Translations under genes and position numbers: made by a program | Source: Thermomucor indicae-seudaticae | Lineage: Eukaryota > Mucoromycota > Mucoromycetes > Mucorales > Lichtheimiaceae | NCBI GenBank assembly: GCA_000787465.1 | Contig: JSYX01000084.1 | Span: 19,481-83,480 of the forward strand | Direction: 5' to 3' | Length of the DNA: 64,000 bases | Notes under the pieces: model-generated | Seen by the model: the letters and a program-made list of their open reading frames with translations, nothing else | Databases searched by the model: none | Told to the model about the DNA's origin: nothing | Shown here: positions 1-64,000 of the stretch, in pieces | Layout of the letters: each line of letters starts with the position of its first letter | Numbering within the stretch: position 1 is the stretch's first letter

Positions 1-675
1 CTAACCTCCAGTGGGATGCAGCGACTAGCTTCCTTGTATGGCCATGAGCATTCAAGAGGGCAGGGATGAGTGAGGGCAAACTAGAAGGAAAAATACAGAA
101 CAAGATACGTCCTGTGCCTTACCAAAGATCAAAAAGACGGATATGTGTACTTTTCAGGAAACTGACTTCCGCAAATCGTGTATAAAATGACACACGACGT
201 TACTGTGATATGTGTGACAATCGCCAACGTGGTGGTCTCTTTGAAAAGGCGCCACCTTGTGTGAGAGCGCCGCAATCCGACAGATGACTGTCGTGCGCCA
301 GTTGAAAAAGTGCTTTAATGTTTTTCAAGTTTAGAGCCAAGGCTCGATGGGTATTAGGAACAAATTCATCAAAAAATTCCACATTCAGCTATAGGAGATG
401 GGTGATCACTGGAGCAGGCTCTTTCTTTTCTTTCTGGCGGTTGGGTAGTGGAGGGGGCCTCGAAAATATGAGGGGTTCTGCCTTGAGCCGCTTCGGTTTC
501 GGACTGAGACGAGGAAGGGGTTCGCCCAGACGGTGGGTGGCAATCAAATTGCAAAAGACTCCGTTTTAGTAAGTTGCAGTGATACTTGAATGTATGGAAT
601 TCATGGTATGCTTAGTAATATCGCTTGTTTTACCTCGTTCCAGAAACAGGCTGGTTGCAAAGCAATCGAAAACAT
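1..675 (-). CDS. Possible partial gene leaving the left edge (doubtful)
   Basis: On the minus strand, about 387-556 holds a proline/lysine-rich open frame, and the same frame continues to about 200 after an in-frame TAG. A possible first exon starts at an ATG at 675-673 with a donor at 633, and a branch-like TTACTAAAAC precedes an acceptor at 559. A second donor-like GTAAGG lies near 120. The phases do not join cleanly and I recognise no family. It would be transcribed divergently from the SamB gene. This is weak evidence of coding potential only. Confidence 0.2.
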
Positions 676-815
676 CCAACACATTCAGCGGAGCTAAAAA
701 ATCAGCGAGTTTGCTGCTCAAGGACGAGGTCTCCTTTTCTTTTCTCTCTTTCTAACCAGCTTACACAACCCTTACAAGGCGTCTGCTTTGTACTTTTTTA
801 CTACATACCCAAATA

Positions 816-2409
816 ATGCGTGAACCCAATTTTAGCTTTCCCTCCCAGAATAGAGCCGCAGTGGTTATTTCATCTGCCTTGTACGATCGTCGAGCGTTGG
901 ATTGCACGGCCACCCTACCTCTCGTCAATTCACTCACACATCTTGCTTATATGACCTCGACATCACCCCGTATACGAGAGATTTTGGCAGCTGATGGAGG
1001 ATTAGAACGATTAGTCAAGATCTTGGCAACTTGTCAAAACACAGACCGGCATTCGTTATGGAAATGGTCCTTGGCTTTCCAATGCATGGTCAATGTAGGA
1101 GTTCGTGGCACGGAAGCAATAAGGAGCCGTGTAGTAGAGACCGGTGCTGTGCATGTTGTCTTAGCGATTCTTGAAAACTTCCTGCGGGCACTCGATCAAG
1201 ATAAGGCAAGCAAAGACCACGATCGCAAACAGCTTCATCAACCGCTACCTGCGACAGCCACTGCACTATCTTTACCCACGGTTCCTCTCCAGCCCACCCA
1301 GTCAAGGTCGACGCCAATCACTCCGTCACGGAGATTTTTCGGCCAACTTTCAAGTGACCAGCAACTCACTCCGGACCGCCCTTTCGTTAGCCCGAAGCGA
1401 CGTACCTTTATCACTCGCACTCCCAAACCAAAGCCGAAACCAGTTGATCCTTCACTGTCTTCGATACCACTTCTGAACAGTCTTTCTCCGGACGCAATCC
1501 TGCATCGTGAGGAGGACATCCTTTTATCCTTGCAGCTCTTAGCTTACCTTTCGAAATACCCTCATATTCGCGAATCATTCCACAAGAATCATCGTCGCAA
1601 TGTGTTTTCGGTTGTAGAAAAGTTCACTTACCGCTTCCATCCGCCAACGGTCATTTACTGGGCAGGTGTTATTATGCGCAACGCTTGCAGGAAAGACGAA
1701 GCAAGAGGAGGAATAAGACAATGTGCGTACATGCATTGCGGCAAGTGGGAACGTTTTCCACGCGAGTTTGCAAAATGTCGTCGATGGTAAGTTGGGTTTA
1801 TTTTCCTTTTTATTGTTCCGCCCGACGTAATGCTGACCTTTGAATGTCAATAGCCGCAAAGCAAAGTACTGTTCTAAAGCTTGTCAGTCGAAAGCCTGGC
1901 AAGAAGGACACAAGTATTGGTGTGTTGAGCGTCCACACTCGACACAGCCTCCAGCAACGACAACGACCTCAAGCGCAACTGCTGCTGCTGCCGCGGCTGT
2001 CGTTGCTGCTGCACCACAACCAGCTCCACAGCCTGACCAAGTGATGCACCTTGAACCTCACGGCGCGACACCGGATGTCATGCCAATCCCTATTGAAGAG
2101 CGCCAAAGCGAATTAACGCAAGTTGACGATGCTACGGGCGGTAACAATGAACCTACTAGACATCGTTCCTCGATATCTTTTCCTTCAGCAAACGATCATC
2201 CACTTACTTCCAATAATGACCGTAATACAGGTGAGGCCCATCCAGCTTCGCTTATTCGTGGACACTCTGGGCGGGATCACCATCATCACCACCATCTTCG
2301 ACGACGTAATTCACGCTCAGCACACAGTGTCCCTTCAGGGTCATCTACTGAAGTGGAAACTGAAGTGGCAGACAACGCTCCAATGCGAGATATGATGGAC
2401 GTGGATTAA
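816..2409 (+). CDS. samB: MYND zinc-finger protein SamB/Mub1
   Basis: Exons 816-1786 and 1854-2409 give 508 residues. The 67-nt intron has GTAAGT, a TGCTGAC branch site and AATAG. The N-terminus MREPNFSFPSQNRAAVVISS is the signature of fungal SamB/Mub1 and fixes the start. An armadillo-like helical region follows. A MYND finger starts at about residue 303, with cysteines in CAYMHC and CRRCRKAKYC and continuing to about 345; the intron splits a zinc-ligand Cys codon. The tail is low complexity (Ala, Gln and a His run). In yeast, Mub1 partners the Ubr2 ubiquitin ligase for Rpn4 turnover; in Aspergillus, SamB affects morphogenesis. Those roles are family knowledge, not seen here. Confidence 0.93.
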
Positions 2410-2968
2410 TCGCAAATTCCCACTAGAAGCGTGACAACCTGTGTACATGTATTAGTCCTTTTTTCCCTCTCTCTTTCTCTTTGCTGTTTCCTGCCTCTTT
2501 GTTTCTGTCACTGTTGACGGCACTTGTCTTTCTTTCTTTCTACCCACTTGCGGTCTGACAAAGAGTAAGGAATTCTCTCTATTTTTGAAACCAATGTACT
2601 TTTGTTCACCACAAAAGTCTTGCTGACAAAGCAATTCGAAATACAACTCCCCTCATTAGAAAGGAGGTCTCGAAAAAAGGCCATACATATGATGTTGTTT
2701 GTTGAAGTTATCTTATTAATGGCACTTTTGAACAGTTTCTAAGATGCTGTATCATGCGATGGTACTTGTGGAACTTCCTTTTCATTTTGTATATTGCAAA
2801 GCAAGCTCAATGGTGATTCTGCTAATGCCGTTCGTGTTACGAAGCATCATTAGAAGGAACATTTGTCCAGCAATGGCAATAATCGAACGGTTACTGTATT
2901 TTGTGAGAAGTGCGATATAACTACAATCTTTTATATTTGAGAGTACAATGCAATGGGAAAGAACCATT
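2410..2968. other. Intergenic, convergent 3' ends
   Basis: This lies between the stop of SamB and the stop of the amine oxidase, which face each other. It is AT-rich with pyrimidine runs near 2458-2545. I see no supported gene. Confidence 0.6.
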
Positions 2969-4743
2969 TTAAATCTTTCGAATATAATCAGCATGCATGC
3001 GTGCCTTCGTGATAGTGGGGTAGTATTCTGCTTTGGGACACTTGTCTTGAATGCATTGGATAACTTGGTAAGCTGTGTCTGCACCACTGAACCATGCTCC
3101 CTGCAAGAAGCCGTAAAAGTCCGTAGACATGGCTTCTCCAGCAAAGAAGACACGGTTCAGCAGTGGCGCCTTCATGTTGACGTGATGTTGACTTAGTTCA
3201 CCAATCGGCCAATTCGAGTAGCTCCCACGGAAAAGTGGGTTCGAGTGCCATCGAGGTACCAAGATTTCAGTTGGCTCGGGGATGTGGTCGCCGTACATAG
3301 TCCGGAGTATCTTCATCACTTGGCCTTTGACCTCTTCATCCGTCATGGATTCAACCATGTAGGACATATCCTGCGTTACGGTAACAAAGAAGATGTTGGT
3401 CGTTGTGTTCTTTGGGAGGAACCCTGGTGCGTTTAGGTTTTGCCAAGTTGCAAAGTAGCCGCGTCGATCTGGATCGGCATACACGGTGAACTGACTGTCG
3501 TCCCAGAATTGGTAGGGGAAGTTCAAAAAGATCTTGGTGTAAGTTGCCATATGAAAACCGTGGATGCCCTCCAGTTTCCAGGCCGGAAGTCGAGGACTCC
3601 ATTCGACATCGTGATTTTCAAGACCCCGACTCTACATGATGGATATGTTTATTTCGATGTATTTGTTATTATCCACATAGTCTCCTGAACTTACGAGAAT
3701 GTGCAGATGGCATAGTCGGCTTTCACCACGTCTCCTGTCTTGGTGTACACAATAACGCCGTCTTCGTCGTAGGCAATTTTGGTCACTGTCGTGTTAAGCT
3801 TGAGGCGAGGATCGTTTTCTTTGAGGATCTGGCGGGCTTCCTCCAAAAAGATGAATTTGAAACCTCTGCAGAAGGGTTATAAGTGATGGAGCTTCTATTG
3901 AGAACTCACAATCATATACCTCGGGTCCATCACGAAGAGATCTCCGTCACTGTCGGGTCCGAAGCTCGTGTAAGTCCAGTTATCGTTTATCATGGCGTAT
4001 TCCAAGGACGATATCTCGGGATCTTCACCCATTTCCCAGTCGAACTTGTAGTACTCGATGGCCCGGTCGACCGCGGTTGTTGGGTACCATCCTGCCAAAT
4101 CCAGGCCTACGCGGGAGGGCAAATCCACTTGATTGTTTACTATGCGATTAACTACATAATACATGATCATTTTAGATATTTACTGCCAATTCTTGGATAA
4201 AAAGAAACTGAACTTACATGCCAAATCTTCCATCCGCTTATAAGCCTCGTTATATCTAGAAAGGCATTATACCTCAAAGACAAAATAAGGATATAGAGCA
4301 TGATTCCCTTTTCTATACCTGTTGCAAGAGTCTGTGAAATTGACCTTGCCATGTTCATCATAGACGACAACGTCGTCATTGTTGGTAGCCGCTGTCTTGA
4401 GGCCGTATTTCTTGCGTAGTTGGTTGATTGGATTGCTCCCGAGGCCTTGGACCCAATTACAGCCCATTTCAACTCGGATCCCAGCAAATGGGACATCCTG
4501 TGCTCTGCCTGCGGTCTACATGTTAGTACATGTAATGTTTTACCTTTTTGCTCGAAGTTCCTTACCGCCCAAGGTGTCCCTGGCTTCGATAATGACGAAA
4601 TCTTCGATCCCAGCTGCTGTCAAGTTGCGTGCCGCATTGATGCCACTCACTCCACCGCCCAGAATGGCTACCTTGGTACGCGCCGTTGTCGCGGCAACTG
4701 CAAGTGGTAACAAAGATCCTAGAAGAAAAGCAATGGGTTTCAT
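2969..4743 (-). CDS. Secreted flavin amine oxidase (polyamine oxidase-like)
   Basis: Six exons (4743-4566, 4508-4319, 4255-4218, 4151-3920, 3865-3695, 3629-2969) give 489 residues with phases closing exactly. A signal peptide (MKPIAFLLGSLLPLAVAA) is followed by the FAD dinucleotide motif ILGGGVSGINAARNL. The middle contains NWVQGLGSNP, and MATYTKIFLNFP is typical of polyamine/amine oxidases. The C-terminal FAD motif is AGEAMSTDFYGFLQGAW. The family oxidises amines with FAD and releases H2O2; a substrate such as spermine or spermidine is inferred. The signal peptide implies an extracellular, vacuolar or ER location, unlike cytosolic yeast Fms1. The introns are 54-66 nt. Confidence 0.9.
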
Positions 4744-4788
4744 GGCCCGTACTTTTTCGTCTGCATTCTCCAGATAAGGTCTGATCTC

Positions 4789-4796
4789 TTTATATA
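4789..4796 (-). promoter_or_regulatory. TATA-like box of the amine oxidase gene
   Basis: On the minus strand TATATAAA lies about 45 bp upstream of the ATG at 4743. Position and sequence suit a core promoter; no transcription start data exist. Confidence 0.4.
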
Positions 4797-5481
4797 CATT
4801 ATCAGGAAGGGGCAGGGACGAAGTTTGAACAAGAAAGGGTCACCATGTACAACCGACTCTTCCCATCGAAAAGCATAAAGCCGATCGTTTCGAAGAAAGC
4901 TCAGGCGCAAGATGCATCACTGTATTACCCCGCACGCCTTTATTCAAGGTACACGTTGACCGATAGCAGTTTTTTAAGTCTGTTCACAAAAAGTAACCGT
5001 GTTATAAATCGTGGCGGCACAACAATGGAATACCGGCCGCACTTGATAGGTTAATGTATCGATTTATCTCGGAACTTCTAGCCTGAATGACTTGTGGTCC
5101 TGCGAAAGTCCTGCTACACAAGAATGCATATCGTATGTGTTGCTATGCCGCTGTTCAGTATGACGTGTTCTGACTATCTGTACGCGATATATTTAGAGTT
5201 TTGATGCTGCTTCTTCGGCAAAATTCATACATATTGGAAGATTTTTATTTAGTAGAAACCATAACATCACCGCACGGCGACACTTATTTTTCTCTCCACT
5301 TCTCGCAACTATTGATTAATGAAGTCATCATGGTCATGGTCGCAAACGAAGTGTTAGCTGTCAGACGAGGTATCATAAAACATTCTGGGAAATAAAACAT
5401 TGCAGCATAATGCGCAGAGACGTTGTGTAACAGTAACAGTTGCATGTTATGCAAGTTGTGTTTGATCCCTGTTGCCAGGCC
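4797..5481. other. Intergenic
   Basis: This is upstream of the amine oxidase and downstream of Tvp38. It is AT-rich, and I see no convincing gene, repeat or RNA. Confidence 0.55.
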
Positions 5482-6683
5482 CTAGGCACCGCTCCGCTGC
5501 TCTTGCAAGCTGTGTTCGCTAACATTATCATCGTCATCGTCGTGCCATTCCGTCCAGTCCTCGAGGTAGTCGCCCCTTGTCGGTTCTTGGCTCAAGAACG
5601 CCATCGCTTCCTCTTCAGATTCGCCTCGATTGGCTTGTTCCACGGCCCGTTTGGCTACAATATAGACATAGACCATAACAACGATAGCAAGAGTGGAGCC
5701 AATGACCATGGCAATCATTCGCGTTGTTTCCGCTCTGCGATCACTTTCTGTCATATCTTCGTCTTCGCCGAGAACATGTTTGGCAAACGAGGTCAGATTC
5801 GCACCAATATATACATGCAGGGCAATTTTGGTCAATGACAAGGCAGTACCCAAGGTATATTGCTTGAGCGATATATCTGTTGACGCAAAAAGAACGTTCT
5901 ACGGACATTTGCCTGTAGATAAGTCTGCCATAACCATCATCTGTACCAGATGTCCACTTACAAGAAGGTTGAATGGATAGGGAGATAGACGGATTAAAAG
6001 GAAGAGCTGAATGCATAGAAGCCGGTTAATATTTAGTCCACATTATCGTTGAGAAATACACTTACCTTAAACCCTCTTTTCTCGACAGCGTGAACAACGG
6101 CTTGTAGATTCGGATATCTAGTCATCCAATGATGTACCCTATCTTTGAGCCATAATCGTGCCAGCACAAAGCATGTAACACCGCCGAGCAGAGCGCTAAA
6201 ATAGGATATTGGAAATCCACGCGCGAAGCCAAACGTGAAACCAGACAGAGTTTGATAGGTTCCATATCCGATCATTGGAGGAAACGCACTGAGAAATATC
6301 AAGAGAGACAGCAAAAAGTATCCGCTACAAAGAAGCCCAGATGTCAGTCAATGATTTCTTCCACAGGTGCAAGTGGCGTGTTACCTGGCACCCATGTCTC
6401 GCACTGCTTTACTCAAGTTTTCCAGCGCTTCCAAGAGTTCCTTTCGATAGGCCCACATTACCGCGCCCATAACCATCGAAAACGTCGTCATACCAACAAA
6501 CCATCGATGGTTCCTTACAAACTCCCAGAGCCGCCGTCGGTCAAAGATCCTTTTCCGCCAGCTCAACTGTGCATCACCCAACCAATAGTGTGTCGTTTGC
6601 CCTCTGTCATCTCCTTCACTATCCATGCTGTGCCATCGCTGAGTCTCGAACGCTGGTCGTTTGTCGCTGTGTTCGAGTGCCAT
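5482..6683 (-). CDS. TVP38: Tvp38/TMEM64 family Golgi membrane protein
   Basis: Exons 6683-6385, 6324-6066, 6006-5962 (45 nt) and 5898-5482 give 339 residues. The VTT/SNARE-associated domain carries GYGTYQTLSGFTFGFARGF with a glycine-rich turn and LIRLSPYPFNLLNVLFAST, the conserved re-entrant part. Several membrane helices follow, and the tail is acidic and cytosolic. Yeast Tvp38 sits in Tlg2-containing Golgi membranes, and DedA/VTT relatives act in lipid scrambling or transport. The start is the first ATG in frame. An acceptor-like TTTTTTGTAG just upstream leaves open a further 5' exon. It ends in TAG. Confidence 0.88.
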
Positions 6684-7267
6684 GACATGTTCCGCATTGT
6701 CTACAAAAAAGTCACTTGCAGAATGTTAAACCCATTTGACCAATATATCATGCTTAAATCGCCAAGCGCTCACTGTACCGCGAGTATTGTCCTCATTGCG
6801 GCTGCAGCTGGTGTCACTTTTCACTGTTAGCTGTGTATCGCCGGGTAATGCTATTGCACCGTGTCGCTGTTGTGTTTCTGGACTTTGTCTAGAGTGTGCA
6901 TCAAAACAAGCGAAAACTGTAGATGAGGATCAAGGAGCGTAAGCATTATGCTGATCGATCAACGCACCCGCGATCCATAGTTGGAGCTTAAAAGTGGTGG
7001 GCAGCAGAAAAAAGAGAAATCCGAGAAAACCAAATGCTTCTTATTTGTATGTTTTCTTTGAAGACACCGAAAAGAAAGTTACAGTGATACGAACAATCAA
7101 GAGAAATAAGGATTCTTAAATGAGCAATCAGTATGTTTGCGAGCAATATGTTATTCGAATTTGCTGCACGTCTTCGAGAATCAATCAACATCGTAAAAGT
7201 AATATATACAACGGAGGATTATTTCATGCACCATCAGCCGATGCACAGAACTCTGCCAGAACTCTGA
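6684..7267. other. Intergenic upstream of Tvp38
   Basis: This is the promoter side of Tvp38. Short open frames here have no recognisable product and no supporting splice structure. Confidence 0.5.
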
Positions 7268-7415
7268 CCAGATGAGGTTCTGATCAGAGTCTGTCAGCAA
7301 TCCGTTTGCCAGAACCCAGTCAGAACTCTGTCAAAGTCTGACCAGATGAGGCTTTGATCAGAGTCTCTCAGCAATCCGTTTGCCAGAACCCGGTCATAAC
7401 TTTGTCAGAGTCTGA
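7268..7415. repeat. Two tandem copies of a 74-bp unit
   Basis: Copies at 7268-7341 and 7342-7415 both begin CCAGATGAGG and share the block TCAGCAATCCGTTTGCCAGA with only a few changes. Each is itself built from degenerate decamers of the type TCAGAGTCTG/CAGAACTCTG, and these also flank the pair from about 7248 to 7445. It lies in non-coding DNA. Confidence 0.85.
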
Positions 7416-7681
7416 GTTATTTTCTGATCAGAATCTGTCAGAGTCTCGCTTGGTGTGTATGGCTGGTCATATGGGCGACTGCCACTGAAAAAGCAGACTT
7501 GAAGGTAATAAATGGATTGAAAGTTGACTCAAACGTATTCATGAACATGCCTGTCAATAATATGTAGGTTTCACACAGGGTAGACAATGATCACGGTGCT
7601 TTACCTAATGTATTAGTTACCCACACAAGGCAAAGATGAACTGAGGCCGAGGATCACAGTTGACAAATAACATACATTAAC

Positions 7682-8199
7682 CTAGTTCAGGAAGTCATAT
7701 TGCATATTGGTCTTAAACTTCTGGCAATAACAGGTAGGGACGCGTAAACCATCGCCTCGGCTGTATGACCGTATAACTGACTTTGAAATGCTTATAGACA
7801 ATGAACGCGTTACTTGTTCATTTCGTCTCCTTTGCCTTACCATGAGCAGCACAGAGAATGAATCATCACGTTTAATAGAATCGGTTGGTGTCAATCGCGC
7901 GACAATGTTTGAGATTGTACTGACGCCACGATAGCAATCAAAAGTGAAGACACAGTTGGCCGATGTTGAGAGGAGCCCGCTACGCACTGTCAACAATGCC
8001 ATTAGGGTAAAAAGACGACAACACACTTTCGACAAACAATTTCTTTTGCTAAATCATTGTCTGTATAGTCGCAGACCCCTGACAGTAAACCTAGAAGCAA
8101 GACACCAGAGACCAAGGTAAATAAACGTTCAGGGAGAAGCAGGATGGGCGAAATCGCATAGGGATTGTTTACTTTAACACGCAAATATCTATAGTCCAT
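7682..8199 (-). CDS. Hypothetical membrane protein (doubtful)
   Basis: Two minus-strand open frames overlap here. The upstream one (start 8199) begins MDYRYLRVKVNNPYAISPIL and has a hydrophobic stretch LFTLVSGVLLLGLLSG. The other (start 8035) is mixed in composition. They are in different frames, and I could not find a clean intron to join them. No family is recognised. It may be spurious. Confidence 0.2.
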
Positions 8200-9181
8200 A
8201 AGCTCATCACCGTCAGTACATTTTCCGACGTCGTCATCACCTCAACGGGTAGTTCGAACACGCGAGCAATCTATCCTGTCACCACAACGTTCAACAAGCG
8301 GACAACAGCAGCGCACAAAGTATTGTCAGCAGCAGATAAGGAATGAGAGTCCAGGATCACCAACGACAAGAGAGTCCAGTGATGTTTCGCTCGACGCGCA
8401 TATATCAACAACGACAAGAGAATTCAACGATGTTTTGCTCGACGCGCAGATCGAAGAAAAGCAGAAAGAAAAGGAAGAAAAGCTACAGGCTTTACAAGCA
8501 GCGCGAACCAAAACAATTGCGATGCGCAAAGAATTGAATGAAAAAGAGAATGAGCTCATATCCGCACAGTCAAAAGTTCAAAGCATGGTCTCTAAACAAG
8601 AATATGACGAAAAGAAAAGAAGACTGCAAGAACTTCAAAACGAAATTGCGGATAATGAAGATATGATTAGCGAATTTTCCGAGCTGTGGCAACTTGCTCA
8701 AGATGAACATGAAAAAGAATGCGACAAGATATTGCACCCGACGTTGGAAAAGTGCATTAAAGTACACGAATTGAAAACGCTTTTGAAAGAACCTCACACA
8801 CTGCCACGAGTCGCATACAAGGGATTGGCAGAGAACAAACGCGAAAAGTTGGAAACGGCACGTGCAAAAACAGCTGCCATGGAAAAGGAACGGAATGAAC
8901 TGGAGAAGCAGCTGGAAAACATGCAATCGAAACTACAAGAGCTACAGACGGAAAAAGCCTCAAGACGCGAATATGACGAAATGAGAATGAGACTGGAAGA
9001 ATTGGAACGCGATGTCGCAGATAATCGAGATATCCTTGAAGCCTCAGGACTGACAGAAGACGAAATTATCGAGCACGATATCCACGAACAACTATGCGAC
9101 GACTTGATGAACAAGATATGCGAGAAAGGAATCAGGATACATGAATTGAAAAGACTCTTGGAAGATACCAACGAATCATGA
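8195..9181 (+). CDS. Duplicated coiled-coil protein, 5' end unresolved
   Basis: The frame is open from 8195 to the TGA at 9179-9181, but no in-frame ATG precedes 8522, so the start probably lies on an unseen upstream exon. The N-terminal part is Ser/Gln/Arg-rich and contains a 48-bp (16-codon) in-frame tandem duplication at 8361-8456. The rest is strongly predicted coiled coil and is an internal duplication. SKQEYDEKKRRLQELQNEIA pairs with SRREYDEMRMRLEELERDVA, and CIKVHELKTLLKE with GIRIHELKRLLED. No known domain is recognised. The charged heptad pattern suggests a scaffold or structural role. Confidence 0.6.
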   Translation, partial: SISSSPSVHFPTSSSPQRVVRTREQSILSPQRSTSGQQQRTKYCQQQIRNESPGSPTTRESSDVSLDAHISTTTREFNDVLLDAQIEEKQKEKEEKLQALQAARTKTIAMRKELNEKENELISAQSKVQSMVSKQEYDEKKRRLQELQNEIADNEDMISEFSELWQLAQDEHEKECDKILHPTLEKCIKVHELKTLLKEPHTLPRVAYKGLAENKREKLETARAKTAAMEKERNELEKQLENMQSKLQELQTEKASRREYDEMRMRLEELERDVADNRDILEASGLTEDEIIEHDIHEQLCDDLMNKICEKGIRIHELKRLLEDTNES

Positions 9182-9273
9182 ATAAACGACTTCTCTGCGT
9201 ATGCCGCATATTTATTTTATTGACCTCTTCAACACTGTTGGGTATACTGTCCTTCCTTTCCAGTCCTTTGTTG

Positions 9274-11709
9274 TTAACCACCGTTCTTGACGCAGCGATA
9301 GATTTCTTCAAACAAAACCTGGGCTGTACCGGGACACTCTCGTTCTGCAGCTTGAAATGATCGTCGTAATGTTTCAAGTGCTGCCTGTGACTTGTGGGTT
9401 CGAGCACCAGCTTGCAACTGTACATATACAATGTCAGAGAACAGCTTTTTTGTTTGCAAAGTAATTGTGCTCTATATACCTTCATTAATGTAGGTATGAT
9501 TGCGTCATGAAGAATGGACTCGCTCTTCAGAGCACTCACGCTCCGTGAAGACGAAGCCTTCACAGTTAGCTGGCTGCCGTTGCTTAACTGTGATTCGCTG
9601 CGAGGCAGGATACGAGCATCAATTGCGCGTACAGTGTTTTGACTTGCTGTATCGTCAAATTCGCCATACATCATTGTACCGCTGCTGTAAGATGACTGCG
9701 TGATGTTTAAGTATAAGTTGAAGCATGTCTTTCTTCAAGGAAACCTTTTTACCCTTGTATCGCTTGTACGTGAGACGGGTGTCACTTGGTTTCTACTCGA
9801 TTGTTTTGCGGGCAGTTGCGGCTGAGCATAGCGTTGTTGCTGCTGCTGCTGTTGTTGTTGTTGTGCAATCGAATGTGTACTTCCGGCGAAAGAGTATCGA
9901 CTAGATGCGATGTTGCTGGTCTGTGGTGGCGGTTGTTTGGGTGCTGGGGGCAAAGACTGCCGGACGGTGCCAAAATCCCACCCGTCATCATCCTCTACTT
10001 CTACACTTTTATCGCAATGCCATAAGTATCCGCATTTCAATTTATTGCCCACTAGTCGACGTACGTTGTATCGTTCTCTGAAATATCACTATGTTTGTCA
10101 CCGTTTACGCTCGCCCACCGTTCATGCGCTTCGATCAGCTCCGTCAAGTAAGAAACCGGCTTTTTCGCGTTTTTGATGAATTTATGCTTCGCCAGATCTT
10201 TGGCAGATGGTCTCTGTGCTCACGCATTATGACATTTAAATATAACGTAGATAACGCTCGCTTCCTCATTCTTTTTAACTCACTTGGGCAGGGTCCTTTT
10301 GCAAACATGCACTCACAAATTCTCGGAAACTCTTACTAAAATTTCCTTGGAGTGTGGGAGGCTGGCTCTTTGGGATGAGGAATAGGACTTTCATAGGATG
10401 CATATCCGCATAAGGTGGCTCTCCTTTGGCAAGTTCAATCGCAGTGATGCCCAAAGACCAAATATCGGCTTTGTGATCGTACCCCGACTGCTTGATCACT
10501 TCAGGAGCCATCCAAAACTATTAAGGTCATTTAGTCGAACTCAGGTCTTCGGCGTTTGATGTACTCGCATATCCTTACCGGAGTGCCGACAAACGTGTTT
10601 TTCTTGGTTAAACTTGCCGTAAGCTAAACGTTCATAGTTATACATATACTTAGTATTCCTGTGTTTCACCACGACCAGCTCCATGTCTTTCTTTCTTTCT
10701 TTTTCTTACCTGCCCCGAGACGCCAAAATCAGCCAGCTTCACTGTGCACCAGTATTATTTAGTCAATCCACACGAGAACTTTGTTATATTCCGAAACCAT
10801 ACCTTCGCCGTTGGCGCTCAGCAAGATATTCGCAGCTAAAAATTATTCTGCAGATCAGCGAACATTCATTCATTATTCTTTGTCTCTGTCTCTGTCTCTG
10901 TCTCTACCTTTTATATCTGCAAAAGATGGTTAGCAAGCAAGGAATTCGACGAATTGGAGTTCCTTCGACAATACCTCTATGCAGCTTTCCTTCACCATGC
11001 AAATATTCCAACCCTCGAAGAAGCTCTCGTAAAATAATGGCAATGTATTCTTCTCGAATCGCACCGGCTTTCATCTACATATAAAGCCCAACATTAATTC
11101 TCGCGCTTCATATAATGACTCATCCCGCCCTTTTGCCCTTATCTTACCAAATCACTGCATGATCCTCCAGAGCAATACTCCATTACAATCCACAAAGAAC
11201 TATCTTTGAGGTAAGAGCCATGATATCTGTTGTTGCAATAGCAGAAAGGATCAGTCGAGCGAATTTGTGTATGATGTCCGTCTGTTTGTCCTCACTTTGT
11301 AACATATTTCGAGTCGAGTTGAGAAAGAATGGCAATCTCTTGTTGAATGTCATCAATCTCGTCTTCCGCACTCTCCAAGTCTATAATCTTTATAGCCACA
11401 GGTCTCTGTGTTCGTTTGTCGAAACTGACAAACGCGCGAATACCATAATTTAGGAGGGACACGCCTTATCCTTTTTCTTCGCCAAAGCCCACATACCCTT
11501 TATATACTTCGCCAAAAGAACCTTTGCCTGTCCAAAATCGGTTAGAGCATGCGCAATTAACAGGTAGCCTAGCAACGTTAACCAAGACCCTTTACCAATG
11601 CGTTCATGCTTGACATAGAATTCTTCGGGATCGGCCGTACGACGTCCAATATTCTAAGTGCTTGGAATTTAGTCAATCGCCCAATGACAAAGCGATTTCA
11701 TCTAACCAT
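9274..11709 (-). CDS. GCK-III Ste20-type protein kinase (Sps1/Sid1/MST3-like)
   Basis: Fifteen exons give 504 residues: 11709-11707, 11653-11596, 11527-11497, 11424-11296, 11226-11148, 11074-10975, 10916-10908, 10835-10803, 10741-10710, 10623-10579, 10517-10284, 10213-10065, 10005-9753, 9695-9480 and 9417-9274. The kinase domain is complete: [11 protein letters not shown] near residue 21, VAIK, HRDIK (132-136), DFG (152-154), and GTPFWMAPE with [11 protein letters not shown]. The linker has a Gln run (CAA/CAG repeat near 9840-9868). The C-terminal helical tail ([13 protein letters not shown]) resembles the dimerisation region of MST3/Sid1 kinases. In fungi such kinases act in septation or polarity networks. 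The first exon carries only the ATG, and exon 7 is 9 nt. Confidence 0.9.
10882..10905 (-). repeat. (AGAGAC)4 hexamer repeat in kinase intron 7
   Basis: Read on the gene strand, four copies of AGAGAC begin 2 nt inside the intron that follows the 9-nt exon at 10916-10908. It is purine-rich, as intronic splicing enhancers often are; any function is inference. Confidence 0.8.
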
Positions 11710-11893
11710 GCTTGACAGGTAGCTTTATTTTTCAGTTGTGAGGCAGAGATGAAGGTGGGTAGAAAAAAGACAGGAACAGAAGAAAAAGCGTTGATGAATA
11801 CGAGTGAATATAAAAGATAAGAGTGGGCGTGCCTGACCAAAGCGGGGAACCGGAAAACAACAGTAACTGCCTGGCATTATGCACGTGTCCCTT

Positions 11894-13729
11894 TCACATT
11901 TGGAATAACAAGCTGGCAGCCAAGTCTGGGTTTCCTGACGCCATGTCCAAAGCATGAATGGCCTCCTATATTGCGTAATCGTCAGCTCCTTGCATTGTCT
12001 TTTTCTTCCCTTTCCCGCCTGTCTCGCGTACCTGACGGCTGACACCGAGGTTCATTAGGACAGCGATATGCTCTTCAGAATATTTCGTTTCTAGAAGCCC
12101 GTGTTAAGTTCGGATTTCGAAATTCAACACAATAAAATAAATTCACCTTGTCCTGCCGATCCGGATGATGTTGCTGCAGACCGTGATGAATTCGCTATAC
12201 TGCTGGCGGCATTTGCTGCCGCTTGTGTCCCTGCCATCCTGGCGTCCGTCGGCATGTCATCGTCTGCGCTTCCGTGGATCTAATAACGTACTATAAGTAT
12301 ACTTCTTCCGGATCTGATAGCGCAGAGCCAACCTCAATCATCCGTTGCTTTTCCGGTAATTCATGTTCAGCAAGGAATGGAATTTCGCATGTTTCGAAAG
12401 TTAGTGCATTCTTGCGCAAGTCTATACACGCCTGAGAATATCAATTAATGGCAAACCCTGTAGAACTATTACGTAAACCAAAAAGGATTTTTTACCCTAT
12501 GCCGTCTAAGCATATCCAGTCCGAACAATAATTCTGAGCCTTTTCCTTCCACGACAATGAACGAACAAGCCAAGAAAAAGTCTTTGGATAATTTCATCTG
12601 TGCGCTGTGAATTCTGCCCAAGATCTTCGCAGTGCCAACACCCTTGGCGATGCCGCTAAAGCGCGTGTCCACTAGCCGCATCAATCCACACTCCTCCGCT
12701 GTTTCCGGACTGACTAATAGTAGACATAAAAAGGGGTAAAAACAATGAGTCAAACCCCTTGGCGGACATTAGGGAGAAGATGGTTAGCACTTACTCACGG
12801 TGCTCTGAGCTCCTGAATCCACAAGCGCCACCAATTTGTGCCCATTTATCTCAACATTGATATAAAGTCGGGTCACCTAGGTCAAACGCAGGCAAGTTAA
12901 AATAAACTTAAAAGGCACCATGCCTTCGCGTTATCGTACCCGTGCAAACGATTCGGGGTTATATTCCATTGCTGCCTCCAGATTGGCTGCGATATTTTCT
13001 CGCCGGATAGCATCTTCGATTCTTTTCTGGGCTTCAACATCAAATGGATCATCACTGGCAGCTAGCTAATAGGTACACAAGCCGTTAACATCTCCATACC
13101 AATTGGGGGGAAATATCATCTTACCATCTGTGCACGCTGTTCTTCCGCCTGCCGGCGGCTTTGCTCCAGCTGTTGCACCATAGCATAAAACCGGTTTGGA
13201 TCGTTTAAAGCGGCGTGAGCAAGCTCAGGGTTTGCCTATTCCTTTCGTCATTAGCGTGTATGCCAATATGGAACGAAGTCTGCGTGAAATACATTTGCCA
13301 GTTGTTGCAATAGACGTGGATCGCGCAATACGTGTTGTCGCATCAAGTCAAAGTTAGGATTGCTATTTCAGAATGCAATGTGCTTAGAAATGACACAATA
13401 CACGAGACATTTCAAGTTCCAACTTGGTCTTGTACCTTGGCATAGCAGGGGGTTTACGCCGCATCAATAACAGATCATCCTGACCAACTCCATATTCTTC
13501 CAAGGTTTTCTTTGGTTCAGTCAACTCTTGGCCGTTATAGTAAAGCTCTTGCTGTTCGGGCGCGACGCCGGACTGTAATGGTGCTTGCGTTTTAGACACG
13601 TCATTGCTGAGTACACGATTTCATTCCTACCTCCGTTTCAAGTAGCGCCTTCACATCTTCAACAGCCATTTGGCTATCGATTTCAAGATTGTATAGCGCA
13701 TCGGTTTCCGTCGTAACTACAATCCTCAT
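11894..13729 (-). CDS. DDI1: Ddi1-type ubiquitin-dependent aspartic protease
   Basis: Eleven exons (13729-13631, 13572-13436, 13362-13293, 13235-13125, 13065-12940, 12876-12795, 12713-12496, 12431-12333, 12279-12147, 12090-12032, 11965-11894) give 401 residues. The ubiquitin-like domain is at 1-76, beginning [20 protein letters not shown] linker contains [15 protein letters not shown]. The retropepsin-like domain has active-site Asp201 in [20 protein letters not shown] and the flap-side [16 protein letters not shown]. The C-terminal UBA domain contains [20 protein letters not shown]. Ddi1 shuttles and cleaves heavily ubiquitinated proteins for the proteasome. The 56-nt intron 12280-12332 uses a weaker GTTGGC donor; reading through it gives an in-frame TAG. 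It lies 185 bp upstream of the kinase on the same strand. Confidence 0.92.
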
Positions 13730-14151
13730 GGTTATGCCACTTCAACGAAGCGATCACTGTATTACTGCAAGCGCCACAGTTTATCAATATTGTCGGGCCG
13801 TCAAACCAAATTTGGAAAGACTGCGGAGGACGACGGTCTGCTGGCTTTAGGGTGTGGCATAAAACGTTACTCAGTAATCACTTCTCGTGACCGCTTTAAC
13901 ACATGAGTTCTTTGCATCGCTCTTGTAGCAGAAACAGGTGATGCTTACAGGGTAAGGTTTTTCTCTTACTTCAAGTGGATGAAATAATGCATGCAAATTC
14001 CACGTCTTTGAACATGCAAAATTCTGTGCTCTGCAACTGCAAACTATCCTACACATTTCCCCAAAAATTACTGTAATGAATACGTAGAACAAGGAATTTT
14101 ATGAATAAGTACACTATGATAATTACTTAAAAGAAAAAACTATAAGGGAAA
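13730..14151. other. Intergenic
   Basis: This is the promoter side of Ddi1 and 3' flank of the IPT/ankyrin factor. I see nothing else supported. Confidence 0.55.
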
Positions 14152-17100
14152 TCAAAACGGATCAAGCATAAAGTTGTACACTTGACCAACAGCCACACCA
14201 AAGTTTTTGATGCAAGGCGTGTTGGCAGAAATGGTGTAAAAGGTAGAAAGCATGTTTGTCAGTCTAGTTGGCAGAACGGCTCTGGCCGTTTCTACTGCCT
14301 CGGACGGGATGAAATCAGTTAAAGGTATACGAACTTGATCCTGTCCTTCTACGCGGCGGCTTTTCCGCTGGCGGTTCTGTTTCTTGCTGGGCGCCTTTCT
14401 CAATAACTCCAGAACCTGTAAATGACCGGCCTCCAGTGCCATTTTCTCGGCGGTCTTGCCCATGATATTGCGCGCTTGTAGATTCGCTTTTGCGATCAAG
14501 GCCTCGACAATATCCACTTTGCCAGTCCAGCTCGCAAAATGAAGCGCCGTAAACCCGTTGTGGTCGCTTTGATCCACATCACATCCCAAGTTCACAAGTA
14601 CTCTGACCAACCGGTCGTAACCGCAAAGCGTCGCCAAATGTAACAGACTATGCTGATTCCGGTTTGTTAAAGACAATTCACCGTTATATCGAGTCTCCAT
14701 CCGCATAGCCGCGACCAGTGCTGCAATCACTTGCTCTTCCAAACGACCGATGCATAAAGTTTTGGCATTTTCGTACACAGCCATCGCAGCCTTCGCCGTC
14801 AAATTCTGTCGATACTCGATACGAAAACTGTTCATGCCAGATGTAGTTGTATTGCCCGAATCTTTATGATCGCCGCTATCACCTTGCACAATGCGCATAG
14901 CAATCTGCCGAGCATCTTCCACTCTTCCCAGCGTCTTCAAACCGACAACCTGGAGGGCAAGCTCCATTAATGCTCGATCGCTTTCGTCAAAGTAAGTGAA
15001 GAGAACAACATCTTGTCCCTCAAGAACTAAAGGATGCTCCTTAAATGACACCACCACAGGTCCTGCGCTTTGTGCTGGCGGAAGAATGCAAAGAAGAGTA
15101 TTGGGACTCCAACAATGCGTCGGGATGGCAGGATTTTCGCCAAACACGCAAGTAAGTCCTTCATAGAAGTTTGACCCTAGTACGGTTACTTCTGAACCGC
15201 CATATACAGGTCCTTCTGAAGGGATTAATCGATGAAGTCGAGGGACATTGGATGGCCTTGCACGTTCAACAGCGCTCTTCTGTTGTAATTTGGCGTACGT
15301 TCCCATGGCTTGTAATTGCTGCTGAGCACAATGCGACGCAGAAACGTGCCGTCTGCGGTGCAGAGCTGCTTGAAGTGAAGGCTGGGGTGGTTGTGGGAGC
15401 ATAGGTTGAGGGTTAAGGTTCGTTGACTGTAGCGGTAGTTGCTGTTGAATGGGTGCGTCTGAAAGACCAGATGACGGTAAAAGGTGATCCATATTAATTG
15501 TATCGGAATGCAATAAATCATAGAGCGGTCCTTGCGCTAACTGCTGGTTAGGATTGTCAAAGGTATGTGTCGGATCCGGTCCCCCTTCCTGATCCATATG
15601 AGACAGAAGGCTTTGGCTACCAGTAACCGACGAAGATGATACTCGATTGCTGGCGCTATTTAATAACTCACGGTTGACCGTAGTATCTTGGCTTATCGAC
15701 ATTCGCGGCTTCGGCGGCTCTTGAGGATCAGACATATCATCATTCTGCGAGGTCGGCGTAGGTGGCGTGGAAGCAACCGGGCTGGATATTCCTGAATCGG
15801 TTTCACCGTCGGCTTGTGTGTTGGCTGCTTTCTTTTTGGGCGCTGACAAGGGCTCTTTTACCGCAATCGTAGACGAGTCAAATTCGGCCCTCGACCTCTT
15901 CCGTCCTGTAGTCTGAACCTTGGAGCTCTTGTGGTCGTCTGTAATCATAATGGGTGGGGAGCGACCGGTTGCCACGACGTGATTATGGCTATCCTTGACA
16001 GTAAACACAATCCTAAAAGTAACTTAGATCTAAGGCGACTTGCTGGGCATAGCAATGTAAATACCTAAATCCAACTTTTTCGCTGTGGTGTCGGCAGTAG
16101 CAAGTTATTCTCGTGGGCAAAGTAACTTCCCCGTCGCCGAATTCGACGTATTCGTTGCAGTTAAAGAGCAAGATTTTCCGACGTTCGTCAGCCATAACCT
16201 TTTCGTCGCTCAAGTCTGGCAAAGCGTTCGAAAAAAGCGCTGCCAGCTTTGCAGTGCTTCCATCCTTGTTGGCTGCGCGGGCAATTTTGTTGTCTCGCTT
16301 ACGTTTTAATCTCTTTCGCTATGAAAGGCAAGTGGTTAACAATACAATCGTCAAGAGGGATGTACGTCATCAATCTACCTCTCGGTGGACGCAGCTCGTG
16401 CACATGATTATCTCATTATCAGGGTGACTATCACAAACGACTGCGGCTTCCAGGTTGAGGATTTTTGAGTCGATCAGTGCCGAGCGTTCGTCGACTGACT
16501 TTTGATTCTTTCGTTTTAATTTATCCTTGGCAACCATATGTTCAGGCAGTCGCAGATGAGACCACCCAGTGCATAGTTCGTTGTCACTATTGATCAGCTG
16601 AATACAAATCTTGATCTGGGTCTCCACACGCGACTTTGCACCAGACGGCGGCAATCCCAGAACACGAATGTGGTAGGGATTGCTCACCTTGTGAGAACTA
16701 TTAAAATTCACTTATCAGACACGCTGTGAATTGCAGAGAAGTCTCCAGGCACCTACAACAATTTTTCTTTAGATGGGTCCAAAAGTAGTTTGTCGGGCGT
16801 TGTATAATCAGAAGACGAGCTCTCGGACTTGTCGACTTTGGGGCCCAAAAGCCCATTTTGTCTGCCAAGAACTTTTTGATAAATCTCTCGTCCAAGAAAG
16901 ACATCGATAGATAAACAAATTCTCACCCGTGGAGGGCAGCCTGTGCAAGATAATCCTCAAAGTTCAGACAGTTTCGAGCCAAGACAGGAATGGCATGCAA
17001 TAAAGGATTCGCAAAAGCCTATGGATGTCCGATAAATCGTACTGAAAACGTCTCGAAAGCTGAGTGAACACATACATTAAGTAGGGACGACCCAGTTCCG

Positions 17101-17558
17101 CCCCTGCTCGCTTTCCCTTTCGCTTTCGACTTGTTTCCTTCTACACTGGAATTCATTTTCGTTTCTTTAGTCAACCGTTCCTGAACTGTCTCTTCCGTGG
17201 CATCAGTTAAAAGCTCGTTTTCGCTGTCGTGCATTGTTAACTGCGAGACGTCGGGAGAAGTCGAATTGATTTTCGGTGGTTCGTGAGCCAAAACGAGCCG
17301 AGAAGGTTCCAGGCCTAGAGAAATGTCATTGAAAAGTTGAGGAGAAGTCTGGAGATTTCGATATTTACCGACACGATTGCCGTGAACCTGTTCAAATAAC
17401 TGCTGTGTATCATATGCAGCTACTTGACTTAAGAAAAGGTCGATTGCTTCGTCGTTTGGTTCTCCAGTTGAAGTGTTGGGTGAATTAAGAAGGGGGACGT
17501 TGCCCTTAGCATCGAAGGAACCCAATGGCTGCTCATTTGTGTCCATTGGCGACGCCAT
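14152..17558 (-). CDS. IPT/TIG-ankyrin transcription factor, Spt23/Mga2-like
   Basis: Exons 17558-17076, 17018-16927, 16861-16757, 16697-16379, 16318-16065 and 16012-14152 give 1037 residues. The first half has KVSNPYHIRVLGLPPSGAKS and a basic RKRLKRKRDNK region as in Spt23/Mga2 proteins. An IPT/TIG fold follows at about 690-770 (RLIPSEGPVYGGSEVTVLG), then ankyrin repeats at about 870-965 (HSLLHLATLCGYDRLVRVL, GFTALHFASWTGKVDIVEAL). Yeast Mga2/Spt23 are ER-anchored and are released by Rsp5/proteasome processing to induce OLE1 under low oxygen or low unsaturated lipid. The tail here has no membrane segment, so membrane control may be absent. A GTAGGT donor is preferred over GTTGTA at the third intron. 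Confidence 0.85.
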
Positions 17559-17985
17559 CAGAGAAGTCGTTACTATCGAAACCGATACAGAATCTTTTGT
17601 TGTGGGATATGGTGATATATTTGTAATTTGGCGTGGTATACGATGGGAATCTCGCTCAGTTTAGCAAAGGTGTAAGTGTGTAAGAGAAGTGGTCGGCAAT
17701 GTTCATTGATTGGGTCACGGCACATCTGTGCAGCTGAGTTTCTCGAACTCAGTCTTTTCCTAAGCTGTCTGCTTGCCATTGTCCAATTTCGCTAAAAAGA
17801 ACACTTGATCACGATCCACTTGCCGCAGAAACAGGACATTTTCAAATTTTACTGCTCCCTGCCTATTTCTGCATCACAGTTTCCTGCTATATACTGACTA
17901 GCATAATAGTCAATATGGCAGGAGTTGTTCAAAGAAACGTTCACAAATTTTGTTATATGCAAAAAAGATATATAGGTACAAGTAC
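17559..17985. other. Intergenic
   Basis: This is upstream of the IPT/ankyrin gene and downstream of eIF3g. A short minus-strand open frame at 17779-17573 is not supported by anything else. Confidence 0.5.
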
Positions 17986-19228
17986 TTATGAGCTACGTGC
18001 AAATTCAACTCGCAAAATGAGGTTATCGTAACCATAACCGTTAATTGCTTGCTGTGCCCGCTCCGCATCCTCCTTGTTACTGAACGACACGAAAGCAAAG
18101 CCTTTGCACAATCCCGTTTCACGATCCCGCGCGAGATAGACGCGAGAAATATGACCGAATCTGTCGAACAGATCGTGTATATCCGCATCTGTAACATCTT
18201 CAGACAAGTTTGTAACACGAAGGGTAGCACTGTCATCTCGTTTGCTTTCACGCATCGATTCGCCAGCACCAGCGCCAGCACCTCTGCGAAGATGGGGTGC
18301 GACGTATTTTGCAGGACCGGTTGGTGCTTCTGGTGATGCTGCTGCTGCCGCTGCTGCTGCCGCCTCTGCGTTACGTGAGTTAGACCACGGCCACACAGAT
18401 AGACCCGCGTAAAATCCCCAGACTAATACTTACCGTGTTCAAGCTTAACAGACTCCAACGATGATGCAATTTCGTCCAATGGCTGAAGGGTATCCTTGTA
18501 TGGACACTTTGAAGTGAAATGCTCGCCCTTACAGATACGGCACATGATATTCTTAGCCTTAACCTGCCGACGGACTTTCTCTTGTGCTTCTTCTGCTGCC
18601 ACGGCTTCAGCAGTCTAAATCCACCCCGCCTTATTGTTAATAACGATTTCTACACTCATTTCTGTCACGCGTTGGCTCACCTTTCCAGCTGTTGTACCCA
18701 GCTTCAAAGGAATGTTTTCTCCAATAGTTGTGGTTGAAAGGTCAGGGCCTGGCTTGTTGCCTTCCTCTTCACCGAACTTTTTCCATTTTTTACGTTCGGC
18801 TACAGCCTTATTTACATGCTCGGTCACTAGTTTGGAGCGAATCTTGCGCGTAACCTGAACGATTGCCGAACGTCAGTAAATCCACTTGCTGCGTAATTCG
18901 CTGTGTCGCAGTAAAATAATCACCTTCACTTTCTTGCCGTCTTCATTCTCCCGGTATTCGATAATCGTTTTTATGCCGTTTTCATCGGTAAATACTTTGG
19001 GCTGGTATGCATCTTTTCCAATGGGAAGTTCAGTCGGTTTACGATCGCTTTCACTCAGCAGTTGTCTGATCTCTCACCTTCTTCCTCCTCCACTTCGTCT
19101 GCCCATGATTGTTTTGGTGGTGCTCTACAGAATTAACAAAGCGCCATTCGTTAACTACACTGTTCTAAACGATGAACTATAGAGCTATCCTTCCTGGGTG
19201 TGCATACGTACACAGTGTCAACAGCCAT
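17986..19228 (-). CDS. TIF35: Translation initiation factor eIF3 subunit g, with apparent frameshift
   Basis: Exons 19228-19212, 19124-18924, 18854-18681, 18614-18434 and 18365-17986 would give about 317 residues if one missing base were restored. The N-terminus has the hallmark KQSWADEVEEEEG. A CCHC zinc knuckle reads CRICKGEHFTSKC (about 155-168). An Ala-rich linker and a C-terminal RRM follow, with LRVTNLSEDVTDADIHDLF as RNP2 and GFAFVSF as RNP1. The subunit binds RNA in the 43S complex. The second exon's 201 nt do not fit the phase: frame changes by one base between about 19075 and 19045. Because the gene is essential in yeast, a base-call error is likely; skipping that exon would also restore frame but would lose the conserved SWAD motif. 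Confidence 0.85.
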
Positions 19229-19759
19229 TTTGACGAGGAATCTACGAAATTTTCGTGCTATGCCTGAAATCCCAAGAAAAAAGTTTTCGGACTGCTGAGT
19301 TGAGATTCGGCATTCCTCTGATTGGACGTTTGCTCTGCTTGAAAGCGCCCAACTTTCCTAACAACACATGCAGTCATCGAACAAGGTCGGCTTGGCAGGA
19401 CGACATGGACACTCCTACATATTCTCAACACTCTCAAGGATGAACGACGACGGTACCATTGAATCCTAGGATAATAATCGGTTACGAGTCGGTGGTTAAG
19501 CAATGACCCGCTGAAACTCGGGACGTGGTGAATTTGAGTTCTCGCGAAACATGTACGTTATTGCATGACTTGACCTGGCGAGTGCGAAGTGGTATTGGAG
19601 GAGCAAAATTTTTGTCCGCGGATACGGACGATTCGGACAAAAAAATGCCGGGTCAGGCAAAGCGGATAAAGGGGAGCTTTTTTTTCCAGACTCGTTCTAC
19701 GAGTTGCTAGGCTGGAGTTGCCCCCCGTTCTTTTTTTAATTTAATGCCTAATCATTGAA
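19229..19759. other. Divergent intergenic region
   Basis: This is a shared upstream region between eIF3g (minus) and the deubiquitinase (plus). It contains T-rich runs near 19679-19685 and 19730-19740 and no supported gene. Confidence 0.55.
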
Positions 19760-22168
19760 ATGTCAAGTAACTCGTTCTTCAAATGGATGGGCTTGGTATG
19801 CGATTTATTGTTCCTAGAGCCATTTGGTGGCTAATCGTGACTCGGCCGGGCCAGCATAAATCTCACAAACTTTATCTTCCATCTCTTAGGGTCAATCGGG
19901 TAAACCCGTTGCTGAAACCGATTCAATCGACGAAGGCGAACGGTATTTTGGACTTGAAAATGTAGGTTGCTGTCGTAACTCCTTCCCTGTTACGTTACTC
20001 CGGTGACTAAACAAACTGCTTTTGTTCTATAGTTTGGCAATACTTGGTAAAAAGGGGTGGAAATACTCGAAGAACTCTGCACGGTTCAACTAACAAATGC
20101 GTATTGCAAACGCTATCTGTGTCCAGCTATAGCAACTCTGTTATTCAAGCTCTGTATTTCTGCAAACCGTTTCGAGAATGCATAACCAATTATCCGTATC
20201 CTGCTTCGCTGTCGTCATCTTCCTTTTCGAACTCCAGCCTGCATAGTCCAAAGACGCCAACCTTTAATTCAAATAACAGTACAGCACCGTCCGCATCCTC
20301 ATCATCAAATTCCGCTAGTCGATTGCATAACGGCATCAATGGTTCATCCTCCACGACAAGCAGTCAACCTTCCGTTCAATCACATCGGCCCTCCATATCT
20401 TCCCGAAACTATTACGGTTCCAGCTCAAGCGTGTGCGGACCAGTCATGTCAGCCGCTGCCCACCATGAAAAAGACCAGAATGGTGACCTTTGCCTTTCAC
20501 CAGGCATGGAAGATACGTTATTTGCAGCATTAAAGGACTTATTCTGGAAAATCGCAACGAACCGAAAGAAATCTGGTGTCTTGGCACCCGTCAACTTTAT
20601 CAATAAGGTTAAAAAGGAAAACGGTAAAGTATCGATCGGGCCAGCGTGCGGTCCGTGAACTTCAGTGGTTATTAATGTGCAACATAGAGCTCTTTCGATC
20701 TAGCATGCATCAGGATGCGCACGAATTTCTCAACTACTTGCTTAACAGTATTGCGGAGGACGTACAAAGATACCAGCAAAAGGTAGCAGAGAAACGGCGA
20801 GCAGCAAACAGCGTAAGTGGAGAGAGTGTGGATGCTGCAAATGGTAGCGCAAGTAAGTCTGGTGACACGCGCGTCACAACAGACAATGATTTAACAAATC
20901 TACAGAATCAGAAACTTCTTCTATGAATACGTCTACGACTTGGGTACATCAGCTGTTTGAAGGGGTCTTCTCGAATGAAACCAAATGCTTAACTTGCGAA
21001 ACGGTAAATAAAGCGGTTGTTGTGTGATTTTTCCCTGGGTTATTGATAATTTCCGCGTTAGGTTACAAGCCGTGATGAATCGTTTATGGATCTTTCCATT
21101 GATGTTGAAATGAATTCTTCAATCACGTCTTGTTTGCGCCAATTCTCGGCTAGTGAAACTCTGTGTCACAAAAACAAGTATTTCTGCGATGTCTGCTGTG
21201 GATTGCAAGAAGCTGAGCGGAGGTAAGTAAGGTTAATCAACTTCCCGAGGATAACAATGCGATTCCCTAATGTGGAATTAGAATGAAAATTAAGAAGTTA
21301 CCAAATATTCTAGCCCTCCACTTAAAGCGCTTCAAATACCAGGAACAACTCCAAAAGTATATCAAACTGACGTACCGAGTCGTTTTCCCGTTCGAATTGA
21401 GGCTGTTTAATACAGTAAGTAGAATGAAAAGCAAGAGGATGATACGTATCGGAAGGAGCTAAGTGCTGTTTTCTATCAGTGTGACGATACGGAGGATCCT
21501 GACCGGATGTATGAACTTTGGGCTTGCGTTATACACATTGGCAGGTTAGTCATCGTTGATTGACGTGCTTTCGCGAATATGCCAGTATTATTATTTACCA
21601 TTGTACGCGTCGTCAGCGGGCCTCACCATGGGCATTATGTAACCATTATCAAAAGCAATGGTCAATGGCTCCTGTTTGACGATGACGTCGTGACGGTAGG
21701 TCTACTTTGTTTATGCACTTTGAAATATGTATACTGAACAGAGAATGGATGCAGCCTTTACCAGAAGAAGAGATCCAGAAATATTTTGGAGACTTACCTG
21801 GAAGCGGCTCCGGTTACGTCCTCTTTTATCAAGCTGTGAATTTGTCTATGGAATCGCTTGACATTTGGAACGGCCTTGATATAAAAGAAGTTGCTCAGTC
21901 TATGTATGCCAACGGCCGGCCGTCGGCAGCTACTGAACAGTCTCGTTATACTCCTAACGGACCCGGTACTCCGTCACCGCAAGTAGAAACACCATCAAAA
22001 AGGCTATCAGATGCTCGAAAACTTGTCCATCCTCCAGCTGTATCCGTACCACCTTCACCCTCACCAATACCGTCCGCGAGCACACCAACGAGCACACCAG
22101 CTGAGGAAAAGAAGTCTCGGTGGGGACTCAAGAAGAAAATCAAAGAGAAGAGTTTGAGCAGACGATAA
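19760..22168 (+). CDS. Ubiquitin-specific protease, USP12/USP46/Ubp9-13 type
   Basis: Eleven exons (19760-19795, 19890-19961, 20033-20046, 20127-20623, 20688-20852, 20906-21003, 21062-21222, 21282-21414, 21480-21544, 21617-21695, 21755-22168) give 577 residues. The Cys box is [20 protein letters not shown] with nucleophile Cys41, whose codon is split by an intron. [12 protein letters not shown] follows, then the zinc-finger pairs CLTC and CDVC. The His box GPHHGHYV contains His420, followed by WLLFDDD. A Ser/Asn-rich insert of roughly 100 residues sits after the Cys box. USP12/46 relatives need WD40 partners and remove ubiquitin from signalling and endocytic proteins. The C-terminal tail is Pro/Ser-rich and ends basic. 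Confidence 0.93.
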
Positions 22169-22224
22169 GAATACGTTCTACCGATATACATTTTATACAT
22201 ATCTGTAAATTAATGTTAAATCAA

Positions 22225-23339
22225 TTAACGCCTTTTGCCTTTGGCAGGACGTTTCTTCCCCATTTGCTCTACTTTGCTAAGCTCACTCTGACTGATATGT
22301 AATGTTCCTCCCTTCATGCGACCGATGCCAGTTGTTATGCCAGGATCACGGTCTCGCTTCTTTTTCTTCTTCTTGTCAGATGTCACATACAAGTGTTTCA
22401 GAGACTTGTCATATAAGCCCAAATCCTTGGCTTCCTGTAGTCGCTTCAGTTCCCTTTCTTTCTTTTTCGCTTCCATCCCAAGGTGATAGGCCAGCGGCAC
22501 TTTACTCTTGGGAGCAGGCTATAAGATAGGAGCGCCGTCAGTAATCCTACTTACGATCCAAGGAACTAAATGTACCTTGGCTCCAAGACTTTCCAGTTTT
22601 TCCATGGCGTGCTTACGCTTTTCTTTTCCGGTCATCTCTTCCTTTTCTATACAAGCCCTGTTATTAAATCGCAATGAAAATCCTTCTGCTGACCGTGGTG
22701 CCACATACGAAGCTCTTCCAGTAGATTCGTGGTCGTCAGTAACCGATTAAGCTCCAAATCATTGCGGTTGTTTTCCCTAACAGGCAAAGTTTAGGGGCTT
22801 GCTATACGACAAGTAACGGTTGGCTGCGAATACTTGCTCTTCCTCTTCTTCTTCTTTCTTTGTCATTGGCCGCTGAGACGCTTCCACGGTTGCGGTCTTA
22901 AATACATTGGAAGACTTTATAGTAGACCCCCTTTTAGACAACTTGTCAAGCAGAAGGATCCTTTGTTAAAACTTGCCATGAATGCCCTTCGGGCCGCTCG
23001 GCTTTCGATTACTGGCGCCTTTTTTAAAACACTTTCATCAAAGACAACAACTTTGGGACCGCTAGTACTATCGTCTGAATTCACATAAGCTTACACTCTC
23101 TGTATTGGAATGCGTAGGCATCATCAACACTACCTTCACTCTGTTTTGGTTTTTTGGCTGGCTTCGCATCGCTAAGAAAACCAGTCAACTCTTTAGCAAC
23201 AAGCGTAAGATTGCTCATCACAAAACCTTTACCTAGTAGACCGCTTCCTTTTGTTCGTATTTAAGCTTCGTTGTAGTAGGGTATTGTTGGCGGTATTGGC
23301 TTTGACGTTATTGATTAGTGCCGCAAGGGAATTCGACAT
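22225..23339 (-). CDS. Faf1/DUF4602-like 40S ribosome assembly factor
   Basis: Best model: 23339-23233, 23171-23134, 23074-22977, 22914-22811, 22776-22709, 22646-22576, 22518-22225, giving 259 residues with phases closing. It begins MSNSLAALINNVKANTANNT. The middle contains GPKVVVFDESVLKK, and the basic C-terminus contains GIGRMKGGTLHISQSEL, the DUF4602 motif shared with yeast Faf1. Family role: nucleolar pre-18S processing. Two introns are unusual. That at 22976-22915 appears to be GC-AG (GCAAGT donor), and that at 22810-22777 would be only 34 nt, so those two junctions are the least certain. Family assignment rests on the C-terminal motif. Confidence 0.72.
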
Positions 23340-23964
23340 TGCGCGATCTAGTGAAAAAAAGTTGTTCAGGAAGAAGTCCGCCCTCCTCGCTTGATTTCGG
23401 GACAACCCCAGGTGAAAATGGAGGAAGCAGTAGCAGTTATCGGCTATTGCGAGCAACTACAAAAAACGCTGATATTTTACTGCATCTACAACTCTGTAAG
23501 TCTTAGATAGTGTTTCCGATATCTTATGCACTTTTGAGGGGTCACATTACATATCGATCGCATATTTGGTTCCTGTTGATTCTCAGTTGGCATCTTGGAA
23601 TGAAACCGAACTGAACTCTCGGTTCTGGTTTATGGTAAGCGACAAAAAACTCTAATAAGGATGGGAAGGATAACTTCTCGGACGAGAGTGAGTATGTATC
23701 GGTCAGCAACAAGCCCTGTATAACCATTCCCGCACTTTCATGACAAACGATACTTTTGCAAGTTACGTTCGCACTTTAACATCGAACCAAATTACACTTT
23801 ATCACTGATAAAGGCAAATGTCGTCGGCAATGGTTGCTATAGACACATAGTGAGCCTGTTTCTGCAAAGGACCTGAATTTGAATATGGATGCGCCAACGC
23901 CAAAACGTCAATAAATTTAAAGAACTTCTTGCCCTGTGCCCCTCTTTTATTGTATTGTAGCACG
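23340..23964. other. Divergent intergenic region
   Basis: This is the shared upstream region of the Faf1-like gene (minus) and SCAMP (plus). No gene or RNA is evident. Confidence 0.5.
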
Positions 23965-25105
23965 ATGTCTCATCGTCAAGACAACCCTTTCGACGATCCA
24001 TCGAATCCTTTTGAGGACCCGTCTATTACTTCAGCTTTGAATTCGAATCGCAACGACGGAGCTTACCAACTTGAGCCGGATCCAATCGACAATGCCGATC
24101 AGAACCAGGACGAGTACACGTCTTTCCGCCAATATTCTGACAGCAAACTGGACCCTTTTGCCAGTGAACATGATCAGAAAGTACTAATAGACGACGATTC
24201 ATTTCAACGGTCTGGAAATGCAGCAGGCAGCAGCAGTAGTCCAAATGCAGACTTGGCTGCAAGGGAGGAAGCTTTGCGACAGAAAGAGCGTGAGTTAGCT
24301 CAACGCGAAGCCATTCTAGAGCAACAACGCGGACGCCCTCATGCCAACAACTTCCCGCCCTGTTTCCCGTTAATGTACATGGACATCCCCGCTGAAATTC
24401 CACTCAACCATCAATCGACTGTTTGGTGGCTGTATCGCGAGTGGCTCCTGTTTGAACTGACGCTTGTCTTGAACTTTATTGCCTGCCTCTGCTTGTTGTT
24501 TAAGCACCCACCGTCCGTCACCAGCGCGCCGACAGATTTTGGTATATCTCTCACAGAAATGTTCACACATACACTGGCTAGCTTTTTCTTGTGGTATCGA
24601 CCAGTGTATAACGCTTACATGAAAGAGGTGTCGTTATACTATTGTAAGCGTTTGCTCATCTACTTTATGGTTGCAAGTATGCTAAAGATGCTTGTGTTAG
24701 TCTTCTATTTCGTTTTCAACGGTTTCCATATCCTGTACACTTTCTACAAGGCTATTGGGATCCCTAGCACGTAAGTTTATTATAATGGGAAAGGTAGGAC
24801 TGAGAAGAGAAAACTAAGATGGTGGCAATTCTCTCTATATCTTCAGAGGAGGCGCTGGTCTTATCTTGGTCGTGACCCTGTTCTCGGATCAGTATATCGG
24901 TACCGGCATTTTCGCGCTGCTAGCATCCATTTGCTGGATCACTATGGGCATCCTCGCCGTCGTTTTGTATAAGCGCACATATAGTCACTATAAGGCCGCT
25001 GGTCATACCTTCCAAGAGGCCAAAAATGACGCCTATGGACGTCTGGGTCGGTCGAATGTAGCTCGTGATGCAGCCATCAATATGGCATGGAACAGCCGTC
25101 GATAG
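23965..25105 (+). CDS. Secretory carrier-associated membrane protein (SCAMP)
   Basis: Exons 23965-24770 and 24847-25105 give 354 residues. The N-terminus has two NPF motifs (NPFDDPSNPFEDPS), the usual EH-domain ligands. A coiled coil follows (REEALRQKERELAQREAILE), then the amphipathic NFPPCFPLMYMDIPAEIP and four membrane helices with WWLYREWLLFELTLVLNF. A basic C-terminal tail ends the protein. SCAMPs recycle between trans-Golgi, endosomes and plasma membrane. An ATG 36 nt upstream in frame is possible, but MSHRQDNPFDDP fits the family better. SCAMPs are well known from animals and plants and are missing in budding yeast. Confidence 0.93.
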
Positions 25106-25356
25106 ATCAAACATTCTATTATGCCACCTTTCCCTTCAATTACTGTTAATTACCCCACTATACATACAACCCCCGACTCGGAAATTTACACCCTGCTGGA
25201 TTCCCTTCGTACATACATATTTGAAATAAAATCAGGGAGCTGCTGCTCGGGCAAGCACAGTCATCATCCTTAGAAACGAGCATATGATCTAGTTGAACAT
25301 TTTATGGTACATTGGAGCTTTGATAATGAGTCTATAAGCTTTCTGCAAACTTATTT

Positions 25357-28300
25357 TTAGTCTGTCTTGTCTTCCTTCTTCTTGTCTTCCCGCAGCACTT
25401 CTTCTTCGTCGCCAACTGGAGCCATGTGCTCATCAAGGTTCTCTCGCTCGTTATGAGTACCAGGCTCATGGTTTCGCAGGACCTCTATGTCCGTTTCGCC
25501 TGAAGGTAATTTCACGACACGGATCTTTGCTGTTTCTCCACTGCGCACACCACCATCGATCAGCAGTCGTGCGAGAGGATTGAGGAGTTTCTTTTGGATC
25601 AGCCTGTTCAATGGGCGTGCACCATAGGCAGGATCATATCCGCGTTCGCTCAACCAATCTCTAGCCTCAGCGTCGACGTCCAGTTTGATCCGTCTGTCGC
25701 TTACTCGTTCCTCTACTTCCTTTAAGCGGACATCCACAATATCTCGCAGAGATTTGCGCGAAAGACGGTTAAATATCACCTGACGCCTTGCAATTCAATA
25801 ACCTTGTAGACGAATGTATGATCTGCATTCCTTACCATTTCATCTATTCTGTTGATAAACTCTGGAGAAAAGGCCTGGCGGACAGCCTCCATGACGTTTC
25901 GACGAGCACTGGCGCTAACGACTCCTTCTTCGCTTACGTCTGAAACCAACGCTTCTGCGCCGAGATTGGAGGTCATAATAATAATCGTGTTCCGGAAGTC
26001 GATTTTCCTTCCTTTGCCTGATTATTGATGTCGCATTGAGTTTACAATACTCTTTACTATCGCTCTACAGGCACTTACTGTCTGTTAATACACCGTCATC
26101 TAGGACTTGCAAGAGAAGGTTGGACACTGATAACGCAAGTTAGCTTACGGTCAATAAGCCAACAGTAACAGTGTATACCATCTCTATGAGCTTTTTCCAT
26201 TTCATCCAGCAATACGACCGCGTAAGGCCGTCGGCGTACGGCTTCTGTCAATTCACCACCTTCTTCATGTCCTACATAACCAGGGGGAGACCCGATCAGA
26301 CGGCTAACGGAGAACTTTTCCCTACACAATATCAGTCAGCAACACCTTCCACGAGAGCTCCGCCCTTTGACATACATGTATTCTGACATGTCTACGCGGA
26401 CAATCGCGTTTTCTGTGTCGAAAAGGAATTGGGCAATCGTCTTGCACAGCTCCGTCTAGTGTAGTTTTCGCCGTCTGGTTGGCAAACAGGATAAAGTTTG
26501 GTATTCACTATCTGCATACCTTTCCGACACCAGTAGGCCCCAGAAACAAGAACGAGGCGATCGGTCTCGAGGGATTCTGCAAACCTGCGCGGCTAAGTCT
26601 AACGGCTTCCGAAACGGCCTGTCAAAAGGACCCTCTGTTATCTAAAACATGTCTTTGAGCGTAAGCAGTAAAATGCCTTACTGTAATCGCTTCATCTTGG
26701 CCCACAACACGCTTCCGCAGGACATCTTCCATGTGTAGTAATTTTTCACGCTCACCACGCATCAAGTTCTGAAGCAGATCCTTCACTTAGCATCTCGCGA
26801 ACCTGACGCTTGAGCAAGGCTAACTTACAGAGACCGGAATGCCTGTCATACGAGAGACAACACGAGCAATGTCATCGGCAGTAACCCGCTCATGAATAAG
26901 CGACTCGGGATTTTCTTCCTCGCCACTGCCATATGTATATCAGGTTGGAGACCTTCGCCATCCTTACTTTTGCGAAGCCCGAATGAGTGCTGAAGCTTAC
27001 CTATCCTTGGGAAGCTTCTTTTCGAGGTTCGGAATAATACCGTAACGAAGCTCAGATGCTCTCTGAAAGTTACCCGCCCGTTGCGCTGCGTTTTAGATTC
27101 GTTAGTTTTTGGTGCAATTTTCACACACAGATTCTGCGCGTATTACAGTACCTGTCTCTAACTCAACACGAGCTTGCTCAAGCTCTTCTTTCGTTCTTTT
27201 GATTTCTTCCAGTTTTTGGCTATGAAGCTATGAGTATCATGCATAGCCTCTTATCCCTACCTTCGGTAGCTTACCGTTCCTCGTTCCAGATCGCTGTTAG
27301 TCTTTCACTTTCCTTCTTCTTTTCCTCAAGCTCGGCCAAGAGCTTATCGCGTCTTTCCACTGACAGCGGGTCTGACTCCTTCCGAAGTGACTCTAGTTCA
27401 ATCTGCATTGTCATGATACTTCGATCCAGATTCTCGAGCGCCTCTGGCTTGCTTTCTTGTTGAAGACGTAGTTTCGAGCACGCTTCATCGACAAGGTCAA
27501 TAGCCTTGTCTGGGAGGAACCTTTTTTTAAACGCAAGAAGTAAAGAGCGTTAGATAGCAATGGCAGTGCAATAGAGATCCCTTTCTTTCTCTTTCCAAAC
27601 CTGTCTGTGAGATAGCGGTGGGAATGGATGGCGGCCGATACAAGCGCGGAATCCTTGATTTCAAATGAGTTTATGGATATACCGCTTTTCTTAAGCTTGA
27701 CTTACGGCTATGCGAACACCATGGTGAACTTCGTAACGCTCCTTTAACCCTCTCTATTTCATATCCTCTGTCAGTACGAGTTGACGACGTGCTCTGTATT
27801 CGTTTCTATGGAACTCACAAGAATCGAGATCGTATCTTGCACCTTTCAGATGAAAGTCAAATGTAGCAATAAGTCAAGCAATAGCGATATTATTAAGTAT
27901 TAAGACTTACAGATGGCTCTTCGACCTACTCACATCATCGACAATATCAGAGTTCAGTCAGACAAGCATAACAAGCACGGGATGTGCTTACCATGACTGA
28001 TTGAAATCTTCGGGCCAAAGCAGGATCTGCCATGATATACTATGACACACGTCAAGTTATATTAACAGTCAAAGCATACGTCGTCCGACATGCTTACTTT
28101 GCGGTACTCGTCAATCGTCGTCGCGCCCACACAACGGAGCTGCCCTCTGGCCAATGCTGGCTGCAGAAAGGAAAGTTAATAGTGTATGACAAAATATTCT
28201 AGGCTTACAGACCAACCTTTAGCAAGTTCCCTGCATCCATGGCGCCCTCTGCCTTGCCAAGGCCAAGCAACGTATGGATTTCATCGATAAACAGGATAAT

Positions 28301-29462
28301 CTTGCCTTCGGCATCGATTACTTCTTTTAATACGCCCTTTAGACGGTCCTCAAATTCGCCGCTGCATACGCGAGTCAGGATTGCAACTTGGTAATAACTT
28401 CGAATGCGGTATCTCACTCACCGAAATTTGGCCCCCGCAACAAGACTCTACGCAGGCAGGCCAATAAGTAAAGCTACATTCTCGCAAAAGGGCTCTATAT
28501 ATTCCAGTTCTTACTCCTAGATCGAGTGCAATAACTCTTCTTCCCTGGATAGACTCTGGAACTTCGTTCGCAACGATACGTTGTGCAAGTCCCTATACCG
28601 CCAACCTTCGGTCACTACGGCCAAGTCGCATCGTCTCTTTTATATACGTCTACCTCGGCAATAGCCGTCTTTCCGACACTTTATATATTCCCACGTTTAA
28701 GCTAAATGCTGACAATTCCGCACAAAGTCCAAACGATCTTACCCAGCTTCACCAATAAGCACGGGATTGTTTTTGGTCCGGCGTGCCAGGCTTTTTCAAG
28801 GAACGTTATTACAGCGGTTTTTTTTTTACCATAACATGGTCTCCCTCCTTACACTAAATGGCTCGAGTTAATTGGTGATGGGGATAAGCCTGATACATCC
28901 AAAACTACTCACCTTCTATTGTTCTACGGATTTCTTCGTCTCGGCCAATGACGGGATCTAGAATATTCAGTTTGAGTCAAAATGGGGGAAACAATGTGAA
29001 GTCCGCTTGCATGAACGCCTTACCAAGCTTTCCCTTTTCCGCCATAGCAGTAAGATCAATACCCTAAATGCCTGTGTTAAGGACACCCTGTATTGCAAAT
29101 GCCTGAATGAAAGATAGCTCACATATTGTTCCAATGGTTTTTCTTCAGGTTGCTGTTGATTCGGATTCAAGCGAAAACCGCCGCCGGGAAATCCACCGCC
29201 AGCACCACCTAGAACGACGCGGTTTTTGTGCCATTTAGCCTCTCAACCAGCGTGTCGTACTTCAAAGGACGTTACCATTGTAGAAGCGTTTAGCTGAGAC
29301 AACTGCCGCGCTCTTGAAAAAAGAAGGCGCGACAAGTTTGCTCGTGCGCGTAGCGCTCGCAAGCAGCCTTGACGTTCGAGCTTCGAGTGTAGCAGGACGA
29401 TTCCGCGAGATTCCTCGGAGAGGGGAGCTGGTTGTTGAGATTGCTCGCTGAAATCGCAGCAT
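25357..29462 (-). CDS. HSP78: Mitochondrial ClpB-type disaggregase Hsp78
   Basis: The 27-exon model gives 833 residues: 29462-29276, 29208-29123, 29063-29024, 28957-28913, 28853, 28790-28743, 28678-28654, 28592-28515, 28447-28422, 28361-28217, 28160-28098, 28039-27992, 27925-27911, 27842-27819, 27753-27706, 27653-27601, 27520-27275, 27219-27152, 27085-27001, 26925-26829, 26780-26682, 26618-26520, 26455-26376, 26321-26179, 26126-26079, 26017-25836, 25779-25357. The Arg/Ser-rich N-terminus ([20 protein letters not shown]) is a matrix-targeting sequence, and as in yeast Hsp78 there is no ClpB N-domain. Walker A motifs are GEAGVGKT (133-140) and GPTGVGKT (536-543), with [11 protein letters not shown] and a middle coiled coil. 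It resolves matrix aggregates with mtHsp70. Exon 5 is a single base. Confidence 0.93.
28853..28853 (-). other. HSP78: Apparent 1-nt exon of Hsp78
   Basis: On the gene strand a lone T sits between an acceptor (CCATTTAG, intron 28912-28854, 59 nt) and a donor (GTAAGG, intron 28852-28791, 62 nt). Exon 4 ends one base into a codon (G) and exon 6 begins with C, so G+T+C makes one Val codon. This gives [20 protein letters not shown], as the Hsp78 family requires. Without the T the frame is lost. Confidence 0.7.
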
Positions 29463-29783
29463 TCTGGAAAGAAAACAAGACTGACAAGGGTTGTTCGGTT
29501 GCACCCCAAGGCTTGCCCAAAAAAGTCGGCTTTGTCGGGACCAAATTCCCCCTTCGCGTCCGCTTTCGTTCATGTTCTAACAACTCATCTTAACCGTCAG
29601 AGAGCAAAGAAGCGACTTAAAATTTTGAATGCTCAATCGGTTTAACAGTCTGCCCTCATTTAATGCCTAAGGTGCAATGAAACGCAAACTTGGAGACCTG
29701 CCAAAGTACGACAAAATTTTGCGCACTCCTTTTGGTGCGCTTGACAGGTGATTCACATACGGGTCGCAATCGAAAAACGAAGC

Positions 29784-29812
29784 CAACTTCATGCAACTTC
29801 ATGCAACTTCAT
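29784..29812. repeat. Short tandem repeat, CAACTTCATG x2.9
   Basis: Three consecutive copies of CAACTTCATG, the last lacking its final G, lie in non-coding DNA upstream of Hsp78. Confidence 0.85.
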
Positions 29813-30962
29813 ACATGACACGGCCGCGACGAATTAAGCCATCCTGGTTATTCAACAAGGGTACAAATATATCCATTGAATATTCGGTTTGGTTGTTGCA
29901 TGATATAGTCGACTATTGTGGCTCTAGCAGCTGGCACATAAGCGACAGATCGTTTTGGTCCGAAGATTGAGTTTTGTCGCTTCTCACGTGTATGACAGGT
30001 TTATTTTCCAGATCAATGCTTGATCGATGTCTCGATAGCAACACTGACGATCATCAGAGCAAGGGATGATGCTCAAAAACTTACAGTGCAACGAAACCGG
30101 TGTTCTTGCGCTGCGGTTCTGGGCATTCCTAAGCAGAAAAGGAGAGAATTACACCTGTTATAGAGCAGCGACAGCTCATAAGAGCCAGAGGAATGTGGAT
30201 TTTGAAATGGTGTTGTATATGTTTCTCGATAACAATGAATACGGAAATGACGAAGCTATTTGTGATCTGAGATGATCAGTCTTTTCGCCCAATATTTTGT
30301 TACAAGATCTATCAGCTAAGCACGTGGAAGTGTTCTGATATATTGATGTGATAAATGTGATAAATTCGATGCTGCTGCACGTAGTTTGTGAGAAGACCTG
30401 TCGAACACTATATATGCAACCATGTTTGGCAGAAACCTATGATAAGCATCTAGAGAATCGTTGGGAATAAACATCATTCTCTAGTCAAGGCGCTCATGAC
30501 TAAAAGCGGTGGCAAGCACAAGAAGACCACTATGGCGCATTCATTTTTTTTTTTACAGGCGTACAGAGCAGCGGCGGTTTGCTGTCTCTGGGCACGATAG
30601 CTGTGTTAGTGTATAAAAGGTGCAGCGATCACTCCAATAAGGTCTATGCCGTAAAAAATGGTCATCGCATCAGGAATTATCACGTCGCGATTTTGCAATA
30701 CAGGCGCTTTTGCAAAAAGTTGGCTCTAATAGTCCTTTCATAGACTAAGTGGAAATTCATGTGACCGTGAAGAGAACTTCAAGAGGGAGTGTACACTAGT
30801 GTTAGGTCTGAAAATTACGCGTTCGGTTACTTGTCCTGATTTGACTTGCGTTCAGCCGGTCAAGTAAGACCTGTCTTGTTTGTGCTGTTTGTACGAAGGA
30901 AAAAGAAAGGGGCATGGATGGACTCTCATGAATGTTAATTTGTCAGAAGAGAGGTATCCTGC

Positions 30963-30975
30963 AAAAAGTTAAAAA
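30963..30975 (-). terminator. RNA polymerase III terminator of tRNA-Pro
   Basis: On the minus strand two T5 runs lie 6-18 nt beyond the tRNA 3' end, at 30975-30971 and 30967-30963, which is the normal Pol III stop signal. Confidence 0.7.
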
Positions 30976-30980
30976 GGTAA

Positions 30981-31054
30981 GGGGTCGACCGGGATTTGAA
31001 CCCGGGGCCTCTCCGACCCAAACGGAGAATGATAACCACTACACCATCAACCCC
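30981..31054 (-). tRNA. tRNA-Pro(UGG)
   Basis: The gene strand folds as a full cloverleaf. The 7-bp acceptor is GGGGTTG/CGACCCC. The anticodon stem CTCCG/CGGAG encloses loop TTTGGGT with anticodon TGG. The T arm contains GGTTCAAATCC, which also serves as the B box. There is no intron and no encoded CCA, as in eukaryotic tRNAs. It stands alone between protein genes. Confidence 0.95.
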
Positions 31055-32131
31055 TCCGTTGTTTTCGTTTATTTCATAATTTTTCATCAGGGTCAATTAT
31101 GCGGACTTTAAAAGTCATCCCCATCAGCACTTGCACGGAACGAGCCCCCACCTGCATCGGTTTTCACTCATTCACGGGGACCATATGAGCATATTTTGGC
31201 GCATGGAGCCTTGTATTTTCTCCTCGAAAAATAGCCGATAACCACAGTATTGAAGTCCTTTGACTGCACAATTACAGTTATGTATCATCTTCTCGTTGGC
31301 ATGAGCTCAAAGTAGCCAACAAGCGCTAATCTAATAAGAGTCTCACTTGATTCATTTGTCCCCTTTCTAATGTAATAACGGTTGCAATAACAAAATCCAT
31401 ATATCAAAGAATATACTGGGCTTTTCCGTATATTGCGTGATAATAAATATTTTGGCGCTGCTGATAACGAACTTTTTGCACGAATTCCATTTCTCATTTG
31501 GCTGTTTGGGTAAGGGACGTTCGCACCAAAAATACGTGTTCAGTGTCACCGTTAATATGATGAATAAGCGTATCATCATAAAGTTTTAGATTTTCTCTTT
31601 CCAAGGGTTTGCTACAATCATGCGAGCTGCCTCAGCCAAGATATATATTGAAGCAGAGGGCCTTTATTTATCTTTTCTTTCTTCTCATATCACAAGTACC
31701 AACACTGTTTGGAACATCATATGACTGTACTTTCCATGTTATCAACAAGAGTCCGTCTGTAAGATTATCATGCAAGTTCCGAGATATTTGTCCTCGTTCG
31801 CGCAAGCCTTTTGACCAGTGAAAGAAGCCATGTCCGCACGCTCAAGCCAGACAAAGAAGGATTTTGGATGGTTGCAATCCGTTGAAGCTCTGTCGATCCA
31901 ACGGCAAGGATAACTTTTACCAATATTAGTTTTATTGTATGTTTTTCTATTTCAATGTTCTAATGATTGATATTCTCACGACATGTTGCAAGGTTTTCCC
32001 CTCTTCATTTCGGGGAATGTGGGGCCGACTGCAGGCCAAATCGGCGGGGGTATGGGTGGGACAGTCAGTACGCCGCAACGCTGTAATGATCAAATCGTTG
32101 CTTGCGTAACTGACTCAGAGATAATTTACCG
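31055..32131. other. Intergenic
   Basis: AT-rich, with only short unsupported open frames (for example 31609-31821). No gene is seen. Confidence 0.5.
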
Positions 32132-32673
32132 TTAAGACGGACCAGTGAGTCCAATCCTTGCTTCAGTCAGGAAAATTGGATGTTGCTTTTCCATATATTC
32201 TCGCGGAAGATGATCAATGATGAGATAGTAAATGCTGATATACGTAGCCGAGGTTAGAAGTAAAGACTGCCATTTGCAAGCGGTGTCCGGGTGCTCACTT
32301 TCCAGATTTGGGAGGCATAACTCGCGAGGGCATCCCAATGTTTAGATATTTTTCTTTACCGGTGCCTGTAAGAAAAGAAGGCAAGCGCGCAGCGCTGGAC
32401 CACCACGATCCGCCTCAACTGAACTGTGCTCTGTTCAGATTAGAATAAACGTTAGAGAGATCTCCATTCTAACCAAAAAAGGGTCTATTGATAAAATATC
32501 TACCTTGCTATCCGGTCCCTGTCGACGATGCAAAGGAAGGTGCAAGCTTGCATGACAGTAAAACCAAATATCTTCATTAGCTCTAGAGTTATTTGGAGCC
32601 AAATGCTTTCGCAAATTTACGATCACATAGATTGCTTCCAGTTCCTCTCCTTTAAAACGCAATCGTAACGGCA
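32132..32673 (-). CDS. Hypothetical spliced gene (doubtful)
   Basis: A minus-strand frame begins MPLRLRFKGEELEAIYVIVN at about 32673 and runs to a donor AGCAAG/GTAGAT near 32507. Introns with good branch sites (TTCTAATC, ATATCTAAAC, TTCTAACCTC) suggest further exons down to a stop at 32132, with EYMEKQHPIFLTEARIGL in the last frame. I could not make all phases join, and I recognise no family. It could be a lineage-specific gene or a decayed one. Confidence 0.25.
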
Positions 32674-33152
32674 TTTTGCAAAAACAATAAAGTCCAACTG
32701 TGTTCAAGCAAAAATCATGAAAAGGACGCCCTTATCCACCGTCTTAGTAAACGAATTTGCCGTAGTGACGTTCTTCTTTTCAAGGTACATTGTCTCTGGT
32801 AGGTTATCACAGAATGCTCTCGCTCGAACGAATAAATAATGAAAAGCTCGTGTTTAAGTACACGTAACCAGCGTCGATCCTTGGTTGTCTTGCAACACTG
32901 CACAAAGCATTTCCTTATCTGTATCAATTGGCATGAGGACGGGCTATACAAACTGAGAAGGCTTTCGAATGGGATGATCAGTTTGGGGAGCACCGTCGAT
33001 AATCCCATCCATTTGGACCGTAACACAAATATATATTGACCATGAGTTAACCTCTAAGCTGCCTATCTCTTATTGTTTTCCTTTTCAAGCTTGTCTGTTT
33101 TCATTCCATTCCTTTATACTTTAAGACATTGTGCCATTCATTTTCACAAGTC
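32674..33152. other. Intergenic upstream of the transgelin gene
   Basis: Pyrimidine-rich tracts near 33070-33120 suit a promoter or 5' UTR. I see nothing else. Confidence 0.5.
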
Positions 33153-34092
33153 ATGGCTCCGTTGTATGGGATTGACCGAGGTAACGTACACTCTTTGGCC
33201 CCTACAAGTCGTTTTGTCTGAGTCAAAGAGTGAACGCTGTGTCTTTAGAGATTCATCGCAAGATCCAGTCCAAGTATTCGATCGAGCATGAGCAGGAAGC
33301 GCGTGAATGGATCGAAGATCTCATTGGCGAGTCTCTGCCATCCAACGATTTCCATGAGAGCTTGAAGGATGGGGTCGTACTTTGCAAGTAAGCCCGAAGA
33401 AAGAGAAGAAGGAAACAGTAGACTAAGTTGTTTGCGCACAAGGGTCATTGGCAAACTGGTGCCTGGAGAAGGCAAATACAAGCAGTCCAGAATGCCTTTT
33501 ATTCAGGTAAAAAAAGAAATTTGGACAAGAAAAGCTCCACAGCCCATGGAATTGAACGCTTGGCTTGAAATCAGATGGAGAATATAGCCAAATTCCTTGC
33601 CGGTGCCGAAAAGCTTGGTGTGCCGAAACATGATCTCTTCCAGACAGTCGACCTCTATGAAAAGAAGAACATGACGCAGGTACGTAAATAGGAGAAAACA
33701 AGGTCGATGAGTATTTTGGAATAACATTGCATGCTCGCTTAGGTCGTTGATACCATCTTTGCTGTCTCGCGCTATGGTTTCAAACGTGGTGCTTGCTCTA
33801 CAGTAAGTAGGCCAGAGCCAGCAGACTTCATTTTGTAAAGTCCATGGACTGATCCCATGATAGTTCTTGGGTCCCAAACTTGCCGAAAAGCATGAAGTGG
33901 TTTTCAGTGAGGAAACTCTTAATGCATCAAAGAGCATCTTTAACACGTATCAGTATGGCTTCAATAAGGGTGCGACCCAGGTAAGTTGCTGTCTCTCTTG
34001 GACATATGCGAAGGTACATGTCTAATGCTTAAGGACGTACGTAGTCTGGTATAATATTTGGAGCTCGCCGCGAAATTACCCAGCGACATTGA
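33153..34092 (+). CDS. SCP1: Transgelin/Scp1-type calponin-homology actin-binding protein
   Basis: Seven exons (33153-33180, 33249-33387, 33443-33506, 33575-33679, 33743-33802, 33864-33980, 34045-34092) give 186 residues, close to yeast Scp1 (about 200). A single CH domain has EAREWIEDLIGESLP and VIGKLVPGEG. The C-terminal calponin-like repeat is YGFNKGATQSGIIFGARR. The family bundles and stabilises F-actin at cortical patches. The third-exon acceptor giving LCKVIGKLVPG was preferred over one 15 nt upstream, which keeps frame but adds a non-family insert. Confidence 0.92.
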
Positions 34093-34380
34093 ACATCGTC
34101 AACCAAGAGAACTTTATTATTATGTTTGTACTTTTACGCTTTACTCAGAAGAATACATATAGTTTGTAGTAAATAAACAGTATCATATAACGGGTATTCA
34201 AGTGATTTTTTAACTGGGAAAATCAATCTATCAGTGGCAATACTTGCATACAGAATCGAGGCCATGCCGCGATTAAATGTCCAAGTGATGATGGTCTGTA
34301 TGCATTGCTCACTTTGACGTAGATGATATCGGAAGGGTACAAGTTAGGACGTTAAGTTCATATTAGATTTATTTGATCGC

Positions 34381-35558
34381 TTAGACGATAAGGAAGAAAA
34401 CAAATGTTACAAGGACAGCAGTACTGGTTTCGGAGACATAGCTGGTCAATACGGACGCATGATTGTGAATTAAGATATGCGATAAAATGTTATTGCTCGG
34501 TATCAGTTGCTTAAAATCTGGTCCTTCCACCAAGTTGGTCGTAGTAGGCGTAGTAGCAGGAGTAGTTGTTGGCGGGGGTATCATCGACGCAGCCTTCAAG
34601 GGAAGCCCGTTGATATCCGCGACAATGTCAAGAGCGTCACCTTGATCATAAAAGTCCACTTCGACAAAGTTTGGTTTTCTTCCCAGCAACTGGGTACACT
34701 CTGCTACGTGTTTACGTAAGGAATCGCTATTGGTTTCGGGTGCTTTATCTTTCTGGGGCACTTCGATTCGGACGCCCAGATAAATCACGCCATAGATAAA
34801 GTGATTAAGAACATACATCATGCTTTCCGGATGCTGTGGGTTTCGTGGTCGGTCAATGGTACAATTAAAAGCGTCCGGTGAAGTATTGTCATAGGGTGTC
34901 TCAAAAACCATCGAGAACTGATCCATGAGCCTAGTGTATATGCATCCCCGCTTCCTGTTTTAGTATCGAATACTGTTGTCGTTGATACTCTAAGCAAAAT
35001 ATGCACTTACCAAGGTGCTGTGGTTGGGTCAGACATAGCGTCAATAAAATTGACGAGGCGTTTTCCAGATGCAATCAGGTCGTTGAGCGTGGGCCAGGCA
35101 GTATCCATAGGGTGCGTATAAACGAACGGCATTACAGAGCTGGCTTGGTATGTCTCGGCAAACTTTTGTATATCGATATTGTACAGGTTGTTCCACATAA
35201 TGGTGACCACCTCGTTTGGATGCTCCTGTAACCATTGGCCAATCTGGTTCAGCGTTTCGACAGCCGGTCCCGCATCCAGAATCTTGCACGAAGTGTGACA
35301 GAGGTGGATTTCGCTCGATGGCTCAAGTAGCACGGCTGAAAACTTCAGGCCACGCACGCCGTCTTCTAACTGTGGAAGGACAGGCTTGTTCTGTGTCGCG
35401 GCAATGTGGCCCCCATACGCATAAGAGTCATGAGCCACGAGATAACTAATGTTGGCATAGGATCTATCGCAAAGCTCGTCATATCCATTGCATGCACAGT
35501 ACACTTGCTTCACAATAAAGGAGAAGACAACGACTTGAAGACAGCGGAAATAGTACAT
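34381..35558 (-). CDS. Secreted PLC-like phosphodiesterase (PI-PLC X-domain-like), probably GPI-anchored
   Basis: Exons 35558-35011 and 34930-34381 give 365 residues. A signal peptide (FRCLQVVVFSFIVKQVYCA) is followed by a Cys-rich start and ISYLVAHDSYAYG, which holds the catalytic-type His of the PLC-like TIM barrel. GVRGLKFSAVL, LLEPSSEIHLCHTSC, HPNEVVTIMW and LIASGKRLVNFIDA fit fungal secreted PLC-like enzymes. A Thr/Pro linker and a hydrophobic C-terminus (TAVLVTFVFFLIV) suggest a GPI signal. It likely acts at the cell surface; the substrate is unknown. Confidence 0.85.
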
Positions 35559-37139
35559 AGTAGGACAATAGTTATAGGTCCACTAATACATGGTGAAAGA
35601 CATACGTGTGAAAAAAGGGATCTCTCTCTTTCCCTTTATCCAAGAAGACAAGTTGTAATTACAATTCTGAGAAATTTTCTGTATCGTCCTTGAAGAACTG
35701 ATTTGCCGAAGTCCCCTTTTTCGATGCTCCACTTCCGTTAAAGCTTTGGATTCCGTCGTTGCGGGATATTCGATTAATAATACTTCGATATATTGTTCAC
35801 TTTCTTACTTGTGATTTAGTGATATGCAGTCGATATAGTGATCAGTTTTGGATTCTCAGGGGCGATCACTCAATTGAGTGCCCATCGTAGTTTCTGCTGA
35901 GGCAGAAAGGCGTCGTGTCTAAATGCAACCAATATGACTTGTGCAACTTGTATGCGCACGAATGTCCTTATTGAATTATTCGCCTTTTCCGGGCGATGCT
36001 CTGGCAGAACGTTCCAAGTCCTCCGCATAGATGATGGAACATGTGCATGTTCAACTAGTGATACGGCCGCTGCTCTTTTTCGCTTGGACTTCATTTCCCA
36101 AACCCGTTGACATTCTCTATACTCACTTTCAGATAATCTGAAGGGTCTTGCTGTCTTTTGGATACTAGTTTGCTCTGAACCTGCATGAAATTGTCTCTGT
36201 CAAGTCCTAGTGCAGGCACTGAATACTCGGCGCTATCAGCTGCAAATGATCTAAACCCTCACAGTTGGGTGTTATCATATAAAAGAAGTGCTCTCCTTCA
36301 GACACAAGGTATCATGTACCTTGGGAGACAACAGCCAGGCTGGAAGGGAACGTGTCTCAGCTACAGAACAGTGTACTCCTGAAAGTGGCAATTCGGCAGA
36401 AGCAAGTGACAACTATGATATGTCCGAGGCACAGTTACGCGTCTTTTGTATCCCAGGCGACTGCATTTTTTGAAAAGCCTACCTTTAAACGACGGGTCTC
36501 TTGATAAATTCACAACGAGTAAAATAGATACGATCCATTCTTCTTTTAAGACACAAGTGACTTGCAACTCATGATGCTGACTGGCTTCCTGCTTGGAAGA
36601 CAATTTCAGATGCTTGTTTACAACCATATCAGGAAAGGGGAAAAACTCCTGTGTAACTAGGTCGTTTTTTGGTAACGTGGACCGTGGTAAAAGGCAAAAA
36701 CCAACCTATGAATCTACCAGGAAAACATTTTGTTCTCCTGCAAGTTAAAAAATGAAACTGTAAGATGGGTGTAATGACTATCATACGTATTGCATTCCAT
36801 TTAGCCAAACGCAAACCAGCAGTAAACGGACATGTACGCGTCCAATTAGAGCTGAAAATCTAATTCCGAAGCAACTAAAGTTGTATCCAAAGAGGCGCCC
36901 TGAGCACAGGACCTCTGCGCAGGTGTTTTTATACCGCCGGCTTGCTTCCGTCGTGGTTAATTTGCTTCTGTATTCAAGTGAAGACTTATTGTTCAAAGTA
37001 ACATGTGCTTTGACATCACCGGCATCTCGGACCACGCTCCTGTGTATCCTAGCACTGAGCTAGCCAGATCTGTCTTAGTTTCAAAAAGAAAAAGTGGAGT
37101 TTCTTTTCTTTCTTTTTGCTCTTTTTCGCGGGACGACCG
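35559..37139. other. Long intergenic region
   Basis: This is a divergent gap between the PLC-like gene and the first permease. Several short open frames lie here, but none is recognisable or has splice support. There is no repeat or RNA. Confidence 0.5.
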
Positions 37140-37142
37140 GGA

Positions 37143-37148
37143 TATAAA
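37143..37148 (+). promoter_or_regulatory. TATA box of the first permease gene
   Basis: GATATAAAGC lies 168-173 bp upstream of the ATG at 37316. A TTATCA (GATA-type) site lies at about 37274-37279, the kind bound by nitrogen-regulatory GATA factors. Its role here is inferred. Confidence 0.35.
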
Positions 37149-37315
37149 GCAGACCTTCTTCAGGCACGCCGCCGACTAAAAAGAAAAAAACATTCTATCC
37201 AAAATACCCTCCATTCTTTTTCTTTTTAACCATTGGTGTGGTGCCTGAACACGCGGCGTTACCATAGGATACCTTATCATCACTTAATTAGTTAGTTAAC
37301 AAGAAAAACAGAGCC

Positions 37316-39114
37316 ATGAATTCCGACTCAAAAACCGAGGCCGGCAGCGCTGACCTTGAGGACCAAAAAGAAGTCATCGATATTAACAGTGAATATACCG
37401 TCGGCGAAAAGGTCCTGTTTGACGACAACGGCAACGAGATTTATGAGCAGACCGATGCCGAACGAGAGCTCGTGCGGAAACTGGATTATATCTATGTGAT
37501 GCCATTCATTGCCATTCTCAATTTCTTGCAGGTAACTCCTATTCCTGCTTTTGTCTGTAATCTCTTCAGGCTAGTCTAATCGGCAATTGTTTTCCCTTCA
37601 GTTCTTCGACAAATCAGCTTTGAACTACTCGAGCGTGCTGAATCTAAAGGAAGATACGGGCACGACAGCCTCACAATACAGCTGGCTAGGTTCCATATTC
37701 TACTTGGGATACTTGGTTTATCAAGTAATGAATTCGATATTCGTTTCCTTTGTCTGATACGGCAGCTAATAACTCGACGTCCTTTTTGGATAGGTGCCCA
37801 ATTCTTTGCTCATTCAGCGCTTGCCTCTGGCCAAGTACATTGGTATCTTGATCTGCATGTGGGGAATGGTGCTCGCGATTACTTCGGAAGCCAAGAACTT
37901 TTCGCAACTGGCTGCACTTCGTTTCCTTTTGGGTATCTTTGAAGCCGGTGTTTACCCGACTGCAGTGATCCTGGTCAGTATGCTGTACCGCAGAAGAGAA
38001 CAAGCAGGCCGTCTTGGTGTCATTTATATCTGCAATGGTCTTGCTATGGCTTTCGGTGGCTTGATCGGCTATGGTGTCGGCAACATGCAAGACGTACGCG
38101 GCAAGAGTGCCTGGCAATGGTAAGTTAAACGGGGAATAACTTTACAGCGCTCTATAACAAGAACACGAGCGACTCACATAGAACTTTCTTTTCACTGCTA
38201 GGCTCATGATTATTCTTGGCTCAGTCACCGTCTTTTTTGGTACCTTTTGCTTCTTCTTTTTGATTGATAATCCAAAGTCTCGATTTCTCCATCTTACGGC
38301 TGAGCAAGAGGAAGTAGTCGAAGCCCGTCTTCGTGACAATGCTGTGGTCCGTACCCGCACAATCAAGTGGCACCATATGGTCGAAGCTCTCTGTGAGCCA
38401 CGCTTCTATTGTCTGGTGTTTACTTCATTACTCATCAACTTTCAAAACGGTGCCATGAACACGTTCAGTGCCATCATTACTAAGGGTTTTGGCTTTTCGG
38501 TAATTCTAGAAAGCGGCGCTGCTGGCGAAAACATGTGCACTGATGCTTTATCTGATGTCATAACCCAGAGTCTTAATGCTATCTTACTCAGCATTCCTTC
38601 GGGCGTCGTGGACTGTATCTTGATTGCGATTGCGGTCTGGTACAACCGTCGCTATGGCAATACCATCTACCTTGCCTGCGTTTTCCTAGTCATCGCCATC
38701 GTGGGTCTTGTCTTGCTCGTGGCTATCCCCAAGTCGCAAGTGAAGCTGGTCGGTCTTTACCTGTCGTGGTCTTACTGTGCTTCCTACACGCTCTTGCTCG
38801 TCTGCGTTACCAATAACGTGTCTGGCTACACTAAGAAAATCTTTTACAGCAGCGGTATCATTGTAGGCTACACAGTCGGTAACTTCGTCGGACCACTGAT
38901 GATGGTATCGTGGCAAGCACCACTGTATCTTGGTGGTATGATCGCGTACATGGTTGCTGATGCGATCTGTATCATTCTTTTGCTCATTGCTCGGTACTTT
39001 ATGGCTAAATCGAACAAGGCCCGTTTATCATCGGCTGGCACCATTGAGGCCTCCAAACCCAATACAGAGGACCTCACAGACAAGGAAGATCCCGCATTCA
39101 TTTATAGACTGTAG
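37316..39114 (+). CDS. MFS permease, Dal5/allantoate (ACS) family, copy 1
   Basis: Exons 37316-37531, 37602-37724, 37794-38119, 38202-38499 and 38569-39114 give 502 residues and about 12 membrane helices. Family features are FFDKSALNYSSVLNLKED after helix 1, LPLAKYIGILICMWGMVLA, RFLLGIFEAGVYPT and FFFLIDNPKSRFL, then NVSGYTKKIFYSSG. The family imports anionic nitrogenous or organic-acid solutes such as allantoate, nicotinate or dipeptides by proton symport; the substrate here is unknown. The 69-nt segment 38500-38568 is flanked by GT-AG and open in frame. It is treated as an intron because the neighbouring paralog lacks it. Confidence 0.92.
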
Positions 39115-40375
39115 AATCATTATCTTTTGCATTAGTTCCTCCCATCCATGTACTTTTCCTACTGTACTTAATCTCTGTACCTTTTATTCCGAAGAATCTG
39201 AAGCAACAGGTTACGGTTCCCGGCTTGCGTGTATGCATTTCGGAGCCATGCAACACGCGTTTAAAATTAGCTTTATGCGTGTCCAGATATGTGATACGGC
39301 ATCACAGAATCGTACGTTTTACCTTTAATTTATGCCATTTTGTCCATTGTCATGGTTTTACCTATCAATGTTAGGCAAAATAATGCAGAACGGAACTTTC
39401 TGTTCGCGTTTGAATTTGTTTCTAGGATACGATTTAAGGCACAATAGCAACAAATGTCTGTGCTCGAATGTTTTTAATTCCAGCTTTCCCCATTTGCATT
39501 ATCGATCGAAAGGACCCTGAATCTATTCACCAATGGTAATCCACAATGCAAAAAGAAAAAAATTTTTTTCCAGCCAAAGGGGACTCCATGATCTGGCCAT
39601 GTGCGCGTATTCCTCGCGTGATGGTTTCTCCGGGACCAAGTTCCGCAACAAAACGAAATGACCTTTATCTTTTATAGGGTTGCTGCCCAATGTTTGGATA
39701 AATTGCCCTTGCGAATCTTGAAGGCAAGAGAAGGTGCGGGTGATAATAATCAGTAATAGATTATACTCGTGAAAATGAAGCCACGCTATTGATTTCTAAT
39801 TGCATCATTGAGGGAACGTATTTATGTTGCACAAAGTGACTTTTAAACAGCTAGTGCCTTTTCTCCCCCCTTTCTCTTGGTCGAAACGGCGGTGAGACGG
39901 GTATAGATAATTGCGCGCCAAAACACCCCCCTTTAGCAAAAGGACCTCATTGCCGATTTGTCCTACGCGAATATTCCATCCATACGAAGCATCTCTTTGG
40001 CCGGAGTTAAGCAATAGTTCCACTTGGCTGGATACTATATGCTTTAATGACGCACAGCCGTCAGGATCGTTTATTACCATCCTGCGTAAGTTGATTGATC
40101 ATTTCCTTAGGGGGATATACAGAGAGAGAAAGCAGTTGCTAAACAGAATAACCAAGATAGAGAGGAGGAGGCATCTGTCGCCATCCTAAATAATTCAAAG
40201 GCCGTATAGGGCGACCTAACTGGTTGTTATGCTCACGCTAGTACGTTCTTTCCCGCCATTATTACACTTTCCTTCTCACTTTTCTCTTGGATACTCGTAG
40301 AAAAAGAAAGACAAACGACATCAACTGCGTGCCAAACACGAAACGCCTTCTTTCCAACACCAACCTTCTTCCCCC
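39115..40375. other. Intergenic between the two permeases
   Basis: 1.26 kb with A/T runs (for example near 39548-39570) and a TGATAATAATCAG stretch near 39740. No gene is supported. It probably contains the second permease's promoter. Confidence 0.5.
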
Positions 40376-42136
40376 ATGTCCGTTTATCCCGAAACAGCGT
40401 CCGATATACCTATGGATACGATGGAAAAAGCATCGAGCCAATCACTTTACGGAAGAGAGTATGATCAATCTTACATGTACAATGACAATTATTATCAGAA
40501 TTATGGCGACCCCCATGAGGACCTACCTGAATCTGAAGAAGAGCGTGCTCTTGTTCGAAAGATCGATTTGTTAGTCATGCCTGTCGTCTGTCTCATCGAT
40601 TTATTACAGGTTGGATTTCGCTATCTTTAACAGCAAATTTGTCGCTGAAAAACGAGCTTTTCTTTATGATTAGTTTATGGACAAATCGACAATCAATTAT
40701 GCGGCTGTGATGGGATTCAAGGAAGACCTACATCTCGAAGGCGACCAATACGGCCTTCTAGGTTCAATTTTCTACCTCGGCTACCTTTTATTTCAGGTTG
40801 GTTTGGGTGGCACAAGTCGTTCCAGTCGGATGGTATTAAAGTTCAAAGTAATCGCGATCGCTTAGTTACCAAACAATTACTTTCTTCAACGCATTCCCAT
40901 TGGCCGTTACATCGGCATCGTTGTCTTTCTCTGGGGTACCGTCTTGGCTTGCACAGCGACTGGCACCAACTTCTCGCAGGTGGCCGCTATGCGCTTCTTG
41001 CTTGGCTTTTTCGAGGCTGCTATTTATCCAGGTAATCCCGAATTGCATTCCCGCATACGCTGATCTTGTCTAACTGGTACAGCACTCACGTTGCTTGTGA
41101 GCACATTGTACCGTCGATCGGAACAAGTAGCTCGCTTGGGTGCCTTTTGGCTCATGAACGGTCTCGCCTTGATTATTGGTGGTCTTATTAGTTACGGTAT
41201 CGGTAACATGTCCCACACAAACGGCCTCAAAAACTGGCAATGGTAAAGCAAATGCAAAGATTTTATCGTCCAGTTTGCTCATCTTCGTATCTCTTCAGGG
41301 TTATGATCATTCTAGGTGCCATTACAGCCTTTGTCGGCGTCTTTAGCTTCTTCTTTCTAATCGACAACCCAAAGTCGAGAGCGCTTAGCCTGAACGCCGA
41401 GCAAGAAATCCTGGTTGAAGAAAGGACACGCGACAATGCCGTTGTCCGTACAACAACCATCAAGCGAGATCATATACTAGAAGCACTCAAAGAAGTTCGC
41501 TTCTGGTGCTTTTGTTTCTCTTGCTTGCTGATTAACCTGCAAAACGGCGCCATGACCGTCTACAACACCCAGCTCACACAAAGCTTTGGTTTCACGGGTC
41601 TGCAAGCCATCTTATTGAGCGTTGGCGCTGGTGGCTCTACAGTGTTCTTCATTATCGTGGCCGTATGGTGCGTCCGCAAATTCAAGCAGACCTTGTACAC
41701 CGCCGTCGGGCTTATGATCACGGATATCATTGGTCTCATCTTGCTCATCACCATCCCGACCCCACGCGCCAAACTCGTCGGCTTTTACCTGGCCTGGGCC
41801 TACGTCGCGGCCTATGTCATGCTCGTCACCTCCATTGCCAACAACGTCTCGGGCTACACCAAAAAGATCTTTTACAACGGTCTGCTGATGATCTTTTATA
41901 CCATCGGTAACTTTTGCGGGCCCCTCATGATGGACAATAAGCAGGCTCCCACATATCTCGGCGGCATGATCGGATACATCTGCGCCAGCGCCATCGTCGT
42001 TCTCCTTTTATTGATTGCCCGCTGGCGAATGAGCGTGGTGAATCGCAGGCGATTGACCAAAACGTCATCCGTAATCACTAATGTGGAGGACGATCTCAGT
42101 GACGTTCAAGACCCAAACTTTATTTATCGTCTTTAA
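40376..42136 (+). CDS. MFS permease, Dal5/allantoate (ACS) family, copy 2
   Basis: Exons 40376-40609, 40674-40796, 40866-41031, 41083-41242 and 41299-42136 give 506 residues. It is a tandem paralog of the permease at 37316, with the same signatures: FMDKSTINYAAVMGFKED, IPIGRYIGIVVF, FFFLIDNPKSRAL, NVSGYTKKIFYNG and the shared end DPNFIYRL. Three intron positions match copy 1 exactly (after LLQ, after the helix-2 Gln, and within the Trp codon of WQW). It has one extra intron within AIYPA and lacks the 69-nt one. The N-terminus (about 60 residues) is acidic and Tyr-rich and differs from copy 1. Substrate is unknown. Confidence 0.92.
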
Positions 42137-42247
42137 TCATATACTCTCTCTCTTAATATGTAATTTATATTACAGTGTATTCTTTATTTATTGTAACAAA
42201 AAGAAACCTTGAAAAAAGAGACTATTGACCAGCAATGTTTGTTATCT

Positions 42248-44840
42248 TCAGTCAAGGTCCTTTCCTACTAACGGTGGTTTTGCGTTGTTTTCCAGGACAA
42301 TCTCGTTGCTAAGCATAGGTTTGTAGCAGTGACTCGGAGTCCTGGAAGTAGAAGACTCGAGGGCTGGTAACGGTATATCCTCCAGCGGTGAAGGTCCTGA
42401 TAGGGAGGCTACGGAGGAGCTAGACGGAGATGGAGGTGCTGAGGCCGAAGAGAAGTATACTGATGATTCTGCGTCATCAGCTGTAGAAGGCGCTGTCTGG
42501 GGTTCTTCTGAACACTTTTCGACTGCTCGTGCAGTTTTGTTGCTGGCTGTCTCATCATCCAGTTCTGGTGCAATGCTCGTCGGTGTATGGACAACAGAGG
42601 GGGCGCGTACAGTCTGTATAGAGATAACAGAAGGCGTCGAGTGCTGACTAGGTGCCCGCGACAGTGGGTACTTGTTGTTATTATTATTGCCTGTACAAGT
42701 AGTAGCAATAGCTTCGTCCTGTTCCCGGACTGACGAAGATGAAGATCCATGGGTGGAAGAAGAAGAATCCAGAAACTGTTGGATGGCTTGCGGTTGCTGT
42801 ACAGGGAGAGGCCGAGATATCGGTCCAATTCGGCCACCATTGAAGCGAGTAGAAACATCACGTAAAAGAGTACACCATGACAACAATTCTTCGTGGGAAC
42901 TGGCACGGAAAGCGTAAACTTTGTCTCGCTGAAGCACTTGATTCCCTCGTCGATGAATCTCGAATGTCAAACTACTATTTGGCTGATCCACTTGTTCTGT
43001 ATCAATGGAGAATACAACGGTAGTGTCCGGGATATAAATGGAACGCTCAGGCGAGACCTTGTTATCCAGCGTGAATTGATGCAGATAGCCACCTAATAGT
43101 CGTTCAGTCTATAGATATATACCAGCCTCTTTGAAAAGACATAATGTACAGCTTACATTGGCTGAGGACATAATAACGCTCAGTATATTGCCTACGAACT
43201 CCAATACGACGTTCAAGGACTCCTTTGGCTAAAGTCATGACGTGTGGACTCATTTTGTTTGGATAATTGATCTTGAGATAGTCCTTTTTCGGATTCTGTT
43301 CATCGACCAGATCCTTCTTTTTGCTCTCGTAAAACCGTTGCCATTCATGATCCGGCATGAGCTGGTCCATAACAAGTTTAAAAGCTGCCGTCTCAGTATC
43401 CGCTGTACCATTCCATAAGCCAGGTGCCAGCCGTCGATAGCAGTATGCAATGGCTGGCTTGATATGTTCGAGCACGCGTGCTTCAAAGGCAGCAGTGCCC
43501 TTCTGTATTGGTACCATGAGTTCACGCATCCGGTTTTCTTCATCGACTTCTCGTTTCAGCTGGCGAAGTACATCTAGGTAGGACAGTAAAGTGAGCCATG
43601 GCTTTTCCTTCCATCTGGCTAGTATATATACAAGCATACAGAGGTTCGCTAACCAAGGATCATGTTCAACCGCTTGTCCACTGGCTGCTGCTGCCTCAGC
43701 TGCCTTACAATACTTGTTGAGCGTCGCCATGCTTTTCCGTGTGGTTTCTGCCCGTCTCAGCAATTCATCCATGACCAGGTCCGGTTCTTCCTTGAGTCCA
43801 CGAATCATTTCCTTGCATTCCTTTCGTAACCTGAACAGAGCCGGAATAAAGTCATGCTGAATCTTTCTACCAAACTCCTTTTGTTCGTTGGCCAGTTGCA
43901 TCGTGAGCATCTGCAGACCCGCTCGCATAGTGTTCATGGCATCTGGGCCGTCGTCATCATCGTCCCTGCCACTATTCCCTTTTACCCAAGGAAGTGCGCG
44001 GTGCGAGTAGCAGCGACTGCTCTGAAAACTAATCTTGGCTACTTCCTCCAACCAATTCGTGACAGCTTTCAAGAGATGGTGCCATTGTTGGAGACGCGCA
44101 ATGATCACTTCCGCTCGGTTCAGACTAAAGATGGTCGGCATGCGCGGGTTCTTGCCGTTATTATGCTCATGATGTTCAGAAGAAGAAATCGACTTTGAGC
44201 GACCGAAAAGTCTCGACGACTTTTTCTTTTTGGTATTGCTTTCGTTTTCGCTCTTGTATCCTTGCAGAGGACCATCTTCGTCGTGCGAATCAGAAAGTGG
44301 AGGAAGAAATCGAGTGGACTGAGTTGGACCAAACTCGTCGTCACTGGTTATAATGCTACTACTGTTGTTGCGGCCTTTGAGGTTTCGAGACGAAAACGAT
44401 CGGTAAAGCGATGACGAACTCCAAAAGGCAGAATTGGATAAGGGCGGTCGGCCCTCAATTGCAAGAGGTGTCGAGCTGCTGGGCGAAGGCAGACCTCCTC
44501 CGTTCCAAGTATCTATAGTGGAAGTACTGTTATTCTTGCCGTGCAGAAAGGGACGCAAGCTGGGTTTATTGTTCTGACGCTGAGGCTTTCGAGTGATGGA
44601 GACATGAAAATCAGTATCAGCAAGTGCTTCTAGCAGTTCTGGAGGAGGAACATGATCGAATTGTTCTTCAAATCGACTTTTATATGGCCTCTGTTTCTGT
44701 TTCTTATCCACGGATTTGGCTCTTACTGTTGTTGTCGTCGTTGTTGTTGGATGTTCTGAAGAAGTCAGCGTGCTGGTGGTGGGAGACTTCCGAAGCTTGC
44801 TTTTCTCAGGTAAAGGGGGAGCTACCGTCGACTGCATCAT
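42248..44840 (-). CDS. Slm1/Slm2-like PH-domain protein
   Basis: Exons 44840-43157 and 43092-42248 give 842 residues. A long Ser/Thr/Lys-rich N-terminus precedes a BAR-like helical region (about 250-500: EVIIARLQQWHHLLKAVTNW, MQLANEQKEFGRKIQHDFIP). A PH domain follows at about 545-660 (RRQYTERYYVLSQ, GYLHQFTLDNKVSPERSIYI, ELLSWCTLLRDV). The tail is disordered and Ser/Pro-rich. Yeast Slm1/2 bind PI(4,5)P2 at eisosomes and activate TORC2 signalling; that role is inferred from architecture. The intron splits the PH domain. Confidence 0.87.
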
Positions 44841-45454
44841 AATGAAAAAGGTATCTAAATGGGAAAAGGAATGCCAAAGGTTGAATGTCTAGAACCTTTC
44901 CCTTTGTATTTACCTCTATTTTTTAAACGGGTACACAAGCGCACAAATTTCCCCATTCAGGAAACCAAAACGCGGAATGGTTGCACGAACAACCTTTGGC
45001 TTGTGACAATCCTGTTGGGCACGGACACTCCAATTGCATTCATACGATAAAGAAATATTCGTTATGTTCACTGTATACATATTGAGCTCGTTTTCTTTAT
45101 CTAACACTGATAAATAGATCTCCTTTCAAACTCTTTCCGCGGAAACAGTGCACTTAATTCCTTGTAACGCTTGATTACATGAACACGCGCGTGAATGAAA
45201 GGAGTTACGCTTGGACAGCTTTAGTTCGAACTCAAGTTCATGACTAACCCTTTTTAAGATGCGGACACTCAGCTTGGATGGCAATGAGAGGCGGCACATG
45301 GTCAGTAGTTTGCTCGTAACAAGTTGCCAGCAAGGTTTTCTTTTCCCCAGACATACTACGCAATTAATACAATGTAAAATGCACTTTGAGGGTCAAGGTT
45401 ACTGGTAGCTGACAACATAGCAGCAACATTGATAATTTGGTTGCTATGAAATAT
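44841..45454. other. Intergenic
   Basis: This is the promoter side of the Slm1-like gene and the 3' flank of the methyltransferase. No gene is seen. Confidence 0.5.
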
Positions 45455-46864
45455 CTATTTTGTTTTCGAAAGGGTATAAAGATGTACGTTATGACCGCCT
45501 ATACAAATCGGTTGTATGCCGTCAACGCTCCACAGAGGCTTAATAGATGGATATTCCAACACCCGATTCATGAGCTTGCTGCCCTGCGTAACAATATACG
45601 CCTTGCCATGCAGCTTGAGGATCCGATTCAGCTCTTTCATGAATCGCGGATACAGCTAAGGCTAACCGTTCAGCGTCACATATTCACAGTCGCGGCCACC
45701 CCTTACAAAGCTTACCCTTTGAATTGCTTTATAGGATCCTTCTCGAAGCCCCCAAGGCCAGTCTTTCATAATAAGTATCAGTTAATATGCGAAACCACTT
45801 CCTCAAGCGTTTGCTCACCAGAGACAACTGCATCGATACAGTTTGGTCTTAGACAGAGATATCGTCCATCGCCCAGCATGAGTTCGACGTTCTTATACCC
45901 TGCATGCGCAACATTGTCTAATGCTTTTCCACACAGGGTCTTTGGATCCACTTGCGCTCATCTGTCAGACTTTCCTTCTATATGCCGCAAAGACCTTTTT
46001 TTGCTAACCTTCACTACCGATCCAAAGCGAATCTTTGAATGAGGATGCACCTTCAATCGGTATGGTACCTGTCCCACAGCACATATCCAAAACAACTTCT
46101 CCACTCTTTGGGTTCGCGATTCGGGCGAGGCAGTACGCTATGCATGGGTTCAAGCTCGTTCTTCCAAAGTGCTTACGGTTGCGATATTTCGGGTCCCCGA
46201 ACGCATTGATCTGCAATCCGAGCAGCAACAAAATGGTCTCATCCTCCTCCTCCTCTTTGGGTGACTCGATATCGGAATGTCGGACGAGCTCTTTACCGCG
46301 AATCCAGGTTGCAAACACTTCGTAATCATATGCCGTCAGATTAACTTTGTATTCAGGATACAGCGTTCCAAAAGCGTGGCCGACGTACCCCGCCAGTTCT
46401 TGGCTCTTGACAGCATGCTTCAAAGAGCCCTTCTCAAACGTCGCTCGAAACGTCGAGTGAGACTTTTCTGGCTGCAATGAAGTCACTGCCGATAGTAAAG
46501 GTCGCCACGGAGCCGTCTCTGTAGCATCTGAAATAAACTGACACGTCTTTTCAGCATCGTCAAACACTGAACGTGGCATCTCTTTTTGCGCAACCACGAT
46601 AACCGTACTGAGCACACTAAGCAATGGAACTGTCTTTATCGCTTCGACAACTCCCGTCCATCGATCTGCAGTACATTGCAAATGCACACGTCCGGAGCCA
46701 CGTTCATAGACAAACTTCGGGTCAGCCGGAAGCCTTCCGACGAGCGATTCGTAAATGTCATCATGAGCTACCCATTCTAGGCCTGGTTCCGTATCCCACT
46801 CAGTAATTGAATCTCGATACGGCCCCCAAGCGAATGTTACCTTCTGGTACACGAAACAGCACAT
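45455..46864 (-). CDS. THUMP-domain tRNA guanine-N2 methyltransferase (Trm14/THUMPD3-like)
   Basis: Exons 46864-46009, 45956-45819, 45762-45716 and 45655-45455 give 413 residues. The N-terminal ferredoxin/THUMP part begins about PGLEWVAHDDIYESL. The Rossmann methyltransferase starts at RTSLNPCIAYCLARIANPKS with SAM motif I VLDMCCGTGTIPIEG. The substrate-base motif is DWPWGLREGS, the DLPWG/NPPY-type loop. Relatives make m2G at tRNA position 6. The first intron uses a GTTAGC donor. The ATG at 46864 is the first in frame; an optional 42-nt in-frame intron near 46840-46799 cannot be excluded, so the extreme N-terminus is uncertain. It lies 101 bp from the Dus3 start, in the opposite direction. 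Confidence 0.85.
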
Positions 46865-46965
46865 GAGCGCATGGATCCAAAGACAATGCCATGGAACCCA
46901 AACAAGCACAAGTTTCCTGTCAGTCACAAAACCTTATTTTTTCTCTTCTTTCCCTTGCTTTCACT
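46865..46965. promoter_or_regulatory. Bidirectional promoter region, Trm14-like/Dus3
   Basis: Only 101 bp separate the two divergent ATGs, so both core promoters must lie here or in the 5' parts of the genes. A pyrimidine-rich stretch (TTTTTTCTCTTCTTTCCC, about 46937-46955) precedes Dus3. No clear TATA box is present. Confidence 0.6.
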
Positions 46966-49900
46966 ATGGCTACTACCATAGAGCGAAGACCCGGCGAAGC
47001 ACCCATTAAGCCTGAGTAAAGCATCTACGCTGCTGCCCACCTGTCCATTCGACCGGCTACTCAGCCTTGTTTTGGCCAATTATAGGTTCCGGAAGGCGAA
47101 ATGGTTTGACGACGAGGAAGACCAGGATTTAGGAGCTGCGAATGACGAAGAAGCAGAAGGACAAAAGTTCGGTGACGAGAAAAAGGTAGAGCAAGCGAAA
47201 AGTCGTACTGTGTGGGATGCGTATTCACACTCTTGTCAAGTTCAAGCGTGTTCGCGGCCAGAATAAAGGTCAACGTGGCAAAAAACGTATTGTCGATACG
47301 GTCAAGGTTTGGTAGCGCCCCCCGCCCTTCTAAGAAAAGACGATCGTTAATATCGATATAGATCTGTAAAGCAATTGCTGCCGGAAAGTCTTGCGAGTTC
47401 GGTCAAGAGTAAGCCCCAAGCTTTGCTTTCCGGTTAGCCACTTGTGTTTACATGGATATCCTTGATTAGCTGCAAGTTTTCGCATGATCTGGAAGCATAC
47501 CTGGCGACAAAACCACCGGATATTGGCGATCGATGTGTGCAATTTGAGCTGTTTGGAGAGTACGTGAATGGTCTTTTTTTCGTCCTTAGCAGAGCGGTAT
47601 TTTCAAAAACTCGGTATAGGTGTCGTTACGGATACAAATGCCGCTACTTGAAGGCTCATCTCGATCAAGATAACAAATTGGTCGTCAACGAAGAAGTCTG
47701 TGTGCATATCAGTTTAGAACTATCAGGCGTCATTGCTGACTTTGACACTCTCCATAGCTCAAGAACAAAAATCCAGTGTACACAATCAACGGCATCCGAC
47801 CGGAAACGCAAAAATCACTGCTGAAATCTGAGGTGAGTCCTTCCCTCGTGTTGTGATGCTTCATGCAGTTTGCTTATGAGCTGATGCAGCATAAATTTCC
47901 CAAAGCCGAAGCCTTTATGAAGCAATTGGAGGCAGAAGCTGCTGAAGAGCAACAAAAGCAGTCAGGACAAAAACGGAAACTGGATGAAGTCGAAGACTCT
48001 GACAAGATGGACGCTAGTAAAGATGGAGAAAAACTTGACAATAACGAGCCGGAGACACCCAAGGAAGCGGAGACATCAAAGCAACCAGAGGCACAATCCA
48101 ATCAAGAGCAGGCAATTGATCAAGATTTGCCAGATATCAATATGAATGTGGAGCCAAAGATTGGACCTATTGATGAAGAACGCCGTTACAAAAAGGTACG
48201 GACTTATGGCCGATGTAGATTGCGCGTGACTAACCATAGACTTAGCTTATCGATTTCAGGAACAAAACATATCTTGCACCTCTGACTACTGTAAGAACAA
48301 ATCTTGGAACCAGCCACCTGTATTGAACAAACACTGATGGACTTTAAAGGTCGGTAATCTTCCTTTCCGACGTATTTGTAAGGAGTTTGGTGTGGATATC
48401 ACTTGTGGCGAAATGGCTATGGCCAAAAATCTACTCCAGGTCAGTACTATATAAACTTGATGAGACTTAAGATATTCAATTAATGGCCTGTTATTCTGTG
48501 TATACAGGGTCAACAATCAGAATGGGCTCTGACAAAGCGTCATGTCTCTGAAGATATTTTTGGTATTCAGGTACGCTTGTTCATCTTATATTATTAACCG
48601 ATAATATGACTAAGCGGTCTTCGTTACAGATCTGTGGCGCAAAGCCGGAGCAGATTGCAAAGGTCTGTGAATTGATCAACGAGGAAATCGATGTGGATTT
48701 TGTGGATCTTAATATGGGCTGCCCCATCGACTTGGTTACTCGAGTGGTTAGTGGAGCCCGGTACTTGTCTATTACTAGTTATCTCATGACTGCTTGGAAT
48801 AGGGTGCTGGCTCCGCGCTTCCTGAAACGAAGGGTAAAATGGCCAAGGTCCTTCGAGGAATGCGACAAATACTAGATGTTCCGGTTACTGTAAAATTCCG
48901 GACAGGTGTGAAGCAGGACGTCTTTACAACTCATAAATTGGTGCCAGTTTTTGAGGAAATAGTAAGCTTTACACTACTTGATAAAGAAAGTGTCGCGTTT
49001 AATATCTTGGTGTATCTAGGGAATCAGTCTCGCTACTGTACGATGGAGAAATAACAGACACTGCTTGCATATGTATTAATCATTCTATTGTTTCGTCGGT
49101 AGCTTCATGGTCGTTCTCGTCAGCAGCGGTACACAAAATTAGCCAACTGGGATTACATAAAAACCATCAAGCAGCTGTCCAAGAACATGCCTGTCTTTGG
49201 TAAGTTCATGCTTCTATGGCCCTGCCGGGTGGTGACTCATTACTGCGAGCAGGCAATGGTGACGTTATGAGCTTCGAAGACTATAATCGACATAAAGAAG
49301 AAACAGGAGTAGATGGTATCATGATCGGTCGGTGAGTATAAGAGTTTGTTTGCATATGTTTTCAGGCTTCCAACAATGTGATAGAGGAGCCTTGATCAAA
49401 CCGTGGATATTTGACGAGATCAAAAATCAGCGGCATTGGGACATATCATCTCGAGAGCGATTTGATATGTTGAAACGCTTTGCAGACTATGGCTTGGAAC
49501 ATTGGGGAACTGATAGTCAGGTAAGATGTTATAACCGGAAGTTGTAGAATTAAATGTAACTTTATATAACAGGGCGTCAATACTACACGTCGTTTCCTTT
49601 GTGAATGGCAATCTTTCTTATACCGGTATGCTCCAAATATCACGCATCAGTGAGATAGTAACTAAACAGAACGGACAGATACATTCCTGTTGGCCTCCTC
49701 GAGGTCCTTCCTCAGCAAATCAACGAGCGGGCACCACCATTCTGTGGTCGAGACGAGCTGGAAACACTGATGGCAAGTCCTAGAGCTTCTGATTGGGTCA
49801 AGTTAACGTAAGTACGAGGCTCTGTTCAATCATGTTAAGCTGCTAATGTTACATTCAGAGAACGTATTCTTGGTCCGGCTCCAGAAGATTTCAAATTTGT

Positions 49901-49994
49901 GCCTAAGCATAAAGCCAATTCCTTCGAAGTAAGTCAATTATGAGACAAACAATTGATCCTTTGACTAAGGGTTGTTCTGTAGATCCAAGGTTAA
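46966..49994 (+). CDS. DUS3: tRNA-dihydrouridine(47) synthase Dus3
   Basis: Twenty-one exons give 632 residues with all phases closing: 46966-47015, 47086-47185, 47241-47306, 47362-47408, 47470-47559, 47620-47695, 47758-47832, 47869-48195, 48246-48290, 48350-48439, 48508-48570, 48630-48746, 48803-48961, 49020-49037, 49103-49199, 49253-49331, 49385-49520, 49573-49625, 49679-49807, 49859-49928, 49983-49994. Two CCCH fingers ([20 protein letters not shown]) bind RNA. An acidic linker follows, then the FMN TIM barrel with [48 protein letters not shown] and [13 protein letters not shown]. It reduces U47 of tRNAs and some mRNA sites. Intron 47833-47868 is only 36 nt, and exon 14 is 18 nt. Confidence 0.94.
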
Positions 49995-50519
49995 TATTCA
50001 TTTACGAAGACAAGCACCTGATTGCTACTGTACAGTATCTTGTGTCCTGAATTTCTCTCGTTATACAACTGATTTCCAATAAACGTTCGACAAACAAAGT
50101 TTGTCTTTGACTTATTTCTATGCAGCGCTTTTCTTGTGTGGAACAGTGAACATATCCCCTGAATATGCGTAGGCCACTTATTAAAGCACCTGTGTATTCG
50201 TACAAAAGAGCAGATCGTTGCGTTTCTTATTGGAGCAAGCTGAGGTTAACCTGTTAACAACAACTAAACCTACGCAACTCCTTTCCCCAGACCTACTATA
50301 TACGTACAGAACGAGTTATTTCGGAACGCCCTCCTAAAGAATATGTTGCAACCATTAATAGTCAAGCCGAGGTCAATCTTGTTACATAGATAGCTTCCTA
50401 TAGGACAAACGCTAATAGAATGCGCATGTAACTGGCAACAATCGTTGTTTAAACAGGAAAAATTGCACATTTGGTAAAATCTACGAGAGTCGCCGGAAAG
50501 GGTCCAAACTTTGCGGGAA
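49995..50519. other. Intergenic
   Basis: 3' flank of Dus3 and upstream region of the aspartate aminotransferase. No gene is seen. Confidence 0.5.
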
Positions 50520-50526
50520 TATAAAT
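50520..50526 (+). promoter_or_regulatory. TATA box of the aspartate aminotransferase gene
   Basis: TATAAAT lies 60-66 bp upstream of the ATG at 50586. Confidence 0.45.
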
Positions 50527-50585
50527 TTTCCAAGCGCCTAAATCAAGGGGTAAAGTCTTCTTTCATTATTAGACCACTTTTCATC

Positions 50586-51996
<1,411 letters not shown>

Positions 51997-52204
51997 AATA
52001 AATCATCACAAGAATGACTTCTTTGCCGTTGCTTAGGATTAGTGCCATGTTTAGATGCAATGAACCGTGAGAAAGTTTGTCTCATGGTGTGGGGTGGGGA
52101 ACATGTACCGCCATGGAAACGGCAGCTGCACCCTAAACTGTGCCTGGGCCGTCACAGACGCAAACATATGGCGGCTCCTCGGGGAAGTCTGGCATTTGCA
52201 GAAA

Positions 52205-52662
52205 ATGTCCCTGCGATCTCTGAAGTCAACTCGTGAAATCCTGGCTCAATTAAAATCTGGACCTGGCGCCAGCAAACTTCCTTCGAATGTATCAAAAATC
52301 GCCTTGACGTATGCCATCCGCGGCAAGAACAACAGTGCGGCTGCAAAGTAATACAATAGTTTTCCCGCATTCCGATGGGCGTTCCCTCCTAAAAGCGAAA
52401 TCTTGTAGACACTTTTTGCGCGAGAATCTGCCTCGCATTCAATACAACAACCCCAATGTAGAGTTTGTCTTGAACAAGTCCTCAGACGCTTCAACCAAGC
52501 CGACTGTCACGATTTACTTTGGTTCGTAATTACATCGCTTGCGGAATACTTTGATAACTAAAACTCGAGGATATTATAGGGGATCAGGGCTCCAGAACCA
52601 TAGACATTGCAGGTGTACGCACGGAAGAAATTTGCGAAAGGATTTTTGAAGCAAAACCGTAA
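52205..52662 (+). CDS. MRP49: Mitochondrial ribosomal protein mL61/Mrp49 (L51/S25/CI-B8 fold)
   Basis: Exons 52205-52347, 52409-52521 and 52580-52662 give 112 residues. The L51/S25/CI-B8 thioredoxin-like domain is recognised from KHFLRENLPRIQYNNPNVEF followed by KPTVTIYFGDQGSRTIDIAG and EEICERIF. The basic N-terminus (MSLRSLKSTREILAQLKSGP) fits a mitoribosome protein. mS25 is the alternative assignment within the same fold. The ATG at 52205 is chosen because upstream in-frame sequence is not conserved-looking. Confidence 0.8.
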
Positions 52663-52780
52663 ATATTGCCACTTGTATCATTATATCGTGTACTTTTTTA
52701 TCCATCACGCCATATATTCGCATCATATCGTCGCAGAAAAAGAAAGAGATAAATCATCCATCGCCAGGAACACCTTCGTT

Positions 52781-53891
52781 TTATGATCCGACCATGATTG
52801 CAGAGATTATTTGCGAAAAGCCGATGATGAACACAAGTACTAAGCAATCCTTCACCAGGGAAGAGAAAATGATCCAGTACCGCAAGATGATGTTGGCTAC
52901 ATTGGCCAGAGGTAGTGGTAAATACGGCACTAGACTGGCCAAAATCGGGTTGCTGCTGCTTGTATTTCCCTTGGATTGGGTGGATGTTAGATCATCGTCC
53001 TGTAACTATCATTGTTATTCTTTACCTGCTGATACAGCATACGCGCAGACTGCAGCAGCAATTCCAGCGTAACAAAGTACCAAAACAAGGGCTTTTGATA
53101 CAGGTGTTAGCCTTTGCTGTATGACAAACCTCTCATAGTGATAGCTTACAAAGTGAACAGATGGATAATCGGTCTGTTTGGCTGGATCTACCGTCAACAA
53201 TTGCGCAAACCGCTCCATGTCGCCAGCCGTCCACTCGGTATATACTGCATAAATGCCCAACCAGATCATGGACACAAAATGCAACAGGTTCCAATACTTG
53301 ACGGATGTGTCTCGTGCAGCGACGGCTGCCTGCTGTTGCTGCTGGAAGTGAGCCAAAAGGGACGGATTCAGTGGAAACGGACTGTTGGCAAACAGATAGT
53401 TGAAATTCATGTTATTGTCACCGGCAGCGCCAGCGGCGGCGAACATGTTTTCCAAAGACGGCTCATTACCGTTAGAAAACGGAGAAAATCCTAATGACAG
53501 TGGAGGAGGTGCTCCAAGTTCTTCGCTAGGATCCGCTTCAGATAATCGCAGCGATGGCGTAGATAGTTTTCGTGATCTTAGCGATTCAGTCGAAGTACTG
53601 GCGAAAACAGCGGGTGAAGGTGACCGTGAGCGTGGTAATTCGCGCTGAGGCGTCTCTGAACGAGCGATCGATGATGCAGACGTTGAAGGTGACGGTGTAG
53701 GCGACACTCGATTAGCTTAAATGGTGGGAGGACGGACTTGAGCAAAGGAAACGGGATTCTTTTCTTTTTTGAAACTTACGGAATGCCGTGCCCGTTATAC
53801 GATTTAACCTGTTTTCAGCAGATGCTAGAATGCGTTGCTGCCGCTTTTGTCGGCGTCTCTCCAACTTTTCTTGCTCGGAAAGTTCTGGCAT
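52781..53891 (-). CDS. GET2: GET complex subunit Get2 (CAMLG-like)
   Basis: Exons 53891-53780, 53715-53150, 53091-53026 and 52969-52781 give 310 residues. The N-terminal basic motif EKLERRRQKRQQRILASAEN, followed by RLNRITG, is the Get3-docking helix. A Ser/Pro-rich linker follows, then three membrane helices: YWNLLHFVSMIWLGIYAVY (about 178-196), PLFWYFVTLELLLQSARMLY (227-246) and CLVLVFIIGFSQIISAIMV near the C-terminus. With Get1 it receives tail-anchored proteins from Get3 at the ER. The intron donor at 53149 (GTAAGC) was preferred over an in-frame alternative 9 nt earlier. It converges on the mL61 gene. Confidence 0.9.
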
Positions 53892-54425
53892 GACTGATAC
53901 ACAGCAATGTCGCGTTTTTCGCTTGGCGGAAAGGTCTTCTTGTTCGACCGCTCACGGAATTTCTTTTGATCACTGAAATCCGACTTAAGGTTTCAGAATG
54001 CAGATTCAATATATACCAAGCTCTATTAACTGTTACATCTGACATGCCCAAGCGGATCCAGAGAGCTTGCACAAGCTACTAGTCTGCAATTCCAGCGTGA
54101 TCCTTACAAAGATATGAAATCACAGGGCCACAATAAATGCCGGTAGTACTCTATAACTGCATGTTATTAGGGCCCGATTTCAGAACACTGGTTCAAAAGA
54201 TCCGCCTGTTGCAATTCATACATGATATGCAACTGATTATATAGTGAATAGAATAAGTGTGAATCTGTATTGCCACATGCAGTTGTTTGGCATGGTGCTC
54301 TTTGTCAACAATGGTGTCGGACTTGCTCCTCTGGAATTTTTCCTGTCTCGCATTGCTTGCCGGGATATTCTTCTTCGTTTCTGACCAACCAATTTGTTTC
54401 AAATTCATCATTAACCATCGCCGAA
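53892..54425. other. Divergent intergenic region
   Basis: This lies between Get2 (minus) and the RasGEF (plus). No gene is supported. Confidence 0.5.
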
Positions 54426-57178
54426 ATGGAAGATGTCCAGTCTTCCCTGACTCAGGCGACTCAGCTTGCGGAGAATGGCCAAACGAAGGTATGGCGGGTG
54501 AAGTTGCGAACCATAAATGACGTCGGCCAAGCGACTCTTTTACCTGGGTTATGCTAAAAGAGCTTGATATTCACGCCCGAGTTTTTGTTTCTGTATATTT
54601 GTCAAGGACGCATATATGATGTACCTGTCGACAGTTCAGCAGTCCCTGCAGCGACTGTATGAAATCAAGTTCGTTCATTCCTGTGAGTCCTTTGTTGCTC
54701 TGCCCAAGCTGTAGATATCGAGAGGGCTTTAACCTTGGCATGTGAGCTTAGCCATTGTATCCCAGCCGAAGCAGTATTCGGCATTGATCTCCGCTATGCG
54801 AACATGCTTAGCACATATCGAGAATATCATCGAGACACATTCGCCGTCCGCCAAAGTTCGAGTCCTACCTTCTTCTACCGATGAACGTTCCTCCATATCA
54901 CAGAGCAGAGTGCCGCCGCCACCATTACCACCCAAGCCATCACGAATACAGAAACCAAATATACCACCGAAACCAGTATTGACTGCAACATCGTCCTTGC
55001 CCACGCCAGACCAGATAGATGAAAGCAGCACAGAGGGTAAATAAATTACGGATGTTCGGGCTCTGACCTTCACTCACACGTGGTCTATACATATATGTAT
55101 TCGCAGTCCACCATATACCACCGGAACATGCTAGCAGTAACAAATTGACAGTACCCCCGCCTAGGGTGCTGCCTCCTCGTGCTGGCAACCAGAGACAGCA
55201 GCAACAACAACAACAACAACAACAGCAGCAGCAGCAGCGTCCATCTTCTGAGGTACGACCTGTTAGCGCACCTCAACCTGTATACGAATCTTCAGAAGAT
55301 GCTTCAGTACGGCCTTTCTCTGAATATTCCTCCGATCATAAGCATCTCCGTTCACTTGGAAACAGGATTGTGGCCGAAGGTGAAGTAGACCCTGGACATC
55401 TCGTGCCAGCTCAGACAAATGCAGGCGACAGCCTGAGCCCTCCTGGCGCTGCAACCCTCAATACCGACCACGTTCCCCTGATCCCTGCTCCTCCACTGCT
55501 AACTACTCACCGCGTACTGCAAAGCAAACTGGATGAACTCGAGGCTTCTCTGAAAGACTATCGCCGTAGAAAACAACAATTGCTGCAGGAAGGGAAACCG
55601 GATAGCCAAGGCATGTCTGAAGACGATTTGAACCGGGTCATATTGCAGTATACAGCTATCACAGCAGAGATCAAACACACCCTGAACCGGGTACGCACAC
55701 TGTACATGAGTGCAGCCACGATCCCTTCTGTGCTCCAGTTTCCGGTGCATTTGGTGGCGTATCAAATAACACTGATAGAATCCGCTATCTTTCGCAATAT
55801 ACCACCCGAAGCCTTGTTGGAACACTCACCAAAGAATCCAAACCCACGCATTGTCGCATCCACTGACTTTTTCAATTACTTGACCCGTATCATCGAGCAT
55901 GGCATTTTGTTACCACAGGAGGCGTCTACTCGTGCACAGCATATCAACCATTGGATCAAAGTCGCTTCTAGATGTTTGGATCTCAACAATTATCAGACCT
56001 TGAAAGCCATTGTTTCGGCATTGGGCACGCCTCCTGTGCAACGGTTACGACGGACATGGGCCTATATACCCAAAAAGAGTCTCACCAAGCTTGAGACGCT
56101 AAGTGAACTGATGAGTGAGAATGACAACTATGGGAAATACCGTGAACATATGGGAATGGTGAACGCCTCCGTGATCAACGGTAAAAGCGTCAGTACGATA
56201 CGTGCAGAGCATTTTACGAAACCTACGGTACCGTTCCTCGGAACATTTATCCACGACATGACGTACCTTGTCGCCGCAGCAAAATCCAGTAACCAACCAC
56301 CTAGCAGCGACCGACGCGTACAAGAGGTCTTGAGAACCATGAAACGATTCCAAGAGGGACCTCCATACTCTCCTGTGCCACCTGGATGGTTTCTCAAGGC
56401 GTCTCAAAAGCATCATCTGCGACCGGCATTGTCGAATGCATTGCATCGAAGTGCATCAGGGATAGGTCGCTTTAGTGGGGGCATGTTTGGGATAACAAGC
56501 CAAAGTGGCGATGACGATGGCGTGAAAGAAAGTATGGACGACGAAGAAAATTTGGAAGAGCAGCAGCAGATGGTAACGCAGTTCATACTGATGCGATCAT
56601 GGGTGAGCCAAAACACGGTGGATGAGCTGAGCATGTTGCGAGAACCACCTCGGCAGAGCAAGACAAGTGCTTCAGGCGTGTACAGCCAAAACCGCAGCAC
56701 AACTGGCAGTAACCATCACACGAGCTCGATTATCAGCAATACCAGCTCGCTGATGCGGTTCAGCACAGGAAGCGTGTCATTGAGCACGTTGAGCGGCAAC
56801 ACGGTTGGCGGACCCGAGAGCCGAGCAACAAGTATGGACGATTCGCCACCAGAATATCCAACCACGAGTGGAAGCAGCGCTCGAAGCAGTGAAGATCCAG
56901 AAGGAACAAAGTATGCAGCAGCAGGAGGCGGAGGGGGAGGCTTCTGGCCTTTCCGGCGCAGTGCGGATCGAAGCAGCGATCCCTCTAGTTATACAGCGTC
57001 AGAGCCATTAAAACAGAATGAAGACGAGTCCATGCATGGCGGCTGGTCCGGACGTGCAAATGACAATACAGCGCCCCATATACCTCCTCGACCACCGAAA
57101 CGGAACAACAATGAACAGGATTTTAAAAATGCCCTTTCGCAGAAACTTCAAGCTCAAGTCGCAGCGCGACATCCCTGA
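54426..57178 (+). CDS. MIT-domain Ras guanine nucleotide exchange factor
   Basis: Exons 54426-54488, 54607-54682, 54752-55036 and 55107-57178 give 831 residues. Residues 1-45 read as a MIT-type helical hairpin (LTQATQLAENGQTKDAYMMY). Proline-rich SH3-ligand stretches follow (VPPPPLPPKPSR), then a Gln run of about 15. A RasGEF catalytic domain lies at about 345-590 (FPVHLVAYQITLIESAIF, QHINHWIKVASRCLDLNNYQ, PTVPFLGTFIHDMTYLV). The tail is Ser-rich with PPRPPKRNNN. RasGEFs load Ras/Rap GTPases with GTP; MIT domains usually bind ESCRT-III. The first intron is about 118 nt, longer than most here. Confidence 0.87.
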
Positions 57179-57791
57179 TGTATAGCGAAAGAAAGTTTTG
57201 TTCCTCTCTTTCTTTGTGTACAGACAACACATACATACAAAAGAATGCACATATTCTCATATACGAAACAAAGAAAAATTCTGTACTTTATCACAATGCA
57301 TTTACTGGACCTCTGCGTTTGATTTGCGCTTGTGAAAGAACCTCTTGGTACTGCTGGGAGAAGCCCTTTTTTGTACTGTTTCCATCTTTCAATTGGACCT
57401 TTTGGTGAAGGACGCCTCCGCACCAAGTGTGAACAATAATTCTTGGTCAATACGATAAGAAAGCCACGTGTATCATCGAAAAAGTGTAGTTTCATTTGGC
57501 AAGGGTGCTTTCATGCCAAGTAAGCTGTTTCAGCCAAGATGAATACTTTTCCTGGTTGTTTCCGGTCTGAAATAGTATATATACATTTTCTATGACATTT
57601 AGCAGTGGGTAAAAAGCTCTTCTCCTTTGAACCTTTGTTCTTTTCAATTGTCGCCAAATATAGTGAAGGTTGGGATGTTTTGCATGTGTATATAGTATGT
57701 ACAATAAGAATCTAGACGGAAGAAAGATGCGGTGAACGAACAAAAGGAAGACAAAAGAGAGAGTCTATAGAATTAAATCAAGAAAATCGTA
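57179..57791. other. Intergenic, convergent 3' ends
   Basis: 3' flanks of the RasGEF (plus) and mitochondrial carrier (minus). No gene is seen. Confidence 0.55.
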
Positions 57792-59713
57792 CTAACTAAT
57801 ACCAAGGGTCCGTTTACTGAACTCGTACACAGCATAGCTGATACTGACAGACGGAACCACCTAAATGTATTGTAAGTATCCTCGACAGGAAGATAGATGA
57901 AAAGAGGCTAAGCTTACCTTGAATAAAGTAGGTCCAAGTCCCTTGTAAAACCCTCGTATGCCATCCGCTTGGAATGTTTTCTTGGCAGCGTCCCAGGCAG
58001 AGGAATAGTGATGCGGATGACCTGGTGTGCCTTGTGCTTGTAACCTATCCAAATTCGGCTCATGAGTCCTCCATCCTTTGATAGCATATCAGTACGAAAC
58101 ACATGCCTCGTTCTGACAAGGTTAAGTGGGTATACGGTTGTGGCACCAATGGATCCGCTAACCATACCACAAGCCCACAGGACAAGCACGTTTGGTTGCA
58201 AATCTTGATTTTTCCGTTTATCTTCATGTGTGTCCATATACCGCAGATACGTCACTTTAAGCGTTTCATAGATGCCTTTGACCCATACGCCATTAGACGT
58301 TGAAACCACAAATCCTCATGAAGTAACCTAGCTTACCCATATCCAAGGCCTGGTACGGAAACACGCCCATGAGACCTAGACAAAGGATCATCGTCAGCTC
58401 ATGCAGCCAGAAAGTCCCCTGTTAGTCTCTATATATACCCAAGGTCAATCCAGGCCAAAAAGCACGAATGCCCTGCGCCCGGTACATTCCTCGAGCAGTA
58501 TGAAACACGAAAAACCGCGATGGAGTTGTAGTAGGAGCTGCCTTTGGACCAGTCGCACCTACTTTGGTGGCCATAATACGGGTCTTGAGCGTTTCGACAG
58601 GATAGATGCAAAACTGGGAGCACAGACCAGCTACGCCACCCGCCACAAACCGTGCCCCCACCGGGATCGCATTCTTGTCCTCGACGCCAGTCAACTGTGC
58701 CAGTAACGTCTTTGCGGTTTCGAATACATAGAATTTGATGGCTGATTCAGGCACAATTTTCATCACATTAAGACCGTTGCCGACAAAGAATGCTCGAAAG
58801 CCGCCTTGGCTGTAGATATGGCGGACAGCTGACATGATGGATATGGCTGGTTGAGCACCGGCGCTACCACCACAGGGTCGTGGGGATGTCTGAGTGATTA
58901 GATAGACCTTGAGTCGATCGAAGGGTGCAGTGCATGTGCGAGATACGGCACCCGCAATACCTCCCGCAGCGAGGTACTTGTAGGCGTTCTGGGCAGCTTC
59001 ATCGGTGTGCGGAAATGCCACTTCAGCGTCATGTGTCAGTTGAGTTGACGTTTGGTAATATTTGTATATTTCAGTAATTGTTGTTTCCCGAGGTAATAAC
59101 TAGGACATTCGTTCTCAATGTGTTTATTCCTTCCACTTGTTTCCGTTCCTTACCAGCAAAAAGTCTCGCCAGTCCTGAAAGTCAATGTATCCATTCCCCT
59201 CTAATACAAAGGTACATCATTCAACGCGGGGCAGCTAAACACTAAGAGAACAGGACCGGGGTCGTGGATGGAATACTCACCGGTATCAATGATCTGCATG
59301 AAGTCGTTGATTTCCTCCTTCGTTACTTGTATACCAGCTGCTTTCAATGCACTCTCGAGCTCGTCCGCGTGCATGCGATGGTCACCCGACTTGTTAATCT
59401 CGGAAAACAGGTCCCAGAGCTCTTTCTCCTTCTCCAAGACGTACGCCCTAAACTCTTGGTAATCAATCGCACCATCACGTGCCGTGTCACATTTGGCCAG
59501 CAAGTCGGTAGCATAGCGTGTATGTGCAGGCAAGTGCGTCAGCTTAAGGAATCCCTGCAGGATCGCATCGGCATCAAGGTATCCCGTTCCGTTACTGTCC
59601 AGCGATTCAAACAGTCGTCGGATACGATTTTCGCGCTCGGCTGCCTTTTCGTCATAATACGGATGAGAGCCGTCGCGTGTCGTAGATGACGGCTCTTCGT
59701 CCTCTCGATGCAT
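57792..59713 (-). CDS. SAL1: Calcium-regulated mitochondrial ATP-Mg/Pi carrier (Sal1/SCaMC-like)
   Basis: Exons 59713-59281, 59200-59154, 59099-58439, 58375-58337, 58275-58107, 58044-57918 and 57860-57792 give 514 residues. Four EF-hand-like loops lie in the N-terminal half: DSNGTGYLDADAI, DTARDGAIDYQEF, a degenerate NKSGDHRMHADEL and DTEGNGYIDFQDW. Three mitochondrial-carrier repeats follow with PFDRLK, PVETLK and PLNLVR signatures. Ca2+ on the intermembrane-space side opens adenine-nucleotide/phosphate exchange across the inner membrane. The intron at 58106-58045 has a GC donor (GCATGT), the only donor that keeps NLVRTRLQAQG in frame. Confidence 0.92.
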
Positions 59714-60043
59714 GCTTTATCTAAACACAACTCCTTCTATAGTTTCTTGTTCACAGACAGAAAACGATAGCAGTTTCGACTTATAGCGAGACAAGTCGAA
59801 ACAATGAGAGATAAGAATGAGCTTGAGAGTAGGGGAATATATTCAAGCGTGTGTGCGTACACGCACCAGGGAATGGTGGTGATGAGTACAATAAACGTGA
59901 CGGAGAGGGGTGAAGGTGTATCGGAGAAGCTCACTTAGTTTTCGCGCTCGTTATTCTTCCCCCTCTCAACCCCAGTAGCCCGCTCTCCCACAGCAGCGAT
60001 TTTTGGTGGCTTAACTGCTTTTTAGCGAAAAAAAATCCCACCC
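59714..60043. other. Intergenic
   Basis: Upstream of the carrier and downstream of the alpha-galactosidase. No gene is seen. Confidence 0.5.
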
Positions 60044-62469
60044 TCAAGGGCTCTTTTGTTCATCTTCAACAACAGCAACCAAAGCAAAACAAGGCTGTCT
60101 GCCTTCACCAGTACCATGAACTGGCAGATATTCAAATCTGGGCTGTACGCCATTGATCTTGCACGAAGGCGGTGCCTTGGACTTGTCCGAAAATAGGTAC
60201 TCGCCAACACTGATGTATACAGTGTGTTTTCTTGCATTGTCCTTGTGGAACTTGAGTTGGATATCCGCGTTCGCGTCGCCTGTTATTTCGGCTATCTCTG
60301 CGCCAGGTACTATATGACTTGTAGAGCCCATGAAGATAGCTTGTCTGGGCGTCGGAGGAGGAAGATGCATGAACGTCTTTGTTTCATGACTCTTGAGCCA
60401 GATGCTCGACGACGGATGATAGAAAAGAGCATCCTTCTTTCCGAACCAAGATGAGAATGAGAATCGAGGGGACATGTGCATCTCGTTATCCGTTACAAAA
60501 AGCAGATGTGTCGTCTCCGATGATTCTGGCAAGTACACTTTGGCGTCGTCCCGGGATAAGTTTGCGATCGTAGTGTATTCACGTGCTGAACCGTTAAAGT
60601 TGTTGGCTCTGAATCTGATCTTGAACACGTTAGGTCTAAATTCGATAACACTTTCGACCAAGGCAATCACTTTTGGGAATGTTGCGGCATATAGCAAGTG
60701 TTCATCCTTGCCATATTCTCCCACATTATCAGAGCTGAACACAAGGGCTCCCAGGATATTGTTGAGCACACAAAGCGTGTATCGCTCTTCGTAAGTCAGC
60801 TTGTTCTTATTGTCGCGCAAAATCATGACGTCTGGGTCGTTGCCAAACATGCGGTCTGACATGCACCAGCGGTTCAGTGTTGATACCAACGAATTGGCTG
60901 TCGACACCCGCTCACGGACGTGCAAGTATTTCAACTTTGTATCTGCCGTTGGGCGCCAGTTGAGTCAACTGGTGCTTGTACAGTAGCAATGCAAGTGCTT
61001 TTACCTTCCCACCACGGCGCCACATCAGAGCCGATACGGCAATAATCCGCACTACGCCAGGCACAAGCCAACGGAACACCACAACCAAGCAATAGCTTGT
61101 CTGGACCCGTCAACTCTCGCACGAGGGCCATGGCTTCCCACATGATCTCACCCCGTGATTTGCCTATGTTTCCGAAGCATGAACGGGTGATCCAGGGGTT
61201 AAGTCTGTATATACTTACCCAAGCGTGGGATCATGGCAGCCGCGAACAAAAAGTCAAGCTTGACCATACCAAAGCCCCATTCTCGAAGGACAGTGTCAAA
61301 CACACGCTTCAAGTAAGCGCGTGCTTCCGGATGATAAATGTCGAGTGCATAAAAGCCTCCCCAGTTGGGTCCGGCGACAACAGGCTTGCCCGTCTGCGGG
61401 TCTTGTACCAGCCAATCCGGATGCTCAGCCGCGAGACGACTCGTAAATCCAACAGCGTAAGGTGCAAGCCAAAGACCCGCCGTGTATCCGGCTTGGTTGA
61501 TCTTTTTGACAATAGCCTTGAGACCACTTGGAAACTTTTCATTGATCGATAGCCAGTCACCGATCGCTGTCTGAAATCCATCGTCAATTTGAAAAATATT
61601 GATTGGGTACTTGTAACGCTGTAACGCCTCCAGATTCTCCAGCACGATGCTTTCGCTAACGTCGCCATAGTAATTGTACCATGACGTCCAGCCGTTCACG
61701 TGGCGAATACGATGCATATCCCCCTTGAGCGATCGGTTATCCGGGAAAAAGCTAGCGTATTTATCCCATATCTTTCCTTCGGCATCCTTGTCTTGAGCCA
61801 CAAACACTTTGATAAATTCCAACTCTTGATCTGCTTCCATTCGTTTGCCCAACACGTCTTTGTAGATACTCAGTGTGTTATCGTTAAAGTTGCCCTTAAA
61901 ATAGGTATATCCAAGATGTTCTGACAAGGAACCATAGAAACTAAGGACGTTTCGGACATCACGGAAATGCGTGTAGCTGCTAGAGTGGATGTGCCCCTTT
62001 TCACCACAGTGCGTGAAAATGTCATAGTCGCTATGGAGCGAGTTTTAGCGCGTAACCCATGCAGGGGAAGGGCGTGACTCACTAACCCTTGGAGGTTATA
62101 CTGTGTTAAATAGGCGACTGTCGAGCGAATCGCGGGAATCCTATCATCTGCTTCCATTTCTCTCGCCTGACTCCAGCTCTGGAACCCGTTCGCCAGCATA
62201 CGTTGATCCTTCAGATCCGCGAAATATTTGACCTCAAAATGAACTAGCTCTAGAGGCTTGAAAGCCTTGACATGATAGCTAAGCACACAACTTTTCTCTT
62301 CGGATAAAGACACGCTGGCAGTAATCCGCAGAGCATCATTCGAGAAAGGTTGATCAAGGCGCACGATCTCGTTTTTCAGTTCTGTTGCTGGCTCGGAACT
62401 GCCTGGTTTTCGGTACGAAATGTCGACGCGTGCTACGGCGGTTTTGAAACTAGCTGGCGGAATGGTCAT
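60044..62469 (-). CDS. GH36-type alpha-galactosidase (intracellular)
   Basis: Exons 62469-62087, 62030-61219, 61163-61005 and 60942-60044 give 750 residues with no signal peptide. A beta-sandwich N-domain (MLANGFQSWSQAREME) precedes a TIM barrel with HVNGWTSWYNYYGDVSES, INIFQIDDGFQ and AGLWLAPY. The nucleophile loop is GMVKLDFLFAA and the acid/base loop is RIGSDVAPWW. The C-terminal domain follows. The family hydrolyses alpha-1,6-galactosides such as melibiose and raffinose. A cytosolic enzyme would need imported substrate or act on internal glycans. The first ATG in frame is 62469. Confidence 0.88.
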
Positions 62470-63601
62470 GACAGGGTAACGGTAGAAAAGGAAAGACACA
62501 CCTCTTAGCGCGCACACACAGGGACTGAAACACAGGTGTGCTTCTCCTTTTCAAGTTCCGCTATAGTTCATGCATGGCTGTGCAGCACTAACCCTTTTCG
62601 CGTCGTACATCCGAGCTTTGATCAAAACTAATGGGGATCTATGACGGTAATCGCTTAGAGAGCATAAAGATAGACTTATGTATAAAATGAATTACGGACA
62701 TCCAGAAACAGTACAGCAAGACCAAAAAGTACCACGTGTTGAGAATTGCCCCTCGGTTTTGGGCAACTCAAGGTATCTCTTTTACAACCATTTCACGTTC
62801 CTGAAACTCGGTTGCAGAAGACTGGGTGTTGTAATAGACTGGATGCCACTGTAACCAGTGAACTACAGATCCCGTGCGGTCAATAGGATGTCGCGTACAA
62901 TAGGGCTATCTTGCATAAGAACTGCCCGCGATCCGATGATTTCTTCCACTGGATAAGACTTTAAGACGCATTGGCATAGCGGCGTTGTGGCTCATGGCCC
63001 TCATGTTCCCAATTATATGTAACGATTATTGCACCACGCAATTCGTTAACAAATTTAATACTTCCAGGCATCCAATTTTTATTGATCCTATTTGTTGACG
63101 CTTGTAGACGATTGCATGGTCACAATGACTTGGCTTGTCCGAGATACTGTTTTCTCGGTCCAGGGGTACTTTTGGCCAGAAAGATGATTCATCGCTAGAT
63201 TGGCTGTACTGTATTCTATTGATTTCAGGTACCATGACAATAAGCAGTGTCATCAAACCAGGCATCAAAGTCACTCTATCCGGGTCGAAGTTTAGGACAG
63301 AAGGGTTAGTTGAGGCAGGACTAAAGATGTAAATGAAGTGTGTCTCATTCTTGACATTGCAGTTTCTATGGTTGACGAAGTGTTGTGGTGCAGCAAGAGC
63401 GCTGACCAGAGTAAGGGAAAACGGAATTCCTCTACCGTGCTGCTTGTGTCATTGCCTTTGGGATGTGGAGGAATACCTTTCGCAGTTTCCTGTTCGAAGT
63501 CACTGACTGGGCAGGGGTGGCACAAAAGAGGCAAACCCGCCCTCTCCAGCAAATAAACAATTTTGCAAAAAGTCGGCTATCCCCCACTCTTGATATCACT
63601 A
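62470..63601. other. Divergent intergenic region
   Basis: 1.1 kb between the alpha-galactosidase (minus) and MPP-beta (plus). Short open frames at 63135-63332 and 63338-63556 carry no recognisable domain. No RNA or repeat is seen. Confidence 0.5.
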
Positions 63602-64000
63602 ATGGCGTCCCGACTGCTATCCAACACTCGCACTGGTCTCGCCTACCAGGTAATTGTCTTACGCTCACACTTTCTTTGGACTTTCTTTGGTGTGCTACGC
63701 GAAATCTTGACCACAGCAACCGAAACGAAAAAAATAATCAGCGTCGACGAGGGATTCCAATGAGCCTTGCTCGACTTATGAAGTCTTGCAGTTACCAGAA
63801 CATTATTAACGATCGCTATTTTGTTTTTGACAGCTCGTTCGCCCGTTCGCTTCTACCGCCCAACGCGGTATTGCTACTCGTACCACGGTCCTGCCGAACG
63901 GTCTTACGATTGCCACGGAAGAGAACCCAGCGGCTGGTGCAGCTACCGTTGGCGTGTGGGTGGATGCCGGTTCTCGTCAGGAATCAGCTCAAACGAACGG
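63602..64000 (+). CDS. MAS1: Mitochondrial processing peptidase beta subunit, 5' part
   Basis: Exon 63602-63649 and a second exon from 63834 run off the window. The Arg/Ser-rich presequence MASRLLSNTRTGLAYQ continues as LVRPFASTAQRGIATRTTVL, then the M16 peptidase start LPNGLTIATEENP and VGVWVDAGSRQESAQTNG, which sits just before the zinc motif expected outside the window. MPP-beta cleaves presequences in the matrix; core subunit 1 of complex III is a close relative and cannot be fully excluded. The first intron (63650-63833, 184 nt) is much longer than others here. Confidence 0.88.

Follow-up and report, generated by a model that had tools for sequence, protein, structure and literature searches.

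The gene for Hsp78, the mitochondrial ClpB-type disaggregase, in Thermomucor indicae-seudaticae very probably carries a constitutive exon of a single nucleotide, a T at position 28853 that lies between two introns of ordinary length and supplies the second base of a conserved valine codon. Both introns are predicted from sequence to be removed, with the T kept in the mRNA. The exon may be old, shared among relatives of this fungus and usually missed by annotation software. Positions are those of the window, by which is meant the whole 64-kb stretch of DNA that was analysed.

Gene model and layout of the proposed exon

The Hsp78 gene was modelled by reading of the minus strand and by spliced alignment, giving 27 exons, a coding sequence of 2490 nt with the stop codon, and a product of 829 amino acids. 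An earlier sequence-only reading had likewise counted 27 exons and had put the coding sequence at 2502 nt, a figure that differs by 12 nt and is replaced here; both lengths are multiples of three, and the argument from reading frame is thus unaffected. The template protein for the spliced alignment was drafted in this analysis from the minus-strand reading of the same DNA, so independent support for the model is taken from homologues. The best listed protein matches share 79-85% identity with the product over 95-100% of the query (85% over 95% for the top listed match, P0001, and 83% over 100% for Syncephalastrum), and the product also matches 59 distinct solved-structure sequences, of which ClpB and Hsp104 rank first. 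The highest-ranking matches that carry a name are proteins of Mucorales, which marks this order as the most likely source of the DNA. The gene and the features around the site are as follows.

25357..29462, minus strand: Hsp78 gene (mitochondrial ClpB-type disaggregase), ATG to stop, from spliced alignment and homologues named Hsp78
28913..28957, minus strand: exon 4, 45 nt, last letters ...ATAGAAG (phase 1), the final G opening the Val codon, from direct reading and spliced alignment
28854..28912, minus strand: intron 4, 59 nt, GTGAGT...CCATTTAG, candidate branch TTAAC, from spliced alignment
28853..28853, minus strand: exon 5, a single T in the middle of the Val codon G-T-C, from spliced alignment and model enumeration
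28791..28852, minus strand: intron 5, 62 nt, GTAAGG...GAAAAAG, candidate branch TAATAAC picked by eye and not a strict YTRAY, from spliced alignment
28743..28790, minus strand: exon 6, 48 nt, starts with C then CTG GCA CGC in phase 2, from reading and spliced alignment

The gap between exon 4 and exon 6 is 122 nt and divides into a 59-nt GT-AG intron, the T, and a 62-nt GT-AG intron, which leaves exactly one nucleotide between two introns of normal size. The other 24 introns of the model measure 52-80 nt (mean 62), so an intron of 122 nt would be an outlier, and lengths of 59 and 62 nt are typical, as the sequence-only reading had proposed from local intron sizes. The coordinates and sequences that it assigned to exon 4, the two introns, the T and exon 6 proved exact on rereading, and the meeting of a phase 1 exon 4 with a phase 2 exon 6 was confirmed by reading and alignment. 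Its claim that the T restores valine also holds: a direct join of exon 4 to exon 6 shifts the frame and meets a premature stop, and inclusion of the T gives IEVLARR with the conserved Val, after which the exon 6 product leads into the Walker A motif. By comparison with homologues and paralogues, the single nucleotide is needed both for the frame and for the conserved protein. The statement that a single intron would break the frame is correct for the full 122 nt, but the sequence-only reading passed over two in-frame donors at 28908 and 28905, as well as the likely presence of the exon in other species. Among the proposed branch points, TTAAC in intron 4 stands as a candidate, but TAATAAC in intron 5 fails the strict YTRAY pattern; intron 5 has no strict match, and the same is true of 11 of 25 other introns. 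A search of the genome DNA with 28743-28957 returned one match, the locus itself.

The same Hsp78 model holds four more very small exons, all placed by spliced alignment.

28654-28678, minus strand: small Hsp78 exon, 25 nt
28422-28447, minus strand: small Hsp78 exon, 26 nt
27911-27925, minus strand: small Hsp78 exon, 15 nt
27819-27842, minus strand: small Hsp78 exon, 24 nt

Elsewhere in the window are a tRNA gene and five open frames with Pfam matches, located at 14152-16008 and 43104-44840 on the minus strand and at 23929-24774, 38206-39114 and 55145-57178 on the plus strand. The matches are TIG + ankyrin (SPT23/MGA2-like), BAR/PH, SCAMP, MFS transporter and RasGEF.

30980-31054, minus strand: tRNA-Pro (TGG)

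Splice-site scores and chance expectation

Splice sites were scored with matrices trained on the other 24 introns of the same gene. The donor and acceptor of intron 4 score 8.1 and 0.5 bits, and those of intron 5 score 6.9 and 4.3 bits. In a leave-one-out comparison, 15 of the 24 training donors score at or below the intron 4 donor and 12 at or below the intron 5 donor; the corresponding numbers for acceptors are 2 and 18. The weak acceptor of intron 4 is the main blemish of the one-nucleotide-exon model.

Frame-preserving, stop-free models of the region were enumerated; introns could be GT-AG or GC-AG, had to measure 40 nt or more, and were penalised for a GC donor. Ten models resulted, two with one intron and eight with two. 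The one-nucleotide exon scores best (24.6, with a runner-up at 14.9) and is the only one to yield IEVLARR with no added residues, which supports the interpretation first given to the gap. Chance was gauged with 2000 dinucleotide shuffles of the 122 nt, in which six bases were fixed at each end and GT donors alone were allowed. Equal-scoring one-nucleotide-exon models arose in 10 shuffles (in 3 with T as the exon), and equal-scoring frame-restoring models of any type in 89. The pattern YAG-N-GTRAG occurs seven times on both strands of the 64-kb window, the T 28853 site included, or about 0.007 times per 122 nt. The layout alone is therefore strong evidence, short of overwhelming, and it becomes convincing once the conserved residue and the relatives are added.

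Gene-model breaks at the same codon in homologues

The comparative evidence consists of protein gene models of relatives, among the matches listed, rather than of DNA. Three protein searches, from each of which the best 120 of 8000 scored candidates were kept, gave 142 different Hsp78 homologues, which were grouped by clade. When the first 120 listed homologues were aligned pairwise to the Hsp78 model, 29 of the 112 that reach the exon 4/6 junction had indels there. At other junctions in conserved sequence, indels were found in 0-8 of 99-120 listed homologues, and the junction with eight is the end of exon 6, which overlaps the failure at the one-nucleotide-exon codon. Two poorly conserved junctions, after exon 1 in the leader (36 of 89) and after exon 19 in the linker (77 of 120), were treated as uninformative.

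The proportion of listed models with an intact Val or Ile at the site differs between clades. It is 16 of 46 in Mucorales (two without coverage of the site), 0 of 3 in Umbelopsidales (one without coverage), 0 of 1 in both Endogonales and Calcarisporiella, and 0 of 18 in Glomeromycotina. Intact models make up 28 of 28 in Mortierellomycotina, 7 of 7 in Zoopagomycota, 14 of 16 in chytrids (one with an insertion, one without coverage), 3 of 3 among other named taxa, and 16 of 19 among the remainder with no clade label (three without coverage). The 16 intact models in Mucorales imply that some relatives lost an intron or were annotated correctly. One chytrid model, Spizellomyces P0093, is broken at the same codon (V...FR-LSRR). 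Deviating models carry inserted junk, lack parts of exon 6, start or derail before exon 6, or (in ten models) replace Val with Gly.

The form of these errors can be compared with what the proposed splice sites predict. If the donor after exon 4 lies in phase 1, a wrong continuation must open with a GNN codon. All 43 deviating models that keep the exon 4 anchor do go on with G, A, V, D or E, residues whose background share in the proteins is 37.7%; this count sets aside 82 intact rows and 17 rows without the anchor, two of which (P0132 and P0134) are intact. After subtraction of the ten Val-to-Gly rows, 33 rows from 27 genera are left, all GNN-compatible. If exon 6 begins in phase 2, read-through of its acceptor should put AGN (Ser or Arg) in front of the Leu. 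Ser or Arg precedes the Leu in 18 of 26 rows and 13 of 19 genera (28 rows minus the intact P0132 and P0134), against a background of 14.2%, with the qualifications that rows of the same genus are not independent and that Ser or Arg from non-AGN codons looks identical in protein. Two further tails, L-V in Apophysomyces P0010 and I-V in Parasitella P0027, would match TTA GT then C and ATA GT then C, that is, an AG followed by a retained T. The other six of the 26 (Zychaea P0006, Umbelopsis P0023 and P0036, Cunninghamella P0033 and P0057, and Radiomyces P0043) fit neither pattern.

Cunninghamella echinulata P0038 offers the clearest example, with the reading ...RRTLEVWPEEQKIILVGKT. One DNA can encode the expected stretch in one frame and the WPEEQKIIL of P0038 one base on, and the model thus reads as if exon 4 ran straight on into exon 6 with one base missing. 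A comparable shifted stretch, WHVEQKIIL, follows junk sequence in Circinella P0009, and none of 20,000 random 9-mers was compatible with such a +1-shifted reading.

Glycine at the one-nucleotide-exon codon is found in P0002, P0003, P0004, P0015, P0024, P0031, P0034, P0035, P0049 and P0050. In these ten public models it is probably an annotation artefact, since the three Phycomyces models disagree with one another at the site (Val in P0030, Gly in P0031, an insertion in P0048). Such a Gly would be produced if an alignment had set the transcript base T against the G that opens the donor GT.

Transcript hints and paralogues

Several entries from relatives bear on the expected mRNA. P0001, an 801-aa frame that runs unbroken on a contig of 3315 nt, is 94-96% identical to three Lichtheimia models and reads Val at the site; provided that its gene is as intron-rich as the Hsp78 gene described here, it would derive from RNA. 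P0018 (828 aa on 2627 nt) also has Val, as do the models of L. ramosa and L. hyalospora, and P0029, the model of Lichtheimia corymbifera, has its start shortly ahead of exon 6 (MDHYAR-LARR). Degenerate patterns for the donor of exon 4 and the acceptor of exon 6, used to look for genomic DNA of relatives, had no match in viral contigs; in genome contigs they gave none in one search and eight stretches in another, none of them a fungal Hsp78. Read in frame, two of the eight (L010 and L011) resemble bacterial ClpB, and the remaining six are unrelated.

The same assembly holds two paralogues, labelled Hsp104-like in this analysis, on contigs C2 (L002) and C35 (L003), with 72% and 71% identity to a 176-aa query piece and no internal stop. 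Both cross the homologous site unbroken, which is counted in favour of the one-nucleotide exon. The loci on these two putatively fungal contigs have a GC content of 0.52 and 0.56, above the 0.44-0.48 of the window.

Alternative explanations for the gap

It is very unlikely that the gene has an ordinary single intron here and that the mismatch in phase stems from a sequencing or assembly error or a true frameshift. The assembly does consist of 735 contigs, but two whole introns of normal size would then surround the AG-T-GT core by accident, an outcome as rare as the shuffles indicate, and a break at this codon recurs in the models of many other species. There is very little to be said for one intron of 118 nt from the cryptic donor at 28908 (GTAGTT), or of 115 nt from 28905, with the products IEGDLARR or IEGEYLARR. 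Both are in frame and free of stops, and short insertions of a similar kind occur in the Radiomyces and Gilbertella models (LEGILARR and LEGRLARR). They score -8.6 and -9.0 against 24.6 for the one-nucleotide exon, however; the 28908 donor reaches 0.2 bits, below 23 of the 24 training donors, the intron would be an outlier in length, and residues would be added where the listed homologues with a sole residue between E/Q and L have Val (80), Gly (10) or Ile (4).

A longer micro-exon of 7, 9, 12 or 18 nt within the 122 nt is highly improbable: seven frame-preserving models of this type exist, but the best is the runner-up at 14.9, which is 9.7 below the one-nucleotide model, and all seven add residues where intact homologues hold one. 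A [D1,2] stwintron, with an internal intron lodged between the G and the T of an outer intron's donor, is extremely improbable: G28913 ^ T28853 has the formal layout, but the loss of G and T on removal of both introns shifts the frame into an early stop.

Comparison with known one-nucleotide exons

The sequence-only reading had remarked that a few one-nucleotide exons are described elsewhere, and the literature has them in APC11, VPS55 and the Fusarium gene CYP621A. The APC11 exon of Arabidopsis and other land plants is reported to be kept in most land plants, whereas most monocots have intronless copies (PMC4674806, PMC8831610). Like the putative Hsp78 exon it is one nucleotide between two spliceosomal introns, essential for the frame and absent from annotations; unlike it, APC11 belongs to another kingdom, is another gene, and is confirmed by RNA, whereas the Hsp78 exon is predicted from sequence. 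The VPS55 exon is described as conserved in land plants, with a conserved GTRAGT donor (PMC8831610). It too is a single nucleotide, in a different gene, and some plants are reported to make VPS55 transcripts both with and without it.

The closest parallel in fungi is CYP621A, whose one-nucleotide exon is reported to be confined to Fusarium/Nectria and confirmed by SRA reads, within an apparent intron of 139 nt that is more than twice the median (PMC12940212). Both cases concern a fungal nuclear gene in which one nucleotide completes a codon in a conserved motif, a phase-1/phase-2 mismatch, an overlong apparent intron, and an intronless relative used as a ruler. They differ in that Hsp78 is a chaperone and that its exon, predicted from DNA, possibly spans several phyla. 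The [D1,2] stwintrons of ascomycetes (PMC12403724, PMC5639578) likewise involve two introns with ordered removal, but there the nucleotides on either side of the inner intron are part of the outer one, an outcome that in Hsp78 breaks the frame. The listings of the literature searches showed no one-nucleotide exon in Hsp78 or in a zygomycete; in a Mortierella paper (PMC4462047) the matching term refers to a software option only. The kind of exon is already known; the gene and the lineage appear to be new, and the likely age appears to stand out.

Proposed order of splicing

In the proposed mechanism, two ordinary short U2-type introns, in phases 1 and 2 of one Val codon, would flank one T and leave one after the other by intron definition, the mode of recognition that is assumed for fungal introns of this size. 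One nucleotide is too small to hold a 3′ splice-site complex and U1 together, so that the introns would have to leave in turn, and stepwise splicing can soundly be inferred from this constraint. Removal of intron 5 first is somewhat favoured, because its donor and acceptor have the higher sum (11.2 against 8.6 bits), and intron 4 would then face a normal exon. Were intron 4 removed first, AGT would still precede the intron 5 donor, as AG closes exon 4 and intron 4 alike. Removal of all 122 nt together, the T included, shifts the frame and leads to an early stop, and use of G28913 plus the T as a donor also leads to a stop. Sequential removal around the Arabidopsis APC11 exon is argued for by Guo and Liu (PMC4674806), where a potato 9-nt exon is cited as a case in which the second intron leaves first.

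Probable age and significance of the exon

The arrangement was probably inherited from a distant common ancestor, as this one codon is where listed models from Mucorales, Umbelopsis, Jimgerdemannia, Glomeromycotina and Calcarisporiella go wrong. Their errors place a donor at phase 1 and, for some of the models, an acceptor at phase 2. The balance of these protein models tilts towards an exon that is homologous in Mucoromycota, Glomeromycota and Calcarisporiellomycota, perhaps also in Spizellomyces, with intron loss in Mortierellomycota and some Mucorales. If so, the Hsp78 exon would be among the oldest constitutive one-nucleotide exons, and it would have escaped notice because all 18 Glomeromycotina models among those listed are wrong at this codon.

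With Hsp78, early-diverging fungi would have a one-nucleotide exon in a conserved chaperone gene. The lineages with and apparently without it would form a natural series for testing how the spliceosome deals with an exon that is too small to hold two complexes together, and the same series bears on how one-nucleotide exons arise and persist. These observations also suggest that hidden micro-exons can be traced through mistakes in public gene models, and that many Hsp78 entries from Mucorales and Glomeromycotina need checking.
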